DNA of 64,000 bases, from the NCBI RefSeq assembly GCF_016412875.1, contig NZ_JAEKPD010000007.1, positions 186,001-250,000 of the forward strand. Reading direction: 5' to 3'. The stretch is from Palleronia pontilimi (GTDB taxonomy: Bacteria > Pseudomonadota > Alphaproteobacteria > Rhodobacterales > Rhodobacteraceae). This document shows positions 1-64,000 of this stretch, one piece after another. A program made the translations under genes and the position numbers. The first letter of the stretch is position 1. Every line of letters begins with the position of its first letter. Below the pieces are notes generated by a model, which was not told the origin of the DNA, made no database searches, and worked only from the letters and a program-made list of their open reading frames with translations.

Positions 1-23
1 TTCCGCGGTGAGGCGCAGGACGA

Positions 24-698
24 TCAGCTTTCGCTGTCGCCCTCTTCGCCATCGGGCGGGCCCATCTCGGTGGTGGGCACCTCGTCGACGGCGACCTCTT
101 CTTCGTCGTCTTCGGCTTGGCTGGCCAGGCCGGACGGCGGCTGGATGTTGGCGATCACGAAGTTGCGGTCAATGGTCGGACGCGTGCCCGCGGGCAGGTC
201 GATCATCGATATGGTCAGCGTATCGCCGACCTCGAGACCCGCGACCGAGCCCACCAGCTTTTCGGGGATGTCGCCCGCGGTGCAGCGCAGCTCGACTTCC
301 GGGCGCACCATGGTCAGCACGCCGCCGGACTTCAGGCCGGGGCTGTCTTCTTCGCCCTCGATCTCGACCGGGATGAACAGCGACACGCGGCTGTTGCGGT
401 TCAGGCGCATGAAGTCCACGTGGGTCGGCAGGTCCTTCACCACGTCGCGCTGGACGCTGCGGCAGATAACGCGCACGTCGTCCTGGCCTTCGACCTTCAT
501 GTTGAAGAGCGTCGCCAGGAAGCGTCCGGCCTTCAGCTGCTTGATCAGCGCGTTGTAGGGCACGTTGATGGCAAGGGGGTCCTTGCCGCCGCCATAGACG
601 ATGCCGGGCACAAGGTTGTCGCGACGAGCTTGACGGGCGGCCCCCTTGCCTGTCCCCGTGCGTTCCATCGCGATGATGTCAGGTGTTTCGCCTGCCAT
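24..698 (-). CDS. rplY: 50S ribosomal protein L25 (long CTC/TL5 type)
   Basis: This 224-residue protein is a bL25-family ribosomal protein, which binds 5S rRNA in the large subunit. The first ~95 residues match the L25 RNA-binding fold ([15 protein letters not shown] near the N-terminus), followed by a beta-rich CTC/TL5 domain and a very acidic tail from about residue 190. It is therefore the long form, not the ~95-residue E. coli type. The ATG start is preceded by AGGAGAT at good spacing. The usual partner pth would lie beyond the left edge of the window and cannot be seen. Family assignment is secure; the role of the acidic tail is unknown. Confidence 0.95.
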
Positions 699-899
699 GA
701 TCTTAATCTCCTAAGGTTGCAAATTCCCGCCGCCTCCAAGGGTGGGCACACGGGACAAGCGGCGCGTTTAAGGCAGGGCCGGGCGATTGGCAAGTCCGAA
801 GCGGGCGCGCCGGGGGGCGGGGGCCCATTTCCGGCCCGTAGCCGCGTTGATATGCTGGGCGGCCGCCATCGCGCACCGCTTTCGCAGCAGGTCGCGCGC

Positions 900-2822
900 C
901 TACCAGATCGGCTGGCGCAGCCAGAGGCAGGCGAGCGGCGGGACGACGATCCGGCCCCCCTGCATCTGCGGCAGCGCGTCGCCGTTCAGCACGTCCGTGG
1001 GGCGCGCGTCTTCGGGGATTGCCAAGTCGGCGGGAGGGATGCTTTGCGCGTCCTCGCTGAAATTGCAGACCATCCAGAGCGTGGCGTTGGTGCCGGGGCG
1101 GATCATGGAAAAGAGCCGCCCGTGCCCGGTGTGCAGGATGCGCGACGGCACGTCGCCGCCCAGCTCGGGGCAGGCGGCGCGGACCTTCAGGATATGGCGC
1201 AGCGCGCGCCAGATTCGGCCATGGGGCGCGTCCGAGGTCTCGGCCGTCTCTGCCCGGTCCCAGTCCATGGCGGGGCGCTGCATCCAGCGCCCGTCGCCCG
1301 CGCGGTCGGGGTCGGTCGCGTAGGCGCGGTCGTTCAGAAGCCCCAGCTCGTCGCCCATGTAGATCAGCGGCACGCCCCCGAAGCCCGCGATCAGCGCGTG
1401 GCCCAGGTTGATCCGCTTGATGGCTAGGTCGATCAGCGCGTCGTCCCCCGCCTCGAGCGCGGCTTCGAGCCCGGCTAGCGACGCGAAGCTGCCATTGGTG
1501 CGCTTGTCGCCGGTGACTTCGTTGACCTGGAAATCCGCGCCGCGCGCGAAGCTGCCGTCGAACCGGCCCGCGTAGAAATCCGCCAGGAAGCCGCGGTGCC
1601 CCGGCCCGGAAACGCCGTGCGCCTCGGCGTCGTCTTCGGTGATCGCCCAGCCGATATCGTCGTGGCAGCGGATATAGGTGGCCCATTCGGCGTTGATGAA
1701 GCGGTCGGGGAAGTAATGCGACAGCACGTCGGTCATCAGCTGCGTCTCGCGCGTGGCCAGCGCCGACCAGAACTGCACCATCAGGCTGTTGTGATAGGCC
1801 AGGTTGCAGACCTTGCCCGTATGCCGCCCGGCGCCGAGATAGGGGACCAGCTGGTGCGGGCCGACGATGGCCTCGGCCTTGAAGATGGTGGCGGGTGCGG
1901 CGACGGACGCGGCCTGGTTGATCGCCTGCAGGATGTCGTGGACTTCGGGCAGGTTCTGGCAATCGGTGCCGAGCCGCTTCCACATGAAGGCCACGGCGTC
2001 CAGGCGCAGCACCTCGGCGCCCGCGTTGGCGAGGTCCAGGATGATGTCGAGGATCGCCAGGAACACCTCGGGGTTGGCCCAGTTCAGGTCCCACTGGAAA
2101 CTGTTGAACGTGGTCCAGACCCAGGCCTGCATGTCCTCGTCATAGGTGAAGTTGCCGGGCGCCTGGTTGGGGAAGACCTCGTGCAGGGTTTTCTCGTATT
2201 CCAGCGGCTCGTCCGGGGTGTCGTAGATGCGGTAGAAGGCGCGGTAGAAGGGATCGCCCGCGCGGGCCTTCTGCGCCCAGTCGTGTTCGGCGGCCGTGTG
2301 GTTCAGCACCATGTCGATGCAGGGGCTGATCCCGGCCGCGCGCATGTCGCGGGTGACCTGCCTGAAATCGGCCATGGTGCCCAGCTTCGGGTCGATCTTT
2401 GTGTAGTCCATCACCGCGTAGCCGCCGTCGCTGTCGCCGGGGCGCGGCATGAGGCAGGGCATGAAATGGGCGTAGGTGATGCCGAAGCTTTGCAGGTAGG
2501 GGATCCTTTCGCCGACCCCCTGCATGCTGCCCGCGAAGCGATCCACGTAGAAGACATAGGCCGCCATCTTCGAGCTTTGGAACCAGTGCGGATCCAGGTC
2601 GCGCTTCAAATCCAGCAACCGCAGATCGTCTGGGCGCGCGGCCCAGCGCCGGGCCAGTAGGTCGTGCAGCCGATCCATCAGCGTGTCGATGGGCATGGCG
2701 TCGCCGTAGAGCCGCTGCAGCGGCTGGCTGGTGGACTCGAAAGCGCGCGCCCAGCGCAGGTCGAACAGCTGGTCGTCGGTCACGCTGCTGGTGGCGGGCC
2801 TGGGCGTCGTCTTCGGGGGCAT
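900..2822 (-). CDS. Amylosucrase-like GH13 glycoside hydrolase/transferase
   Basis: A 640-residue GH13 protein resembling amylosucrase, which uses sucrose to build alpha-1,4-glucan and releases fructose. The catalytic barrel shows the nucleophile in EVLRLDAVAF (D275), the acid/base in IFKAEAIV (E317) and the transition-state Asp in CHDDIGW (D388), with the amylosucrase-like DGSFARG segment further on. No signal peptide is visible, so it is probably cytoplasmic. I chose the ATG with AAGGA four bases upstream rather than a TTG six codons earlier. It lies 24 bases after lldD, probably in the same transcript. Sucrose hydrolase or another GH13 specificity cannot be excluded from sequence alone. 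Confidence 0.85.
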   Translation of the reverse strand: MPPKTTPRPATSSVTDDQLFDLRWARAFESTSQPLQRLYGDAMPIDTLMDRLHDLLARRWAARPDDLRLLDLKRDLDPHWFQSSKMAAYVFYVDRFAGSMQGVGERIPYLQSFGITYAHFMPCLMPRPGDSDGGYAVMDYTKIDPKLGTMADFRQVTRDMRAAGISPCIDMVLNHTAAEHDWAQKARAGDPFYRAFYRIYDTPDEPLEYEKTLHEVFPNQAPGNFTYDEDMQAWVWTTFNSFQWDLNWANPEVFLAILDIILDLANAGAEVLRLDAVAFMWKRLGTDCQNLPEVHDILQAINQAASVAAPATIFKAEAIVGPHQLVPYLGAGRHTGKVCNLAYHNSLMVQFWSALATRETQLMTDVLSHYFPDRFINAEWATYIRCHDDIGWAITEDDAEAHGVSGPGHRGFLADFYAGRFDGSFARGADFQVNEVTGDKRTNGSFASLAGLEAALEAGDDALIDLAIKRINLGHALIAGFGGVPLIYMGDELGLLNDRAYATDPDRAGDGRWMQRPAMDWDRAETAETSDAPHGRIWRALRHILKVRAACPELGGDVPSRILHTGHGRLFSMIRPGTNATLWMVCNFSEDAQSIPPADLAIPEDARPTDVLNGDALPQMQGGRIVVPPLACLWLRQPIW

Positions 2823-2846
2823 GGGATCCTTGAGTGACAAGCGCGC

Positions 2847-4019
2847 CTACCAGTTGCCACGATAGCGGTAGAAGGCGTCGTCGGTCAGCAGGATATCGCG
2901 GTTCACGTCCTTCACGTCGTTGCGGCCGCAAAGCGCCATGGTCGTGTCCAGCTCCTTGTGGATGACGGTCAGCGCGTCGGTCACGCCCTGCTTGCCCTTC
3001 GCGCCCAGCCCGTAGACGAAGGCGCGGCCGATATAGGTGCCGGTGGCGCCCATGGCCAGCGCCTTCAGCACGTCCTGGCCCGAGCGGATGCCGCTGTCGA
3101 GATGGATCTCGGTCTGGCCGCCCACGGCGTTGACGATTTCGGGCAGCGCGCGGATCGAGCTGATCGCGCCGTCCAGCTGCCGCCCGCCATGGTTGCTGAC
3201 GATGATCGCGTCGGCGCCCACGTCCAGAGCCGCGCGCGCGTCGTCGGGATCCATGATGCCCTTCAGGATCAGCTTGCCGCCCCACATGTCGCGGATCTTC
3301 TTGACCTTGGCCCAGTCGAGCCGGGGGTCGAACTGCTCTGCGGTCCAGGACGACAGGGACGACACGTCGCCCACCCCCTTGGCGTGGCCGATGATGTTGC
3401 CGAAGCTGCGATGCTTGGTCTGCAACATCTCCAGCCCCCAGCCGACCTTGGTGCTGAGGTTGACGATGTTCTTCAGCGTGGGCTTCGGCGGGGCGCTGAG
3501 GCCGTTCTTGATGTCCTTGTGGCGCTGGCCCAGGATCTGCAGGTCCAGCGTCAGGATCATGGCGGTGCAGCCCGCTTTCCGGGCCCGCTCGATCACGTTT
3601 TCCAGGAAGTCGTAATCCTTCATCACGTAAAGCTGGAACCAGAAGGGCTTGGTGGTCGCCGCGGCCACCGCCTCGATCGAGCAGATCGACATGGTGGACA
3701 GGCAGAACGGCACGCCGAATTCCTCGGCCGCCTGTGCCGCCAGGATCTCGCCGTCGGCGTGCTGCATCCCGGTCATGCCGACGGGGGCCAGCGCGACGGG
3801 CATCGCCACGTCCTCGCCGATCATCTGGCCCGCGGTCGAGCGGTTGGCCATGTCCACCGCCACGCGCTGGCGCAGCCGGATCAGGTCGAAATCGGACGTG
3901 TTGTCGCGAAACGTCTGCTCGGTCCACGACCCGCTTTCGCAATAGTCGTAGAACATCTTCGGCACGCGCCGCTTGTAGAGGCGCTTGAGGTCGGCGATCT
4001 CGGTGATGGGGGTGGCCAT
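2847..4019 (-). CDS. lldD: FMN-dependent L-lactate dehydrogenase
   Basis: 390 residues, full length for the FMN-dependent alpha-hydroxy-acid dehydrogenase family. LldD oxidises L-lactate to pyruvate at the membrane and passes electrons to quinone. The catalytic His is in SNHGGRQLDG (H277), the flavin-contacting Lys in LILKG (K253), and the N-terminal MFYDYCESG segment is typical of LldD. The start has AGGAG 6 bases upstream. It follows ndh by 30 bases and precedes the amylosucrase-like gene by 24, so the three are probably co-transcribed. Other 2-hydroxy acids (mandelate, glycolate) are possible substrates, but lactate is the best guess. Confidence 0.9.
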   Translation of the reverse strand: MATPITEIADLKRLYKRRVPKMFYDYCESGSWTEQTFRDNTSDFDLIRLRQRVAVDMANRSTAGQMIGEDVAMPVALAPVGMTGMQHADGEILAAQAAEEFGVPFCLSTMSICSIEAVAAATTKPFWFQLYVMKDYDFLENVIERARKAGCTAMILTLDLQILGQRHKDIKNGLSAPPKPTLKNIVNLSTKVGWGLEMLQTKHRSFGNIIGHAKGVGDVSSLSSWTAEQFDPRLDWAKVKKIRDMWGGKLILKGIMDPDDARAALDVGADAIIVSNHGGRQLDGAISSIRALPEIVNAVGGQTEIHLDSGIRSGQDVLKALAMGATGTYIGRAFVYGLGAKGKQGVTDALTVIHKELDTTMALCGRNDVKDVNRDILLTDDAFYRYRGNW

Positions 4020-4049
4020 TGCGTACTCCTGAGCGGCGGGGGAAGCGGC

Positions 4050-5360
4050 CTAGTGCAGCTTCAACGCCGGGCGCACGACGTTGTTGATCTTCGACACGAC
4101 GATCTGCGCCGCGCCCCGGAACCAGCCATGCACGTTCAGAATGTGCATCCGGTAAAGCGACATGTAGGCGGCGCGCGCGATGCGGCCCTCGATCGCCATC
4201 TTGCCGCCCACCAGGTTGCCCATCAGGCTGCCGATGGTGGCGAAGCGCGACAGCGACACCAGCGATCCGCGGTCGTTATAGACGAACTGTTTCAGCTTTT
4301 CGCCGCGCTGGGCGCGGGCGAGGTTCTCGAACACGCAATCGGCCATCTGCTGGGCGGATTGCGCGCGCGGCGGGATGGGCCGATCCGCGCCGGGCAGTGT
4401 GCAGGACGCGCAATCGCCGATGGCGAAGATGCGGTCGTCCACCGTGCTTTGCAGCGTCGGCTTCACGACGATCTGGTCCAGCTTGTTCAGCTCCAGATCG
4501 CCCATGCCGCGCACCGCGTCGTCGCCGCGGACGCCCGCGGCCCACAGGATCATCGTCGCGTCGAGCGCGCCGCTGTCCTTGATGTGAACGCGGCCCGGCT
4601 CCATCCGGCTGACCATCGCACCGGTGCGCACATCGACGCCCAGGCTGGTCAGCTGGTCCTTCACGCTGTCCGAGATCTTTTCGTCCAGCGCGGGCAATAG
4701 CCGCGGCCCGGCTTCCAGCAAGGTCAGCTGGATCGCGCTGTCGTCGAACACTTCCAGCCCGTAGGATTGCAGCGCCTTGGCCGAATTGACCAGCTCGGCC
4801 GACAGCTCGACCCCCGTGGCGCCGCCGCCGACGATGCAGATGGGCAGGGTGGCGTTCTCGCCGCGCTGGCGCGCCTGGTTCACCCTGAGGCAGGCGTTCA
4901 GAAGCGTCTGGCGGAAGCGGTCGGCCTGGCCGCGATCTTCCAGGAACATGGCGTGCTCGCGCACCCCTTCGATGCCGAAATCGTTGCTGACACCGCCCAT
5001 GGCCAGCACCAGGTAATCGTAGCGGATCTCGTGGCGGTCCACGATCACCTTGCCCTCTTCGTCCAGCAGCGGCGCGGTGGTGACGGTCTGGCCATCGCGG
5101 TCGATGCTTTCCAGGCCCGCGTTGAAGAACCGGTAGCCCCAGCGCGCGGCGTGCCCGCCATAGCCGACCTCGTCCAGGTTGGGGTCCAGCGATCCGGCCG
5201 CCACCTCGTGCAGCAGCGGCTTCCACACGTGGGTACGGTTGCGGTCGATCAGGATGATGTCGTGCTTCTCGCGGCCGTATCTCTTGCCCAGCTTGCGCAC
5301 CAGGCCCAACCCCGCGGCGCCGCCGCCCACCACCACGATCTGTGTCTTGCGCTTGGCCAT
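4050..5360 (-). CDS. ndh: Type II NADH dehydrogenase (NAD(P)/FAD-dependent oxidoreductase)
   Basis: 436 residues with two dinucleotide-binding folds: GGGAAG at residues 12-17 for FAD and VGGGATGVE near residue 180 for NADH. The family (NDH-2) is a peripheral membrane enzyme that oxidises NADH and reduces quinone without pumping protons. The C-terminal helical stretch after residue ~390 fits membrane association. The start carries GGAGACC just upstream. It heads the apparent ndh-lldD-amylosucrase transcription unit, which would put two non-pumping quinone reductases under one promoter. The sulfide:quinone reductase family is related, but the motifs fit NDH-2 better. Confidence 0.88.
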   Translation of the reverse strand: MAKRKTQIVVVGGGAAGLGLVRKLGKRYGREKHDIILIDRNRTHVWKPLLHEVAAGSLDPNLDEVGYGGHAARWGYRFFNAGLESIDRDGQTVTTAPLLDEEGKVIVDRHEIRYDYLVLAMGGVSNDFGIEGVREHAMFLEDRGQADRFRQTLLNACLRVNQARQRGENATLPICIVGGGATGVELSAELVNSAKALQSYGLEVFDDSAIQLTLLEAGPRLLPALDEKISDSVKDQLTSLGVDVRTGAMVSRMEPGRVHIKDSGALDATMILWAAGVRGDDAVRGMGDLELNKLDQIVVKPTLQSTVDDRIFAIGDCASCTLPGADRPIPPRAQSAQQMADCVFENLARAQRGEKLKQFVYNDRGSLVSLSRFATIGSLMGNLVGGKMAIEGRIARAAYMSLYRMHILNVHGWFRGAAQIVVSKINNVVRPALKLH

Positions 5361-5471
5361 GTCAGGTCTCCGAAGGGTTGCGATGCCGCATCGTCTGTAA
5401 AGCTATTGTGAAGCTAGCGGAAAAATCCGCCATGCCAATGCGCCCCGTGTCGCAGCGGCGCGCGACCCCCT

Positions 5472-5495
5472 GCTTCATCTTTCAATAAATACCTG
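5472..5495. repeat. Degenerate relative of the 28-bp gene-end repeat
   Basis: Just beyond the 3' end of trpA the sequence reads CTTCATCTTTCAATAAATACC, which keeps the CATCTTT...AAATA core of the exact 28-bp repeat seen at 12851-12878 and 29719-29746. Like those copies it sits downstream of a gene on the minus strand. The relationship is by eye and weak. Confidence 0.35.
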
Positions 5496-5524
5496 AAACG
5501 CCACGCCCGCACCGCGCGCCGTCC

Positions 5525-6316
5525 TCAGGCCGAATGCGCGCCCTCGGCCAGCCCGCGCACGAAGTCCAGCACCGCGTCGCGCGACTTGCCGTTCGCCATT
5601 TCCGCCACGATGGCCGAGCCCACGACGCAGCCATCCGCGATTTCCGCGATGCCCTTTGCCATTTCGGGGGTGCGGATCCCGAAGCCCACGATCACCGGCA
5701 GGTCCGTCTTCGCCTTGATCCGGGCCACCTCCGGCGCCACGTCCGACGGTTGCGGCGCGGCGGCCCCGGTGATGCCGGTGATCGACACGTAATAGACGAA
5801 ACCGGACGTGTTCTGCAGCACCTTGGGCAGGCGCGCGTCGTCGGTGGTGGGCGTGGCCAGCCGGATGAAGTCGATTCCCTTGGCCAAGGCGGGCAGGCAC
5901 AGCTCGTCGTCCTCTTCGGGCGGCAGGTCCACCACGATCAGCCCGTCGATCCCGGCCTCTTTCGCGTCGTCGAGGAACGCGTCCACCCCGTGATTGTAGA
6001 TCGGGTTATAGTAGCCCATCATCACGATGGGCGTGGTGTCGTCGCCCGCGCGGAAGTCGCGCACCATCTGAAGCGTCTTTTTCAGCGTCTGTCCGCCCGC
6101 CAGCGCCCGCTGGCCCGCAAGCTGGATCGTCTCGCCATCGGCCATGGGATCGGTGAAGGGCAGGCCCAGCTCGATGATGTCGACACCGGCACCGGGCAGG
6201 CCCTTGATGACCTCCAGCGACGTGGCATAGTCGGGATCGCCGCCCATGGTGTAGCTGACGAAGGCCTTGCGCCCTTCGGCGTTCAGCCGTGCGAAACAAT
6301 CTGCGATGCGGCCCAT
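5525..6316 (-). CDS. trpA: Tryptophan synthase alpha subunit
   Basis: 263 residues, the usual TrpA length. TrpA cleaves indole-3-glycerol phosphate to indole, which is channelled to TrpB. The catalytic Glu and Asp are both in [15 protein letters not shown], and the phosphate-binding GFGIRTPE loop is present. I start at the ATG giving [11 protein letters not shown], because a run of AGGGGGGG lies 4 bases upstream and the family begins here. An ATG ten codons earlier is less likely. trpB is not adjacent, so trpA stands apart from the rest of the pathway in this window. Confidence 0.94.
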
Positions 6317-6398
6317 GTCGCCCCCCCTGATGCTGACGCTCTGCATAAGCGCGCGGGGGGATATTGTTCAATGCCCGATCCGCGCCTATCTGAGTGCC

Positions 6399-6593
6399 AT
6401 GAACTATGTACTCGCGCTTTTCCTGCCCCCGCTCTCGATCCTGCTGACCGGCCGGATCTTCACCGCCATCATCACGTTCATCATCTGGGTGCCCGCGATC
6501 ATCTTCTCGGGCGGACTGACCCATCCGATGTTCATCGTGCTGGCGTGGATCCTGATCTACCAGTCCCACGCCGACCGGCGCGACCGCGTCTGA
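6399..6593 (+). CDS. Small two-helix membrane protein, YqaE/Pmp3-like
   Basis: A 64-residue, very hydrophobic protein with two predicted membrane helices. The opening ALFLPPLSILL plus a second helix beginning near IIWVPAII resembles the YqaE/Pmp3 proteolipid family, which is linked to membrane potential and salt stress in other organisms. It ends in a charged tail, HADRRDRV. It is transcribed away from trpA, with 82 bases between the two start codons. A longer in-frame start at 6267 would overlap the trpA promoter and is not favoured. Family assignment is moderate; the function here is unknown. Confidence 0.6.
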   Translation: MNYVLALFLPPLSILLTGRIFTAIITFIIWVPAIIFSGGLTHPMFIVLAWILIYQSHADRRDRV

Positions 6594-6656
6594 CCTTGTG
6601 CTGATCCCGCGCGCCCCCTAGATGGGGCGCGGATTTACGCGCAAGGGGATCATGTC

Positions 6657-7754
6657 ATGGGCTTCAAGATGGGCATCGTCGGGCTGCCGAACGTGGGCAA
6701 GTCGACGCTTTTCAACGCGCTCACGAAGACCGCCGCCGCGCAGGCCGCGAATTTTCCCTTCTGCACGATCGAGCCCAACGTGGGCGAGGTCGCCGTCCCC
6801 GACGCGCGGCTCGACACGCTGGCCGGGATCGCCAAGTCCAAGCAGATCGTGCCCACCCGCATGACCTTCGTGGACATCGCGGGGCTGGTGAAAGGGGCGT
6901 CCAAGGGCGAGGGGCTGGGCAACCAGTTCCTGGCCAATATCCGTGAATGCGACGCCATCGCCCACGTGCTGCGCTGTTTCGAGGATGACGACGTGACCCA
7001 CGTGGACGGCCGGGTGAACCCGGTCGAGGACGCCGACACGATCGAGACCGAGCTGATGCTGGCCGACTTGGAATCGGTGGAAAAGCGCCTTGCGGGCCTG
7101 TCGCGCAAGGTGCGCGGCGGCGACAAGGAAGCGGTGCAGCAGGAACGCCTGTTGCAGGCCGCGCAGGCCGCGCTGGAGGCAGGCAAGCCCGCCCGCAGTG
7201 TCGAGGTGTCCGACGAGGACGCGCGCGCGTGGAAGCTGCTGCAATTGCTGACGTCGAAGCCGATCCTCTATGTCTGCAACGTGTCCGAGGCCGAGGCCGC
7301 CACCGGCAACGCCCATTCGGAAGCCGTGGCGCAGATGGCCGCCGAGCAGGGGGCGGGCGCCGTGGTGATCTCGGCCCAGATTGAGGAAGAGATCGCCCAG
7401 CTGGACGCCGACGAGGCCAAGGAATTCCTGGACGAGTTGGGCCTGGACGAGCCCGGGCTGGACCGGCTGATCCGCGCGGGCTACGAGCTTTTGGGCCTGC
7501 AGACCTACTTCACGGTGGGCCCCAAGGAGGCGCGCGCCTGGACCATCCGCGAAGGCACCACCGCGCCCAAGGCCGCGGGTGTCATCCACGGCGATTTCGA
7601 GCGCGGCTTCATCCGGGCCGAGACCACCGCCTACGATGACTACGTTTCGCTTGGGGGCGAGCAGGGCGCCAAGGACGCGGGCAAGATGCGGGTCGAGGGC
7701 AAGAGCTATGTCGTCAAGGATGGCGACGTGATGCACTTCCTGTTCAACGCTTGA
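6657..7754 (+). CDS. ychF: Redox-regulated ATPase YchF (Obg-family)
   Basis: 365 residues, full length for YchF, a ribosome-associated P-loop NTPase of the Obg/OLA1 group that prefers ATP. The P-loop GLPNVGKS is at residues 9-16, followed by the family signature NFPFCTIEPN, then a coiled-coil insertion around residues 130-200. A C-terminal TGS domain ends in VVKDGDVMHFLFN. GGGG lies upstream of the start. Its stop codon overlaps the TTGACA of the toxin-antitoxin promoter immediately downstream. Assignment is secure. Confidence 0.96.
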   Translation: MGFKMGIVGLPNVGKSTLFNALTKTAAAQAANFPFCTIEPNVGEVAVPDARLDTLAGIAKSKQIVPTRMTFVDIAGLVKGASKGEGLGNQFLANIRECDAIAHVLRCFEDDDVTHVDGRVNPVEDADTIETELMLADLESVEKRLAGLSRKVRGGDKEAVQQERLLQAAQAALEAGKPARSVEVSDEDARAWKLLQLLTSKPILYVCNVSEAEAATGNAHSEAVAQMAAEQGAGAVVISAQIEEEIAQLDADEAKEFLDELGLDEPGLDRLIRAGYELLGLQTYFTVGPKEARAWTIREGTTAPKAAGVIHGDFERGFIRAETTAYDDYVSLGGEQGAKDAGKMRVEGKSYVVKDGDVMHFLFNA

Positions 7755-7796
7755 CAATATCCAACGGTATATACATACAGTCGTATATACCGTTGG
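7751..7796 (+). promoter_or_regulatory. Promoter and operator of the mazE-doc module
   Basis: A perfect -35 TTGACA (7751-7756, overlapping the ychF stop) is followed by a 14-bp perfect inverted repeat: CCAACGGTATATAC at 7761-7774 and its complement at 7783-7796, separated by 8 bases. A weak -10 candidate, TACAGT, lies at 7776-7781 between the arms. The repeat therefore covers the promoter and ends 10 bases before the antitoxin ATG, as expected for autorepression by a toxin-antitoxin complex. The structure is seen directly; the regulatory role is inferred. Confidence 0.75.
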
Positions 7797-7806
7797 AGGC
7801 TCACCC

Positions 7807-8031
7807 ATGTTCGAGACCAAGATCCGCAAGGTCGGCAATTCCTGCGTCCTGACCCTGTCGAAGGAAGCGCTCGCCGTGCTCGACGCGGCCGAGGGCGATA
7901 CCGTTTACCTGGTGCGCACCGATGACGGGTCATTGTCCCTGCGTCGGCACGAGGATGACTTCGCCGACGCAATGGACGCGCTTGAAGTCGGGGCGCGCCG
8001 CTACAACAAGGCGATGGACGCGCTGGCATGA
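7807..8031 (+). CDS. AbrB/MazE-type antitoxin
   Basis: 74 residues with an N-terminal swapped-hairpin AbrB/MazE DNA-binding domain (IRKVGNSCVLTLSKE, residues ~6-20, then a beta strand). The C-terminal half is acidic and would contact the toxin. This family neutralises its partner toxin and represses its own operon. Its stop codon overlaps the next gene's ATG (ATGA), giving tight co-translation. The partner is a Doc/Fic protein rather than the MazF or PIN toxins usually paired with MazE-like antitoxins; Doc normally pairs with Phd. Confidence in the fold is high. Confidence 0.85.
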   Translation: MFETKIRKVGNSCVLTLSKEALAVLDAAEGDTVYLVRTDDGSLSLRRHEDDFADAMDALEVGARRYNKAMDALA

Positions 8032-8417
8032 CCGACGCGCCCCGCTGGGTGCCGTTCGCAGCGATCAAGGCCATCCACGACCGGATGATCTCTCGCCACG
8101 GCGGCACGCCGGGGATGCGGGATGAGGCCCTGCTTGAAATGGCCTGCGGGCGGCCGCTGAACCTTCACGCCTACGGTCAGCCGGATTTGTTCGACCTGGC
8201 GGCGGCCTACGCATTCGGGATCGCCAAGGCACACGCATTCATCGACGGCAACAAACGCACGGCGTTCCAGACGTGCTTCGTCTTTCTGTACCTGAACGGG
8301 CAGGATCTGGATGTGCCAAATGCCGAAGTCGTCGCCATGATGGAAGACCTCGCCCAGTCCCGCGTGCCCGAGGCCGAATTCGCGTCGTGGCTGCGCGCGG
8401 GAGCTGCGGCGCGGTAG
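8028..8417 (+). CDS. doc: Death-on-curing (Doc/Fic) family toxin
   Basis: 129 residues, the Doc size. The Fic-fold active-site loop reads HAFIDGNKR starting at H69. The Asn-Lys pair (N75-K76) matches Doc, which phosphorylates EF-Tu, rather than the Asn-Gly of AMP-transferring Fic enzymes. All family catalytic positions look intact, so it is probably active. It overlaps the antitoxin gene by four bases (ATGA). Its stop is five bases before the first putative LexA site, so the DNA-repair gene behind it has its own control region. Target and chemistry are inferred from the family. Confidence 0.88.
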   Translation: MTDAPRWVPFAAIKAIHDRMISRHGGTPGMRDEALLEMACGRPLNLHAYGQPDLFDLAAAYAFGIAKAHAFIDGNKRTAFQTCFVFLYLNGQDLDVPNAEVVAMMEDLAQSRVPEAEFASWLRAGAAAR

Positions 8418-8422
8418 CGCAC

Positions 8423-8464
8423 GTTCCCCCCTTGTTCCGCGCGAGATGTGAACGTAGGGTGAAC
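8423..8464 (+). promoter_or_regulatory. Two putative LexA (SOS) boxes, GTTC-N7-GTTC type
   Basis: GTTC-N7-GTTC lies at 8423-8437 and GAAC-N7-GAAC, the same motif on the other strand, at 8450-8464. GTTC-N7-GTTC is the LexA box known from alphaproteobacteria. The second copy covers the AGGG ribosome site of the radical SAM gene and ends two bases before its ATG. On uniform base composition about two such matches per 64 kb would be expected by chance, so the weight comes from two lying within 42 bases directly before a DNA-repair gene. Confidence 0.65.
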
Positions 8465-8466
8465 GC

Positions 8467-9702
8467 ATGGCCAAGCACGATCTTCAGCAAAAACTCGCGA
8501 TTCTGTCGGATGCGGCGAAATACGATGCGTCCTGCGCGTCGTCGGGCACGGCGAAGCGCCATTCGCGCAAGGGCGACGGGCTGGGCTCGACCGAAGGCAG
8601 CGGGATCTGCCACGCCTATGCGCCGGACGGGCGCTGCATCAGCCTGCTGAAGATCCTGATGACGAATTTCTGCATCTACGACTGCGTCTATTGTGTGAAC
8701 CGGGTCAGCAGCAACGTCACCCGCGCCCGCTTCACCCCCGAAGAGGTCATCACGCTGACGCTGGAATTCTATCGGCGCAACTACATCGAAGGGCTGTTCC
8801 TGTCGTCCGGCATCATCAAGTCGCCCGACGACACCATGGCCGACATGGTCCGCATCGCGCGCGAGCTGCGCACCATCCACAAGTTCCGCGGCTATATCCA
8901 CCTGAAGACGATCCCCGATGCCGACCCCAAGCTGATCGAGGAAGCAGGGCGCCACGCCGACCGCCTGTCGATCAACGTGGAGCTGCCCACCGACGCTGCC
9001 GTGAAAACCTTTGCCCCGGAAAAGAACCCCGGCACGATCCGCAAGGCCATGGCCGATGTGCGCCTGACGAAAGAGGCCAGCGCCGAGCGCAGCCACACCG
9101 GCAAACGCCCGCCGCGATTCGCACCCGCGGGGCAGTCGACGCAGATGATCGTGGGGGCGGACGGGGCCAACGACGCGACGATCCTGGGCCAGTCCACGCG
9201 GCTTTATTCCAGCTACAAGCTGAAGCGAGTCTATTACTCGGCCTTCTCGCCTATCCCCGATGCCAGCGCCAAGCTGCCGCTGATCCGTCCCCCGCTGGAG
9301 CGCGAGCATCGTCTTTACCAGGCGGATTGGCTGCTGCGGTTTTACGGCTTCGGGCTGGACGAGATCACGGGTGCCACCAAGGACGGCAACCTGGACCTGC
9401 AGATCGACCCGAAACTGGCCTGGGCGCTGCAGAACCGCCACCACTTCCCGCTGGACGTGAACGCCGCCCCGCGCGAGATGCTGCTGCGTGTGCCGGGGCT
9501 GGGCGTGAAGACCGTCAACCGGATCCTGACCACGCGCCGCCACCGCACCCTGCGCTACGAGGATCTGACCCGCATGGGCGCGTCGCTGAAGAAGGCCCGC
9601 GCCTTCATCACCGCCAAGGGGTGGACCCCCGGCGTGCTGACCGACAGCGCCGATCTGCGCGCCCGCTTCGCGCCCCCGCCGGAACAGCTGAGCCTGTTCT
9701 GA
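8467..9702 (+). CDS. Putative DNA modification/repair radical SAM protein
   Basis: 411 residues. The radical SAM cluster motif CxxxCxxC is present as CIYDCVYC (C69, C73, C76), ligating a 4Fe-4S cluster that cleaves S-adenosylmethionine. The C-terminal part (residues ~325-385) has a helix-hairpin-helix-like segment, LLRVPGLGVKTVNRIL, of the DNA-binding kind. The protein matches the family named putative DNA modification/repair radical SAM protein, which is regularly encoded next to a DUF4130 protein, as here. The next gene starts within its stop codon (TGATG). The reaction is unknown. Two LexA-type boxes precede it. Confidence 0.88.
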   Translation: MAKHDLQQKLAILSDAAKYDASCASSGTAKRHSRKGDGLGSTEGSGICHAYAPDGRCISLLKILMTNFCIYDCVYCVNRVSSNVTRARFTPEEVITLTLEFYRRNYIEGLFLSSGIIKSPDDTMADMVRIARELRTIHKFRGYIHLKTIPDADPKLIEEAGRHADRLSINVELPTDAAVKTFAPEKNPGTIRKAMADVRLTKEASAERSHTGKRPPRFAPAGQSTQMIVGADGANDATILGQSTRLYSSYKLKRVYYSAFSPIPDASAKLPLIRPPLEREHRLYQADWLLRFYGFGLDEITGATKDGNLDLQIDPKLAWALQNRHHFPLDVNAAPREMLLRVPGLGVKTVNRILTTRRHRTLRYEDLTRMGASLKKARAFITAKGWTPGVLTDSADLRARFAPPPEQLSLF

Positions 9703-11126
9703 TGCCCACGATCCGGGTGCCCGCGCTGGACACGGCCCGCGCCTGGCGCGACGCGGCGCGCGGGCTGCTGGGGGCCGGGGTGCCGCCTGCGGACGTGCTC
9801 TGGCAATTCGGCGATGGCGATGCGGATCTCTTCGCCGATGCGCCCGCCGCGCCACCCGCCGCCGCGAAGGTGGGTGTGCCCAAGAGCTTCGTCGCCCTGT
9901 CGGAAAACGTCTGCTGGCACTCCGACCCGCAACGCTTCGCGCGGCTTTACGCGCTGCTCTGGCGGCTGCGCGACAATTCCGGACTGATCGCCGACCGGGG
10001 CGACGCGGACCTGGCCCGGCTGCGCCTGATGGAAAAGGCCGTGAGCCGCGACAAGCACAAGATGAAGGCCTTCCTGCGCTTCCGCGAGGTGCCGAAGGTC
10101 ACCGACCGCCGCCGCTTCGCCGCGTGGTTCGAGCCGACGCACCACATCGCCGAGCCCATGGCCGGGTTCTTCGCGCGCCGCTTCGGTGACATGGACTGGC
10201 TGATCGTGACGCCCACCCGCTCGGTCGAGTTCACCGGCGGCGACATCACGCTGCACGACGGCGCGGCCAAGCCCGACCTGCCCGACGACGCGCACGAGGC
10301 GCTGTGGACCACCTATTTCCGCAACATTTTCAATCCCGCGCGCCTGAAGATCCAGGCGATGCAGTCCGAGATGCCCAAGAAATACTGGAAGAACCTGCCC
10401 GAAGCCGCCGCCATCCCCGACATGATCGCCCATGCCGAGGCCCGCGCGCGCCAGATGCAGGCCGCGGCGCCCACGCTGCCGCCGATCCGCGCCGCCCGGA
10501 TCACCGAAAGCCTGGCGCAGCCCGCGCCGCCCCCCGCCAGCGACCTGGACGCGCTCCGCCAGCAGGCCACGGGCTGCACCCGCTGCCCGCTCTACCGCGA
10601 TGCGACGCAGGTGGTGATGGGCGAGGGGCCGCGCGACGCGGCGCTGATGATCGTGGGCGAACAGCCCGGCGACCAGGAAGACCTGGCGGGCCGCCCCTTC
10701 GTCGGGCCCGCGGGCCAGCTGTTCGACCGGATCGCGGGCGAGGTCGGGCTCGATCGTCGGCACGCCTTCGTCACCAACGCCGTGAAGCACTTCAAATTCG
10801 CCCCCCGCGGCAAGCGCCGCATCCACCAGCGCCCCGACGCGGGCGAGGTCGTGGCCTGCAAATGGTGGCTCGACGCCGAACGCGCGCTGATCCGCCCCAG
10901 GCTGATCCTTGCCATGGGCGCCACCGCGGCGGCCAGCCTGACGGGCACCGGGCAGGGCATTCTGAAGCGGCGCGGCACGTTCGAGACGACGCGGGAAGGC
11001 ACGCCGGTGCTGCTGACGCTGCACCCGTCCTACCTGCTGCGCGTGCCCGACCCGGCGGCGAAAGAGGCCGCGCTGCGCGATTTCCGCGCCGACCTGTCGC
11101 TGGCCGTCGCGCGGCTGGCGGCCTGA
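9702..11126 (+). CDS. udgX: DUF4130 domain fused to UdgX uracil-DNA-binding protein
   Basis: 474 residues in two parts. Residues ~1-250 match DUF4130, the probable DNA metabolism partner of the radical SAM protein. Residues ~280-474 are a family 4-like uracil-DNA glycosylase of the UdgX type. Visible signatures are CTRC (C292, C295), GEQPGDQED, the UdgX-specific loop KRRIHQRP (H375) and C386 for the iron-sulfur cluster. In UdgX the loop His becomes covalently bound to DNA after uracil excision. Where family 4 enzymes have a further Cys after NVVK, this one reads VKHFKF, as in UdgX. It starts within the previous stop codon. Confidence 0.9.
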   Translation: MPTIRVPALDTARAWRDAARGLLGAGVPPADVLWQFGDGDADLFADAPAAPPAAAKVGVPKSFVALSENVCWHSDPQRFARLYALLWRLRDNSGLIADRGDADLARLRLMEKAVSRDKHKMKAFLRFREVPKVTDRRRFAAWFEPTHHIAEPMAGFFARRFGDMDWLIVTPTRSVEFTGGDITLHDGAAKPDLPDDAHEALWTTYFRNIFNPARLKIQAMQSEMPKKYWKNLPEAAAIPDMIAHAEARARQMQAAAPTLPPIRAARITESLAQPAPPPASDLDALRQQATGCTRCPLYRDATQVVMGEGPRDAALMIVGEQPGDQEDLAGRPFVGPAGQLFDRIAGEVGLDRRHAFVTNAVKHFKFAPRGKRRIHQRPDAGEVVACKWWLDAERALIRPRLILAMGATAAASLTGTGQGILKRRGTFETTREGTPVLLTLHPSYLLRVPDPAAKEAALRDFRADLSLAVARLAA

Positions 11127-11195
11127 CCGCGTCCGTTTGATTTGATTTGCGGCCCGCCCCGCGCGCCCGCTACGCTGCGGGGCAGGGAGAAACCG

Positions 11196-12842
11196 ATGAT
11201 ACCCCGCGCGCCGACGGCCGATCTGCCGACCCACGAGGTCCTGAACACGCCGCCCCATATGGGCGACCAGGACCTGTGGGTCGGCGACCGCGCGTTGCGC
11301 CACTGGGTGCGCGCCATGGGGGCCGGGGCGCATGCCGATCACCTTGCGGCGGCGGGGCGACAGGCCGGGCTGGACGCGACCCTCGACGCGGCGACCCAGG
11401 CCAACCGCTTCCCGCCCGAACTGCGCGCCTTCGACCGCTACGGGATGCGGATCGACGCGGTCACGTTCCACCCCGCGTGGCACGACCTGATGGCGCGCTT
11501 CACGGCCCACGGCCTGCACAACTACGCCTGGCACCACGAAGGCCACGCGGGCCACACGGCGCAGGCCGCGCTGGGCTACCTGTTCGCCCAGCCCGAGGGC
11601 GGCGCGCTCTGTCCCATGGCCATGACCTATTCGGCCGTCCCGGCCTTGCGCGCGGCCCCTGCGATCGCGCGGGACTGGCTGCCGCGCCTCCTGTCGACCA
11701 CCTACGATCCCCGCGACATCCCCGCGCCCGAGAAATCCGGCGCGCTTCTGGGCATGTTCATGACCGAGAAACAGGGCGGATCGGACGTGCGCGCCAACAC
11801 TACGCGCGCGGTGTGCGACGGCGACGCCTATCGCCTGACCGGCCACAAGTTTTTCTGCTCGGCGCCCATGTGCGACGCGTTCCTCACGCTGGCGCAGACC
11901 GACGCGGGCCCGTCGTGCTTCCTGATGCCGCGCTGGCGGCCCGACGGCACCCGCAACGCGCTGCACCTGCAGCGGCTGAAGGACAAGCTGGGCAACCGCT
12001 CGAACGCGTCGGCCGAGATCGAGCTCCAGGGCGCCCACGGCCTTATGGTCGGCGACGAGGGGCGCGGCATCCGCACCATCATCGACATGGTGGCGCTGAA
12101 CCGCATGGCCTGCGCAAGTGCGTCGGCGGGGATCATGCGGCAGGCGCTGGTGCAGGCGCTGCACCACACCGCCCATCGCAGCGCGTTCCAGAAGCGGCTG
12201 ATCGACCAGCCGCTGATGCGCAACGTGCTGGCCGACCTCGCCATCGAGGCCGAGGCGGCGCTGGCGCTGGCCCTGCGCGTCGCCCGTGCGCTGGACCACC
12301 TGGACAACCCGGCCGAGGCGGTCCTGGCGCGGATCGGCCCGGCCGTGGCGAAATACTGGATCTGCAAGCGCGCGCCGGGCGTCACCTACGAGGCTATGGA
12401 GTGCCACGGCGGCCCCGGCTACATCGAGGACAGCATCCTGCCGCGGCTCTACCGCGAAGCGCCGGTCAACTCGATCTGGGAAGGGTCGGGCAACATCATG
12501 GGCCTCGACGTGCTGCGCGCGCTGCACCGGGCGCCGGACACCATCGACGCCTGGCTCGACGAACTTGCCCCGGCGCGGGGCGCGCATCCGGCGCTCGACG
12601 CCGCCATCGACGGGCTGAAGGACGCGCTGGCCGACCGCGACGGCCTGGAAGGCCAGATGCGCGTCATCACCGAGCGCCTGGCGCTGACCATGCAGGGCGC
12701 GCTCCTCACCCGACACGGCCCGCCGGAACTGGCCGACGCGTTCTGCGCCAGCCGCCTGGCCCGGCCCCCGGGCGGCGCCTACGGCACGTTGCCGAAGGGG
12801 CTGGACCTCGACGCGATCCTTGCGCGCGCCCGGCCGGGCTGA
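11196..12842 (+). CDS. aidB: AidB-type acyl-CoA dehydrogenase, alkylation response
   Basis: 548 residues, close to E. coli AidB (about 541) and longer than ordinary acyl-CoA dehydrogenases. AidB is an FAD protein that binds DNA and is linked to protection from alkylating agents. Family signatures are present: GMFMTEKQGGSDVRANTTR, RLKDKLGNRSNAS and PVNSIWEGSGNIM. The ATG chosen has GGGAG 7 bases upstream. It follows udgX by 69 bases on the same strand, extending the DNA-damage block. It converges on gnd. Whether it shares the SOS promoter is unknown. Confidence 0.9.
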   Translation: MIPRAPTADLPTHEVLNTPPHMGDQDLWVGDRALRHWVRAMGAGAHADHLAAAGRQAGLDATLDAATQANRFPPELRAFDRYGMRIDAVTFHPAWHDLMARFTAHGLHNYAWHHEGHAGHTAQAALGYLFAQPEGGALCPMAMTYSAVPALRAAPAIARDWLPRLLSTTYDPRDIPAPEKSGALLGMFMTEKQGGSDVRANTTRAVCDGDAYRLTGHKFFCSAPMCDAFLTLAQTDAGPSCFLMPRWRPDGTRNALHLQRLKDKLGNRSNASAEIELQGAHGLMVGDEGRGIRTIIDMVALNRMACASASAGIMRQALVQALHHTAHRSAFQKRLIDQPLMRNVLADLAIEAEAALALALRVARALDHLDNPAEAVLARIGPAVAKYWICKRAPGVTYEAMECHGGPGYIEDSILPRLYREAPVNSIWEGSGNIMGLDVLRALHRAPDTIDAWLDELAPARGAHPALDAAIDGLKDALADRDGLEGQMRVITERLALTMQGALLTRHGPPELADAFCASRLARPPGGAYGTLPKGLDLDAILARARPG

Positions 12843-12850
12843 CGCGCCTT

Positions 12851-12878
12851 CCCATCTTTGTTCTTCCAAATATCCCGG
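12851..12878 (+). repeat. 28-bp repeat, copy 1 (exact inverted match to 29719-29746)
   Basis: A 28-base sequence beginning CCCATCTTTGTTCTTCC and ending ATATCCCGG is repeated exactly, on the opposite strand, at 29719-29746. Both copies lie outside genes and close to a gene's 3' end; here it is between the convergent aidB and gnd. Confidence 0.85.
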
Positions 12879-12883
12879 GGAGC

Positions 12884-12905
12884 GCGAGGGGCAGCGCCCC
12901 TCGCT
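12884..12905. terminator. GC-rich hairpin between convergent aidB and gnd
   Basis: GCGAGGGGC and GCCCCTCGC flank a short AGC-type loop directly after the 28-bp repeat, making a strong hairpin usable from either strand. There is no T-run, so an intrinsic terminator role is only plausible. Confidence 0.45.
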
Positions 12906-12914
12906 CCGGCGCTT

Positions 12915-14315
12915 TCAGTCGACCCACGGCCCATGGTGGTCGCGCCCCGCGTCGTCGAGCCGCGCGAAGCCGTGCCAGCCGAAGAAATCCCGCTGGCCCT
13001 GGATCATGTCGGCGGTGCCGCGCGCGGTGCGCATCGTGTCGAAATAGGTGACCGCGCCCGCCAGCGCGGGGACCGCGTGGCCCGCCGCGATGGCGCGGGC
13101 CACCACGTCGCGCAAAGCGGGCATCGCGTCCTCCAGACGGTTTGCGAAACCGCCTGACAGCATCAGCGACGTGTCGCTGTCCGTCAACGCGTCGGCCATG
13201 TCGTCCAGCATGGCCGAGCGGATGATGCAGCCCGCGCGCCAGACCTTGGCGATCTCGGGCAGCGGCAGCGACCAGTCGAAATCGGCGCTGGCGCGCGACA
13301 GCATGTCGAAGCCCTGGCTGTAGCACAGGATCTTGCCCGCGATCAGCGCGCGTTCCAGCGTGGCGTCACCGGGCACGTCGAAGGCCTGCGCGCCCGCGCC
13401 GAACCGCGCCTCGCCCGCCGCGCGGCGGTCCTTCAGCGCCGACATGTTGCGCGCGGCCACCGCGGCCTCGATCACCGGGACCGGCGCGGCGAGGTGCTGC
13501 GCCTCGATGGCCGTCCAGCGGCCGGTGCCCTTCTGGCCCGCCGTATCCTCGATCACCGCCAGAAGCGGGCCGGCGCCGCGCGGATCCTTCGCGGCGCAGA
13601 CCTTGGCGGTGATCTCGACGAGGTAGCTTTGCAGCGGCCCGCCGTCCCAACGCTCGAACAATGCGGCGATGTCGTCGTAGGACGCGCCGCGCCCGTCGCG
13701 CAGCAGGCCGTAGATCTCGGCGATCATCTGCATGTCGGCGTACTCGATGCCGTTGTGCACCGCCTTCACGAAATGGCCCGCGCCGTCGGGGCCCATATAG
13801 GTGGCGCAGGGCGTGCCGTCGTGCTTTGCCGCGATGGCGGTCAGGATCGGGGCCACCCGCTCCCACGCGGCCCCGTCGCCGCCGCCCATGATCGACGGCC
13901 CGTGGCGCGCGCCATCCTCGCCGCCCGACACGCCGATGCCCAGGTAGGGCACGCCGTCGTCGCGCGCGGCCTTGGCGCGGCGGATCGTGTCGCGGAAATT
14001 GGCGTTGCCTGCGTCGATGATCAGGTCGTCCTTGTCCATGAGCGGGCGCAGCCGCGCGATGTGATCGTCGACGATGTCGCCCGCGGGCACCATCAGCACC
14101 ACCGCGCGGGGCGGCGCGATGGCGGCGACCAGGTCTTCCAGGCTTTCGGTGGCGGTCAGCCGGTCGGCCAATTCACCCGCGCCGTCCACGAAATCGTGGG
14201 TGCGCTGGGTCGTGCGGTTGTAGACGGCCACCGACACGCCATTGTTGGCCATGTTCAGCGCCAGCGCGGCGCCCATGGTCCCGAGTCCGATCAAGCCGAT
14301 CCGTGAAGTGCCCAT
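12915..14315 (-). CDS. gnd: 6-phosphogluconate dehydrogenase, decarboxylating
   Basis: 466 residues, the normal length for the NADP-dependent enzyme of the oxidative pentose phosphate pathway, which makes ribulose 5-phosphate, CO2 and NADPH. The Rossmann motif GLIGLGTMG is at the N-terminus, followed by VYNRTTQR. The substrate and catalytic segment FVKAVHNGIEYADMQ and the helical C-terminal domain are intact. I start at MGTSRIG, which has GGAGA upstream; the longer open frame reaching 14642 lacks family similarity. It diverges from the CapD-type gene. Confidence 0.95.
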   Translation of the reverse strand: MGTSRIGLIGLGTMGAALALNMANNGVSVAVYNRTTQRTHDFVDGAGELADRLTATESLEDLVAAIAPPRAVVLMVPAGDIVDDHIARLRPLMDKDDLIIDAGNANFRDTIRRAKAARDDGVPYLGIGVSGGEDGARHGPSIMGGGDGAAWERVAPILTAIAAKHDGTPCATYMGPDGAGHFVKAVHNGIEYADMQMIAEIYGLLRDGRGASYDDIAALFERWDGGPLQSYLVEITAKVCAAKDPRGAGPLLAVIEDTAGQKGTGRWTAIEAQHLAAPVPVIEAAVAARNMSALKDRRAAGEARFGAGAQAFDVPGDATLERALIAGKILCYSQGFDMLSRASADFDWSLPLPEIAKVWRAGCIIRSAMLDDMADALTDSDTSLMLSGGFANRLEDAMPALRDVVARAIAAGHAVPALAGAVTYFDTMRTARGTADMIQGQRDFFGWHGFARLDDAGRDHHGPWVD

Positions 14316-14502
14316 GCCCGTCTCCTGCCATCGATGTGCCAGTGTCTGAGGGTAGGCGGCGGCCACCGCCTGTCCAGCCGACGCCGCCTTCGGCGGTTCC
14401 GCGTCGGGTTGCGGTCGGTCGGGCGGCCCGCGCTTGTTGCAGCGCGGCATCTCGGCTAGGTAAGACGCTAACGAAGCCCGCGCCGCAAGGGTCGGCGCGA
14501 CC

Positions 14503-16464
14503 ATGCCACGACAGGATCCGATGCCGTCTCGCAGATCGCAAATCACCGCCGGGTTCCGTGGCGCGGCAGGATCGTTGGCGGATCTGATGTCGCGCTGGGC
14601 CGTGTCGCTGGACCGCCGGGAAAAGCGCTTCATCCTGGTCACGGTGGACCTGACGCTGACGGCGCTGTCCTACGTGGCGGCGCTGGCGCTGATGGGGGCG
14701 CCGGTGGCCGACATGCTGGGCGGCGGCGTCGGGCAGCTGACACTGGCCATGCTGCTGGGCATGACCGGCGTGACATCGGTGATCCTGAAGATCCCCAATA
14801 TCCGGCTGAATGCCTATGACGCCAAGGGCATCGGCTGGGTGGGGGTGCTGTCGCTGATCTCGGCGCTGATCGCGGCCGCGCTGCACCGCATCGCGTCGGC
14901 GCCGCTCGATTCGTCGACCTTCATCGTTTTCGGGCTGATGCTGTTCGTGGCGCTGGCCTCGTCGCGGCTGGTGATGCTGGAAGTGCTGGTGGCCTTCTAC
15001 CGGATGCAGGGCAAGCGCTGCCGCGTGGTGATCTACGGCGCGGGCACGACGGGGATGCAGCTGGCGCGCGCGCTGGTCCACCACGACACGATCGAGCCCG
15101 TGGCCTTCGTCGACGACAACCCGTCGCTGCAGAACCTGACCATCGCGGGCCTGCCGGTGCTGCGCCCCATGGATATCGAGGCCATCGTCGCGGAGCGCCA
15201 GGTCGAGCGCGTGCTTCTGGCCATGCCGTCGCTGTCGCGGCCCAAGCAATCGCAGATCGCCAAGCGGCTGACCGCCGCCGGGCTGGAAGTTCAGGCGCTG
15301 CCGTCCTTTTCGCAGCTGATCGGGCAGGAGCCGCTGGTCGACAAGCTGGTGTCGCTGTCGGCCGCGCGGATCATGGGGCGCGAGGTGCGCGACCGCCAAT
15401 CCGACCAGGCGACGCAGGAATTCGCGGGTCGCGCGGTGCTGGTCACGGGCGGCGGCGGCTCGATCGGCTCGGAGCTGTGCCGACAGGTGCTGAGCTGCGC
15501 GCCGCGCAAGCTGGTGATCTTCGAACTGTCGGAACTGGCGCTTTACGAGGTGGAAAAGGCCCTGCGCCCGCTAGCGCAGGAAGCGGATGTCGAGCTTGTG
15601 GCGATCCTGGGCTCGGTCACGGAAGCGCGCCTGGTGCGCCACGTGATCGAGCATCACGACGTCGACGTGGTGCTGCATGCCGCCGCCTACAAGCATGTCA
15701 CGCTGGTCGAACAGAACCCGCTGGTGGGCCTGGCCAACAACGTGCTGGGCACCTGGACGCTGGCGCGCGAGACCATGCGCGCGGGATGCGAGCGGTTCGT
15801 GCTGGTCAGCTCGGACAAGGCGGTGCGTCCCACCAACGTCATGGGCGCGTCGAAGCGGCTGGCAGAACTGGTGATCCAAGACCTGGCCGCGCGGGCCAAC
15901 CGGACGATCTTTTCCACCGTGCGCTTCGGCAACGTGATCGGGTCGTCCGGCTCGGTCATCCCGCTCTTCAAGGAACAGATCGCCCGCGGCGGGCCCGTCA
16001 CGGTCACCCACCGCGACGTGACGCGCTTCTTCATGACCGTGGAAGAAGCGGTCAGCCTGGTGCTCGTGGCGGGGTCCATGGCCCAAGGCGGCGAGGTTTA
16101 CGTGCTGGACATGGGCGAGCCGGTGCGGATCTGGCGCCTGGCCGAACACCTGATCGACGAGCACGGCTACACCGTGCGCAGCGAGGCCGATCCCGACGGC
16201 GACATCGCCATCGTCGAGATCGGGCTGAAGCCGGGCGAGAAGCTGCACGAGGAACTGGTGATCGGCGAGGGCCACCTGACCACGTCGCACGAAAAGATCT
16301 TCACCGTCCGCGAGGCCCGCCTGAGCGAGATCGAAGTCGCGTCGGCCATCCGGTCGCTGCGCGAAGCCATGGCGACGGCGGATGTGGATGCGGCCGCCGC
16401 GGTGGCGCGCCGCTGGGTCGAGGGATACCGGCGCGACGCCGACACGGTCGAGCCGCGCGCCTGA
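14503..16464 (+). CDS. Membrane NDP-sugar 4,6-dehydratase/epimerase (CapD/FlaA1/WbpM type)
   Basis: 653 residues. Four to five membrane helices occupy residues ~40-150, followed by a CoA-binding-like fold, then an SDR domain from about residue 300 with TGGGGSIGSE for NAD. The catalytic region SSDKAVRPTNVMGASKR has Met (M447) where classical SDRs have Tyr, giving the Ser-Met-Lys triad typical of WbpM-like enzymes (K451). Such enzymes convert UDP-GlcNAc-type sugars to 4-keto-6-deoxy forms for capsule, O-antigen or exopolysaccharide. Start alternatives exist at 14521 and 14587. It precedes yjbH on the same strand. Confidence 0.88.
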   Translation: MPRQDPMPSRRSQITAGFRGAAGSLADLMSRWAVSLDRREKRFILVTVDLTLTALSYVAALALMGAPVADMLGGGVGQLTLAMLLGMTGVTSVILKIPNIRLNAYDAKGIGWVGVLSLISALIAAALHRIASAPLDSSTFIVFGLMLFVALASSRLVMLEVLVAFYRMQGKRCRVVIYGAGTTGMQLARALVHHDTIEPVAFVDDNPSLQNLTIAGLPVLRPMDIEAIVAERQVERVLLAMPSLSRPKQSQIAKRLTAAGLEVQALPSFSQLIGQEPLVDKLVSLSAARIMGREVRDRQSDQATQEFAGRAVLVTGGGGSIGSELCRQVLSCAPRKLVIFELSELALYEVEKALRPLAQEADVELVAILGSVTEARLVRHVIEHHDVDVVLHAAAYKHVTLVEQNPLVGLANNVLGTWTLARETMRAGCERFVLVSSDKAVRPTNVMGASKRLAELVIQDLAARANRTIFSTVRFGNVIGSSGSVIPLFKEQIARGGPVTVTHRDVTRFFMTVEEAVSLVLVAGSMAQGGEVYVLDMGEPVRIWRLAEHLIDEHGYTVRSEADPDGDIAIVEIGLKPGEKLHEELVIGEGHLTTSHEKIFTVREARLSEIEVASAIRSLREAMATADVDAAAAVARRWVEGYRRDADTVEPRA

Positions 16465-16598
16465 GCGGCGGATGCCTGCCGACGTTGCCCCCGCGCACCG
16501 CTGCGCGGTCGCGTCGTGTCGGCCGGTCTTTACGCCGCGTGCCGTGATCGGCATAGATGTCGTCGAACCCGCTGGAAGCCCGCAGGAAGGGGATCTCC

Positions 16599-18731
16599 GT
16601 GACAGCTATGAGACGGCTCGCCTGCACGGCCTGCGCGATGCTTCTGGCAGGCGCTGGCGCATCCCACGCCGATTTCGAACGCCCGACGCTGAACCTATAC
16701 GGCGTGACCGGTGCCATCGACACGCCCACGGCTTTGGACCAGCCCGAGGGCGAGCTGGCTCTGACCGTCGGGTATTTCGGCAATATCACCCGCGGAACCC
16801 TGTCGTTTCAGGGCTTGCCCGCGGTGCAGGGCGCATTCCGCTATACCCGCTTCGGTGGCCTGAACCTTCAGGATGAAGAGAATTACGAGAACTATCTGGA
16901 CCGCAGCTTCGACATTTCGATCCGGCTGCTGAAGGAAAGCCGCTTCCTGCCCGCGATCAAGGTCGGCCTGCAGGATTTCGCGGGAACGGGCTTTTCGTCC
17001 GCGGAATATGTGGTCGCCACCAAGACCTTCGGCGACCGCCTGGCGGTCACGGCGGGTCTGGGATGGGGGCGTCTGGGAAGTTACAAGCCCATCGGCAGCC
17101 TCGGCGAGCGCGGCGAGACCGAGGTAGGAAAGGGCGGCAATTTCAACATCGAGGAATGGTTTTCGGGCGACGTAGCCCCCTTTGCGAGCGTCATCTACCG
17201 CCCCACGGACCGCTTGACGCTTCTGGCCGAATATAGCTCGGACATCTACGAGCTCGAGCAGGGGACCGATCGGTCCGACAGGATCCTGACCCGCGATAGC
17301 CCGCTGAATTTCGGCGTCACCTATCGCGTCAACAACGCCGCGACGCTGGGCGCCTATTACATGTACGGCTCGGAAATCGGAGTGAAAGTCAGCTTTGTCG
17401 GCAATCCGAACCGCCCGCCGGTGCCCGCCAGCGTCGGGCCCGCGCCGCCGCCGCTGCTGGCCCGCCCGTCGCGCCAGGCCGCGCCCGACAAGTGGGTGGA
17501 AACCTGGGCGCAGAACCCCCGCACGCAGTCGGTGCTGCTGACGGCGCTGGACAAGGTGGTCGAGGAACAAGGGCTCGAGATCGAGTCCTTCGAAGTCATC
17601 AGCCCGAACGTCGTCGAGGTGCGGTTCCGCAACAGCCGCTACAACGCGAACGCGCAGGCCGTGGGGCGCATGGCGCGCGCGCTGGCGTCGACCATGCCCG
17701 CCTCGGTCGAGACGTTCCGCATCGTGCCCAGCGTTGTCGGCCTGCCCGCGTCGACGGTCGTCATCCGCCGTTCCGATCTTGAAGCCCTGGTCTATGCGCC
17801 GAACGCGGCGGCGCAGCTGAACGCCGTCGCGGGGATCGAGGACGCGCGCGCATCGAACCCGGGCGCGTCGCTGAACCCCGACATGTTCCCGCGCTTCGAC
17901 TGGTCCATCGGGCCCTACGCGCAGCGCCTGCTGTTCCAGCCGTCGTCGCCGTTCCGGTATTCGGTGGGCGTCCGCGCGGGCGCCACCTACGAGCCGCGGC
18001 CCGGCGTGGTGTTGTCCGGCTCGGTCACGAAGCGATTGTTCGGAAACCTGACCGAGGACACGACCGAGAGCAATTCGGTGCTGCCCAAGGTCCGGACCGA
18101 TTTCAAGAAATACAACGAAGAGGGCGATCCCGCGCTGCAGACCCTGACGGCCGCCTATTACTTCAAGCCGGGCCCGAACCTCTATGGCCGGGTGACGGCG
18201 GGCTACCTGGAGCGCATGTTTGGCGGCCTGTCGACCGAGCTTCTGTGGAAGCCGGTGCAAAGCCGCCTGGGCCTTGGGATCGAGCTCAACTACGTCAAGC
18301 AGCGCGAGTTCGATCAGCAATTCGGGTTCCGGGACTACTCGGTCGCGACGGGGCACGTGTCGGCCTATTACGAGCTGAACGACAAGTTCGACGTGCGGCT
18401 GGACGTGGGCCGCTACCTGGCGGGCGACGTGGGCGCGACACTGGCGTTGAGCCGCGTCTTCGACAATGGCTGGCGGGTGAGCGCATTCGCCACCAAGACC
18501 GACGTGTCGGCCGAGGAATTCGGCGAAGGATCCTTCGACAAGGGGATTTCCGTGTCGATCCCGGTGGCCTGGTTCACCGGGCGGCCCACGCAGCAATCGT
18601 TGAGCACCACGCTGCGCCCCGTGACGCGCGATGGCGGGGCGCGGCTGTCCGTGGACGGTCGGCTTTACGGCCGGGTGAACGGCTACCACGAAGACGGGCT
18701 GGATGACCAATGGGGCCGGGTATGGAGATGA
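16599..18731 (+). CDS. yjbH: YjbH-family outer-membrane exopolysaccharide protein
   Basis: About 710 residues with a signal peptide cut near GAGASHA. It is rich in alternating beta strands over its whole length and contains paired YjbH (DUF940) regions; the mature start DFERPTLNLYGVTGAIDTPTA is typical of the family. YjbH/GfcD proteins are outer-membrane barrels encoded with yjbEFG in exopolysaccharide or group 4 capsule loci. I choose GTG at 16599, with AGGAAGGGG 7 bases upstream; ATG at 16608 is also possible. It overlaps the following YjbF gene region (tgGAGATGA). The exact role in export is not established. Confidence 0.85.
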   Translation: MTAMRRLACTACAMLLAGAGASHADFERPTLNLYGVTGAIDTPTALDQPEGELALTVGYFGNITRGTLSFQGLPAVQGAFRYTRFGGLNLQDEENYENYLDRSFDISIRLLKESRFLPAIKVGLQDFAGTGFSSAEYVVATKTFGDRLAVTAGLGWGRLGSYKPIGSLGERGETEVGKGGNFNIEEWFSGDVAPFASVIYRPTDRLTLLAEYSSDIYELEQGTDRSDRILTRDSPLNFGVTYRVNNAATLGAYYMYGSEIGVKVSFVGNPNRPPVPASVGPAPPPLLARPSRQAAPDKWVETWAQNPRTQSVLLTALDKVVEEQGLEIESFEVISPNVVEVRFRNSRYNANAQAVGRMARALASTMPASVETFRIVPSVVGLPASTVVIRRSDLEALVYAPNAAAQLNAVAGIEDARASNPGASLNPDMFPRFDWSIGPYAQRLLFQPSSPFRYSVGVRAGATYEPRPGVVLSGSVTKRLFGNLTEDTTESNSVLPKVRTDFKKYNEEGDPALQTLTAAYYFKPGPNLYGRVTAGYLERMFGGLSTELLWKPVQSRLGLGIELNYVKQREFDQQFGFRDYSVATGHVSAYYELNDKFDVRLDVGRYLAGDVGATLALSRVFDNGWRVSAFATKTDVSAEEFGEGSFDKGISVSIPVAWFTGRPTQQSLSTTLRPVTRDGGARLSVDGRLYGRVNGYHEDGLDDQWGRVWR

Positions 18732-18733
18732 CC

Positions 18734-19399
18734 ATGACAGCGCGCCTGCCGATCCTCGCGCTGATCGCGCTGACCGCGATCGCGGGATGCTCGAACCGCG
18801 ACAGCTCGGACGAGCGGGGGCTGACGCGCGAGGTCGTCGGCGCGCTGTCCTCCGTGTTCCGGCGGGGCGACGATGCCAGCACCCGCATCACCCTGACCGA
18901 TGCGCAGCTGAACGCGTCCCCGGCCGATCTGATGCTGATGAAAGTGCCCGAGCTCGGCAGCGAGGCGGGCCTGGTGACCCACGCGCAGAACCGCGACGTG
19001 ACCACCTGGATCACGCCGGACGGCACCGCCGTGTCGCTGAAGGACGGCCAGGTCGTCAGCACCGCGGGCTTCGGCAGCGATATCGCCAGCGCGCAGGTTC
19101 CCGACCTGCGCGGGGGGGCCGAGCGCGTGGTGCGCGACCATTACCGGCTGCTGGGCGACGAGGATATCCACCTGATCCGCTACTTCTGCGCGCTGCGCCG
19201 GTCCGGCGACACGGTCAGCGTCACCGGCCGCAGCTTCGCGACCACCCGCATCGACGAGGAGTGTCGCACCGAAGACGGTCAGACCGCGCAGAACGTCTAT
19301 TGGATCGACGGGCGTGGCGTGGTGCGCCAGTCGCGCCAGTTCGTGTCGCCGCAGCTGGGCTATATCGAGCTGCAGGCGGTCCATACCGGCCTGCGCTAG
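18734..19399 (+). CDS. yjbF: YjbF/GfcB-family lipoprotein
   Basis: 221 residues. A lipoprotein signal (LIALTAIAGC, Cys at about residue 19) is followed by a YjbF/GfcB domain of group 4 capsule and exopolysaccharide loci. The start ATG lies three bases after the yjbH stop, with GGAG at 18724-18727 serving it. An ATG at 18728 overlapping the stop is a second option. The pairing with yjbH supports the assignment. yjbE and yjbG are missing from this window. Its stop codon lies on the same CTAG tetranucleotide as the stop of the convergent sugar transferase gene. Confidence 0.82.
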   Translation: MTARLPILALIALTAIAGCSNRDSSDERGLTREVVGALSSVFRRGDDASTRITLTDAQLNASPADLMLMKVPELGSEAGLVTHAQNRDVTTWITPDGTAVSLKDGQVVSTAGFGSDIASAQVPDLRGGAERVVRDHYRLLGDEDIHLIRYFCALRRSGDTVSVTGRSFATTRIDEECRTEDGQTAQNVYWIDGRGVVRQSRQFVSPQLGYIELQAVHTGLR

Positions 19400-20007
19400 G
19401 CCCGGTCCAGCACCTTGCGCGCCGTCTCGGCCATGAGCTTCAGGTCCAGGCACAGGTCGCGGTTGCGCTGGTAGATCAGGTCCAGCGCCGCCTTGCGCGG
19501 CACGCAGCGGCGGCAATAGACGGCTTCGGTTTCCGCCCCGGTGGCGCAGGCGGCCAGCAGCCGCTCTTCGTGTCCGTGGAAGCGCAAGGTCGCCAGCCCG
19601 GTGATGCCCGGGCGGCTGCGCAGGACGCGTTCGTAGAGGTCCGGAAACAGCTCGGTATAGCGGCGCAGCGGCGGGCGCGGCCCGACGAAGCTGATATCGC
19701 CGCGGATCACGTTCCAGAGCTGCGGAAGCTCGTCCAGGCGGGTGCGCCGCAGGGCGCGGCCGATGGGCGTGATCCGGTCGGACTTGTCGCCCCCGGTGAC
19801 GCCGCCATCGCCCGGATCGGGACGCATGGTGCGGAATTTCCACAGCACGAACGGATCGTCCAACCCGCGCATCCGCTCGGACGGGTAGAATACGGGGCGT
19901 CCCGACTGGATCAGCACCAGCGCCGCGATGACCAGGATCGGGATCAGCAGCACCGTTCCCATGAGCAGGGCCAGTGTCAGGTCGAAAAGGCGTTTGGCGG
20001 GCGTCAT
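19396..20007 (-). CDS. Monotopic sugar-phosphate transferase (PglC/WcaJ-C type)
   Basis: 203 residues, consisting only of the catalytic domain of bacterial sugar transferases. One N-terminal hydrophobic segment (residues ~12-34) would anchor it as a re-entrant helix. The catalytic Asp-Glu dyad is in [11 protein letters not shown] (D92-E93), followed by [12 protein letters not shown]. These enzymes attach sugar phosphate to undecaprenyl phosphate, the first step in building a polysaccharide repeat. It overlaps the upstream SDR gene by ATGA. The donor sugar cannot be read from sequence; the CapD-type product is a candidate. Confidence 0.9.
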
Positions 20008-20834
20008 GGGGGGGACATATCGGTTGCACGGACCTCCGACCAGAGCGCGTCCGCCGACTGCTCCGGCACGTCCCAGAACCCCGCCAGGCGCGCGGTGTCG
20101 AGATTGGCGTAGGCCACGGCGCCCTGCGGCGCGGGGATGCGCGCGGGGTCCACGCCCGCCGCCCGGAAGATGTCGAGCATGGGGATCGGCCTGCGCGCGG
20201 CCACGTTCAGCACCGGCGGCAGCGCCCGCCCGTGGGCCACCGCGGCGGCGAGCGACGCGAGGCAGCGGGCCAGCGCGACCGGGCCGATGAAGCTGCGCAT
20301 GGGCGCGTCGGGCGCGTCCGGGAAGGCGTCGAGCCGGGCGGCCCCGGCGTCGATGGCCAGGAAGGGTTGCGCCGCGCCCGCCACGTTGGCCAGCCGCAGC
20401 GCGGTGACATCGGGCGCCCGCGTGGCGTGCTCCATGGCGAGCTTGGCCTCGGCATAGGCGCCGCGCGGGTCCGCAGGGGCGTCTTCGCCGACCGGATCGC
20501 GCGGTGTCGGCCCGTAGATGGACGAGGACGAGGTCACGAACACATGCGCCGCGTTCCAGCGACGGGCGGCGTCCACGCCCGCCTGGGCGAGGCGGGTATT
20601 CTCGGACAGGTCGCCGCCGGTGACGGGCGTGACGCCTGCCAGGACGACGACGCTGGCGCCGTGGGCGGCGGGGCAGGGCGGCGGCGCGCCGATCAGGTTC
20701 CAGACCAGGTCACCGCTGCGGCCCACGCGCAGGAACGGCACACCCGCCTGGTGCCAGGCGCGGCAGACCCGACGCCCCACGAGCCCGCCCGCACCGATCA
20801 GCACCACGGGTCGCGCCGTCGTGGCTTGTGACAT
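20004..20834 (-). CDS. NAD-dependent epimerase/dehydratase (SDR)
   Basis: 276 residues of the extended SDR family. The N-terminus VVLIGAGGLVGRRV is the nucleotide-binding Gly-rich turn. SSSSIYG and YAEAKLAME provide the Ser and the YxxxK catalytic pair. It likely modifies an NDP-sugar for the polysaccharide assembled by the adjoining transferase. The start used here has GAGG about ten bases upstream; an ATG four codons earlier is possible. It diverges from the export gene with 99 bases between, which should hold both promoters. Substrate unknown. Confidence 0.82.
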   Translation of the reverse strand: MSQATTARPVVLIGAGGLVGRRVCRAWHQAGVPFLRVGRSGDLVWNLIGAPPPCPAAHGASVVVLAGVTPVTGGDLSENTRLAQAGVDAARRWNAAHVFVTSSSSIYGPTPRDPVGEDAPADPRGAYAEAKLAMEHATRAPDVTALRLANVAGAAQPFLAIDAGAARLDAFPDAPDAPMRSFIGPVALARCLASLAAAVAHGRALPPVLNVAARRPIPMLDIFRAAGVDPARIPAPQGAVAYANLDTARLAGFWDVPEQSADALWSEVRATDMSPP

Positions 20835-20933
20835 CGACTGCCTCATACGCGATTGCCTTCCCGGCCTATCCTAGTATCTTGAGCGCGCGGGCGAAACGGC
20901 CCCATTCTGCCCTGCTGCCGCAAGGAGATACCA

Positions 20934-22049
20934 GTGAATCGACGGATCGGAACCGCCTGTCTTGGCGGGCTTCTCCTTTTTGCGCTCGCCGCTTGCTCGG
21001 GCTTGCCGCGCGGCTCTGCGATTCGCTCGGAAATCAGCCGACCGGCGGCTGCGGAAGCGTCGGATTATGCCTTCTACCCGGTGACCCGGGCGCTGTTGCC
21101 CACGGTCGCGGCCTGGCCATCGGTCAACACGGTGCCCACCGACGGCTGGCCGCGGGCGCAGAACGGCGCGCTGGGCCAGTTGATCCGGCCCGGGGACACG
21201 GTGGCGATCCGGATCTGGGACAGTTCCGAGAACTCGCTTCTGACGGGGATCGAAGAGCGCTCGACCTCGCTGGGCGAGATGGTCGTGAGCCCCGGCGGCT
21301 CGGTCTTCGTGCCCTACGTGGGCGATGTCCGGATCGCGGGGGTGAGCCCGCAAAGCGCACGGCTGGCCATCCAGAACCGGTTGTCGGCCATCGCACCGTC
21401 GTCGCAGGTGCAGCTGGCGCTAGCCGAAGGCACGCAGAACGCCGTGTCGGTGGCCGCGGGCGTGAACAGCCCCGGCCTTGTGCCGCTGCGCGATCGCAAC
21501 ACCACCGTGCTGTCGGTGATCAGCCAGTCGGGCGGCGTTTCGCCGACCTTGCGCAATCCGCGGATCCGGCTGCAACGCGGACAGAAGAATTACTCGACCT
21601 CGCTCAAGCGGCTCTATGAGAACCCGGATGCGAATGCGTTGGTCCATTCGGGCGATACGATTATCGTGGAACAGGACGATCGCTACTTCCTGGCGCTGGG
21701 TGCGGCGGGCAAGGAAGATGTCATCTATTTCCCCCAGGACCGCGTGACCGCGCTCGAGGCGATATCGCTGATCGGCGGGATCACCGACACGCGCGCCGAT
21801 CCCGAGGGCGTGCTTGTGCTGCGGGAATACCCGGCCTCGGCGCTGGACGCGGGCCTGCGCGGTCCCCGGCAGCAGCGGGTGGTTTTCGCCATCGACCTGA
21901 CCACGGCGGATGGGCTTTTCAGTGCCAAGAACCTGCAGATCATGCCCGGCGACGTGGTGCTTGCGACCGAGTCGCCGGTCAGCTCGATCCAGGTGGCGCT
22001 GTCGCTTTTCGGCGGCGGGCTAGGCTTCGCGCGGCAATTGTCGAACTGA
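20934..22049 (+). CDS. Polysaccharide export lipoprotein (Wza/GfcE type)
   Basis: 371 residues. A lipoprotein signal ends in LFALAAC (Cys ~21). A poly-export domain follows (LIRPGDTVAIRIWDSSE, SPGGSVFVPYVGDVRIAG), then SLBB-like beta repeats (VNSPGLVPLRD, EDVIYFPQDRVTALEAISLIGG). Wza-type proteins form the outer-membrane channel for capsule or exopolysaccharide. The start is GTG with AAGGAG 6 bases before it. The inner-membrane co-polymerase Wzc usually encoded nearby is absent from this window. Two hairpins follow the stop codon. Confidence 0.88.
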   Translation: MNRRIGTACLGGLLLFALAACSGLPRGSAIRSEISRPAAAEASDYAFYPVTRALLPTVAAWPSVNTVPTDGWPRAQNGALGQLIRPGDTVAIRIWDSSENSLLTGIEERSTSLGEMVVSPGGSVFVPYVGDVRIAGVSPQSARLAIQNRLSAIAPSSQVQLALAEGTQNAVSVAAGVNSPGLVPLRDRNTTVLSVISQSGGVSPTLRNPRIRLQRGQKNYSTSLKRLYENPDANALVHSGDTIIVEQDDRYFLALGAAGKEDVIYFPQDRVTALEAISLIGGITDTRADPEGVLVLREYPASALDAGLRGPRQQRVVFAIDLTTADGLFSAKNLQIMPGDVVLATESPVSSIQVALSLFGGGLGFARQLSN

Positions 22050-22067
22050 CGGAACCGCTCGGCGGTG

Positions 22068-22112
22068 CGCGTTTTCTTGAGAAAACGCGGAACGGAATTT
22101 TCGAAAGTTCCG
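22068..22112. terminator. Two adjacent A/T-stem hairpins between convergent genes
   Basis: The first hairpin pairs CGCGTTTTC (22068-22076) with GAAAACGCG (22081-22089) around TTGA. The second pairs CGGAA (22093-22097) with TTCCG (22108-22112) around a TTTCGAAA palindrome. They lie between the convergent export and ggpS genes and could stop transcription in both directions. The same kind of palindrome occurs at 29169-29189 and 63708-63750. Confidence 0.6.
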
Positions 22113-22128
22113 TCGCCCCGTCCGGCCG

Positions 22129-23619
22129 TCAGGGCGCGATCTGGCCGTCCTCGCCCGAAAAGCCCGCCATCTGGTCTTCGGCCCAGGCGCGCACGTCGTA
22201 TTTCGCGATGGTCGCGCGCATGTCCTTCATCCGCGCTTCCTGCTCTTCTTCCGACATCTCCAGCGCCTGCAGCAGCGCGCGGTCCATGCTTTTGTGCGAG
22301 AACGGGTTGGCCAGCACCGCCGAGCCCATTTCCACCGCGGCACCGGCGAATTCCGACAGCACCAGCGCGCCGCGATTGTCGCTGCGGCAGGCGGCGAATT
22401 CCTTGGCCACCAGGTTCATCCCGTCGGCCAGCGGCGTGATCCAGGCCACGTCCGCCGCGCGGTAATAGGCCACCAGGTCGTCGAACGGGATCGCCCGCGA
22501 GAACAGCGTCACCGGCGTCCAGTCGAACGTGCCGAAGCGGCCGTTGATGCGGCCCACGGTCTGCTCGATCTCGTTCTGGATACCCTCGTAGACGGTCATG
22601 TTGCGGTTGGCGCTGACCGAGACGTGCAGCAGCCGCACCTTGCCGTGCAGGTGGGGGTTTTCGTCCAGCACCCGCTCGAAGCTCATCAGCTGGTCGGTGC
22701 CGCCCTTGGTGTAATCGGTGCGGCCCACCGACAGGACCATGGACACGTCGCCCAGTTCCTCGCGGATGGCCTGAGCGGCGGCGCGGGTTTCTTCGGTACC
22801 GGCGCGGCCCGCGATGTAGTCCATGTCAACCCCGACGGGGGAGGCCTGGACGTGCACCCGGTGGCCCTGCCAGGTCACTTCTTGTGCCACGCGCCGTTCG
22901 CTCAGCGCCACGTGTTCGCGGATGAAATCCGGGTTCACGGGCTGGCGCGGGCCGGTCTGCACGTCGAAAAGCGATTCGGCGACACCGACGAAATTGGCGG
23001 CATAGCGCGGGATGTGGAAGCCCACCACGTCGGCGGCCAGCAGCGATTCCATGATCTCGCGGCGCCAGGGCAGCACGTTGAACATATCCGCGGCGGGGAA
23101 GGGGGTGTGGTGGAAGAAGCTGATCCGCAGGTCGGGGCGTAGCTTGCGCAGATAGCCGGGCACCAGCCACAGGTTGTAGTCGTGCACCCAGACCACCGCG
23201 CCCTGCGCCGCCTCGTTGGCGGCGGCTTCGGCGAAGGCCCAATTCACCTCGCGGAAGGTGGGCCAGTCGACGGGGTCGTAGTCGTATTTTTCCTTGAAGC
23301 TGTGCAGGATCGGCCAGAACGCTTCCTTGGACGTGACGTGGTAGAAGGATTTCACCTGCGCTTCGGTCAGGGGCAGGCGCGACACGGAATAGGTGCCATA
23401 GCTGTCTTCGATTTCCACGACCCGCTCGAAATCGGGGTCCGTGGGCGTGTCGGACAGTTTCCACGCCACCCAGGCCCCCTTGTCCACGCGCCCGAAAAAC
23501 GACTTCAGGGTCGGGACGATGCCATTGGGGCTTTTGTTTTCCTTGAAGACGGTCCGGCCGTTTTCCTCGACCTCTTCGTAGGGCTGGCGGTGATAGACGA
23601 TGACAAGATCTGACGGCAT
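22129..23619 (-). CDS. ggpS: Glucosylglycerol-phosphate synthase (GT20)
   Basis: 496 residues, the length of cyanobacterial GgpS. GgpS joins ADP-glucose and glycerol 3-phosphate to glucosylglycerol phosphate, the precursor of a compatible solute. The N-terminus VIVYHRQPYEEV and then SPNGIVPTLKSFF are GgpS-like; trehalose-phosphate synthases (OtsA) share the fold but open differently. Later GT20 features are present: HDYNLWLVPGYLR, FFHHTPFP, SVGRTDYTKGG and ADGMNLVAKEF. It starts within the stop of the HAD gene (TGATG), and gpsA heads the operon. This context supports GgpS over OtsA strongly. Confidence 0.88.
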   Translation of the reverse strand: MPSDLVIVYHRQPYEEVEENGRTVFKENKSPNGIVPTLKSFFGRVDKGAWVAWKLSDTPTDPDFERVVEIEDSYGTYSVSRLPLTEAQVKSFYHVTSKEAFWPILHSFKEKYDYDPVDWPTFREVNWAFAEAAANEAAQGAVVWVHDYNLWLVPGYLRKLRPDLRISFFHHTPFPAADMFNVLPWRREIMESLLAADVVGFHIPRYAANFVGVAESLFDVQTGPRQPVNPDFIREHVALSERRVAQEVTWQGHRVHVQASPVGVDMDYIAGRAGTEETRAAAQAIREELGDVSMVLSVGRTDYTKGGTDQLMSFERVLDENPHLHGKVRLLHVSVSANRNMTVYEGIQNEIEQTVGRINGRFGTFDWTPVTLFSRAIPFDDLVAYYRAADVAWITPLADGMNLVAKEFAACRSDNRGALVLSEFAGAAVEMGSAVLANPFSHKSMDRALLQALEMSEEEQEARMKDMRATIAKYDVRAWAEDQMAGFSGEDGQIAP

Positions 23620-24395
23620 CAGGCTTCCTCGGGCAGGTCGTGCAATTCGAATTCGGCGACCGCTTCGATGATCCCGGCGGCCCCGATGGCGGTCGCGACA
23701 TGGACATGGGACAGGGGCGACACGCGGTCCACCAGCGCCGCTTCGGCCCCGCCGACGGCCACGGCCGGAAGGCCGCATTCCAGCATGGACAGGTCGTTCA
23801 GCGTGTCGCCCGCGCAGAGCACCTTGTTGGGCGCAATGCCCAGATGGGCCACCAGCCGCTTCAGCGACGGGCCCTTGCTGATGCCCCTGGGCAGGACGTC
23901 GAAATACTTGTTGTCCGAGGTCAGCGGATCGAACCCCATGTCGCGCACCCGCTCGCAGATGGCGGGGTCGAAATCGTCGGGGTTCATGTCGTAGCTGACG
24001 CGGTAGCGGAACTCGGTCGGCTGCAGCGTCAGGCCCGGGGCGTCGGCCAGCTCGGCGCGGATACGTTCGCCCGCATCGCCCCATTTCTCGGCGATCTCGA
24101 CCTCGAGCGACTTGATCGGCGACACGCGCTTGTTCTCGATCTGCGCGATGGTGGTGCCCACGTCGCCCACGACGTATTCGGGCCAGGGCACGCCGCCGTC
24201 GCAGAGTTCGGCGATGAAATCGGGGTCGCGGCCGGTCACGAAGATCAGCCCGATGGTCGAGCGATTGACCTCGATCCAGTCATAGAGCCTGCGGCGGTCG
24301 CCGTCGCTGCCACCCAGGAAGGTGCCGTCCAGGTCGGTGGCCAGCACGAAACGGCGGCCCCCCATATCCGAGCCGGGAACGAATTCGTCACTCAT
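23619..24395 (-). CDS. HAD-family phosphatase, probable glucosylglycerol-phosphate phosphatase
   Basis: 258 residues of the HAD-IIB type. Motif I DLDGTF gives the nucleophile D21 and the acid/base D23; motif III/IV is near SKGPSLKRL and CAGDTLNDLSML. It resembles sucrose-phosphate phosphatases and the phosphatase half of bifunctional GgpPS enzymes. The gene is locked between gpsA and ggpS by four-base and one-base overlaps, so removing phosphate from glucosylglycerol phosphate is the natural role. In some bacteria the two activities are one polypeptide; here they are separate. Substrate is inferred from context. Confidence 0.8.
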   Translation of the reverse strand: MSDEFVPGSDMGGRRFVLATDLDGTFLGGSDGDRRRLYDWIEVNRSTIGLIFVTGRDPDFIAELCDGGVPWPEYVVGDVGTTIAQIENKRVSPIKSLEVEIAEKWGDAGERIRAELADAPGLTLQPTEFRYRVSYDMNPDDFDPAICERVRDMGFDPLTSDNKYFDVLPRGISKGPSLKRLVAHLGIAPNKVLCAGDTLNDLSMLECGLPAVAVGGAEAALVDRVSPLSHVHVATAIGAAGIIEAVAEFELHDLPEEA

Positions 24396-25507
24396 GCGTG
24401 CTCTCCAAATGGATGGTCCAGGGAAATGCCGAGCGCCTTGGGCTCGGCTTCGATGGGCCGCGCCCAGAGGTCGCGGAAGGTATGTGTCAGGTCCGCGCCC
24501 TGGTGCAGCACGGCGTGGACCGCTTCGCAGATGGGCAGGCTTACACCGATGCGCCCCGCCAGGTCTATGACCGAGATCGCGTTCACTTCGCCTTCGACCA
24601 CGACCGGCTTGCCGTCGAAGCAGTCTTCGCGCTTCAGGCCTTTGCCCAGCTGCGTGCCCAGGCTCATGTTCCGCGACGTGGTGGACGAGCAGGTCAGGGT
24701 CAGGTCGCCCGCGCCAGACAGGCCGGTGACGGTTTCGCGCCGCCCGCCCAGCACTTCGGCCAGCGTCTTCATCTCGTCCATGCCGCGGGTGATCAGGGCC
24801 GCGCGCGTGTTCTCGGCGAAGCCCGCGCCCGACATCATGCCGCAGGCGATGGCGATGACGTTCTTTACCGCGCCGCCGATCTCGACCCCCACCAGGTCGT
24901 CGCTGATATAGGGGCGGAAGGATTCGCTGCTCATCGAGATCGCGAGCCGCGCGGCGGGGCTGTCCTGCGGGTCCAGGCGATCACGGTAGCGGAAATGGAA
25001 GGCGACCGTGGCGGCCGTGGGATGGGCCAGCACGGTTTCGCGGGCGAAGGTCGGACCCGACAGCGCGCCGATGGGGTGTCCGGGCAGCTCCTCGGCCGCG
25101 ACTTCGCCCAGCAGCAGGCCGGTGCGCGCCTCGATCCCCTTGGCGCAGAGCGCCACCGGCACGCCGTCCGGCAGGTGCGGCTTCAGCTGCGCGCAGATCT
25201 TGCGCAGCGTCGTCGACGGCGTGACGATCAGCACCGCATCCGCCTTCGACAGCGCGTGGGCCATGTCGGTCGTCGCCTCGATCCCCGGCGGCAGGGCGAT
25301 GCCGGGCAGGTATTTCGGATTTTCCGAGCGGGTCGCGATGGCGTCCACGATCTTGGCGTCGCGGCCCCAGATCACGACCTCGCGCCCCGCGCGCCGTGCG
25401 ACGGTAGCCAGGGCCGTGCCCCAGGACCCGGCCCCGATCACGGCGATCCGGGTATAGGGCGTGGCCAGCGTGGGCAGCAGGTGCCGGTCTTTCTTGCTGA
25501 GAGTCAT
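24392..25507 (-). CDS. gpsA: NAD(P)-dependent glycerol-3-phosphate dehydrogenase
   Basis: 371 residues, slightly longer than typical GpsA because of an N-terminal stretch before IAVIGAGSWGTALA (NAD(P) site). SGPTFARE, the GGAVKNVIAIACG segment with the catalytic Lys, and GLSGAGDLTLTCSS are all family signatures. It reduces dihydroxyacetone phosphate to sn-glycerol 3-phosphate. The gene overlaps the HAD gene by ATGA, so it would supply the acceptor for GgpS directly, as well as phospholipid synthesis if it is the only copy. I start at MTLSKKDRH; upstream codons up to 25633 have no family match. Confidence 0.92.
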   Translation of the reverse strand: MTLSKKDRHLLPTLATPYTRIAVIGAGSWGTALATVARRAGREVVIWGRDAKIVDAIATRSENPKYLPGIALPPGIEATTDMAHALSKADAVLIVTPSTTLRKICAQLKPHLPDGVPVALCAKGIEARTGLLLGEVAAEELPGHPIGALSGPTFARETVLAHPTAATVAFHFRYRDRLDPQDSPAARLAISMSSESFRPYISDDLVGVEIGGAVKNVIAIACGMMSGAGFAENTRAALITRGMDEMKTLAEVLGGRRETVTGLSGAGDLTLTCSSTTSRNMSLGTQLGKGLKREDCFDGKPVVVEGEVNAISVIDLAGRIGVSLPICEAVHAVLHQGADLTHTFRDLWARPIEAEPKALGISLDHPFGEHA

Positions 25508-25931
25508 GGAAGGCACCTTGGCGGTGGGAACACAGGATGTCGAATGGCAATGCAACGGGCGCGGGCGGGTTCCACCCATCTTGCCATGCCCTCGGCCCGG
25601 CCTGTCCGGCTGCGGGCGACAGGGCCAATACAATCATATCGTGCTGAAATAGCGGGCAACCGGCTGATTTTCAATGCGCCAGGTCGGATTGTCGCGGAGC
25701 GCTCCGCCGACGGCCGATTTCGCCGATTTTCGATAATTCTTTCTCAAACTTGTCAAAATTCCGCCGTGTTGCACGGGCAAAACCGGACGGACGCCCGGCA
25801 ATGTATCGCCGCTCGCGAACCTTTCGAGGTAACCAATCCGGCCGCGCAACGCTTTGGTCGGTACCCGATCAGCAGATATGCTGCGGTGCAACAGTCGCCG
25901 TCGCAGTCGCAGAAAGTAGGAGACCCAGATC
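25508..25931. other. 424-base divergent intergenic region gpsA/galU
   Basis: No gene, tRNA or clear operator was recognised. The middle (about 25620-25790) is more A/T-rich than the genes around it, including TTTCGATAATTCTTTCTC, and should hold the promoters of the osmolyte operon and galU. Length is unusual for this compact window, so salt-responsive control is possible but unproven. Confidence 0.5.
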
Positions 25932-26831
<900 letters not shown>

Positions 26832-26857
26832 CGCGCATCTGAAGCATGGTTTCAGCC

Positions 26858-26884
26858 AGCCGCCCCGGTCGGGGCGGCTTTTTT
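26858..26884 (+). terminator. Intrinsic terminator of galU
   Basis: AGCCGCCCC (26858-26866) pairs perfectly with GGGGCGGCT (26871-26879) around GGTC, followed by TTTTTT (26879-26884). This is a textbook terminator 26 bases after the stop. Confidence 0.92.
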
Positions 26885-26980
26885 CGCTGCCTTCGTGGGG
26901 TGCGACGTCCGCGATGCGGATGCCTGTCCTGCCTTGGCCGATCCCACACGAGCGATCCGCAGACGGCATCGGGATCGGAT

Positions 26981-28336
26981 CTAAAGAAAGACCCGTTCGA
27001 CGAACCAGTATGCCCCGACCAATGCGATCAGGATCGACGCGGGGTTGGCCACGTTCTGGCGATAGCTATCGTCGCCTTCCGAGGCCAGGGCCGCGCCCGA
27101 CAGGCCCAGCAGGACCGCGATCGTCGCCGCCAGGGGCAGCAGGCCGCCCTCCAACGTGACGCCCAGGAGGCTCATCCCGGCGAAGAGCGCGGGCACGATC
27201 ACGAAAGCCAGCCCCAGCGAGATCCAGGCGGGCAAGCGCTGGACCGCCGCGCGCCCGTATTCGCGCATCGCCATGAAGACCAGCCCAAAGGCCAGCGCGA
27301 TCACGAAGAGCTGGCCCAGCTCGACGCCCACGTTGAAGCCGATCAGCTTGGCCACGAAGTTCGACGTGCCGAGCCCGTATTCCGTGAGCACGCCGGCGAA
27401 GCCCAGCCCGTGCAGCAGCCCGAAGGCCAGCACCACCGCGGGCCGCCACGGCGTCATGCCCCGGCTCAGCACGTTCTCGACCCCCACATAGACGATGGAG
27501 GCGGCGATCAGCGGCTCGACGATGGCGGGCGAGACGCTGACGATGCCGAGTGCGGCCAGGGCCAGCGTGACCGTGTGCGCCAGGGTGAAGGCGCTGACCT
27601 GCCAGAAGAGCGGGCCCAGGTGGGTGGACAGGAAGAACAGGCCCAGCACGAACAGGATGTGATCGAGGCCGAGCGGTACGATATGTTCGAAGCCCACCGG
27701 GATATAGGCCAGGAACGCCTGCAGCCACGTCTGCGAGGACGGGCCCACGCGCGGGATCGGTGCGCTTTCGGCGCCGTTGGTGAGGTAGCCGGTATAGGCC
27801 TCGGGGCCCGCTTCCATCTGGCGCAGCACCAGCGCGCCGAGGCTCGCGTCCCACTGGACGATCACCGGCGCGTCACCCGGGGGCAGGGCGCCGGTGACCA
27901 CGAAATCCGACAGGCGCGGCAGCGCGACATTGCCGACCTCGGGCACGTCCACGCTTTGCAGGCTCAGCGGGATCCGCGCGTCGCCCGACGTGACGCTGAT
28001 CTGCCGGGCGAAGGCGTCGAAGCGGTCGCGGAAGGCCTGCGCCATGGCGTCGGGGTCGAGCGCGCGCAGTCGGTCCACCTCGTCCGCGCGGTCGGACGCG
28101 TTGGTATCTTGCAGGCCTTCCAGGTCCACGCCCGCGACGAAGGGCTCGAGCGTCGCTTCGAAATCCAGCGTCACCGTGCCGTCGGCGATGGTCAGGTCCG
28201 CCACCGACGGCTGCACCTCGTGCGCCAGGCCAGGCGATGACATCAGCGCGAGCAGCAGCCCGGCGCAGGCAATCACGCTTGACAGCACGGCCGCCCGCGC
28301 CACCCTGACGGGCAGGCCAAACAATTGGAAAATCAT
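26981..28336 (-). CDS. HupE/UreJ-type membrane protein with periplasmic N-domain
   Basis: About 451 residues. A signal segment ends near SSPGLAHEVQP. A periplasmic domain occupies residues ~40-215, then six to seven membrane helices make a HupE/UreJ-like domain with FEHIVPLGLDHILFVLG, FTLAHTVTLALAALG and FGLLHGLGFAGVL, whose conserved His residues suggest metal (nickel or cobalt) handling. The ATG used here lies on CATCATG, sharing bases with the start of the DUF4198 gene on the other strand. A GTG start further inside is possible. Metal transport is inferred from the family only. Confidence 0.78.
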   Translation of the reverse strand: MIFQLFGLPVRVARAAVLSSVIACAGLLLALMSSPGLAHEVQPSVADLTIADGTVTLDFEATLEPFVAGVDLEGLQDTNASDRADEVDRLRALDPDAMAQAFRDRFDAFARQISVTSGDARIPLSLQSVDVPEVGNVALPRLSDFVVTGALPPGDAPVIVQWDASLGALVLRQMEAGPEAYTGYLTNGAESAPIPRVGPSSQTWLQAFLAYIPVGFEHIVPLGLDHILFVLGLFFLSTHLGPLFWQVSAFTLAHTVTLALAALGIVSVSPAIVEPLIAASIVYVGVENVLSRGMTPWRPAVVLAFGLLHGLGFAGVLTEYGLGTSNFVAKLIGFNVGVELGQLFVIALAFGLVFMAMREYGRAAVQRLPAWISLGLAFVIVPALFAGMSLLGVTLEGGLLPLAATIAVLLGLSGAALASEGDDSYRQNVANPASILIALVGAYWFVERVFL

Positions 28337-28337
28337 C

Positions 28338-29159
28338 ATGTCCCGCGCATCCTTCGCCGCCATCCTTGCCTTCGGCGCACTTAGCACAGGCGCCGCCGAA
28401 AGCCACGAATTCTGGATCGAGCCCGTGCTCTACCAGACCGAGCCGGGCTTCCGCATCATCGCGGCGATCCGCGTGGGCCAGGCATTCGAGGGCTCGTCCT
28501 ACGCGTATCTGCCGGACAACTTCCTGCGCTTCGACCTGGAGCAGGGCGGCGAGATGGCCCCGGTGGACGGGCGCCCGGGCGACCGTCCGGCGGTCAACCT
28601 GGAAGCGACCCGGGAAGGGCTGGCGATCCTGGTCCACGTGACCCGCGACTACGAGCTGGAATACGACAGCTACGAGGATTTCGTGAGTTTCGTGGAATCG
28701 AAGGATGCCGCCTGGGTGCTGGGCAGCCACGCCGATCGCGGCCTGCCCGAGGAAGGCCCGGTCGAGGCCTATTCGCGCTACGGCAAGTCGCTGATCGCCG
28801 TGGGCGACGGCGCGGGGCAGGATCACAGCTTCGGGCTGCTGACCGAGATCGTGGCGCTGGAAAACCCCTATACCGACGACATGAGCGACGGGCTGGACGT
28901 GCAGGTGCTGTATGAAGGCGAGCCGCGCGGAGATGCCCAGGTCGAGGTCTTCGCCAAGGATGCCGAGGGCACGGTCGAGATCACCAAGCTGATGACCGAC
29001 AAGAGCGGCCTGGTCACGGTGCCCGTGGAGCCCGGCAAATCCTACCTGGTGGATTCGGTGCTCCTGCGCGAGCCGAAGCCCGAGGCGGTCGAGAGCATGG
29101 GCGCGGTCTGGGAAAGCCTGTGGGCGTCGCTGACCTTCGCCATCCCCGAAGGGACGTGA
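28338..29159 (+). CDS. DUF4198 secreted protein
   Basis: 273 residues. A signal peptide ends near STGAAES, and the mature protein opens with HEFWIEPVLYQ, the usual DUF4198 start. DUF4198 proteins are periplasmic and often sit next to metal-uptake membrane proteins. The neighbour here is a HupE/UreJ-like protein, with which it may act. Its ATG overlaps the complementary start of that gene, leaving no space between them. The ribosome site is weak (GGAA). It is followed by an A/T-stem hairpin. The molecular function is not known. Confidence 0.75.
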   Translation: MSRASFAAILAFGALSTGAAESHEFWIEPVLYQTEPGFRIIAAIRVGQAFEGSSYAYLPDNFLRFDLEQGGEMAPVDGRPGDRPAVNLEATREGLAILVHVTRDYELEYDSYEDFVSFVESKDAAWVLGSHADRGLPEEGPVEAYSRYGKSLIAVGDGAGQDHSFGLLTEIVALENPYTDDMSDGLDVQVLYEGEPRGDAQVEVFAKDAEGTVEITKLMTDKSGLVTVPVEPGKSYLVDSVLLREPKPEAVESMGAVWESLWASLTFAIPEGT

Positions 29160-29168
29160 GCCGGGGCG

Positions 29169-29189
29169 CGAATTTTCGGCGAAAATTCG
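29169..29189. terminator. A/T-stem hairpin after the DUF4198 gene
   Basis: CGAATTTTC (29169-29177) pairs perfectly with GAAAATTCG (29181-29189) around GGC. It lies ten bases after one stop and nine before the end of the convergent gene, so it could terminate both. It belongs to the same structural class as 22068-22089 and 63708-63750. Confidence 0.6.
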
Positions 29190-29197
29190 GGCGGTGA

Positions 29198-29617
29198 TCA
29201 GCTTTCGGGGTCTTGGCGTTCCCGCAGCATCCGGTCGGTCCGCTTGCGCACCAGCACCGATCGCAGGTCGTGCATCGACAGCAGAAGCGGGTTCAGGACC
29301 GCGTCGATCTGCTCTTCAGTGGCCCTGGTCTGGACCCAGTGCGCGGTCTGGTTCAGGTGGTCGACGGTGCGCAGGATGTCGTCGATGTCGCGATAGGCCA
29401 GCGTCGCGCGCCGCTCTTCCATCCAGGTGGTGATGGCGGCCATGTCGTCTTCGTCGAGGTCGCGGTCGCCATGGGGCTTGATCTCGCCGTTGCGGATGTT
29501 GACCACGGCGATCTGGTCCATCTCGATCCGGCGCTGGCGGTTTTCTGCATCGACGCGGAACACGAAGGCCCCGTTTTCACGGGTCCGGAAGAAGTAATCG
29601 GGAAGCTCTGCGGACAT
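29198..29617 (-). CDS. Hypothetical protein, charged, cytoplasmic
   Basis: 139 residues that I do not recognise. There is no signal peptide or membrane helix. It opens with a short beta-rich part (DYFFRTRENGAFVFRVD) and an isoleucine-rich strand pair (QIAVVNIRNGEIKPHG), then becomes mostly helical with an ATTWMEER segment and a basic C-terminus (VRKRTDRMLRER). The ATG is preceded by AAAGG. It converges on the DUF4198 gene and is separated from the aminotransferase by the second 28-bp repeat. No function can be assigned. Confidence 0.7.
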   Translation of the reverse strand: MSAELPDYFFRTRENGAFVFRVDAENRQRRIEMDQIAVVNIRNGEIKPHGDRDLDEDDMAAITTWMEERRATLAYRDIDDILRTVDHLNQTAHWVQTRATEEQIDAVLNPLLLSMHDLRSVLVRKRTDRMLRERQDPES

Positions 29618-29718
29618 GGGTCGGCCTTTGCGCGGGTCTGGTGCGCTTATGGCGGATCGGGACCGATTTGCGCAAGTCGCAGCACCGCCCGACGCATCCG
29701 CTATCGGCCGCCGTGGCG

Positions 29719-29746
29719 CCGGGATATTTGGAAGAACAAAGATGGG
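29719..29746 (-). repeat. 28-bp repeat, copy 2 (exact inverted match to 12851-12878)
   Basis: Reading CCGGGATATTTGGAAG... on the plus strand, this is identical over 28 bases to the reverse complement of the copy at 12851-12878. It lies 40 bases beyond the 3' end of the minus-strand aminotransferase gene. Confidence 0.85.
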
Positions 29747-29786
29747 GCAGGGCGCGCGCGGATCCGTGGCGCGCGCCCGCGGCGGC

Positions 29787-31010
<1,224 letters not shown>

Positions 31011-31080
31011 TCAGGCTGGCATGTCTTAGGCTCGGCCCCATGTTCCTTCAACATGAAAACGAATGATCCGAGGTGATGCG

Positions 31081-31482
31081 ATGACCATGGAAGACGTGGA
31101 ACACGATTGGTATTCGAACGAGACGGCGACCTTCGGCGACCGCCTGGCCGATGCGCGCGAGGCCCTGGGCATGACCCAGGCGGACCTGGCCCAGCGCCTG
31201 GGGATCAAGCCTGCCACCGTCGAGGCGTGGGAAAACGACCTGTCCGAGCCGCGCGCGGCGCGTCTGAACATCCTTGCCGGGCTTCTGAATGTCAGCCTGC
31301 GCTGGCTGATGACGGGCGAGGGGGAAGGGCTTTCGGCCCCCGTCGACGAGATGGCGCTGCCCGAGGACATCCACCACATGATGGGCGAACTGCGCGAGAT
31401 GCAGCGCGACATGGTGCGGCAGGCCGACCGGCTGGGGCGCCTTCAGAAGCGGCTGCGCCTTGCGCTGGACACCGCGCGATGA
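31081..31482 (+). CDS. XRE-family transcriptional regulator
   Basis: 133 residues. A helix-turn-helix of the Cro/CI type is at residues ~20-75 (ADLAQRLGIKPATVEAWEN), followed by a helical C-terminus rich in Arg and Leu that could dimerise. I start at the ATG with GAGG eight bases upstream. The gene overlaps sdhE by ATGA. This physical coupling suggests a link to succinate dehydrogenase assembly or respiration, though the targets are unknown. It could also control the divergent aminotransferase. Confidence 0.82.
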   Translation: MTMEDVEHDWYSNETATFGDRLADAREALGMTQADLAQRLGIKPATVEAWENDLSEPRAARLNILAGLLNVSLRWLMTGEGEGLSAPVDEMALPEDIHHMMGELREMQRDMVRQADRLGRLQKRLRLALDTAR

Positions 31483-31760
31483 GCGGGGTGGACGACATCA
31501 CGCTCCGGCGCCTGAAGATGCGATCGATGCGGCGCGGGATCAAGGAAATGGACCTGATCCTGAGCGCTTATGCCGATGGCCGCCTGGCCGAGCTGTCGCC
31601 CGAGACGGTGGCGCTTTACGAAGAGATGCTGTTCGAAAACGACCAAGAACTTTACACTTGGGTCAGCGGGCAGGTGGCCCCGCCGGACCGGTTCGCCGCG
31701 CTGGTGGACGACATCCGCGCGCACATGGCCCGGCACGTGCAGAAAAACGACGCGTCTTGA
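31479..31760 (+). CDS. sdhE: FAD assembly factor SdhE
   Basis: 93 residues, the typical size. SdhE helps attach FAD covalently to succinate dehydrogenase (and fumarate reductase) flavoprotein subunits. The diagnostic RRGIKEMDLIL is present, with the essential RGxxE at R19-E23, followed by the helical bundle ALYEEMLFENDQELYTWV. Its ATG overlaps the stop of the XRE gene. The sdh operon itself is not in the window. Confidence 0.93.
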   Translation: MSGVDDITLRRLKMRSMRRGIKEMDLILSAYADGRLAELSPETVALYEEMLFENDQELYTWVSGQVAPPDRFAALVDDIRAHMARHVQKNDAS

Positions 31761-31818
31761 CGGAAAATTAGCCAATTCCGCGCATCTTGATCCCCGAAGC
31801 TGTGAAACGAGGATCATG

Positions 31819-32316
31819 ATGAGCGTTCTGCAAAGGGTGGAGACGGGCCAGGACCGCGGGTTCATCGCCGAATATCTGGACACGCTGTCGCTGGTCGAAC
31901 GACTGCACCGGCTGCTTCTGGATGTGCTGAAGGATGAATTCGAACGGGTCGGCGTGCTGGAGATCAATCCGGTTCAGGCGCTGCTGCTGTTCAACGTGGG
32001 CGACAACGAGGTGACCGCGGGCGAGCTGAAATCGCGCGGCTACTACCAGGGCTCGAACGTGTCCTACAACTTGAAGAAGCTGGTGGAGATGGGCTACATG
32101 CACCACCAGCGCTGCGAAATCGACCGCCGCGCCGTTAGGGTGAAGCTCACCCAGAAGGGGCGCGAGGTGCACAAGACCGTGGGACGCCTGTTCGCGCGCC
32201 ACGCCGAGGGGCTGCAATCGCGCAGCGTCCTGAGCCATGACCAGATCGACCTGATCAACGGCACCTTGCGCCGGGTCGAGCGTTATTGGACCGACCAGAT
32301 CCGCTATATCTACTGA
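31819..32316 (+). CDS. MarR-family regulator, LdtR-like
   Basis: 165 residues with a winged-helix domain. The recognition segment LKSRGYYQGSNVSYNLKKL and the wing DRRAVRVKLTQKG match the alphaproteobacterial LdtR type, which controls L,D-transpeptidase and osmotic or cell-wall stress genes in rhizobia-like bacteria. I choose the second of two adjacent ATGs, six bases after GAGG. Its last seven bases overlap the end of the convergent DUF1194 gene. Target genes here are unknown. Confidence 0.82.
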   Translation: MSVLQRVETGQDRGFIAEYLDTLSLVERLHRLLLDVLKDEFERVGVLEINPVQALLLFNVGDNEVTAGELKSRGYYQGSNVSYNLKKLVEMGYMHHQRCEIDRRAVRVKLTQKGREVHKTVGRLFARHAEGLQSRSVLSHDQIDLINGTLRRVERYWTDQIRYIY

Positions 32317-33017
32317 GCGGCGCCCAGAACCACGACCCGCAACTCGCGCAGAAGCTTGCGCTCCATGGCGTCGGCGTAATCGTCGAAGCCAAGCGCTGTT
32401 TCGACGAAGGCATCGGGGCCGTGGATCACTTCGGCCCTGAAATAGGACGACAGCTCGGCGATCTCGACCTGCCGCGCGTCGCCCGAAGATGGCGCGTCCG
32501 CGCCGATGGCCAGCGCGTTCACCGTGATCCCGTCCAGCGTGCCGCCCGCGCGCACGTCGCGGGGCCGGGGGCCGGTGTTGCGGGGCCCGTCGCCGGAAAT
32601 ATCCAGCGTGCGCTGCCAGCAGCCCGCGCGCTGGGCCAAAAGCCCCGCGCCGAAGGCCATCGCGGCACCGAGCCCGGTGGATGGCCCGAATGCGGGCCGC
32701 GTGGCGTCGCGCAGGCGCGCGGCGATATCGTCAATCACGTTACGTGAGACCACCGAAGCCCAGCGCTGGGTGAGCCGGACCTGGCCCGGATCGGACCACT
32801 CGAAAATTGCCAGGTCCACGGGGGTTTCCGGATCGTCGAGCAGTGCCGCCACGACCCTCGGGCGCTGCAATGCCGCCGCGAGCCCGTCCAGTTGCAATCG
32901 GTACTCGGTCGTGTCCACCGATCCCGAGATATCCAGGCCCAGCGCCAGGGCCTGGCGACAGGCGGCATCCGTCGGCGCGGCGAGGACAAGGGTCAGCGCC
33001 AGCGCGGGCCAGATCAC
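32310..33017 (-). CDS. DUF1194 VWA-like secreted protein, copy B
   Basis: 235 residues. A signal peptide ends near APTDAA and a von Willebrand A-like domain follows with the metal-site motif ALGLDISGSVD. The C-terminus contains YADAMERKLLREL, shared with the neighbouring copy. The gene starts at GTG overlapping the stop of copy A (GTGA). DUF1194 proteins are common in Rhodobacterales; binding of a protein partner through the metal site is the family expectation. The role is not known. Confidence 0.82.
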   Translation of the reverse strand: MIWPALALTLVLAAPTDAACRQALALGLDISGSVDTTEYRLQLDGLAAALQRPRVVAALLDDPETPVDLAIFEWSDPGQVRLTQRWASVVSRNVIDDIAARLRDATRPAFGPSTGLGAAMAFGAGLLAQRAGCWQRTLDISGDGPRNTGPRPRDVRAGGTLDGITVNALAIGADAPSSGDARQVEIAELSSYFRAEVIHGPDAFVETALGFDDYADAMERKLLRELRVVVLGAAQ

Positions 33018-33712
33018 TCGCTCGCTCCGATCACCCGGGCGCCCATTTCGCGGACCAGCTTGCGCCGCATCGCGCGCTCGAAATCCTCGAAGCCTTGCGC
33101 GACCTCGACGAAGGACGCGGGGCCGCGCACCACTTCGCGGGCGTACCACGTCACCACCGCCTCGTCGTGGCCGGTGACGACCAGCCCGTTCACGGTGACT
33201 TCGTCGAAGGGGAAGTTTCGATAGGCCAGGTCCGGCCCGAACCCGTCGTTGTTGATCCCGTCGCCCGAGACGTCCAACGTCTTGAAAAGACAGGGCGGCG
33301 CGCGCTCGAGCAGCCCCGAGGCATAGCCAAGCGCATATCCCAGCGCGGTCGGGAAGTCGGCGTAGGACCGCCGGGACGTGGCGATCGCATCGCTCGCCCG
33401 CTGCATGTCTTCGGGGCTGCTGAGCAGGATCCAGTCCAGCAGCAAGTCCTGCTGCCACCGCCCCGACCATTCGAAAACCGCCAGGGCGATGGGCTGGTCG
33501 GGGATGGCGGTCGCGGCTTGCACCACCTGCGGCGACAGCAGCGCGCGGGCCAGTCCCTGGCGCTGCAGCGCGTCTTCGCGGGCGTCGACCGAGGACGAGA
33601 TGTCCAGCCCCAGCAGCAGCGCCAGTCGGCACTGGGCGTCGGCCGCACCCGCCCAGACCGCCAGCGCGGCGGCGGCGCCTACCAGTGTCCGGTGTTTTCC
33701 ATGCTCGCCCAC
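33014..33712 (-). CDS. DUF1194 VWA-like secreted protein, copy A
   Basis: 232 residues, a paralogue of the next gene. A signal peptide ends near VWAGAADA and the VWA metal motif reads LLGLDISSSVD. Further shared segments are FKTLDVSGDGINN and FEDFERAMRRKLVREMG. The GTG start I use lies 34 bases inside the end of gloA, with AAGGAG about 11 bases upstream. The overlapping arrangement gloA-A-B implies one transcript. Both copies keep the metal-site residues, so they are probably functional. The reason for the tandem duplication is unknown. Confidence 0.8.
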   Translation of the reverse strand: MGEHGKHRTLVGAAAALAVWAGAADAQCRLALLLGLDISSSVDAREDALQRQGLARALLSPQVVQAATAIPDQPIALAVFEWSGRWQQDLLLDWILLSSPEDMQRASDAIATSRRSYADFPTALGYALGYASGLLERAPPCLFKTLDVSGDGINNDGFGPDLAYRNFPFDEVTVNGLVVTGHDEAVVTWYAREVVRGPASFVEVAQGFEDFERAMRRKLVREMGARVIGASE

Positions 33713-34113
33713 GGCTCTTGCGGCTCCTTCGCGTCGCCTTTTTGCAGAAGCTCGACCGAGATGTTGTCGGGCGAGCGCACGAAGGCCATGTGCCCGTCGC
33801 GCGGCGGGCGGTTGATCGTCACCCCCGCATCCTGCAACTTCGCGCACATCTCGTAAATATCGTCCACGCGGTAAGCCAGGTGGCCGAAATGGCGGCTGTC
33901 GTCGGGGAGCGCGTCGTCGCCGTCCCAATTGTAGGTGATCTCGACATCGGCCATGCCGTTGTCCTGCTCGGGCGGGCACATGAAGACCAGCGTGAAGCGC
34001 CCGGCCTCGACATCCTTGCGCTGCCGTTCCTTCAGGCCGAGAAGCTTGAAGAATTCCATCGTCTTGTCCAGGTCCTTGGCGCGGACCATGGTGTGCAGAT
34101 ATTCGATTGCCAT
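33679..34113 (-). CDS. gloA: Lactoylglutathione lyase (glyoxalase I)
   Basis: 144 residues in the vicinal-oxygen-chelate fold. Glyoxalase I converts the methylglyoxal-glutathione adduct to S-lactoylglutathione. Metal ligands are visible as the N-terminal His of LHTMVRAKDLDK, a His in HFGHLAYRVDD and the Glu of ISVELLQKG. The ATG has AGGAAG upstream. Its 3' end overlaps the first DUF1194 gene. A longer open frame to 34206 has no family support. Another VOC-family role is possible but the motif set favours GloA. Confidence 0.86.
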   Translation of the reverse strand: MAIEYLHTMVRAKDLDKTMEFFKLLGLKERQRKDVEAGRFTLVFMCPPEQDNGMADVEITYNWDGDDALPDDSRHFGHLAYRVDDIYEMCAKLQDAGVTINRPPRDGHMAFVRSPDNISVELLQKGDAKEPQEPWASMENTGHW

Positions 34114-34231
34114 GAGGGGCTTCCTTCTTGAACGTTTCCTTCGCAAGGGCAGGTAGCGTCCCGAGGCTTCGGGTAAAGCAGGCGAAACGCCTGTCGCCGG
34201 GTTCATCCCATGGGATGGACTTTTGCGATAA

Positions 34232-34268
34232 GACGCCGGAGAGAATCCACTTGCGAGCGTCCGGCGTC
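34232..34268 (-). terminator. Hairpin after the Slam-like gene
   Basis: GACGCCGGA (34232-34240) and TCCGGCGTC (34260-34268) form a perfect 9-bp stem with a 19-base loop, followed on the minus strand by TTAT. It is a weak terminator candidate 15 bases beyond the stop of the minus-strand gene. Confidence 0.5.
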
Positions 34269-34282
34269 AGGCCGCAGAGGGA

Positions 34283-35653
34283 TCAGAAGGTCGAAACCAC
34301 CCCGAGACTCACGCCGAGACGATCCGTGTCGAAAAGATCGACATTCGACGACCGCCGTGATCCCTCCAGCGTCACCGACGGCGCAAAGCCGTAGTAATCC
34401 AGTCCGCGAAATGTCGCCGTCACGGAACCCTGAACGACACGGTCCAACCGCCCACCCGACTGGTAGGGGGTGGCGTCAAAGTCGGTCAGGCCATAGGCGG
34501 CTCGGATTGTCAGACCCATCCCGCCGCCCAGACTTGTCAGGACCGGTCGACCCAGCGTGTACCCGACGCTCACCGTCCCGGTTGTGAAATCGAACGACAT
34601 GGAGTCCGCGCGGCTTTCGCTGGCGAACAATCCCAGCCGCAGCGTACCGCCGGTGATCCTGTGCGCAGCATCGAAGCTGACCCCCATGGAAAAGGGCGTC
34701 GCGTCATTTCCCTGCAACCGCTTGGTGTATTCCGCCGCGATTTCCGCCTGAAAGAACGTGCCTCCGTCGCTTCGCCAGCTTCGCCCCAGGGAGAATCGCG
34801 CGGATCGCGCCAAGGGGTGGCCGCCATACCAATCCGCGTTGACCACGCCCCCCAGAGACCAATATCCTGCGCCTGCACCGGCGCTGATATCGTGGACAAG
34901 TCCCAGTCCGACGCCGGTCTGCGCGAAATCACTGCCATCCGCGTCAGGCGCGATCCGCTTCGCTTCACCCGAAAGCCTGTAGGTCTGATGCGACAGGTCC
35001 AGCGACAGAGTCGTTCGACTGCGTTCACTCACGGAAATGATACGCTCGATGTCGGCACCGAATGCGAAGCGTGTTCCCGACAGCGCAAGCGCTGACCCGC
35101 TGAGGACAATGGGCAGGCCGAACAGTTCCACCTGATCGCTGGTTGCGCCGCCGTTCGCGTTCGATGTCGGCGCGACAGCGAAACTCAGTTTGACCCTTGT
35201 GGGGGTGCGATTTCGGACGTGGCGCAGATCGGCGACGGCGCGCCTGCGTTCGGCTTCACCGGGCGCGATCTCTGCGGCGCGGCGCAGCCAGAATTGCGAC
35301 CGCAACCGCGCGCCCTGAGATGACAGCGCCTGGGCGACCAGAAGGGCCGAGCGATATTTCTCGCCATCGGTTTCGGCCGTTCTCCAGGCCTGTTTCGCAG
35401 TCGCAAGGGCGGCGTCGTAGTCGCCCGCGTTCCGCTGCGCGCGGGACCGGACGAGAAGCGCGGTCACATCGGCAGGATCACGGGCGAGAAGGGCGTCCGT
35501 CAGGGCTTGCGCGGTTGCGTTGTCGCCCTCCGCCACGGCGGTGACGGCGCGTGTGCGCATCTGATCGGGAGACAAAGTTTCGGCCGTCGCCGCCGCTGTG
35601 AGCGCAACGGCGATACCGATCGATAAAACCGATCGAAGCACCCGATGCGGCAT
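34283..35653 (-). CDS. Slam-like TPR/outer-membrane barrel protein (DUF560 type)
   Basis: 456 residues. A signal peptide ends near ATAETLS. Residues ~25-150 are tetratricopeptide-like helices. Residues ~155-456 alternate polar and hydrophobic strands and end in a terminal Phe (GVVSTF), as in outer-membrane barrels. This layout is that of surface lipoprotein assembly modulators (Slam, DUF560), which move specific lipoproteins to the cell surface. Its ATG overlaps the stop of a TbpB-like lipoprotein gene (TGATG), exactly the expected partner. The assignment rests on architecture and context; sequence motifs are not distinctive. Confidence 0.75.
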   Translation of the reverse strand: MPHRVLRSVLSIGIAVALTAAATAETLSPDQMRTRAVTAVAEGDNATAQALTDALLARDPADVTALLVRSRAQRNAGDYDAALATAKQAWRTAETDGEKYRSALLVAQALSSQGARLRSQFWLRRAAEIAPGEAERRRAVADLRHVRNRTPTRVKLSFAVAPTSNANGGATSDQVELFGLPIVLSGSALALSGTRFAFGADIERIISVSERSRTTLSLDLSHQTYRLSGEAKRIAPDADGSDFAQTGVGLGLVHDISAGAGAGYWSLGGVVNADWYGGHPLARSARFSLGRSWRSDGGTFFQAEIAAEYTKRLQGNDATPFSMGVSFDAAHRITGGTLRLGLFASESRADSMSFDFTTGTVSVGYTLGRPVLTSLGGGMGLTIRAAYGLTDFDATPYQSGGRLDRVVQGSVTATFRGLDYYGFAPSVTLEGSRRSSNVDLFDTDRLGVSLGVVSTF

Positions 35654-36762
35654 CAGCCTTCCGGACGTCGGTAGACGATGAAGCCGCCCGTTTCGCGCGC
35701 GGTGACGTTTTCGAACCGGGGATCCTGGCTGGTCAACACGACGATACCGGTGATTTCCTCGGCATCTTCACCCGAAAGGACAGCGAAGAATTGTCCATCC
35801 TCATAGTTGTCGGATTCGCCGGGCAAGCGCGAGAAGACGTCCGTCACGATTTCGCCGCTGGCTTTGGCCGCACTATCGTTGATGACCATCCTGACCTCGG
35901 GAAGGGTCGCACGCCCTTCTTCAAGAGCACCCGCGATTTCGGCGGTGATGTCGTTCCCCGCCAGATCAAACACCCGCCGGTCGAAAATCGTCGCGTTTAC
36001 ACCGTCACCGATGGTATTCGGCTGTTGGTTGAAATCTTCGAAATCGATCTGCACGGTTGCGCGACCGGTCGTATATTCAAGACCGCCGCGACCGTCGAAG
36101 TCCCGCAGCCCGGCATATTCCCCCTTATAAGAGCCCTGTCCGGTCTGGGGAATCTCAACGTTGCCATTGCGCTGGTAGATGAAGCCGCCGAAGCCGTACG
36201 GGATGTAGGAGCCCGTGCGCACGATAGCGAATTCCGACTGCCCCGAAGGACTTACACCGTAGACAGCGCGGTACAGGAATTGGTCGATCTGATCGCCGTT
36301 CAGCGGATCCGGTACCGGCTCGGTCGGCTCATATACCGCGAACTGCGATATCGACTCGCGCGGCTGGCCGCCTGGCGGCGTGGTCGGCACCGGGTCGAGC
36401 GTGGCGACAGTCGGGCTGCGGCGATAGGTGCTTTGTTGGTCGGTGTCGGGGCCCACATCCGGGTCGCCGTCAAACGCCAGATTGTCCACGGTGAACGTGT
36501 CGGTCTCGCTGTTGTAGCTGACCCTCTCCACGTAGCCCGAGCCCTCTCCGCGTTCCTCGCGGCGGGTGATGTCGGAACTTGAGCTCGGGCTTTCCGTGCC
36601 CGGCGGCAGATCGCCGTCGCTGTCGATCGGCGTGACCGGATCTCCATCCTCACCCGTGCCGCCATCGACCTCGTCGTCGTGAATGGGCTCGAACGGGTTG
36701 CCGCCATCGCAGGCGCCAAGCGCCAGTATCGCGCAGAGCGCGAGGGAATATCTGGGGATCAT
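35653..36762 (-). CDS. TbpB-like surface lipoprotein, probable Slam substrate
   Basis: 369 residues. The lipoprotein signal ends in ILALGAC (Cys ~18). A long acidic, Gly/Pro/Ser-rich linker follows to about residue 65, then beta-rich regions and a C-terminal barrel-like domain with [16 protein letters not shown] and a final [10 protein letters not shown], resembling transferrin-binding-protein-like (TbpB) barrels. Such lipoproteins are displayed on the surface by Slam. The flexible acidic linker is typical of surface lipoproteins. The start ATG has GAGG about nine bases upstream. The ligand, metal or otherwise, is unknown. Confidence 0.75.
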
Positions 36763-36974
36763 ACTGCTGTGCCTCGGATCGATTGTTTTGCGGCCAAATT
36801 GCCCGCCCGGGTTCGATTTGGTCAAGCGTACCGGTCCGCTTTGCCGAAATCGGACCCAGCCTGTGGGGAAATTACCAACCTTCGGGTAAGATATCCCCAT
36901 ATAGTGGTTTGTGCAGCCGCTCTGGCCAGATATTGTGTTGTTCGACTCAAGCCAGCATCGAAGGATCGCCCGCC

Positions 36975-37880
36975 ATGCCCCTTTCGCCCGAGCAACAGGC
37001 CGACATCGACGACCAGCGCGCCGAAAGCCACCAGACCCTGCGCGCCACGGTGCCGGGGATGGAGGCGCGTCTTTACCGCGCCCACGAGGTGCTGGATCAC
37101 GGGCTGGTGCGCGTCATCGACTATATGGGCGACGACGCCGCCATCACCCAGGCCGCGCGGGTCAGCTACGGGCGTGGCACCAAGTCGGTGCAGAACGACG
37201 AGGGGCTGATCCGCTACCTCATGCGGCACTGGCACTCGACCCCATTCGAGATGTGCGAGATCAAGCTGCACGTGAAGCTGCCGGTCTTCGTTGCGCGCCA
37301 GTGGATCCGCCACCGCACCGCCAACGTGAACGAGTACTCGGCCCGCTACTCGGTGCTGGACCGCGAATTTTACATCCCCGCGCCCGAACACCTGGCCGCG
37401 CAATCGTCGATCAACAACCAGGGCCGCGGTGCGGTGCTGGAGGGCGACGAGGCCGCCCGTGTCCTCGAAACCCTCAAATCCGACGCCGACCGCGCCTATG
37501 ACCACTACGAATCCATGCTGTCCCAGGACGGCCAGCAGGGCCTTGCCCGCGAACTGGCCCGCATGAACCTGCCCGCCAACGTCTATACGCAATGGTACTG
37601 GAAGGTGGACCTGCACAACCTCTTCCACTTCCTGCGCCTGCGCGCCGACCCCCACGCGCAATACGAGATCCGCGTCTATGCCGACGTGATCTGCGAGATC
37701 GTGAAGGACTGGGTCCCGCTCGCCTATGCCGCGTTCGAGGAATACCGGTTAGGGGGCGCGCAACTGTCGGCGACGGCGGTGGCGGTGGTGAAACGGATGA
37801 TCGCCGGGGAGACGGTGACGCAGGAGACGTCCGGTCTGACGAAGCGGGAGTGGGGGGAGTTGATGGGGGTTGTTGGGTGA
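36975..37880 (+). CDS. thyX: FAD-dependent thymidylate synthase
   Basis: 301 residues. ThyX makes dTMP from dUMP using FAD and methylene-tetrahydrofolate. The signature [15 protein letters not shown] matches the ThyX motif RHRxxSxNExSxR, with Ala for the first Ser. The long upstream frame to 36783 has no similarity, so I start at MPLSPEQQ, although its ribosome site (AAGGA) is distant. It diverges from the lipoprotein cassette. Its last codon overlaps the GTG of the low-GC AlbA_2 gene. Confidence 0.94.
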
Positions 37881-38941
37881 CCGTAAGTCAAGAAGAATGT
37901 CTCTCTCGTCTCTCGCCTATCCCTGTCGGGGATGGCTTTCGCGTCAAATCGCGCGAATCCGTCGACTTAGAGTTCAAGCGTGAGCTCACTCTTGCTACCT
38001 TCCGGAAATCTCTAAAAACAGTTGCTGCATTTTCTAACTGTAAAGGTGGATGGATCGTATTCGGAGTATCAGATAGGCCACGTAATATTGTGGGTATAGG
38101 TGCTGCTGACTTAGACGATGGCCAGTTGTCCGAACAGGTCATTCAATCAATTTCGCCTGCTCCCGATTGGTCGATGACTTATCTTGATATATTTGGTCTT
38201 CGCGTCGCAATTTTCGAAGTTTTTCAGAACCCCCGACTGCCCACTATTGCAATTCGCGATCTCAGTGGAGGTCAAGGGGAAGATCCACTTTTGAGGCAAG
38301 GCACAGTTTACACGAGGCGTAGGGGACAGACGTCCCCGATCACCGGAGCTGAATTTACGCAGATGATGCGCATGAGGGACGATTTGACTGAGGCGAGGAT
38401 ATTTCAGTTCCTCGGGCGCGGTCGAGACATAGGATTTGACCGTGCGATCGTCGCAGGTGGTAAGGGTGAAGCCCAGCAAGATGCCGAGAGGATGACCTTC
38501 TATATCCCTTCTAGCTCAGCCAGTGACCTCAATATCGTTGATCGCGCAAGGCTGATAGAAGAAGACGGAGCGCCAGCCTACGAAATCGTAGGAAATGTGA
38601 ACTTGTTTGCACCCGGCGACATTGATCCGAGACTGCCCATGCGCGCGGCGGAAACTGCCGCTAGCCAGCTAGAAGAGATTCACAATATTTTTGGTAACGA
38701 TTTCCCTTGGACTTTCTCACACTTAAAGAAGGCAGCGTCGCATTTGGGGTTTTGGCGTCGGACAGAGGGTGACGGTGTGAACACCGGTGTTGAGCCATTA
38801 ACTGGAACTACAATTTATTTCCGAGCCGGAAGGGAGGAGATCCTGAATTTTGCGAGGCAAAATCCGAGTGAATTCGTAGATGTAGTTGCGTCTCAAGCGA
38901 CACGGAAAAGATGGCGTGACGCGCAAGAGCTGGTGCAGTAA
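37877..38941 (+). CDS. AlbA_2 (Schlafen-like) domain protein, low GC
   Basis: 354 residues. The N-terminal ~120 residues form an AlbA_2 domain with [12 protein letters not shown] and [17 protein letters not shown], found in Schlafen-like proteins and in many anti-phage and regulatory proteins. The rest is unrecognised. It begins at GTG overlapping the thyX stop (GTGA). Base composition is foreign: 38041-38100 has 26 of 60 G+C against 39 of 60 at 37681-37740 in thyX. Codon use is also unlike its neighbours. It is probably a transferred gene that landed on the end of thyX. Function unknown. Confidence 0.78.
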
Positions 38942-39121
38942 GCGGCTAACCTAAACTCTGCCACTGCTGATTTAGCTCTTATTCTACTTCTATAACTTAT
39001 CATCTCGCGTGTTCCGTGATCGGAAGCGAAATGTGCAGCGACGTCGGACGGCTTCGAGCGCGCTGTTGCCATGGTTCAATCAACCGATCCTCTGAAACCA
39101 ATGTCCGCCCGGCGGTACGCC

Positions 39122-39186
39122 GGGCAGCGCCCGACCCGCCCCCCAGGGCGGGCGCTTCACGCCCACCCTCGGGTCGGGCGCTGCCC
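39122..39186. repeat. 17-bp perfect inverted repeat
   Basis: GGGCAGCGCCCGACCCG (39122-39138) is the exact complement of CGGGTCGGGCGCTGCCC (39170-39186). The second arm recurs as a direct copy at 39322-39338, tying it into the 150-bp repeat. Confidence 0.85.
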
Positions 39187-39424
39187 CGTCCGCGATGAAC
39201 GACCCTCGGTCCCTGTGACAGATGCCCCCCTGCGCATTGCTTGCGCAATCCGCGTTCGACCCTTGGGGCTTTCCACTGGAAAGCCCCATCGCGGGCAGGC
39301 CCGCGACCGGGCCTCACCCCTCGGGTCGGGCGCTGCCCTCATCGCATTGCACGACCCTCGGCCAACCTGACAAACGCCCCGGCGCATTGCTTGCGCAATC
39401 CGCGTTCGGCCCTTGGGGCTTTCC
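39166..39424 (+). repeat. Two diverged ~150-bp direct repeat units
   Basis: A 43-base segment starting GCGCATTGCTTGCGCAATCC at 39232-39274 recurs at 39382-39424 with one difference seen, and the 17-bp block at 39170-39186 recurs at 39322-39338. The offsets are 150 and 152 bases, so two units about 150 bases long lie in tandem, with diverged sequence between the conserved blocks. This looks like a dispersed intergenic element rather than coding sequence. Confidence 0.75.
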
Positions 39425-39555
39425 GCCCGAAAACCCATCGCGGGCGAGCGCGCTGGTCTTCGCTCGGCGCTCACAAATTAGGCGCGGTATCAAACCTGTG
39501 TTACCTTACGTCACCCTGGGCAATTTCGCCCTCGGGGAGAAGTGGGAGAACATTC

Positions 39556-40026
39556 ATGACCAAGACTATTTTCAAGGGTTTCCTGGCGGCCGGGTTGCTG
39601 GCCGCGGCTCCCCTGGCCGCGATGGAGGTGACGGGGACCGGGCACGGCACCTCGGACAACCAGCCCATGCCGCTGACCGAGGACATCGTCGCGGTCCAGG
39701 TCGCCAGCACCTATGAGCGCTTCGACTCCGACGACCCCGACAACCCGCTGGTGGGCCTGAGCGGGCCGTGCTGGGGCTCGATGCTGATGAACGCGGGTGC
39801 GGTGTCCGGCAGCGGGCTCTGCCGCTATTCCGACGAGGACGGCGGCGAGGCCGTGCTGAGCTGGACCGCGGAAGCCGTCGAGAACGGCCGCACCCAGGGC
39901 AGCTGGGAAGTGGTCGGCGGCACCGGCTCGTGGGAGGGCGTCACCGGCGGCGGCAGCTTCGACGCGGGCACCGACGACGCGGGCGCCTATACAAACAACG
40001 TCATCGGCGAGCTGACCATGCCCTGA
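39556..40026 (+). CDS. Small secreted protein, possible AOC-barrel-like fold
   Basis: 156 residues. A clear signal peptide (residues ~1-22, LLAAAPLAAM) is followed by a Gly- and Asp-rich beta protein. Two Cys (GPCWGSM and GLCRYSD) could form a disulfide. The segment GTGSWEGVTGGGSF resembles the turn repeated in allene-oxide-cyclase-like and dirigent-type barrels, but this is a weak resemblance. GGGAGAA precedes the ATG. It follows the repeat block and is probably periplasmic or exported. Function is unknown. Confidence 0.7.
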   Translation: MTKTIFKGFLAAGLLAAAPLAAMEVTGTGHGTSDNQPMPLTEDIVAVQVASTYERFDSDDPDNPLVGLSGPCWGSMLMNAGAVSGSGLCRYSDEDGGEAVLSWTAEAVENGRTQGSWEVVGGTGSWEGVTGGGSFDAGTDDAGAYTNNVIGELTMP

Positions 40027-40165
40027 CGCACCCGGCGCGCGGCGGTGTCATGGCCGCCGCGCGCCGCGATTGTTTCCGAAACGCCAAATTGACCGCTTGC
40101 GGGGCACCGGCTACGCTTTGCCCGATGGCGGCGCGACCGCCGGGACAAAGGACGCGAGGGACCAG

Positions 40166-40441
40166 ATGACACGCACCGCAATCGCTTTCGGACTGACGCT
40201 GTCCGCCTTCGCCGCACCCGCCATCGCCGGCAACGCCGTCTATCCGTTCAAGACGCACGAGAATTTCTGCCCCAACGGGTTGCAGCCCGTCTATGCGGGC
40301 GGCGAGATCTGCTGCGGCACGCCCACGACCCACACGACCTATGCCCAGGTCATGGCGCATCCGGCGCCCAAGCGGCAGGCCCGCGCGGTGCGCCACATCC
40401 CCGCCCAGAAGGGCATCCCGACCGGCAAGGGGATCGACTGA
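40166..40441 (+). CDS. Small secreted Cys-containing protein
   Basis: 91 residues. A signal peptide ends near AAPAIAG, leaving a mature part of about 70 residues with three Cys (NFCPNG and EICCGT) and many His, Pro and Lys. This could fold around a disulfide or bind metal. GAGGGACC precedes the ATG; the longer frame from 40070 lacks a ribosome site. A hairpin terminator follows. I do not recognise the family. Confidence 0.65.
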   Translation: MTRTAIAFGLTLSAFAAPAIAGNAVYPFKTHENFCPNGLQPVYAGGEICCGTPTTHTTYAQVMAHPAPKRQARAVRHIPAQKGIPTGKGID

Positions 40442-40455
40442 GCGGCGCGCACGAA

Positions 40456-40487
40456 AAAGCCCGCCGCGGTGTGCCGGGGCGGGCTTT
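40456..40487. terminator. Bidirectional terminator between convergent genes
   Basis: AAAGCCCGCC (40456-40465) pairs with GGCGGGCTTT (40478-40487). An A-run precedes and a short T-run ends the stem, so it can serve both the secreted-protein gene and the convergent cspA. Confidence 0.8.
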
Positions 40488-40511
40488 CGGCGGTGCTGGT
40501 GTGAAAATGGG

Positions 40512-40718
40512 CTAAAGCGCCTGGAGCTCTCCGGCCGATTCGCGTCCGTCACGGCCCGCGATCAACTCGTAGCTGACCTTCTGATTGTCGGCCAAGCCGG
40601 TCATGCCGGCCCGCTCAACCGCCGAAATATGAACGAAAATATCTTTGCCGCCATCGTCCGGCGCAATGAAGCCGTAGCCTTTGGTGGTGTTGAACCATTT
40701 AACGGTGCCAGTGGGCAT
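40512..40718 (-). CDS. cspA: Cold-shock domain protein
   Basis: 68 residues, one cold-shock domain. RNP1 is KGYGFI (13-18) and RNP2 DIFVHIS (26-32), the surfaces that bind single-stranded RNA or DNA. Such proteins act as RNA chaperones. The 157 bases to the next divergent start could hold a structured leader, as in other csp genes. Cold induction is not demonstrated. Confidence 0.94.
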   Translation of the reverse strand: MPTGTVKWFNTTKGYGFIAPDDGGKDIFVHISAVERAGMTGLADNQKVSYELIAGRDGRESAGELQAL

Positions 40719-40875
40719 TCCCGTGTCTCCCTGTGGTCGTGCCCGCCCGCGGAATTGCGGCGGGATGGTGCTGCCAGGTCTTCCGTCATGGCCGCGTGGG
40801 CACTATCCGATAGAACGTCTGTCGTCACATTGGAAACGCTGGTAAATTCGCGCACAGATTGCAAGTGAAAGTCAA

Positions 40876-41229
40876 ATGACAGTGCCAAGCCAAGCGCCCG
40901 CGTCGCTGACGCTCTACGGGCTGAAAACCTGCGATACCTGTCGCAAGGCCCTGAAATCATTAAGGGATGCGGGGCATGACGTGGTTTTCCACGATGTCCG
41001 GGCCGACGGATTGCCGCGGGAGACCCTTGAGCGGTTTCATGCTGACCTGGGCGAGGAATTGATGAATAAGCGGTCGTCGACCTGGCGCCAGCTGGGCGAT
41101 AGCGCTCACGGGCAGGACGTGATTTCCCTGATTTCTCAATATCCTGCAGTAATGAAGCGACCCGTCATCGACGACGGGACGCGGCTGTACCTGGGCTGGA
41201 CGAAGGACGTGCAGGCCGCCCTTACCTGA
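40876..41229 (+). CDS. ArsC/Spx-family protein (YffB-like)
   Basis: 117 residues with the thioredoxin-like ArsC fold. The CxxC-like CDTC is at C19-C22, then FHDVRADG and [10 protein letters not shown], and a conserved KRPVIDDG near the end. Many proteins of this group (YffB type) are reductases of uncertain substrate, not true arsenate reductases; no arsenic genes are nearby. Its last eight bases overlap the end of the convergent thrS gene. Confidence 0.85.
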
Positions 41230-43168
41230 GATCGGGCGGCGTCGCTTCGGCCTGCAAATCGGCCAATAGCGTGTCGAGCGGGGCGGTGCGCGTCTGCTTC
41301 TCGCCCAGCCGCCGGACCGAGACGGTCCGATCCTCGACCTCGCGCGCGCCGATGGCCAGGATCACCGGCACCTTGCCCACCGAGTGCTCGCGAACCTTGT
41401 AGTTGATCTTCTCATTGCGGGTATCCGCCTCGGCCCGGATGCCGTTCTTGCGCAGAAGATCCGTGATTTCAGTGACATAGGCATCGGCGTCGGACACGAT
41501 GGACGCCACGACCACCTGGCGCGGAGCGATCCAGAACGGCAGCTTGCCCTCGTAGTTTTCGATCAGGATCCCCAGGAACCGCTCGAACGACCCGAGGATC
41601 GCGCGGTGCAGCATGTAGGGGCGGTGCTTGCTGCCGTCGGCGGCCACATAGGAGGCATCCAGCCGCTCGGGCAGGTTGGGATCCACCTGGAACGTGCCCA
41701 GCTGCCATTCGCGGCCGATCGCGTCGGTCAGCTTGAAATCCAGCTTCGGCCCGTAGAACGCCCCTTCGCCGGGATCGAGCTCGTAAGGATGCCCCGTCGC
41801 CTTGATCGCGTTTTCCAGAGCGTTTTCAACGTAGTCCCACGACTCGTCGCTGCCCACGCGCTTCTCTGGCCGGGTCGAGAACTTGATGTCGAAGCTGTCG
41901 AACCCGAGGTCCGAATAGACGCTGGCCAGCATGTCGATGAAGCCCGCGCATTCGGCTTCGATCTGGTCCTCGGTGCAGAAGATATGTGCGTCGTCCTGGG
42001 TGAAGCCGCGCACCCGCATCAGCCCGTGCAGCGCGCCCGACGGCTCGTAGCGCGAGCAGGCCCCGAACTCGGCCAGCCTGAGCGGCAGGTCGCGATAGGA
42101 TTTCAGGCCCTGGTTGAACACCTGCACGTGGCAGGGGCAGTTCATGGGCTTCAGCGCGTTGACGGCCTTTTCGCGGGCGTGTTCCTCGTCCACCTCGACG
42201 ATGAACATATGCTCTTGGTACTTTTCCCAGTGGCCCGAGGCTTCCCACAGCTTGCGGTCCACGATCTGGGGCGTGTTGATCTCGCGGTAGCCGTGGGCGC
42301 GCTGCTTGCGGCGCATGTAATCCTGCAAGGTCGTGTAGATGTTCCAGCCGTTCGGGTGCCAGAACACCTGGCCCGGCGCCTCTTCCTGCATGTGGAACAG
42401 GTCCATCTCGCGGCCCAGCTTGCGGTGGTCGCGCTTGGCGGCCTCTTCCAGCATGGTCAGGTGGGCGTTCAGGTCCTTCTTGGTGCGGAAGCCCACGCCG
42501 GTGATGCGTTGCAGCTGGGGCCGGGTCACGTCGCCGAACCAGTAGGCGCCCGACACGCCCATCAGCTTGAACGCGTCGGCGGGCACCTGGCCCGTGTGCT
42601 GCAGATGCGGGCCGCGGCAAAGATCCTGCCAGTCGCCGTGCCAGTACATCCGGATCGGCGCGTCCTCGGGGATGCGGTCGATGAGCTCGACCTTGAAGGG
42701 CTCGTTCGTGTCCTTATAGTGCTGGATCGCGCGGTCGCGGTCCCAGATCTCGGTGCGCACCGGGTCGCGCGCGTTGATGATCTTGCGCATCCGGTCCTCG
42801 ATCTGGCCCAGGTCTTCGGGCGTGAAGGGCTCGGCGCGGTCGAAATCGTAGAACCAGCCATGGTCGGTCACGGGACCGATGGTCACCTTCACGTCCTGCC
42901 AGATTTCCTGCACGGCGCGGGCCATGATGTGGGCCAGGTCGTGGCGCACCAGTTCCAGCGCGGGGGCGGCATCGTCCATGGTGTTGATGGCGATCCGGGC
43001 ATCGCGCTCGATGGGCCATTGCAGGTCCCAGTGCTCGCCGTCCAGCGTGGCCGAAATCGCCTTCTTGCCCAGCGACTTGCTGATCGATGCGGCCACGTCG
43101 GCCGCCGTCACGCCCGCGTCGAAGTCGCGCGCGTTGCCATCGGGAAATGTCAGGGAAATCTGGGCCAT
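41222..43168 (-). CDS. thrS: Threonyl-tRNA synthetase
   Basis: 648 residues, full length. The N-terminal TGS domain, the editing domain with [15 protein letters not shown], the class II catalytic core with the zinc Cys in [13 protein letters not shown], and the C-terminal anticodon-binding domain are all present in order. It charges tRNA-Thr. GAGG lies seven bases before the ATG; a start nine codons earlier is less likely. It is divergent from the MFS gene. Confidence 0.96.
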
Positions 43169-43391
43169 GGGCCACCTCGTCGGTTTGGCGCCCACGGAAC
43201 GCCCGGTTGCAAGTTATGTGTGCACGGACTTGCCCAGCCCGGCCGCCCAAGTCAACCCACGGCGCGCGCCGGGCTTGCCATCCCTGGCCTCTCAATGCCT
43301 CGAGACCACGTCGGAAAGGAGCGGTGCGCCGGGAAATTGGCGACAGACCGCGCAAGCGGACTACTTTCGCGAAGACCGACCGGAGAGAGCG

Positions 43392-44675
43392 ATGAGCGAC
43401 ACCACGAGCTACGAAGAAACCCTGTTCGAGGCGCTGACCGAGGACACCGACAGCCCCGGCGGATTGAGCGACACCGCCCAATCCCACGAGGCGGGCAATT
43501 TCCTGCGCCACGCGGCGTCGCTGTCGATGACGAAGTTGGCCGACGGGCTCTTGTCGCCGAAACTGGTGCTGTCGTGGCTTCTGAGCACGCTTGGCGCGTC
43601 GAACTTCCTGGTGGGCCTGCTGGTCCCGATCCGCGAGGCGGGCGCGCTTCTGCCGCAGCTTTTCACGGCGCCGCGCATCCACGCCATGGGGCGGCGCAAA
43701 TGGGCCTGGGCCGGTGGCTCGGTGGTGCAGGGGCTGGCCTGCGCGGGGATCGTGGTCGCCGGGCTGACGATGGAGGGCAACGCCGCGGGCATCGCCATCT
43801 GCGTGGCGCTGACCGTGCTGGCGCTGGCGCGTTCGGTCTGTTCGGTCAGCTACAAGGACATTTTGGGCAAGACCGTGGGCAAGACCCGGCGCGGATCGGC
43901 CACGGGGCTTGCCGCCAGCGTCGCCAGCATCGGCGTGATCGTGTTCGCGTTGATGCTGGTGCTGGACCTCGGTGCGCGGATGACGCTGGTGATCGGCGCG
44001 CTGACGCTCGCCGCCGCGCTGTGGCTGATCGCGGGCGCGCTGTTCGCTACGTTGCGCGAAGAGCCGACCCCGCGCGCGGCGGAAGGCACGCCCTGGGGGC
44101 AGCTCACCCTGCTGCGCGAGGATCGCCAGCTGGTGCTGTTCATCGTCACCCGCGGCCTGCTGACCGCGACCGCGCTGGCGCCGCCCTACCTGGTGCTGCT
44201 GGGCGCGCAAGCGGGGCAGGGCAGCTTCGACCAGCTGGGTGCGCTGGTGCTGGCCTCGTCCGTGGCGTCGTTCCTGTCATCCTATGTCTGGGGGCGCATG
44301 GCCGACCGGTCCAGCCGCGACGTGCTGAGGCGGTCGGGCGGGCTGGGGGCCATTGCGCTGGCGGGCGCGATCCTGCTGGACATGCAGGGGCTGGCGGGCG
44401 CGTGGTGGGCGATGCCGGTCGTGCTGTTCGTCCTGATGATCGCCTATCACGGCGTGCGGCAGGGCCGCTCGACCTACTTGGTGGACATGGCGCCGAAGGA
44501 TCAGAGACCGGCCTATACGGCGGTGTCGAACACGGTGATCGGCGTCGTGCTGATGGGATCGGGCCTGTTCGGCGCGTTGGCGTCGATCTGGGGGGCGGGC
44601 AGCACGCTGGCGCTGTTCGCCGTGATGTGCCTGCTCGCGGTCGTGGTGGCGGGCAAGCTGGAAGACGTCGAGTAA
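43392..44675 (+). CDS. MFS transporter
   Basis: 427 residues with about twelve membrane helices preceded by an acidic cytoplasmic N-terminus (residues ~1-35). A family-type loop with positively charged turns is seen at HAMGRRKWAW and in the second half at GRMADRSSRDVLRR. No substrate motif is recognised. GGAGAG precedes the ATG. It reads towards the alpha/beta hydrolase genes, with 39 bases to the first. Export of a small molecule is plausible but unproven. Confidence 0.82.
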   Translation: MSDTTSYEETLFEALTEDTDSPGGLSDTAQSHEAGNFLRHAASLSMTKLADGLLSPKLVLSWLLSTLGASNFLVGLLVPIREAGALLPQLFTAPRIHAMGRRKWAWAGGSVVQGLACAGIVVAGLTMEGNAAGIAICVALTVLALARSVCSVSYKDILGKTVGKTRRGSATGLAASVASIGVIVFALMLVLDLGARMTLVIGALTLAAALWLIAGALFATLREEPTPRAAEGTPWGQLTLLREDRQLVLFIVTRGLLTATALAPPYLVLLGAQAGQGSFDQLGALVLASSVASFLSSYVWGRMADRSSRDVLRRSGGLGAIALAGAILLDMQGLAGAWWAMPVVLFVLMIAYHGVRQGRSTYLVDMAPKDQRPAYTAVSNTVIGVVLMGSGLFGALASIWGAGSTLALFAVMCLLAVVVAGKLEDVE

Positions 44676-44714
44676 CGCTTTTCATTCCCGGCCGCGCGCC
44701 TAGTGTCTTCCCCC

Positions 44715-45446
44715 ATGACCGATTTCCTCGACACGGCCCATGGCCGCCGCATCGCCTATCACCGCACCGAGGGGAAGGGGCCTTGGGTCGTCTTCCTGGG
44801 CGGGTTCAAATCCGACATGGGCGGCACCAAGGCCGTGCACCTGGAAGCCTGGGCCAAGGCGCGGGGCCGCGCCTTCCTGCGGTTCGACTATTCGGGCCAC
44901 GGCGAGTCCTCGGGCACGTTCGAAGAGGGCGGCATCGGTGACTGGTCGCAGGACGCGGCGGATGCCATCGGCGCGCTGACCGACGGCCCGGTCGTGCTGG
45001 TCGGGTCCAGCATGGGCGGGTGGGTGTCGTTGCTGGTGGCGCGGCAATTGACGCGCGTCGTCGGTATGGTGGGCATCGCCGCCGCGCCCGATTTCACCGA
45101 GGACAGCATGTGGGCGGGCTTCTCGCCCGAGCAGCACGCCGAGATGGAGCGCACGGGCCGCGTGGCCCTGCCGTCGGAATACGGCGAGCCCTATATCATC
45201 ACGAAACGGCTGATCGAGGATGGCCGCAACCACTTGGTCCTGCGCGAGCCCATGCGCGATTTCGGACCCGTGCGCCTGTTGCAGGGCACCGAGGACGCGG
45301 ATGTGGACCGCTCGGTGGCGCTGCGGCTTCTGGATCATCTGCAGGGCGACGTGCGGCTGACGCTGGTGAAGGGCGCCGATCACCGGTTTTCCAGCCCCGA
45401 ATGCCTGGCCCTGATCGAAAGCGCCATTGACCAGGTGCTGGGATGA
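44715..45446 (+). CDS. Alpha/beta hydrolase, ABHD10-like
   Basis: 243 residues. The nucleophile elbow is GSSMGG, and FLGGFKSDMGGTKA plus FDYSGHGESSG resemble the ABHD10-type thioesterase/esterase subfamily. The catalytic Asp and His are likely in LLQGTEDADV and KGADHRF. There is no signal peptide. The gene overlaps the next hydrolase by ATGA. Substrate unknown. Confidence 0.85.
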   Translation: MTDFLDTAHGRRIAYHRTEGKGPWVVFLGGFKSDMGGTKAVHLEAWAKARGRAFLRFDYSGHGESSGTFEEGGIGDWSQDAADAIGALTDGPVVLVGSSMGGWVSLLVARQLTRVVGMVGIAAAPDFTEDSMWAGFSPEQHAEMERTGRVALPSEYGEPYIITKRLIEDGRNHLVLREPMRDFGPVRLLQGTEDADVDRSVALRLLDHLQGDVRLTLVKGADHRFSSPECLALIESAIDQVLG

Positions 45447-46396
45447 AGTGGGTCGTGCGGATCCTGACCGCGCTGGTCCTGCTGGGTGTCGCGGTGTGGC
45501 TGTTGCGCCCGGGTGTGGGTGAAATCGCGTTCGACGCCGACGCCATCGGCGATGACCCGGTCGCGTATCTGGCGGCGCAGGAGTCGCGCTTCGACGATAT
45601 CGTGGAGGGCACGCAGAAGCGCGTCGTCTGGGCGGGGGATCCGGGCGCGCGGACCGACTGGGTGGTGGTCTATGTGCACGGCTTTTCGGCCTCGTCCGAA
45701 GAGATCCGGCCGGTGCCCGACCAGGTGGCCGCGGCTTTGGGCGCGAACCTCTATTTTACCCGACTCGAAGGGCACGGCCGCGATGGTGCGGCCATGGCCG
45801 AGAGCAGCGCCGAGGCGTGGTTGCGCGACTTCGACGAGGGGCTGGCGATCGCCCGACGGCTGGGCGACCGGGTGCTGGTCATGTCGGCATCGACCGGTGG
45901 GACCATCGCGGCGCTGGCCTCGGCACGGGGGCGGGATGTGGACGCGCAGGTGATGGTGTCGCCCAATTTCGGGGTGCAGGCGGCGGGGGCTTTCCTGCTG
46001 ACGCTGCCCGGGGCCCGGTCCTGGGTGCCGCTGCTGGTGGGCGAGACCCGCAGCTTCGAGGCCGAGAACCCCGCCCACGCGAAATACTGGACGACCCGCT
46101 ACCCGACCGAGGCCGTGGTGCCCATGGCGCTGTCGGTACGCGCCGCGAAGGCCGCCGCGCTTCAGCGGATCACGACGCCCGCGCTGGTGATCTTTTCCGA
46201 GGACGACCAGGTCGTCCGCCCCGAGGCCACGCGCGCGGCAATGGCGCGCTGGGGCGGCCCGGTGACGCTGGAACCCGTCAGCCCGCCGCCGGGCAACGCG
46301 CCGTCGAATCACGTCCTTGCGGGCGACATCCTGTCGCCGGACATGACCGCCCCGGTGACCGACATGATCCTGGACTGGGTGCGGGCGCTGCCATAG
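45443..46396 (+). CDS. Membrane-anchored alpha/beta hydrolase
   Basis: 317 residues. An N-terminal hydrophobic helix (residues ~4-20, ILTALVLLGVAVWLL) should anchor it with the catalytic part outside the cytoplasm. The fold shows YVHGFSASSEE for the oxyanion region, a nucleophile at SASTGG, an Asp in FSEDDQVV, and a His near APSNHVLAG. It is joined to the previous hydrolase gene by ATGA. Esterase or lipase activity is inferred only from the fold. Confidence 0.8.
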   Translation: MKWVVRILTALVLLGVAVWLLRPGVGEIAFDADAIGDDPVAYLAAQESRFDDIVEGTQKRVVWAGDPGARTDWVVVYVHGFSASSEEIRPVPDQVAAALGANLYFTRLEGHGRDGAAMAESSAEAWLRDFDEGLAIARRLGDRVLVMSASTGGTIAALASARGRDVDAQVMVSPNFGVQAAGAFLLTLPGARSWVPLLVGETRSFEAENPAHAKYWTTRYPTEAVVPMALSVRAAKAAALQRITTPALVIFSEDDQVVRPEATRAAMARWGGPVTLEPVSPPPGNAPSNHVLAGDILSPDMTAPVTDMILDWVRALP

Positions 46397-46526
46397 GCCC
46401 GCCGAAAAATGCCGACGCGCCGCCAAGATGCTTGCGGCGCGGCACCATGGCTTCTAGGATTCTTTTAAAATAAGAACATTTACCCACGGCGACCGGGCAG
46501 GTCTCTGAAAACACAAGGATAATCCC

Positions 46527-47246
46527 ATGGGCATGCCATTGGTGCTGCTGCCGGGTTTCATGTCCGACCTGCGCGTCTGGGGGCCGCAGATCGAAGCGCT
46601 CGCGCAGGATCACACGCTGGTTCTTCCGACGCTCGGCACCTTCGACAGCGTCGAGCGCATGGCCGAGAACCTGCTGCCGCAATTGCCGCAACGCTTCGCC
46701 CTGGCCGGGCATTCGCTGGGCGGGCACGTGGCGATGGAGCTGTTGCGCCGCGCCCCGGACCGGGTCGAGCGGATCGCGATCCTGTCGGCGCCGTGCCTGG
46801 CCGAAACGCCGCCCATGGCGGCCGAGCGCGAGTTGCGGATGGTGCGCGCCAAGGGCGGGCGGCTGGCCGCCGTCATGGCCGAGGATCTGCCGAAGACCTG
46901 CCTGGCGGACGGCGATCTGTGCGCCCCGCTGCACGGCTTCGTGCTGGAAATGGCCGAGCGCTTCGGCGTCGATGCCTACCTGGCGCAGTCGCGCGCGATG
47001 CAAAAGCGCCCCGATTGCCAACGGGTCCTGCGCACGGCGCGGCTGCCGTCGCTGGTCATGGGCGGCGCCGAGGACACGGTGGTCCGGCCGCAACGGCTGG
47101 AATTCCTGGCCGGGCTGATGCCGAAGGCGAGCTTGCGCATCATCGACGGTGCGGGGCACCTGCCCATGCTCGAACGCCCCGATCGGGTGACCGGGGCGCT
47201 CATGGAATGGATGGAGTGGCCGCTGGAGGCGCTGCTGCTGCGCTAG
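46527..47246 (+). CDS. Alpha/beta hydrolase
   Basis: 239 residues. LLPGFMSDLRVW precedes the oxyanion loop, the nucleophile is in GHSLGGH, and the acid and His are likely in GGAEDTVV and GAGHLPMLE. No signal is visible. It stands alone with its own A/T-rich upstream stretch (46455-46490). Its stop lies three bases from the end of the convergent phaZ gene. Substrate unknown; a link to short-chain esters is only a guess from the PHB neighbours. Confidence 0.83.
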   Translation: MGMPLVLLPGFMSDLRVWGPQIEALAQDHTLVLPTLGTFDSVERMAENLLPQLPQRFALAGHSLGGHVAMELLRRAPDRVERIAILSAPCLAETPPMAAERELRMVRAKGGRLAAVMAEDLPKTCLADGDLCAPLHGFVLEMAERFGVDAYLAQSRAMQKRPDCQRVLRTARLPSLVMGGAEDTVVRPQRLEFLAGLMPKASLRIIDGAGHLPMLERPDRVTGALMEWMEWPLEALLLR

Positions 47247-47249
47247 CGC

Positions 47250-48575
47250 CTAGACGGGCATCGGTCCTTCGCTGGACCGCTTGCGGCGCTTGACCTCGGT
47301 GCGGGGCGCCGATTTCACGTTCGCCGCGCGCGGCGTATGCTCTCGACCCGCGTTGTCGTCGATGAAATCCAGCACGAGCGGGCGGATATTGGTCCGCCAG
47401 GACTTGCCCGCGAAGATGCCGTAATGGCCCGCGCCCTCTTCGAGGTGGGCGGCCTTCTTGTTGTCGGGCAGGTTCTTCAGCAAATCCAGCGCGGCCAGGC
47501 ACTGACCGGGCGCCGAGATGTCGTCCTCGGTGCCTTCCACGATCTTCACGGCCACGTCGGTGATCTTCGAGATATCCACCGGCTTGCCGTTGATCGAGAA
47601 CGCGTTGCGCGCGATGTCGCGGTCCTTGAAGACGCGCTTGACGGTCGAAAGGTAGAATTCCGCCGTCATGTCCATCACGGCGAGGTATTCGTCGTAGAAC
47701 TTGTTGTGCTTGTCGTGATCGCCCGCTTCGCCCTTCGCGGTCTTCATGATCTGGTTGTAGAAGGCACTGGCGTGCTTTTCGGCGTTCATCGAGATGAAGG
47801 ACGTCAGCTGCAGCAGGCCGGGATAGACCATGCGGCCCGCGCCCGCATATTTGAAGCCCACGCGCTGGATCACCATTTCTTCCAGCTGGCCCATGGTCAC
47901 GCGGCGGCCGAAATCGGTGACCTCGGTGGCCTGCGCGTCGGGGTCGACCGGACCGCCGATCAGGGTCAGGGTCGCGGGCTGGTTCGCCGGATCGTGCTCG
48001 GCCAGGTAGGCGGTCGCGGCCAGCGCCAGCGGCACGGGCTGGCAGACGGCGATGACGTTGGTGTCGGGGCCCAGATGTGACATGAATTCCGTCAGGTAGA
48101 GCGTGTAGTCGTCCACGTCGAACTTGCCTTCCGACACCGGGATGTCGCGGGCATTGTGCCAGTCGGTGATATAGACCTCGGCATCGGGCAGCAGCGACTT
48201 GACCGTCGAGCGCAAGAGCGTGGCGTAGTGGCCGGACATCGGCGCGATCAGCAGGATCTTGCGCGGCTTGGCGGCGCGGCCCTGGACGTTGAAATGGATC
48301 AGATTGCCGAAGGGCTTTTCCTTCACGGTCTCGATCTGGACGATGTGATCGCGCCCGTCCTCGGCCACCACCGTTTCCACGCCCCAGTCGGGCTTGGCCA
48401 CCATGCGGCCGAAGCTGCGCTCGGTCACGTCGCCCCAGGCCGACATCAGCTGGAAGAACGGATTGGGGAAAAGTCCCATGGCGGGGTAGGATCCGAGGGC
48501 CTGCGCGGTCGCACCCAACCATTGGTTGGTGACGCGCGTCGTTTCCATCAGATCGTAAGTCATCATGTATCGCAT
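47250..48575 (-). CDS. phaZ: Intracellular polyhydroxyalkanoate depolymerase
   Basis: 441 residues, the length of type I intracellular PHB depolymerases. The N-terminus MRYMMTYDLMETTRVTNQW and the segments PGLLQLTSFISMN and LVLDFIDDNAG are family-like. The catalytic Cys of these enzymes fits VIAVCQPVPLA. The enzyme hydrolyses PHB granules to mobilise carbon. It diverges from phaC with 122 bases between, which include a PhaR-type site. Confidence 0.9.
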   Translation of the reverse strand: MRYMMTYDLMETTRVTNQWLGATAQALGSYPAMGLFPNPFFQLMSAWGDVTERSFGRMVAKPDWGVETVVAEDGRDHIVQIETVKEKPFGNLIHFNVQGRAAKPRKILLIAPMSGHYATLLRSTVKSLLPDAEVYITDWHNARDIPVSEGKFDVDDYTLYLTEFMSHLGPDTNVIAVCQPVPLALAATAYLAEHDPANQPATLTLIGGPVDPDAQATEVTDFGRRVTMGQLEEMVIQRVGFKYAGAGRMVYPGLLQLTSFISMNAEKHASAFYNQIMKTAKGEAGDHDKHNKFYDEYLAVMDMTAEFYLSTVKRVFKDRDIARNAFSINGKPVDISKITDVAVKIVEGTEDDISAPGQCLAALDLLKNLPDNKKAAHLEEGAGHYGIFAGKSWRTNIRPLVLDFIDDNAGREHTPRAANVKSAPRTEVKRRKRSSEGPMPV

Positions 48576-48661
48576 GCTCGAAGCCTCCTGGTGCCCGCCG
48601 AGGGAGTTGTTTCACTCCACTGGTGTCCTACCCTACAAGGGAGGACGTGGTAGAACGGCGA

Positions 48662-48676
48662 TGCTGCTGTGCAGCA
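48662..48676. promoter_or_regulatory. PhaR-type operator before phaC
   Basis: TGCTGC-TGT-GCAGCA is a perfect 6-bp inverted repeat containing CTGC-N3-GCAG (48664-48674), the sequence PhaR binds in Rhodobacter and Paracoccus. It lies 22 bases before the phaC start, within the phaZ-phaC divergent region. Confidence 0.7.
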
Positions 48677-48697
48677 AAATAGGGCGGGGGACCAGAG

Positions 48698-50497
48698 ATG
48701 GCAACTAAACAAACAGATACGTCAGAAAACGGCACCGATATCACCGAAAAGATGGCCGAGAATCTCGCGAAACTTGAGGTTTTGTCAAAACGTCTGATGA
48801 ACGCCATGGCGCAGAAAAGACAGGTGCCCGCCAATCTGCAGGCGCCGGGCAGCGATCTTTACATGAAGGCCATGGGCGCCTGGATGACCGAGGCGATGAC
48901 CAATCCGGGCAAGCTGTTCGAGCACCAGGTGGGCTACTGGTCGAAGACCATGAAGCACTACATCGAGGCGCAGCAGAAGATGATGCAGGGCGATTTCAGC
49001 CCGCCCGAGGATCCCACCGGGTCCGATCGCCGATTCTCGGACGACATGTGGTCCGAACATCCGTTCTTCAATTACCTCAAGCAGCAATACCTGATGAATT
49101 CCGAAGCGATCAGCCAGGCGGTCGACGATCTTGAGGGTCTCGAGCCCGCGGATCGCAAGCGGCTGCGCTATTTCTCGGAACAGATCACCAACATGATGTC
49201 GCCCACCAACTTCCTGAGCACCAACCCCGAGGCGCTCGCCAAGGCGCTCGAGACCGAGGGCCAGTCGCTGGTGGACGGGCTGGAAAACCTGGTGCGCGAC
49301 CTGGAAGCCAATGACGGGCAGCTGATCGTGACGCTTGCGGACAAGGACGCCTTCAAGGTGGGCGGCAACCTGGCCACGTCCCCCGGCAAGGTGGTGTTCC
49401 GCAACCGCATGTTCGAGCTGATCCAGTATAGCCCGTCCACCGAGCAGGTCCACAAGACGCCGCTGCTGATCTTCCCGCCGTGGATCAACAAGTTCTACAT
49501 CCTGGATCTGAAGGAAAAGAACTCGATGGTGAAGTGGATCGTGGACCAGGGGTTCACGCTGTTCATGGTGTCCTGGGTCAACCCCGATACCAGCTACGAG
49601 GATGTCGGCCTGGGCGATTACATCGAGGACGGATTCCTTGCCGCCATCGAGCAGGTCCAGTCCATCACCGGCGAGGACAAGCTCAACGCGGTGGGCTACT
49701 GCATCGCGGGCACCACGCTGGCGCTGACCCTGTCGCTGATGGAAAAGCGCGGCCAGAAGCCGATCAACTCGGCCACGTTCTTCACCACGCTCACCGATTT
49801 CTCGGACCGGGGCGAGGTGGGCGTGTTCCTGGAGGACGATTTCGTCGACGGGATCGAGGCCGAGGTGAAGGAGCACGGGATGCTCGACAGCTTCTACATG
49901 AGCCGGACGTTCAGCTTCCTGCGGTCAAACGACCTGATCTACCAGCCGGCGATCAAAAGCTACATGCTGGGCGAGGCGCCGCCCGCGTTCGACCTGCTCT
50001 ACTGGAACGGCGACAGCACGAACCTGCCCGCGAAGATGGCGGTGCAATACCTGCGCGAGCTTTGCCAGGGCGACGCCTTCGCCACCACGGGCATCGAGTT
50101 GCTGGGCGAGACCCTTCACATCAAGGACGTGAAGGTGCCGCTGATGGCCGTCGCGTGCGAAACCGACCACATCGCGAACTGGAAAAGCAGCTTCCGGGGC
50201 ATGCAGAAGATGGGCGGCCGATCCAAGACCTTCATACTGTCGGAATCGGGCCATATCGCCGGAATCGTCAATCCGCCCAGCAAGAAAAAGTACGGCCATT
50301 ACACGGGCGGCGACTGGAAGGGCACGCCCGAAGATTGGCACGAAGCGGCCGCGTTCTACGACGGATCCTGGTGGGACCGCTGGGGCGAATGGCTGGCCAA
50401 GAAATCCGGCAAGAAAGTTGCTGCGCGTGCACCCGGCACCGACGGCCAGGAAGTGCTTTGCGATGCCCCCGGAACCTATGTTATAAGCAGAAACTGA
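48698..50497 (+). CDS. phaC: Class I poly(3-hydroxyalkanoate) synthase
   Basis: 599 residues, typical of class I. PhaC polymerises (R)-3-hydroxyacyl-CoA into PHB on the granule surface. The active-site Cys is C335 in VGYCIAGTTLAL, with the His in SGHIAGIVNPP and an Asp between. The N-terminal ~250 residues are the variable PhaC_N part and begin with a Lys/Glu-rich helix. A PhaR-type operator lies just upstream. It is followed by phaP and phaR on the same strand. Confidence 0.95.
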   Translation: MATKQTDTSENGTDITEKMAENLAKLEVLSKRLMNAMAQKRQVPANLQAPGSDLYMKAMGAWMTEAMTNPGKLFEHQVGYWSKTMKHYIEAQQKMMQGDFSPPEDPTGSDRRFSDDMWSEHPFFNYLKQQYLMNSEAISQAVDDLEGLEPADRKRLRYFSEQITNMMSPTNFLSTNPEALAKALETEGQSLVDGLENLVRDLEANDGQLIVTLADKDAFKVGGNLATSPGKVVFRNRMFELIQYSPSTEQVHKTPLLIFPPWINKFYILDLKEKNSMVKWIVDQGFTLFMVSWVNPDTSYEDVGLGDYIEDGFLAAIEQVQSITGEDKLNAVGYCIAGTTLALTLSLMEKRGQKPINSATFFTTLTDFSDRGEVGVFLEDDFVDGIEAEVKEHGMLDSFYMSRTFSFLRSNDLIYQPAIKSYMLGEAPPAFDLLYWNGDSTNLPAKMAVQYLRELCQGDAFATTGIELLGETLHIKDVKVPLMAVACETDHIANWKSSFRGMQKMGGRSKTFILSESGHIAGIVNPPSKKKYGHYTGGDWKGTPEDWHEAAAFYDGSWWDRWGEWLAKKSGKKVAARAPGTDGQEVLCDAPGTYVISRN

Positions 50498-50533
50498 CGC
50501 ATCGCAGGGAGTCCGGGTTCCATTATTTTTTTG

Positions 50534-50582
50534 CTGCAGTGCAGAAAAAACCCTTGCAATGCCGCACTGCAGCATGCATATT
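50534..50582 (+). promoter_or_regulatory. phaP promoter and PhaR-type operator region
   Basis: CTGC-AGT-GCAG lies at 50534-50544. Further TGC/GCA half-sites follow through CACTGCAGCATGC. A promoter candidate is TTGCAA (50554-50559), 17 bases, then CATATT (50577-50582). This fits repression of the phasin gene by PhaR until granules draw it off, as shown in related bacteria. Confidence 0.65.
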
Positions 50583-50645
50583 GTTTACAGAACAAGACGG
50601 AAGCCACCCCGAACCCACCCGGCTTCCAGTTAAAGGAGCAATATC

Positions 50646-51098
50646 ATGGCTAAGCAAACGCAAGACTACACCAAGATGATCAACGAAATGATGTCGTCGT
50701 TCCCCGTCGACATGAGCTCGATGCAGGACGGCTTCAAGTCCTACGCCTCGTTCGGCGAGAAGATGTCGAAAGTGGCCCTGGAAGCCGCCGAGAAGTCGAC
50801 CGAGATCTCGACCAAGTGGACGAAAGAGACCCTGTCCAAGGTGTCGGATATGTCGGTCGCCCGTGACGAGCCCACCGACTACGCCAAGGCAATGACCGAC
50901 TTCGCGTCGGCCCAAGCCGAGATGACCGCCGAAACCATGGCCGCCTTCGCCGAAGTCGCGAAGAAGGTCCAGATGGAAACGGTCGAGCTGATGCTGGCCG
51001 CCGGCAAGGACGTGTCGGAAGACATGACCGCCGCCGCCAAGAAGGCGCAGAAGGACATGACGGACGCCGCTAAGAAAGCGACCGCCACGGCGAAGTAA
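50646..51098 (+). CDS. phaP: Phasin (PHB granule-associated protein)
   Basis: 150 residues, almost all helical, with many Lys, Glu and Ala. It coats PHB granules and controls their size. The end, KKAQKDMTDAAKKATATAK, is a repetitive amphipathic helix. GGAG precedes the ATG. It has its own promoter with PhaR-type sites and a strong terminator, so it is likely expressed at high level. Confidence 0.9.
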   Translation: MAKQTQDYTKMINEMMSSFPVDMSSMQDGFKSYASFGEKMSKVALEAAEKSTEISTKWTKETLSKVSDMSVARDEPTDYAKAMTDFASAQAEMTAETMAAFAEVAKKVQMETVELMLAAGKDVSEDMTAAAKKAQKDMTDAAKKATATAK

Positions 51099-51146
51099 AT
51101 CGTCAAGACCGGCGCGCTTTGCTCTCCCCGAAGCGCGCCAACACTG

Positions 51147-51179
51147 AAAGGGTGGACTTCGGTCCGCCCTTTCTTTTTG
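51147..51179 (+). terminator. Intrinsic terminator of phaP
   Basis: AAAGGGTGGAC (51147-51157) pairs with GTCCGCCCTTT (51162-51172) around a TTCG tetraloop, with one G-T wobble, then TTCTTTTT. A UUCG loop and T-run make it very stable. Confidence 0.9.
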
Positions 51180-51243
51180 CCTGCGGCACCTCTAGGCTCT
51201 TTCTGCACTGCCGAAATCCCAAGTCGAATCGCTGGAGATCCCG

Positions 51244-51795
51244 ATGCCCGAGACGGAAAAGCCGCTGCTGATAAAGCGCTATGCCAGCAGGCGGCTTTAT
51301 AATACCGAGACCAGCGATTACGTGACGCTCGAGGACATCGCGAAATTCATCCGGGCAGGGCGCGAGGTCCAGATCGTGGATCTGAAGACCGGCGATGATC
51401 TGACCCGGCAATACCTGCTGCAGATCGTGGCCGAGCACGAGTCGAAGGGCGAGTCGGTGCTGCCGCTGGGCGTGCTGACCGACCTGGTGCGCAGCTATAC
51501 CACGCAGGCGCAATCGGTCGTGCCGCAATTCCTGGCGATGAGCTTCGACATGCTGCGCGAAGGCCAGTCGAAGATGGTCGAGCGGGCGATGAACCCCATG
51601 TCCGCCGTCCCCGGTTTCGACGCGATGCAGGCGCAGCAACGCGCCTTCCTGAAGGCGATGACCGGCACCTGGTCCGATGACGAAAGCGACACCAAGCCGT
51701 CCGGCAAGGACGACGCGAAAAGCACCAAGGAGCTGGACGAGATCCGATCCCAGCTTTCGGCGCTGCAAGAGCAGCTTGCCAAGATGAAGAAGTGA
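51244..51795 (+). CDS. phaR: PHB synthesis regulator PhaR
   Basis: 183 residues. The N-terminal LIKRYASRRLYNTETSDYVT is the PHB/PHA accumulation regulator DNA-binding domain, followed by the PHB_acc region (REVQIVDLKTGDDLTRQ). A helical C-terminus (LSALQEQLAKMKK) follows. PhaR binds PHB and represses phaP until granules appear. The CTGC-N3-GCAG sites before phaC and phaP are its likely operators; no complete copy lies before phaR itself. Confidence 0.93.
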   Translation: MPETEKPLLIKRYASRRLYNTETSDYVTLEDIAKFIRAGREVQIVDLKTGDDLTRQYLLQIVAEHESKGESVLPLGVLTDLVRSYTTQAQSVVPQFLAMSFDMLREGQSKMVERAMNPMSAVPGFDAMQAQQRAFLKAMTGTWSDDESDTKPSGKDDAKSTKELDEIRSQLSALQEQLAKMKK

Positions 51796-51807
51796 CGCGG
51801 ACGCGGC

Positions 51808-53163
51808 TTAGACGTTGATCAGCAGATGCTCGCGCTCCCACGGTGAAATCACCTGCAGGTATTCGTGATATTCGGCCTGTTTGACGGTCGTGTAGATGCG
51901 CCCGAATTCAGGTCCCAGCAGATCCTGCAGGGCGGTGTCGGCGCCGAAGGTCTGAAGCGCTTCGCCCAGGTTGCGTGAGATGTCGCTGGCCGCGTCATAG
52001 GCCACGTCGGTGCGCTCGGGGCGTGGGGTGCGGCCTTCGACCAGCCCCAGATACCCGCAGGCCAGCGATGCCGCGATCCCCAGATACGGGTTGCAATCCA
52101 TGCCCGCGATCCGGTTTTCCACCCGCCGCGCGGCCGGGTCGGACACTGGCACGCGCAAGCCCACGGTGCGGTTGTCGCGGCCCCATTCCAGGTTCACCGG
52201 GGCCGAGAAGTCGCGCACGTAGCGGCGATAGGAATTGACGTAAGGCGCCAGCAGCGCGACCGCGCTGGGCAGGTGGTGCTGCAGCCCGCCGATGAATTGC
52301 TGGAAGGCGGGCGTTTCCGAGCCGTCCGGGGCGCTGAAGATGTTGTGCCCCGCGGCGTCCAGCACCGAGTGGTGGATGTGCATGGACGATCCCGGCTCGC
52401 CCTCGATCGGTTTGGCCATGAAGGTGGCGAAGCAGTCGTGGCGCAACGCCGCCTCGCGGATCAGGCGCTTGAAGAAGAAGATCTCGTCGGCCAGCTTCAC
52501 CGGGTTGCCGTGGCGCATGTTGATTTCCAACTGCCCCGCGCCGCCTTCCTGGGTGATGCCGTCGATCTCGAACCCTTGCGCTTCGGCGAAGTCGTAGATG
52601 TCGTCGATCACCGCGCCGTATTCGTCCACCGCCGACATGGAATAGGCCTGCCGCGCCGCCGCCGCGCGGCCCGTGCGGCCGGTCATGGGGGCGATCTTCT
52701 GGGCCGGATCCACGTTGCGGGCGACCAGGTAGAATTCCATCTCGGGGGCGACGACGGGCGTCCAGCCGCGCGCGTGATAGGCGGCGACCACGCTTTTCAG
52801 CACGTTGCGCGGCGCGAACGGCACCGGCTCGCCCGATTGCAGGTGCAGGTCGTGGATCACCTGGAGCGTCCAGTCGGCGGTCCAGGGGGCCGCGGTCGCG
52901 GTGCCGTAATCGGGGGTCAGGATCATGTCGGGCTCGGTCGCGCCGTCGTCCACGCCATCGTCGGCCCAGTCGCCGGTGATGGTTTGCAGGAAGATCGAAG
53001 ACGGCAGGAAGAACCGGCTTTGGCGCGCGAATTTCGACGCGGGCATCGCCTTGCCGCGCGCGATGCCGGGCAGGTCGGACACGATGCATTCGACCTCGTC
53101 CAGGCGGTGGCCGCGCAGGTAGGCCTGCGCCGCCTCGGGGGTTTGGGACAGCCAGTCGGTCAT
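51808..53163 (-). CDS. Glutamine synthetase-family enzyme (PuuA-like)
   Basis: 451 residues of the glutamine synthetase fold. The catalytic region shows APEMEFYLV, GAGQLEINMRHGNP and HIHHSVLDAAG; the Arg-rich segment VENRIAGMDCNPYLG is present. Such GS-like enzymes often ligate glutamate to amines such as putrescine. The adjacent class I amidotransferase gene, overlapping by four bases, resembles PuuD-type hydrolases of the same pathway. The real amine is unknown. True nitrogen-assimilating GlnA is unlikely in this context. Confidence 0.85.
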   Translation of the reverse strand: MTDWLSQTPEAAQAYLRGHRLDEVECIVSDLPGIARGKAMPASKFARQSRFFLPSSIFLQTITGDWADDGVDDGATEPDMILTPDYGTATAAPWTADWTLQVIHDLHLQSGEPVPFAPRNVLKSVVAAYHARGWTPVVAPEMEFYLVARNVDPAQKIAPMTGRTGRAAAARQAYSMSAVDEYGAVIDDIYDFAEAQGFEIDGITQEGGAGQLEINMRHGNPVKLADEIFFFKRLIREAALRHDCFATFMAKPIEGEPGSSMHIHHSVLDAAGHNIFSAPDGSETPAFQQFIGGLQHHLPSAVALLAPYVNSYRRYVRDFSAPVNLEWGRDNRTVGLRVPVSDPAARRVENRIAGMDCNPYLGIAASLACGYLGLVEGRTPRPERTDVAYDAASDISRNLGEALQTFGADTALQDLLGPEFGRIYTTVKQAEYHEYLQVISPWEREHLLINV

Positions 53164-53834
53164 TGATGATCCCTGAAAAATCGAGAGAGCCGCGCGCCGA
53201 TGGCCGCGTTGTCGACATTCTGTCCGATGTCGCGGGCGGCCTGGTCCAGCAGCGGGTCGGGAACGGTGCCGCCCCTTCGAAGCGCCACCATGGCCGCGAT
53301 GTAGTCGGACGAGAATTCGGGGTGCGGTTGCAGCGTCAGCGTCGCCGGCCCGATGGCAAGGCCCGCATAGGCCGTGAAGTCACTGGACGCGATCACCCGG
53401 GCGCCGGGGGGCGGCTGCACCACCTGATCCTGGTGCCAGGCGTTCAGGTGTACCGTTTCGCCGTCCAGATCGTAGGGGCGACGGCCGACCGCCCAGCCCC
53501 CCGCGAATTTTTCGACCCGGCCGCCCAGGGCCTGGGCCACGATCTGGTGGCCGAAGCAGATGCCGACCAGGGGGATGTCCCGGGCGTGGATGTCGCGGAT
53601 CAGCTGCTCCAGCGGCGCGATCCAGTCGTGGTCTTCGTAGACCGCGTGTTTCGAGCCCGAGACCAGCCAGCCCTCGGCGTCACCGGGCCCTTCCGGGAAC
53701 GCGCCGTCGAAGACGCGCCAGGTCTGCCAGTCGAAGCCGGGGCCGAGCAGTTCAGCGTAGAATTCGGGATAGCTGCCGTGGTGGACGTCGAGCTCGGGCG
53801 CGGTGGCGCCGCATTGCAGAAGGCCGATCTTCAC
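53160..53834 (-). CDS. Class I glutamine amidotransferase-like hydrolase
   Basis: 224 residues. The nucleophile Cys is in GICFGHQIVAQALGG, and the His-Glu pair in LQPHPEFSS completes the triad. It resembles GMP-synthase-like amidotransferases; next to a PuuA-like gene it may hydrolyse a gamma-glutamyl amide. The genes overlap (ATGA). apt lies one base upstream of it. The true substrate is not shown. Confidence 0.84.
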   Translation of the reverse strand: MKIGLLQCGATAPELDVHHGSYPEFYAELLGPGFDWQTWRVFDGAFPEGPGDAEGWLVSGSKHAVYEDHDWIAPLEQLIRDIHARDIPLVGICFGHQIVAQALGGRVEKFAGGWAVGRRPYDLDGETVHLNAWHQDQVVQPPPGARVIASSDFTAYAGLAIGPATLTLQPHPEFSSDYIAAMVALRRGGTVPDPLLDQAARDIGQNVDNAAIGARLSRFFRDHQ

Positions 53835-53835
53835 G

Positions 53836-54372
53836 TCAGTCCCCTTCGAAGGCGCAAAGCGCGTCGACCGCGATGCCCAGGGCGGTCAGCCGCTCGCGCC
53901 CGCCCAGATCGGGCAAATCGACGATGAACGAGCATCCCACCACCTCGGCGCCCAGGCGTTCGCAAAGCTTGATCCCCGCTTCGGCGGTGCCGCCGGTGGC
54001 CAGAAGGTCGTCGACGATCAGCACCCGCTCGCCCGCCTGCAGGGCGTCGTCGTGGATTTCCATCGTGGCCGAGCCGTATTCCAGGTTGTAGTCCTGCGAC
54101 AGCGTGGCGGCGGGCAGCTTGCCCTTCTTGCGCACGAGGACCAGCCCCTTGTTCAACTGGTGCGCCACCGCGCCGCCCAGGATGAAACCGCGCGCCTCGA
54201 GACCCACGACCTTGTCGATCCGCTGGTCGGCATAGGGGTGCAGGATCTGGTCCACGCACATGCGAAATCCGCGCGGATCGGCCAGCAGGGTGGTGATGTC
54301 GCGGAACATGATCCCCGGCGTGGGAAAATCGGGGATCGTGCGGATGTAGTCGCGGACGGTCTTGCGGGTCAT
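53836..54372 (-). CDS. apt: Adenine phosphoribosyltransferase
   Basis: 178 residues. Apt converts adenine and PRPP to AMP. The PRPP loop [14 protein letters not shown] and the N-terminal [15 protein letters not shown] are family-defining. With mtnP upstream it completes salvage of the adenine that MtnP releases from methylthioadenosine. Confidence 0.95.
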
Positions 54373-54454
54373 GGGCCAAGCCTTTGCGATGAACGAGCCG
54401 GAGTCATCGCAGACCTAGCACCGAAGGGCTGCAGGGAAACTGTCTTGCGCAGTC

Positions 54455-54523
54455 CTAGGGCAGGGCGATCCCGGCGGTCGCGCCGATCCAGGCCAAGGCG
54501 AAAAGAAGCAGGACGATTTTCAT
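54455..54523 (-). CDS. Possible 22-residue membrane peptide
   Basis: A short frame lies in the 185 bases between mtnP and apt. It would encode 22 residues, MKIVLLLFALAWIGATAGIA plus two, almost a single membrane helix. GGA lies close before the ATG. The reading frame and stop are clear, but expression is untested and such frames can arise by chance. Confidence 0.35.
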   Translation of the reverse strand: MKIVLLLFALAWIGATAGIALP

Positions 54524-54557
54524 GGATCCACATTGCGCGCCATTCGTGAAGGTTTGA

Positions 54558-55436
54558 TTAACCACGCGGCAGAACGCGGCCCGCGACCGCCTCGAGCTTT
54601 GCCACCAGCGTCGGATCCCGATGGTCCGGCGCGGTCATCAGCGCGAATTCGAGCGCCCGGTCGCAGCCATGCGGGCAGGGGGCGCGGTCGGCCCCGAGCA
54701 GGCCCGGCAAGCGCGCGACAAGGCCCCGCGCCGCGTCGGCATTGCCGCCAAGGATCGCCAGGATGTCGCTGATGTCGACGCTGCCGTGGTCGGGATGCCA
54801 GCTGTCGTAATCGGTGATCATGGCGACGCTGGCGTAGCAGATCTCGGCCTCGCGGGCCAATTTCGCTTCGGGCATGTTGGTCATGCCGATCACGTCCGCG
54901 CCCCAGGCGTCGCGGTACATCTTGCTTTCCGCGGCCGAGCTGAATTGCGGGCCTTCCATCGCCAGGTACGTTCCGCCGCGGTGCACGGTCACGCCCTGTG
55001 CTTTCGCCGCCGCGAAGGCCGCGTCGCCAAGGCGCGGGCAGGTCGGGTGCGCGACGCTCACATGCGCCACGCAGCCGGTGCCGAAGAACGAGCTTTCGCG
55101 CCCCACGGTCCGGTCGATGAACTGGTCGACGATGACGAAATCGCCGGGTGCCAAATCCTCGCGGAAGGATCCGCAGGCCGAGACGCTGAAGATATCGGTG
55201 ACACCCAGCCGCTTCAGCGCGTCGATATTGGCGCGGTAGGGCACCGTCGACGGCGAATGCACATGGCCGCGCCCGTGGCGGGGCAGGAAGGCCATGGGCA
55301 CGCCGTCCAGCGTTCCGGTCAGGATCTTGTCCGACGCGTGGCCCCACGGCGTGTCGACGCCGACCCATTCCGCGTCCGCGAGCCCTTCGATCTGGTAGAG
55401 ACCCGATCCGCCGATGATGCCGATGCGCGTGTCCAT
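54558..55436 (-). CDS. mtnP: S-methyl-5'-thioadenosine phosphorylase
   Basis: 292 residues, full length. MtnP splits methylthioadenosine, a polyamine by-product, into adenine and methylthioribose 1-phosphate. It opens with [15 protein letters not shown], and the phosphate- and base-binding segments [13 protein letters not shown] and [18 protein letters not shown] are intact. AAGGGG precedes the ATG. It is upstream of apt on the same strand. Confidence 0.95.
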
Positions 55437-55704
55437 GCAATTCCCCTTCCGCCAGGCCCCGTTCGGGGTCGGCGCGACCTTGCCCGAAGTCGGGCGCCTT
55501 GAAAACCGCCCGCGAAGCCCCGCCGCGCGGCGATTTCGTGGTCTTCGACCGGATGCGCGTTACCTCGTGGGCTGGACGGGTCTTTTCCGCTGCGGAATTG
55601 GGGCGCGCGGGGGTGGCTTCGCGGACCACATGGGCCTATGCGGGCGCAAACACTGCCCCCACGCGCCGCGAGACGGTCCACGGGACACGCTGAAGGAGAC
55701 CACG

Positions 55705-57324
55705 ATGGCCAAACCCCTGCTTTCGGTCCTGGGCGACGCACTGAACGTGCCGTCGGTCCGCGCCAACACGGATCCCCGCCAGATCAAGACCGAAATCCTG
55801 TCGGGACTGACCGTCGCGCTGGCGCTGGTCCCCGAAGCGGTGGCCTTCGCCTTCGTGGCCGGGGTGGAGCCGCTGGTGGGTCTTTACGCCGCTTTCATCG
55901 TGGGGCTCATCACGGCCGTGTTCGGCGGTCGGCCGGGGATGATCTCGGGTGCGACGGGCGCGCTGGCGGTGGTCATGGTCAGCCTGGTGGCCCAGCACGG
56001 CGTGGAATACCTGTTCGCCACGGTGGTGCTGATGGGCCTGATCCAGATCTTCGTCGGCGTGATGCGCTGGGGCAAGTTCATCCGGCTGGTGCCGCATCCG
56101 GTGATGCTGGGCTTCGTGAACGGGCTGGCGATCGTGATCTTCCTGGCGCAGCTCGTGCAGTTCCAGGTGCCCGGGACGGCCGAAGTCTCGGGCCACGGCA
56201 TGTCGGGGGGCGAGTGGCTGTCGGGCTGGCCGCTGGTCCTGATGCTGGGGCTGGTGGCGCTGACCATGGCGATCATCTGGGGTCTGCCGAAGCTGACCAA
56301 CATCGTCCCCGCGCCCTTGGCCGGGATCGCGGTGGTGGCGGTGCTGGTCATCGCGCTGGGCCTGAACACGCCCGTCGTGGGCGACCTCGCGTCGATCCAG
56401 GGCGGGCTACCGTCCTTCCATATCCCGATGGTGCCCCTGACATGGGAGACGTTCGAGATCATCCTGCCCTATTCGGTGATCCTGGCGGCCATCGGACTGA
56501 TCGAGTCGCTGCTGACGCTGAACCTGGTGGGCGAGATCACGGGGCGGCGCGGCGGCGCGTCGAAGGAGTGCATCGCCCAGGGTGCCGCCAACACGGTGAC
56601 GGGTTTCTTCGGCGGCATGGGCGGCTGCGCGATGATCGGCCAGTCGATGATCAACGTGAATTCGGGCGGCCGGATGCGGTTGTCGGGGATCTCGGCGGCG
56701 CTGTTCCTGCTGGCCTTCATCCTGTTCTTCGCCCCGGTGATCGAGCTGGTGCCGCTGGCGGCCCTGGTGGGCGTCATGTTCATGGTGGTGATCGGGACCT
56801 TCGCGTGGAATTCGCTGAAGATCCTCACGAAGGTGCCGCTGGTCGATGCCTTCGTGATCGTGCTGGTGACCGGCGTGACGGTGGCCTACGACCTGGCGAC
56901 GGCGGTGGTCGTGGGCGTGATAGTGAGCGCGCTGGCCTATGCCTGGCAAAACGCGCGCCGCATCCACGCCCGCACCGAGATCACCGAAGACGGCGCGAAG
57001 ATCTATGCCATCGACGGGCCGCTGTTCTTCGGTTCGGCCGAAGGGTTTTCGGAGCTCTTCGATCCCGAAAACGACCCGGATCTGGTGATCGTGGATTTCG
57101 CGGCATCGCGCGTGGCCGACCAGTCGGCGCTGACCGCCATCGAGGCGCTGGCGGCGAAATACGAGGCCGCGGGAAAGCGGCTTGAACTGCGCCACCTGAG
57201 CCGCGACTGCCACTACCTGTTGACGAAGGCAGGCCAGCTGATGACCGACAGCGAGGACGATCCCGACTACGCGCTGGCGGTGGATTACGGGGTGCGGACG
57301 GGCCAGCTGGGCGCGGGGCACTGA
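55705..57324 (+). CDS. SulP-family inorganic anion transporter
   Basis: 539 residues. Ten to twelve membrane helices occupy residues ~25-410, with the SulP segments [17 protein letters not shown] and ITGRRGG. The C-terminal domain (residues ~430-520) is STAS-like, containing [18 protein letters not shown]. The family moves sulfate, bicarbonate or chloride. AAGGAGA lies five bases before the ATG; the long frame upstream of it overlaps the mtnP promoter. The substrate cannot be decided. Confidence 0.9.
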
Positions 57325-57351
57325 CCGGCGCGCCCGGGCTGGTGGAAGTCG

Positions 57352-57957
57352 CTATTCGCCGGGACGCTTGAGCGCGAATTTCTCGCGGATCACCGAATAG
57401 TCGCGGTAGCCCATGCGTGTCAGCGGGTTGAACCGAAGCACGTCGAATTCGCCGTCGACCAGGCAATCGTCGCGCATGTGGACGCCCGTGACCTCGCCCA
57501 GGACCAGGAAATTGTGCGCGCCCTCGATCTTGACGATCTGGGTCAACTTGCATTCCAGCGACGCGGGACCGTCGGCCACCCGCGAGCAGGGGATCGTTTC
57601 GCAGTCGGCGCGCGCGACACCGGCCTTGGTGAACTCGTCCACCTCCTTGTCCCAGGCGCCCGAGCTTTCGTTCATCACGTCCTTCATCGCGTATTCCACG
57701 ATGTTCACGCAGAACACGCCCGTGTCGCGGATATTGGCCACGCTGTCCTTGGTGTCGCCGCGATCCTCTTTCGCCGACGTGGACGAGAACATCACCTGCG
57801 GCGGCGTGTAGGCGACCGCGTTGAAGAACGAATAGGGTGCCAAGTTTTCCGAGCCGTCCGACCCGCGGGTCGAGATCCAGCCGATGGGCCGCGGCGTCAC
57901 GATGGCGTTGAACGGATTGTGGGGCAGGCCGTGGCCGTCTTGGGGGCGATAGAACAT
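57352..57957 (-). CDS. Flavin reductase-like FMN-binding protein
   Basis: 201 residues of the flavin-reductase-like split barrel. NAIVTPRPIGWISTRG and NLAPYSFFNAVAY are the family's FMN-binding segments, and HNFLVLGEVTGVH is the usual C-terminal strand. It may supply reduced flavin or act as an NAD(P)H:flavin oxidoreductase; no monooxygenase partner adjoins it. Converges on the SulP gene. Confidence 0.85.
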   Translation of the reverse strand: MFYRPQDGHGLPHNPFNAIVTPRPIGWISTRGSDGSENLAPYSFFNAVAYTPPQVMFSSTSAKEDRGDTKDSVANIRDTGVFCVNIVEYAMKDVMNESSGAWDKEVDEFTKAGVARADCETIPCSRVADGPASLECKLTQIVKIEGAHNFLVLGEVTGVHMRDDCLVDGEFDVLRFNPLTRMGYRDYSVIREKFALKRPGE

Positions 57958-58048
57958 GCGGGGGATGGTCCTTCATCTGGTTTGTATCCAGACCTAGCCC
58001 CGTGCTAGGGCGGCGGCCAGTTTTATCGGGGATGGGCGCGGCACACGC

Positions 58049-58534
58049 ATGCGGGGATTGAGCAAGGAAGCTCCCGAGGACCGGTGGGAGGTCGAGGCGC
58101 TGTTCGATCTGAGCTTCGCGCCCGGGCGCACGGCGCTGTCGTCCTACCGGCTGCGCGAAGGCGTCTCGCCGGTGGCGGATCTGTGCCTGGTGCTGCGCGA
58201 CGAGGGCGGCATCCTGGGCGGCGCGGTGCGGGTCTGGCCGGTGCGGATCGGGACGGCCGAGGCGCTGTTGCTGGGACCCGTCGCGGTGCACCCGACGCGC
58301 CAGGGCGAAGGCCTGGGGGCGCTTCTGATGCAGGAAGTGCTGGAGCGCGCGGCCGGACTGGGCTGGGCGCGCGCACTTCTGGTGGGCGATGCGCCCTATT
58401 ACGGGCGGTTCGGGTTCGAGAAGCTGGGCGATGTCGCCATGCCGCCGCCCACAAATCCCGATCGCGTGCTGGGCCATGCGCTGGTCCCCGGCGCGTGGGA
58501 CGGCGTGACCGGTGCGGTCACGCGCGCGGTTTGA
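58049..58534 (+). CDS. GNAT-family N-acetyltransferase (YhbS-like)
   Basis: 161 residues. The acetyl-CoA pyrophosphate loop is RQGEGLGALLM, preceded by the strand LLGPVAVHP. The segment DAPYYGRFGFEKLG is typical of YhbS-type enzymes. Substrate unknown. It precedes the EcsC gene by 37 bases on the same strand. Confidence 0.85.
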   Translation: MRGLSKEAPEDRWEVEALFDLSFAPGRTALSSYRLREGVSPVADLCLVLRDEGGILGGAVRVWPVRIGTAEALLLGPVAVHPTRQGEGLGALLMQEVLERAAGLGWARALLVGDAPYYGRFGFEKLGDVAMPPPTNPDRVLGHALVPGAWDGVTGAVTRAV

Positions 58535-58571
58535 ACTTGTCGACATCGCCGCTTGCCCCCATCTTGGGGAA

Positions 58572-59360
58572 ATGAGCGAGACATCAGGCACCGACATCCC
58601 CGTGACCACCGACCAGATCGCGCCCGAAATCGCGGCCGAGCTCGAGGCCTTGGCGCGGCGGTCGAAAAACGCGCGCGGGATCGTGATGCGCGGTCTTGGC
58701 CTCGTCGGCTCGCAGCTGGAACACCAGCTGGAAAAGCTGCCCGTGTCGGTGCGCATGCAGATCGAAGGCGCGACCCGGCAGGGGCTGGAATACGCGTCCC
58801 GCGTGGCGTGGGCGTCGCGCCGGTCGGTGCCGGACCGGCCCGACTGGCAGAACACCGCCATGACCGCTGCCATGGGCGCGGCGGGGGGCGTGGGCGGCCT
58901 GCCCACGGCGCTCGCCGAGTTGCCGGTGACGATCACCATGCTGCTGCGCGCGATCCAGGGGGTTGCGACCGATCTGGGCTTCGATACCGACACGCCGCTG
59001 GTGCAGGCGCAGTGCATCAAGGTGTTCTCGGCCTCGGGGCCGCTCTCGGACGATGACGGTGCGGACCTGGCCTTCCTGTCGTCGCGCGTGACGCTGTCGG
59101 GTGCGGCGGTGCACGGGATCATCGCGCGGGTCGCGCCGAAGCTGGCCACGGTCCTGAGCCAGAAGCTGGCCACCCAGGCGGTGCCGGTACTGGGCGCCAT
59201 GGCGGGGGCCGCCACGAATTACGCCTTCACCAGCTATTACCAGGAAATGGCGCGTGTCTATTTCGGCCTGCGGGCCTTGGCGCGGGATGAGGACATTCCC
59301 TTCGAGGTGCTGATGCAGGAATTCCGGCTGAAGATGCAGCCGCCCAAGCAGATCGGCTGA
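58572..59360 (+). CDS. EcsC-family protein
   Basis: 262 residues. EcsC-like throughout, with the glycine-rich GAAGGVGGLPTALAELPVTI in the middle and the C-terminal GAMAGAATNYAFTSYYQE. Members are membrane-associated but without clear helices; their function is not known. The ATG I use has GGGGA upstream; a frame from 58512 overlaps the GNAT gene. Confidence 0.82.
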   Translation: MSETSGTDIPVTTDQIAPEIAAELEALARRSKNARGIVMRGLGLVGSQLEHQLEKLPVSVRMQIEGATRQGLEYASRVAWASRRSVPDRPDWQNTAMTAAMGAAGGVGGLPTALAELPVTITMLLRAIQGVATDLGFDTDTPLVQAQCIKVFSASGPLSDDDGADLAFLSSRVTLSGAAVHGIIARVAPKLATVLSQKLATQAVPVLGAMAGAATNYAFTSYYQEMARVYFGLRALARDEDIPFEVLMQEFRLKMQPPKQIG

Positions 59361-59369
59361 CGCGCCCGC

Positions 59370-59399
59370 GCCGGGATATTCTTAGCGAACAGGGAAAGC
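59370..59399. repeat. Degenerate copy of the 28-bp gene-end repeat
   Basis: CCGGGATATTCTTAGCGAAC followed by AGGGAAAG lies between the convergent ecsC-like and ptsP genes. It keeps the CCGGGATATT half of the 28-bp repeat found exactly at 12851 and 29719, in the same gene-end setting. Confidence 0.5.
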
Positions 59400-59416
59400 G
59401 ATGGGCCGAGTTCGGC

Positions 59417-61681
59417 TCAGTTCGCCGGGGCGCGCGCCATGGCCTGTCCCAGCCATTCGGTGACGTCGGCCCGCACCGATTGCACCCCCGCGGCGCGCGA
59501 CATCTCGATCACCGCGCGCGCTTCGTCCAGGTTCACGCGCCGCAGCAGGTGCTTGATCGGCCCGATGGAGGCCGGGCGCATGGACAGCGATCGCAGCCCC
59601 ATGGCGGCGAAGCACAGCGCCTCGACCGGGCGGCCCGCATCTTCGCCGCAAAAGCTGACCGGCGTGCCCGCTTCGCGGCAGCGCGCCACGATCGTGCCGA
59701 TCAACGTCAGGAAGCTCACGTTCAGCGTGTCGTAGCGGCGGCGGACCCGTTCGTTTTCGCGGTCGGCGGCGAAGAAGAACTGCTTGAGGTCATTGCCGCC
59801 GATCGAGATGAAATCGGCCATGTCGTAGAACTGGTGCGGCGCGAAGACCAGCGACGGGGTTTCCAGCATGGCGCCAATCTTCAGGTCGGTGGGCAGGTCA
59901 TGGCCCAGTTTGCGCTCGCGCTCGATCTCGTCCAGCAGCATCTGGCGCGCCTCGCGGAACTCGTCGAATTGGGCGATGAACGGGAACATGACGCGCAGGG
60001 GGCGGCCCACGGCGGCGCGGATCAGCGCCTGGTTCTGCATCCGCATGATGCCCTTCTTGTCCAGCCCCACCCGGATCGCCCGCCACCCCAGCGCCGGGTT
60101 CGGCTCTTCGGGGCGCTTCATGTAGGGCAGCACCTTGTCGGACCCGATATCGAGCGTGCGGAAGGTCACGGGCTTGCCGTCGGCGGCGTTGAGCACGCGC
60201 AGGTAAAGCGCGGCCAGATCGCCCCGGCGCGGCACTTTCGAGCGGGCGAGAAACTGAAGCTCGGTGCGGAAGAGGCCCACGCCTTCGGCGCCGGAACTGG
60301 CCAGCGACGGCAGGTCGGCCATCAGCCCCGCATTCATCGTCAGCTCGATGACCGAGCCGCAAAGCGTGCGTGCGGGCTGGTCGCGCAGACCGGCATAGCG
60401 TTCCTGGGCCTTGGCCTGCATCGCCATCTTGTCGCGAAAGGCGGCGACGATGTTTTCCTCGGGGCGCAGGTGGACGATGCCCTGCTCGCCATCCACCAGG
60501 ATCGGATCGCCGTTCAGCGCCTCGGCGATGATGTCGCGGGCATGAACCACCAGCGGGATCGCCAAAGCGCGCGCCACGATCGCCGCGTGGGAGCCGACCG
60601 AGCCCTGTTCCAGCACGATCCCCTTCAGCGAGCGGCCGTAATCCAGAAGCTCGCCGGGGCCGATATTGCGGGCGACCAGGATCGGGTTCTTCGGCATCTC
60701 GGCCCCGGTTTCGCGGCCCTGGCCCGTCAGGATGCGCAGCAGGCGGCGCGACAGGTCGTCCAGATCGGTCAGCCGTTCGCGCATGTAGGCGTCGGGCGCG
60801 TTCTGCAGGCGGGTGCGGGCGGCGGATTGCTCTTTTTCGACGGCCGCTTCGGCCGAAAGCCCGCGCTCGATATCCTGGCACATGCGGCGCAGCCAGCCGC
60901 GCGAGTGGGCGAACATCCGGTAGGTTTCCAGGACCTCGCGCTGGTCCTTGTCGGCGTTCTTGTGGCCGTCGAGCATGTCGTCGACGCTGGCGCGCAGCTG
61001 CTCGATCGCGTCGGTCAGGCGCTTGGTCTCGGCCTCGGGGTCCTCGGCGATGGGGTTGGTGACGACGACGCGCGGCTCGTGCAGCCAGACCTGGCCTTCG
61101 GCGGTGCCTTCCTGGCCGACGGTGCCCTTGATCATCACCGGCTGCTGGTGGCGCGCCGACAGGGCCGCACCTTCGCCGATGAACGCGCCGAGCTCGGTCA
61201 TCTCGGCCAGCACCATGGCGACGACTTCCAGGCCGTAGACCTCGTCTTCGGAATATTCGCGGGCGGTCTTCGATTGCACGACAAGCACGCCCAGGTTTTC
61301 GCCGAGCCGCTGGATCGGGACGCCCAGGAACGAGGAATACCGTTCCTCGCCCGTTTCGGGCATGTAGCGGAAGCCGCGGGTCGCCGGTGCGTCGGCCGTG
61401 TTGATGACGCGCCCCTTGCGCGCCACCCGGCCAACCAGTCCTTCGCCCAGCCGCATCCGCGTCTTGTGGACGGCCTCGGGCTTCAGGCCGCGCGTGGCAC
61501 AGAGTTCGAGCGTTTCGGGATCGCGGAACAGGTAGATCGAGCAGACCTCGGTCTGCATGCTTCCGGCGATCAGTTCGGTGATGCGATCCAGCCGCGTCTG
61601 GCCCGCGCTGTCGTCCGCCAGCGCGTCGCGCAAGCGGCCCAGCAGTTTTCGGCTTTCGGATTCTGTTGACGTGTGCGGCAT
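59417..61681 (-). CDS. ptsP: Phosphoenolpyruvate-protein phosphotransferase EI-Ntr
   Basis: 754 residues. A GAF domain covers residues ~10-155. The EI phosphohistidine is in GSVGSHAAIVAR, and the PEP-binding barrel follows with FRTELQFLARS, DIGSDKVLPYM and SFCGEDAGRPVE. EI-Ntr starts the nitrogen-related phosphorelay (NPr, EIIA-Ntr). I start at the ATG giving MPHTSTESE; a TTG nine codons earlier with GAGAA upstream is an alternative. It lies 216 bases downstream of lysC. Confidence 0.93.
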   Translation of the reverse strand: MPHTSTESESRKLLGRLRDALADDSAGQTRLDRITELIAGSMQTEVCSIYLFRDPETLELCATRGLKPEAVHKTRMRLGEGLVGRVARKGRVINTADAPATRGFRYMPETGEERYSSFLGVPIQRLGENLGVLVVQSKTAREYSEDEVYGLEVVAMVLAEMTELGAFIGEGAALSARHQQPVMIKGTVGQEGTAEGQVWLHEPRVVVTNPIAEDPEAETKRLTDAIEQLRASVDDMLDGHKNADKDQREVLETYRMFAHSRGWLRRMCQDIERGLSAEAAVEKEQSAARTRLQNAPDAYMRERLTDLDDLSRRLLRILTGQGRETGAEMPKNPILVARNIGPGELLDYGRSLKGIVLEQGSVGSHAAIVARALAIPLVVHARDIIAEALNGDPILVDGEQGIVHLRPEENIVAAFRDKMAMQAKAQERYAGLRDQPARTLCGSVIELTMNAGLMADLPSLASSGAEGVGLFRTELQFLARSKVPRRGDLAALYLRVLNAADGKPVTFRTLDIGSDKVLPYMKRPEEPNPALGWRAIRVGLDKKGIMRMQNQALIRAAVGRPLRVMFPFIAQFDEFREARQMLLDEIERERKLGHDLPTDLKIGAMLETPSLVFAPHQFYDMADFISIGGNDLKQFFFAADRENERVRRRYDTLNVSFLTLIGTIVARCREAGTPVSFCGEDAGRPVEALCFAAMGLRSLSMRPASIGPIKHLLRRVNLDEARAVIEMSRAAGVQSVRADVTEWLGQAMARAPAN

Positions 61682-61896
61682 GGACCCCGGGATCTTCAAT
61701 TTATTCAATCAAATTTCTCAAGATCCGTGCAGCCACAATGCGCAAGCGCCGTCAATGACATTCGCTCAGATTGCAGTCTGGTCATTATCCCGGATTAATT
61801 CGATTTCCGATTTCGTCCAAGCGCTACGCGCTCTGTCGGCATTTGCGGCAGCGGCCGGGGCGGGGGCTTTCGTCCCGTAGACCGGCCCGGTTGGAC

Positions 61897-63135
61897 CTAG
61901 CGCGCCTTTTCCAGCTCGAACGCATCGTGGAGCGCCTGGACGGCCAATTCCATGTATTTGCGGTCGATCAGAACGCTGATCTTGATCTCGGAGGTCGTGA
62001 TGACCTTGATGTTCACGTTCTCGTCGCGCAGCGCCTTGAACATCCGGGCCGCGACGCCCGCGTGGCTGCGCATGCCGATGCCCACCACGGACACCTTGCT
62101 GACCTCGGTATCGGCGACCAGGTCGTGGTAATTGATCTCGCCGCGCTGCTTGGCGTCTTCCATCGCTTTCGCGGCGCGCTTCACCTGGTCCACGGGGCAC
62201 GAGAAGGTCATGTCGGTGCGCCCTTCCTCCGAGATGTTCTGCACGATCATGTCCACGTTCACGCCCGCCTCGGCCAGGGGGCCGAAGATCGCGGCGGCGA
62301 TGCCGGGCCGGTCGGCCACGCTGATGAGGGTCATCTTCGCTTCGTCGCGGGAATAGGCCACACCGGCCACTACGTTGTTTTCCATGATCTCGTCCTCTCC
62401 GCAGACCAGGGTTCCGGCCGTTTCGTCGTATTCGTCGAATGAGCTGAGCACCCGCAGCTTCACCTTGTAGCGCATCGCCAGCTCCACCGACCGGGTCTGC
62501 AGCACCTTGGCGCCCAGGCTGGCGAGCTCCAGCATCTCTTCGAAGGCGATGCGGTCGAGCTTGCGGGCCTTGGACGTGATGCGGGGATCGGTGGTATAGA
62601 CGCCGTCCACATCCGTGTAGATGTCGCAGCGCATCGCGCCGAAGGCCGCGGCGAAGGCGACTGCGGTGGTGTCGGACCCGCCGCGGCCCAGGGTGGTGAT
62701 GCGGCCCTCGGGCGATATGCCCTGGAAGCCCGCGACCACGGCGACCTTCATGCCGTCCGCGAAGCGCGCGTCCAGATTGGCGGTCGGGATGGATTCGATT
62801 CGCGCCGCGCCATGCGCGCCATTGGTCTTCAGCGGCACCTGCCAGCCCTGCCAGCTGCGCGCGGGGATATCCATTTCCTGCAGCGTCAGCGCCATCAGCC
62901 CGGCGGTCACGTTTTCGCCCGAGCTGACCACCGCGTCGTATTCGCGCGCGTCGTAAAGCGGCGAGGTCTCGTCGACCCAGCCCACCAGCTCGTTGGTCTT
63001 GCCCGACATGGCCGACACGATCACGATGACATCGTGGCCGTTGGCCACCTCGCGGCCCACGCGCTTGGCGGCACGCTTGATGCGGTCGGTGGTGCCGACC
63101 GATGTGCCGCCGAATTTCATCACCAGCACTGACAT
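61897..63135 (-). CDS. lysC: Aspartate kinase
   Basis: 412 residues. The kinase domain begins with MKFGGTSVG, and LGRGGSDTTAVAFAAAFGA and the TDVDGVYTTDPRI segment follow. Two ACT domains fill residues ~265-412, the site of feedback control by lysine and/or threonine. It makes aspartyl phosphate for lysine, threonine and methionine. It lies upstream of ptsP on the same strand, an arrangement frequent in alphaproteobacteria. Confidence 0.96.
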   Translation of the reverse strand: MSVLVMKFGGTSVGTTDRIKRAAKRVGREVANGHDVIVIVSAMSGKTNELVGWVDETSPLYDAREYDAVVSSGENVTAGLMALTLQEMDIPARSWQGWQVPLKTNGAHGAARIESIPTANLDARFADGMKVAVVAGFQGISPEGRITTLGRGGSDTTAVAFAAAFGAMRCDIYTDVDGVYTTDPRITSKARKLDRIAFEEMLELASLGAKVLQTRSVELAMRYKVKLRVLSSFDEYDETAGTLVCGEDEIMENNVVAGVAYSRDEAKMTLISVADRPGIAAAIFGPLAEAGVNVDMIVQNISEEGRTDMTFSCPVDQVKRAAKAMEDAKQRGEINYHDLVADTEVSKVSVVGIGMRSHAGVAARMFKALRDENVNIKVITTSEIKISVLIDRKYMELAVQALHDAFELEKAR

Positions 63136-63261
63136 GCCGTCCCCTGCAAGGCCCCTGAATTCCGCGCGCTTTTATGGGGCGCGCGGGGTGGGCGCAAGCC
63201 AGCACGCTCGCCCGGGCCGCGTCCCACGCTAGGTTTTCGGCTGTCCTAGTGGAGTGCGGGT

Positions 63262-63702
63262 ATGTCCGACAGAAAAGAAGGTCCGTTCCTGGCGGTCTAT
63301 ACCTGGTTCGAGCGCGTGGTCTCGGGCGTCATCCTGCTGGGCATGGTCGGGGTGGTGATCCTGGCCACCTATTCGTTCCTGCGCACGCTGGTGGGCATCA
63401 CCCTGGCCGAGAACGCGACGCTGGATTACGTGCAGTTCCAGACGCTGTTCGACCGGGTGCTCGCCGCGGTGATCGCGGTCGAGCTGGCCCATTCGATCCG
63501 CCAGATGGTGGCGGGCGATCACGGTTTCGGGCAACTCAGGACCGTGATCTCGATCGGGATGCTGGCGGTGGTGCGGAAGCTGATCGTGCTCGAGGTCGAC
63601 CAGGCCACGGGCGGGTTCCTGCTGGGCATCGCGGCGGCGGTGGCGGCGTTGGCGATCGGCCTGGTGGCGATCCGCTGGATCGAGAACCGCCGCCCGGACT
63701 GA
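63262..63702 (+). CDS. PsiE-like membrane protein
   Basis: 146 residues with four membrane helices and short loops. Segments such as FERVVSGVILLGMV, RTLVGITLAENATL and VELAHSIRQMV resemble phosphate-starvation-inducible PsiE. Phosphate control is not visible in the upstream sequence. GGAG precedes the ATG. It is followed by two palindromic hairpins. Confidence 0.75.
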   Translation: MSDRKEGPFLAVYTWFERVVSGVILLGMVGVVILATYSFLRTLVGITLAENATLDYVQFQTLFDRVLAAVIAVELAHSIRQMVAGDHGFGQLRTVISIGMLAVVRKLIVLEVDQATGGFLLGIAAAVAALAIGLVAIRWIENRRPD

Positions 63703-63707
63703 GGGCC

Positions 63708-63750
63708 CGGATTTCTCGAGAAATCCGTCACGTTTTCCTCGAGGAAAACG
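63708..63750. terminator. Two perfect 20-bp palindromes centred on CTCGAG
   Basis: 63708-63727 is CGGATTTCTC joined to its complement, and 63731-63750 is CGTTTTCCTC joined to its complement. Both are perfect and three bases apart, directly after the PsiE-like gene. They form stems without an unpaired loop and resemble the hairpins at 22068 and 29169. Confidence 0.65.
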
Positions 63751-63878
63751 GCCCCGGCGCCGCGGACGCGCATCCGCGGCGCGCTGCGCGACTGCTTGCC
63801 ACTAAGACCTTAGACCCATGGATACTTGACGTATGGTCAGGCAATTTGAGCTTCTCAGTGGAGAAGGAGATATCAAAA

Positions 63879-64000
63879 ATGCTCGACACCACCCTTACCG
63901 ACCAGACCCAGGAATTCCTCGACCAGTTCGGCGCCGCGCTGGCCCGCGGCGATATCGACGCGGTGCGCGAGATGTTCGTCGAGGATTGCTATTGGCGCGA
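63879..64000 (+). CDS. N-terminus of NTF2/SnoaL-like domain protein, cut by window edge
   Basis: Forty complete codons begin at an ATG nine bases after AAGGAGA. The start MLDTTLTDQTQEF leads to a helical segment LDQFGAALARGDIDAVREMF and EDCYWR, an NTF2/SnoaL-like N-terminus. In roseobacters this opening often belongs to a flavin-containing monooxygenase with an extra NTF2-like domain, but the rest lies outside the window. Confidence 0.6.
   Translation, partial: MLDTTLTDQTQEFLDQFGAALARGDIDAVREMFVEDCYWR

Follow-up and report, generated by a model that had tools for sequence, protein, structure and literature searches.

Two overlapping minus-strand genes in the genome of Palleronia pontilimi raise the question of whether a roseobacter-type bacterium displays a lipoprotein on its surface with the help of a neighbouring outer-membrane exporter. 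The window analysed was a stretch of 64,000 nucleotides, in which the original prediction had described a Slam-like protein beside a TbpB-like lipoprotein. Both open reading frames were found where they had been placed (456 aa and 369 aa, minus strand, 34283-36762), and the TGATG by which they were said to overlap is present (35651-35655). The roseobacter-type assignment was also borne out, since a congener in the survey (G490, locus L178) is Palleronia pelagia and Palleronia belongs to the Roseobacteraceae.

As shown in Table 1, the exporter gene is followed on its 3' side by a glyoxalase-family gene and two DUF1194 genes, all on the same strand as the exporter. Past the DUF1194 genes, MarR-like and HTH_3 genes lie on the opposite strand, and an aminotransferase gene is also found there. 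The promoter and terminator scan returned one site each, not above shuffled sequences, and no tandem repeats were detected by TRF at 38.8-39.8 kb.

Table 1. Features of the locus, with their positions in the window.
Feature	Position	Strand	Basis
Predicted lipoprotein cargo gene, 369 aa	35653..36762	(-)	ORF and translation
Signal peptide with lipobox, Cys18	36709..36762	(-)	Cys18 invariant in 38 rows of alignment A1
Acidic linker, residues 19-56, 12 D/E, 0 K/R	36595..36708	(-)	Sequence; mostly low model confidence
Predicted C-terminal barrel region of the lipoprotein, residues 166-369	35656..36267	(-)	AlphaFold; NHBA C-terminal domain aligned at 166-368, Z 12.3
TGATG, cargo stop overlapping exporter start	35651..35655	(-)	Sequence
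Slam-like / T11SS outer-membrane exporter gene, 456 aa, C-terminal Phe	34283..35653	(-)	ORF and translation
Predicted TPR domain of the exporter, periplasmic, residues 29-149, seven helices	35207..35569	(-)	AlphaFold; Pfam TPR_16 / TPR_19 below cut-off; profile matches PDB TPR proteins
Predicted membrane barrel of the exporter, residues 152-454, 14 long strands	34292..35200	(-)	AlphaFold; CymA Z 21.1, OmpG Z 20.0
ThyX (Thy1 family), divergent from the lipoprotein gene	36975..37880	(+)	Pfam Thy1, E 2.1e-57
Glyoxalase-family gene, start taken at MAIEYL	33679..34113	(-)	Pfam Glyoxalase, E 6.1e-15
First DUF1194 ORF, conserved neighbour, true start uncertain	33014..33979	(-)	Pfam DUF1194, E 6.2e-65
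Second DUF1194 ORF, conserved neighbour, true start uncertain	32310..33632	(-)	Pfam DUF1194, E 4.5e-60

The AlphaFold model of the exporter (pLDDT 94.6, pTM 0.85) consists of TPR helices and 14 long strands, and the translation ends in Phe, as had been claimed for this protein; the structure prediction proposed as a check on it therefore returned a barrel. A predicted periplasmic TPR domain at the N terminus and a predicted 14-strand outer-membrane barrel at the C terminus are the two parts expected of a Slam / type 11 secretion (T11SS) protein. The closest solved barrels found by VIA were CymA and OmpG (Z scores in Table 1), both of them 14-stranded. No Slam structure occurs among the Foldseek and VIA matches listed for the exporter, an absence that is uninformative.

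When the window exporter was compared alone with Pfam SlipAM, it scored 12.4 bits, under the cut-off of 22; its TPR matches were also sub-threshold, and the SlipAM search of its own genome gave no match. SlipAM was matched at E ≤ 1 by 68 of the 73 aligned members of the exporter family (alignment A2), with a best value of 4.2e-11. One relative (G161), 41% identical to the window exporter over residues 23-456, reached 36.2 bits, above the cut-off, and is among the 66 of 198 family genomes with a SlipAM match at E ≤ 0.001. The window exporter thus appears homologous to DUF560/SlipAM through its relatives, while the protein alone stays below the family threshold. Searches with the exporter itself gave matches (E ≤ 0.001) in 113 of the 198 family genomes; a part of these rows are weak or confined to the TPR part. 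The sequence search of its own genome found one match, and the exporter profile gave a second, outside the matches listed. At the level of the class, 144 of 289 genomes were matched, a figure that is unusable as an exporter count because most listed rows cover the TPR part only. A scan of genome contigs with the exporter yielded 57 pattern matches and zero confirmed relatives, which reflects a limit of the method, as the other search found many.

The lipoprotein begins with a putative SPII signal whose lipobox reads LGAC (residues 15-18), and its sequence thereby resembles the surface lipoproteins of the TbpB/fHbp kind. The acidic linker of the original prediction follows directly after the lipobox Cys (Table 1). 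In the AlphaFold model (pLDDT 83.0, pTM 0.80), the barrel region contains eight strands between residues 192 and 365, three-residue strands being uncounted, and further strands precede these. VIA aligned the model with fHbp (8bk2, Z 15.0; 2.5 A over 168 residues), HphA (8gmm, 14.3), NHBA (12.3), TbpB (11.7), and HpuA (11.5). Foldseek placed TbpB first (E 4.9e-7), and NHBA, a hemophilin and an fHbp chimera were also found at E ≤ 0.001. A C-terminal barrel of the TbpB/fHbp kind is therefore predicted for the cargo, which in the model is single-lobed, with fHbp and hemophilin as its best structural matches and the two-lobe TbpB lower.

No Pfam family was matched by the window lipoprotein alone, and searching the PDB sequences with the cargo profile gave nothing up to E 10. 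Single-sequence searches gave weak hits, all to proteins of a different kind. Among the 38 cargos of alignment A1, FHBP_C was matched by 15 (best 1.1e-6) and TbpB_B_D by 3; among the 35 cargos outside A1, the two families were matched by 13 and 17, respectively. The two sets appear homologous to each other (hhalign probability 100, E 1.4e-44). The TbpB-like C terminus of the original prediction is thus upheld by the model, including the structure comparison with TbpB that had been suggested, but not by a Pfam match of the protein alone, and in VIA fHbp and HphA score higher than TbpB.

The pairing of the two genes was surveyed in relatives. The first sample comprised 80 near-full-length exporter places in 79 genomes, taken from the family-genome search with fragmentary and low-scoring places skipped. 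An ORF with a lipobox lies directly 5' of the exporter in 73 of the 80 loci; 67 of these ORFs end at most 60 nt before the exporter start, and 23 touch or overlap the exporter. Since such an ORF is found in 73/80 loci and exporter matches occur in 113/198 genomes, the two genes are not a chance pair of ORFs. After trimming of the first 25 residues, 72 of the 73 cargos were recognised as related by a leave-one-out HMM or by the HMM of the other set, versus 0 of 73 shuffles. A related cargo is also present in four further loci: it is truncated at the end of a contig in L034 and L074, split between frames in L048, and situated beside a disrupted exporter in L056. Overall, the exporter is preceded by a related cargo in 76/80 loci. 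The four others have an unrelated lipoprotein (L064), no cargo found (L068, L077), or a stretch that ends 95 bases upstream (L071). The alignments with fHbp, TbpB and NHBA, together with the 76/80 loci, indicate the linked cargo with an eight-stranded C-terminal barrel expected beside a Slam/T11SS protein. The second sample consisted of 80 named loci chosen by ThyX similarity and not by the exporter; at least nine overlap stretches already in the survey, and two loci with neither exporter nor glyoxalase were set aside. Among its 30 exporter loci, a cargo match was present in 28 and absent in 2.

Loci lacking the exporter were then compared with those possessing it. Of the 85 exporter-negative family genomes, 61 loci were fetched; the remainder were 13 genomes whose glyoxalase hits scored lower, 1 whose hit was weak, 5 lacking a hit, and 5 outside the search. 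The interval between ThyX and the glyoxalase gene, measured from aligned gene ends, was 1977-2990 bp in the 60 exporter loci of the first sample that have the two genes. Both genes were found in 50 exporter-less loci, with a gap of at most 392 bp in 43 and of 934-2323 bp in 7. The exporter HMM (E ≤ 0.01, ORFs of at least 150 aa) had zero matches in the 61 exporter-less stretches, and one of these (L153) holds an orphan cargo, as judged by a search with the A1 profile only. In the second sample, the gap was 2489-3594 bp in the 24 exporter loci with ThyX and glyoxalase, and at most 372 bp in 41 of the 48 exporter-less loci. A cargo match without an exporter was seen in 3 of these 48 (L207, L247, L250). 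The genome of L250 appears to be that of the disrupted-exporter locus L056.

The same pattern was seen within the genus of the window, where the pair is present in 3 of 14 genomes; one more match (G492, E 8e-5) is limited to the TPR part. In 10 of the 11 congeners without the pair, ThyX and glyoxalase are 78-209 bp apart, and the remaining one has no ThyX in the fetched stretch. The exporter and cargo are thus gained or lost as a single unit between ThyX and the glyoxalase gene. Because these two genes adjoin each other in loci without the pair, they look like the two edges of its insertion site.

Since fold, family and gene order agree, we conclude with a probability of roughly 0.86 that the pair is a Slam/T11SS exporter and its lipoprotein cargo, which most likely reaches the cell surface through it. 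The core of the original prediction therefore stands, and the kind of system had already been predicted in these bacteria. The passages of Grossman et al. (2025; PMC12282271) on their cluster 3 show a locus of the Rhodobacteraceae/Roseobacteraceae with ThyX, a cargo, a T11SS outer-membrane protein, a glyoxalase gene, and DUF1194. Like the window, that locus combines a cargo bearing a C-terminal barrel (282-375 aa there, 369 aa here) with a gene annotated as lactoylglutathione lyase and at least one DUF1194 gene, and it is described from the same bacterial families. It is labelled in that part of the paper with Ruegeria pomeroyi tags. In our survey, the Ruegeria pomeroyi locus (L244) has the gene order of the window, with an exporter 36% and a cargo 40% identical. 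Gene order, families and this locus suggest that the surveyed loci correspond to cluster 3. The two descriptions differ in that the published text reports 0.21 predicted cargo per exporter and possible DUF1194 links, whereas here the cargo is present in 76/80 loci and DUF1194 is often found without the exporter. Three causes were offered there for the low ratio, similarity below the threshold being among these. As a related cargo adjoins the exporter in 76/80 loci, the low ratio likely reflects a similarity threshold, provided that the surveyed loci are that cluster.

The window pair was also compared with the neisserial Slam1 and Slam2, which act on TbpB, fHbp and HpuA. Slam is described in the corresponding section of PMC5449769 as a TPR domain joined to a predicted 14-stranded DUF560 barrel, an architecture shared by the model of the window exporter, and in both cases the client is a lipoprotein with a C-terminal barrel. 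The adjacency of the Slam2 and HpuA genes is likewise seen in the window pair. In contrast to the neisserial systems, the window exporter is distant in sequence and does not reach the SlipAM cut-off, the ten ORFs scanned include no TonB receptor, and the two overlapping genes stand between ThyX and glyoxalase.

In known Slams, according to the account of translocation in PMC9090332, the unfolded lipoprotein passes through the barrel and Skp serves as the holdase. Lipidation, use of Skp, translocation, and surface exposure would be expected here by analogy with these studied proteins. The lipoprotein would be made with its SPII signal, lipidated at Cys18, and kept from folding in the periplasm, a task that probably falls to Skp. 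The next step would be its passage through the predicted 14-stranded barrel of the TPR protein, whose gene overlaps its own on the downstream side. Its fHbp/hemophilin-like domain would fold once outside, tethered to the outer membrane by the lipid anchor and the acidic linker. Since the genome of the window has one OmpH/Skp-family gene and one cargo-type match, the exporter and cargo are probably dedicated to each other.

Other functions of the pair were weighed against surface display. The best Foldseek rows of the exporter were BcsC (E 2.7e-9) and PelBC (E 2.3e-8), polysaccharide exporters that likewise combine TPRs with a barrel, and the TPR-barrel protein might accordingly be thought to export a polysaccharide in the manner of BcsC, PelB or PgaA, with the lipoprotein as an accessory. 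We regard this as highly improbable, given the sequence links to SlipAM, the closeness of the barrel to CymA and OmpG in VIA, the regular presence of an fHbp-like lipoprotein partner, and the finding of zero polysaccharide synthases among the ten neighbour ORFs scanned. The two proteins may instead cooperate with the lipoprotein on the periplasmic side, where it could for instance plug the barrel or help to assemble it. This is quite unlikely, as both predicted folds match pairs whose lipoprotein is translocated, in the systems treated in the portion of PMC9090332 on this subject. The diversity of the cargos (mean p-distance 0.68) would also suit surface proteins, although the exporters are equally diverse (0.70).

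If the lipoprotein does reach the surface, it might be a haem-binding hemophore of the HphA kind. The Slam-exported hemophores HphA and Hpl match about 200 residues of the cargo model, and HphA and other hemophilins align at residues 62-366 with Z 13.4-14.3. Haem in hemophilins is liganded by His. The conserved His is absent from the window cargo family; the window protein has a single His (residue 28, within the linker) and zero Trp, and it also has a lipobox. In A1, considering only columns occupied in the window protein, conservation of His, Met, Cys or Trp stays below 40% at every position other than Cys18 and those of the signal region. Because no such conserved column exists besides Cys18, haem binding of the hemophilin kind by the cargo is unlikely. 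The ten neighbour ORFs scanned do not include a TonB receptor, and TonB links are called rare in the marine cluster in the relevant text of PMC12282271. The same paper divides the hemophilin-like proteins into one mostly soluble and a second mostly lipidated group. On this evidence, a hemophore is very unlikely.

Grossman et al., in the passages on DUF1194 (PMC12282271), raised the possibility that these proteins are further clients or partners of the exporter, and controlled the co-occurrence against random outer-membrane proteins. In our first sample, DUF1194 was commoner at exporter loci (54/72 versus 34/59, p 0.041, uncorrected for relatedness), but this difference was gone when only loci that keep the MarR-like gene were compared (45/57 versus 26/35, p 0.62). 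After exclusion of the negatives with SlipAM elsewhere, the values were 54/72 versus 32/54 (p 0.08) without the synteny condition and 45/57 versus 25/32 (p 1.0) with the MarR-like gene kept. The second sample, likewise uncorrected for relatedness, gave 21/30 versus 24/48 (p 0.10), and 17/18 versus 17/27 (p 0.031) with the MarR-like gene kept. For both samples pooled, which partly overlap and are uncorrected for relatedness, DUF1194 was present in 75/102 exporter and 58/107 exporter-less loci (p 0.004); with the MarR-like gene kept, the pooled counts were 62/75 and 43/62 (p 0.07, again uncorrected for relatedness). Within the genus, DUF1194 is retained by 7 of the 11 loci without the exporter. 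Moreover, exporter distances were not mirrored by those of DUF1194 (r 0.06 and 0.03, n 55). Since it is often kept without the exporter (58/107), DUF1194 does not require the exporter, and a role as its client or partner is unlikely. Conserved gene order accounts for much of the published co-occurrence, beside which a modest association is left and a weaker real link may exist.

The behaviour of the insertion site was further considered by comparing divergence across the locus. Among the 54 loci holding all four genes (exporter, cargo, ThyX, glyoxalase), exporter and cargo distances were correlated (Mantel r 0.51, p 0.0005); in a comparison of all pairs of locus genes, this correlation was the strongest (r 0.52). 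Exporter and cargo distances were uncorrelated with those of ThyX plus glyoxalase (r -0.02 and -0.01), and the flanking genes were weakly correlated with each other (r -0.01 to 0.37). The exporter did correlate with the aminotransferase (r 0.21, p 0.007), which counts against complete independence. Compared with two congeners, the window has ThyX 89-90%, glyoxalase 94%, aminotransferase about 95%, and the MarR-like protein 90-91% identical; identities are lower for DUF1194 (79-80%), HTH_3 (60%), the cargo (53%), and the exporter (42-43%). Those two congeners are 97.7% identical to each other in the exporter and 99.3% in ThyX. At the DNA level, identity between the window and the congeners was 76-93% in ThyX, 51-69% in the cassette, 80-91% in the glyoxalase gene, and 46-55% beyond ThyX.

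These data led us to consider, tentatively, that different cassettes of exporter and lipoprotein swap or vanish among marine alphaproteobacteria at a chromosomal exchange site lying between ThyX and the glyoxalase gene. Such exchange could be suggested because empty sites exist, only 3/14 congeners have the pair, the flanks are alike while the cassette is divergent, and the distances of exporter and cargo go together, mostly without following those of the flanks. The situation might then, just as tentatively, be likened to surface-antigen loci, in which the displayed protein changes and its own exporter travels along. We nevertheless hold exchange to be doubtful, because the AU test does not reject a tree with one genus clade of exporters (p 0.57), HTH_3 is only 60% identical, and the DNA beyond ThyX is also divergent. 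A quick-method exporter tree of 45 rows sets the congeners apart, and the tree that groups them is slightly better, by 2.62 log units. Otherwise, fast divergence combined with frequent loss of the pair would be the explanation.

While the kind of system is already published, the linkage of the cargo in 76/80 loci, the behaviour of the pair as one unit, and the frequent occurrence of DUF1194 without the exporter are added by this survey. They bear on the published inferences: the apparent scarcity of cargos looks like an effect of the similarity threshold, and the links to ThyX and glyoxalase, as well as much of the link to DUF1194, look like conserved order around an insertion site. The analysis supports Slam-type display of lipoproteins in roseobacter-type bacteria, with the putative cargo directly attached to its exporter, and a single genus offers a natural comparison of presence and absence for finding the ligand.

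When the C-terminal tails of the 73 cargoes (lipobox ORFs found directly upstream of the exporter among the 80 fetched loci) were inspected, a Cys-containing tail was found in 26. In one of the cargo alignments (A3), two Cys residues lie approximately nine residues apart in most of the rows, as exemplified by the cargo at 5597-6487 of locus L103, and these paired residues could close the tail by a disulphide. In the same alignment, the cargoes of loci L061 and L105 show a long insertion close to where the barrel region ends on its C-terminal side.

A cargo-type ORF sits between ThyX and the glyoxalase-family gene in L153 (genome G176), and the exporter was not found in the fetched stretch around it; this ORF is possibly a remnant. 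In L056 (genome G038), the exporter frame is interrupted by a TGA, and the adjoining cargo is related and long. Two other features of the window are listed in the table.

Other features of the window DNA
Feature	Window positions	Details
ORF with Schlafen AlbA_2 domain	37592-38941	adjoins ThyX; Pfam E 3e-17
Two imperfect direct repeats	39166-39436	~60 nt each; spacing 150-152 nt; 90% and 78% identity to partners

Strong matches to SlipAM, the Pfam family of Slam-type exporters, were obtained at 116-117 bits in three surveyed genomes, on contig C3 of G086, C12 of G001, and C18 of G156. The matches of the window exporter in G086 and G156 fell at places other than these, and in G001 it matched the strong SlipAM place only weakly, so the family also has other types of Slam.
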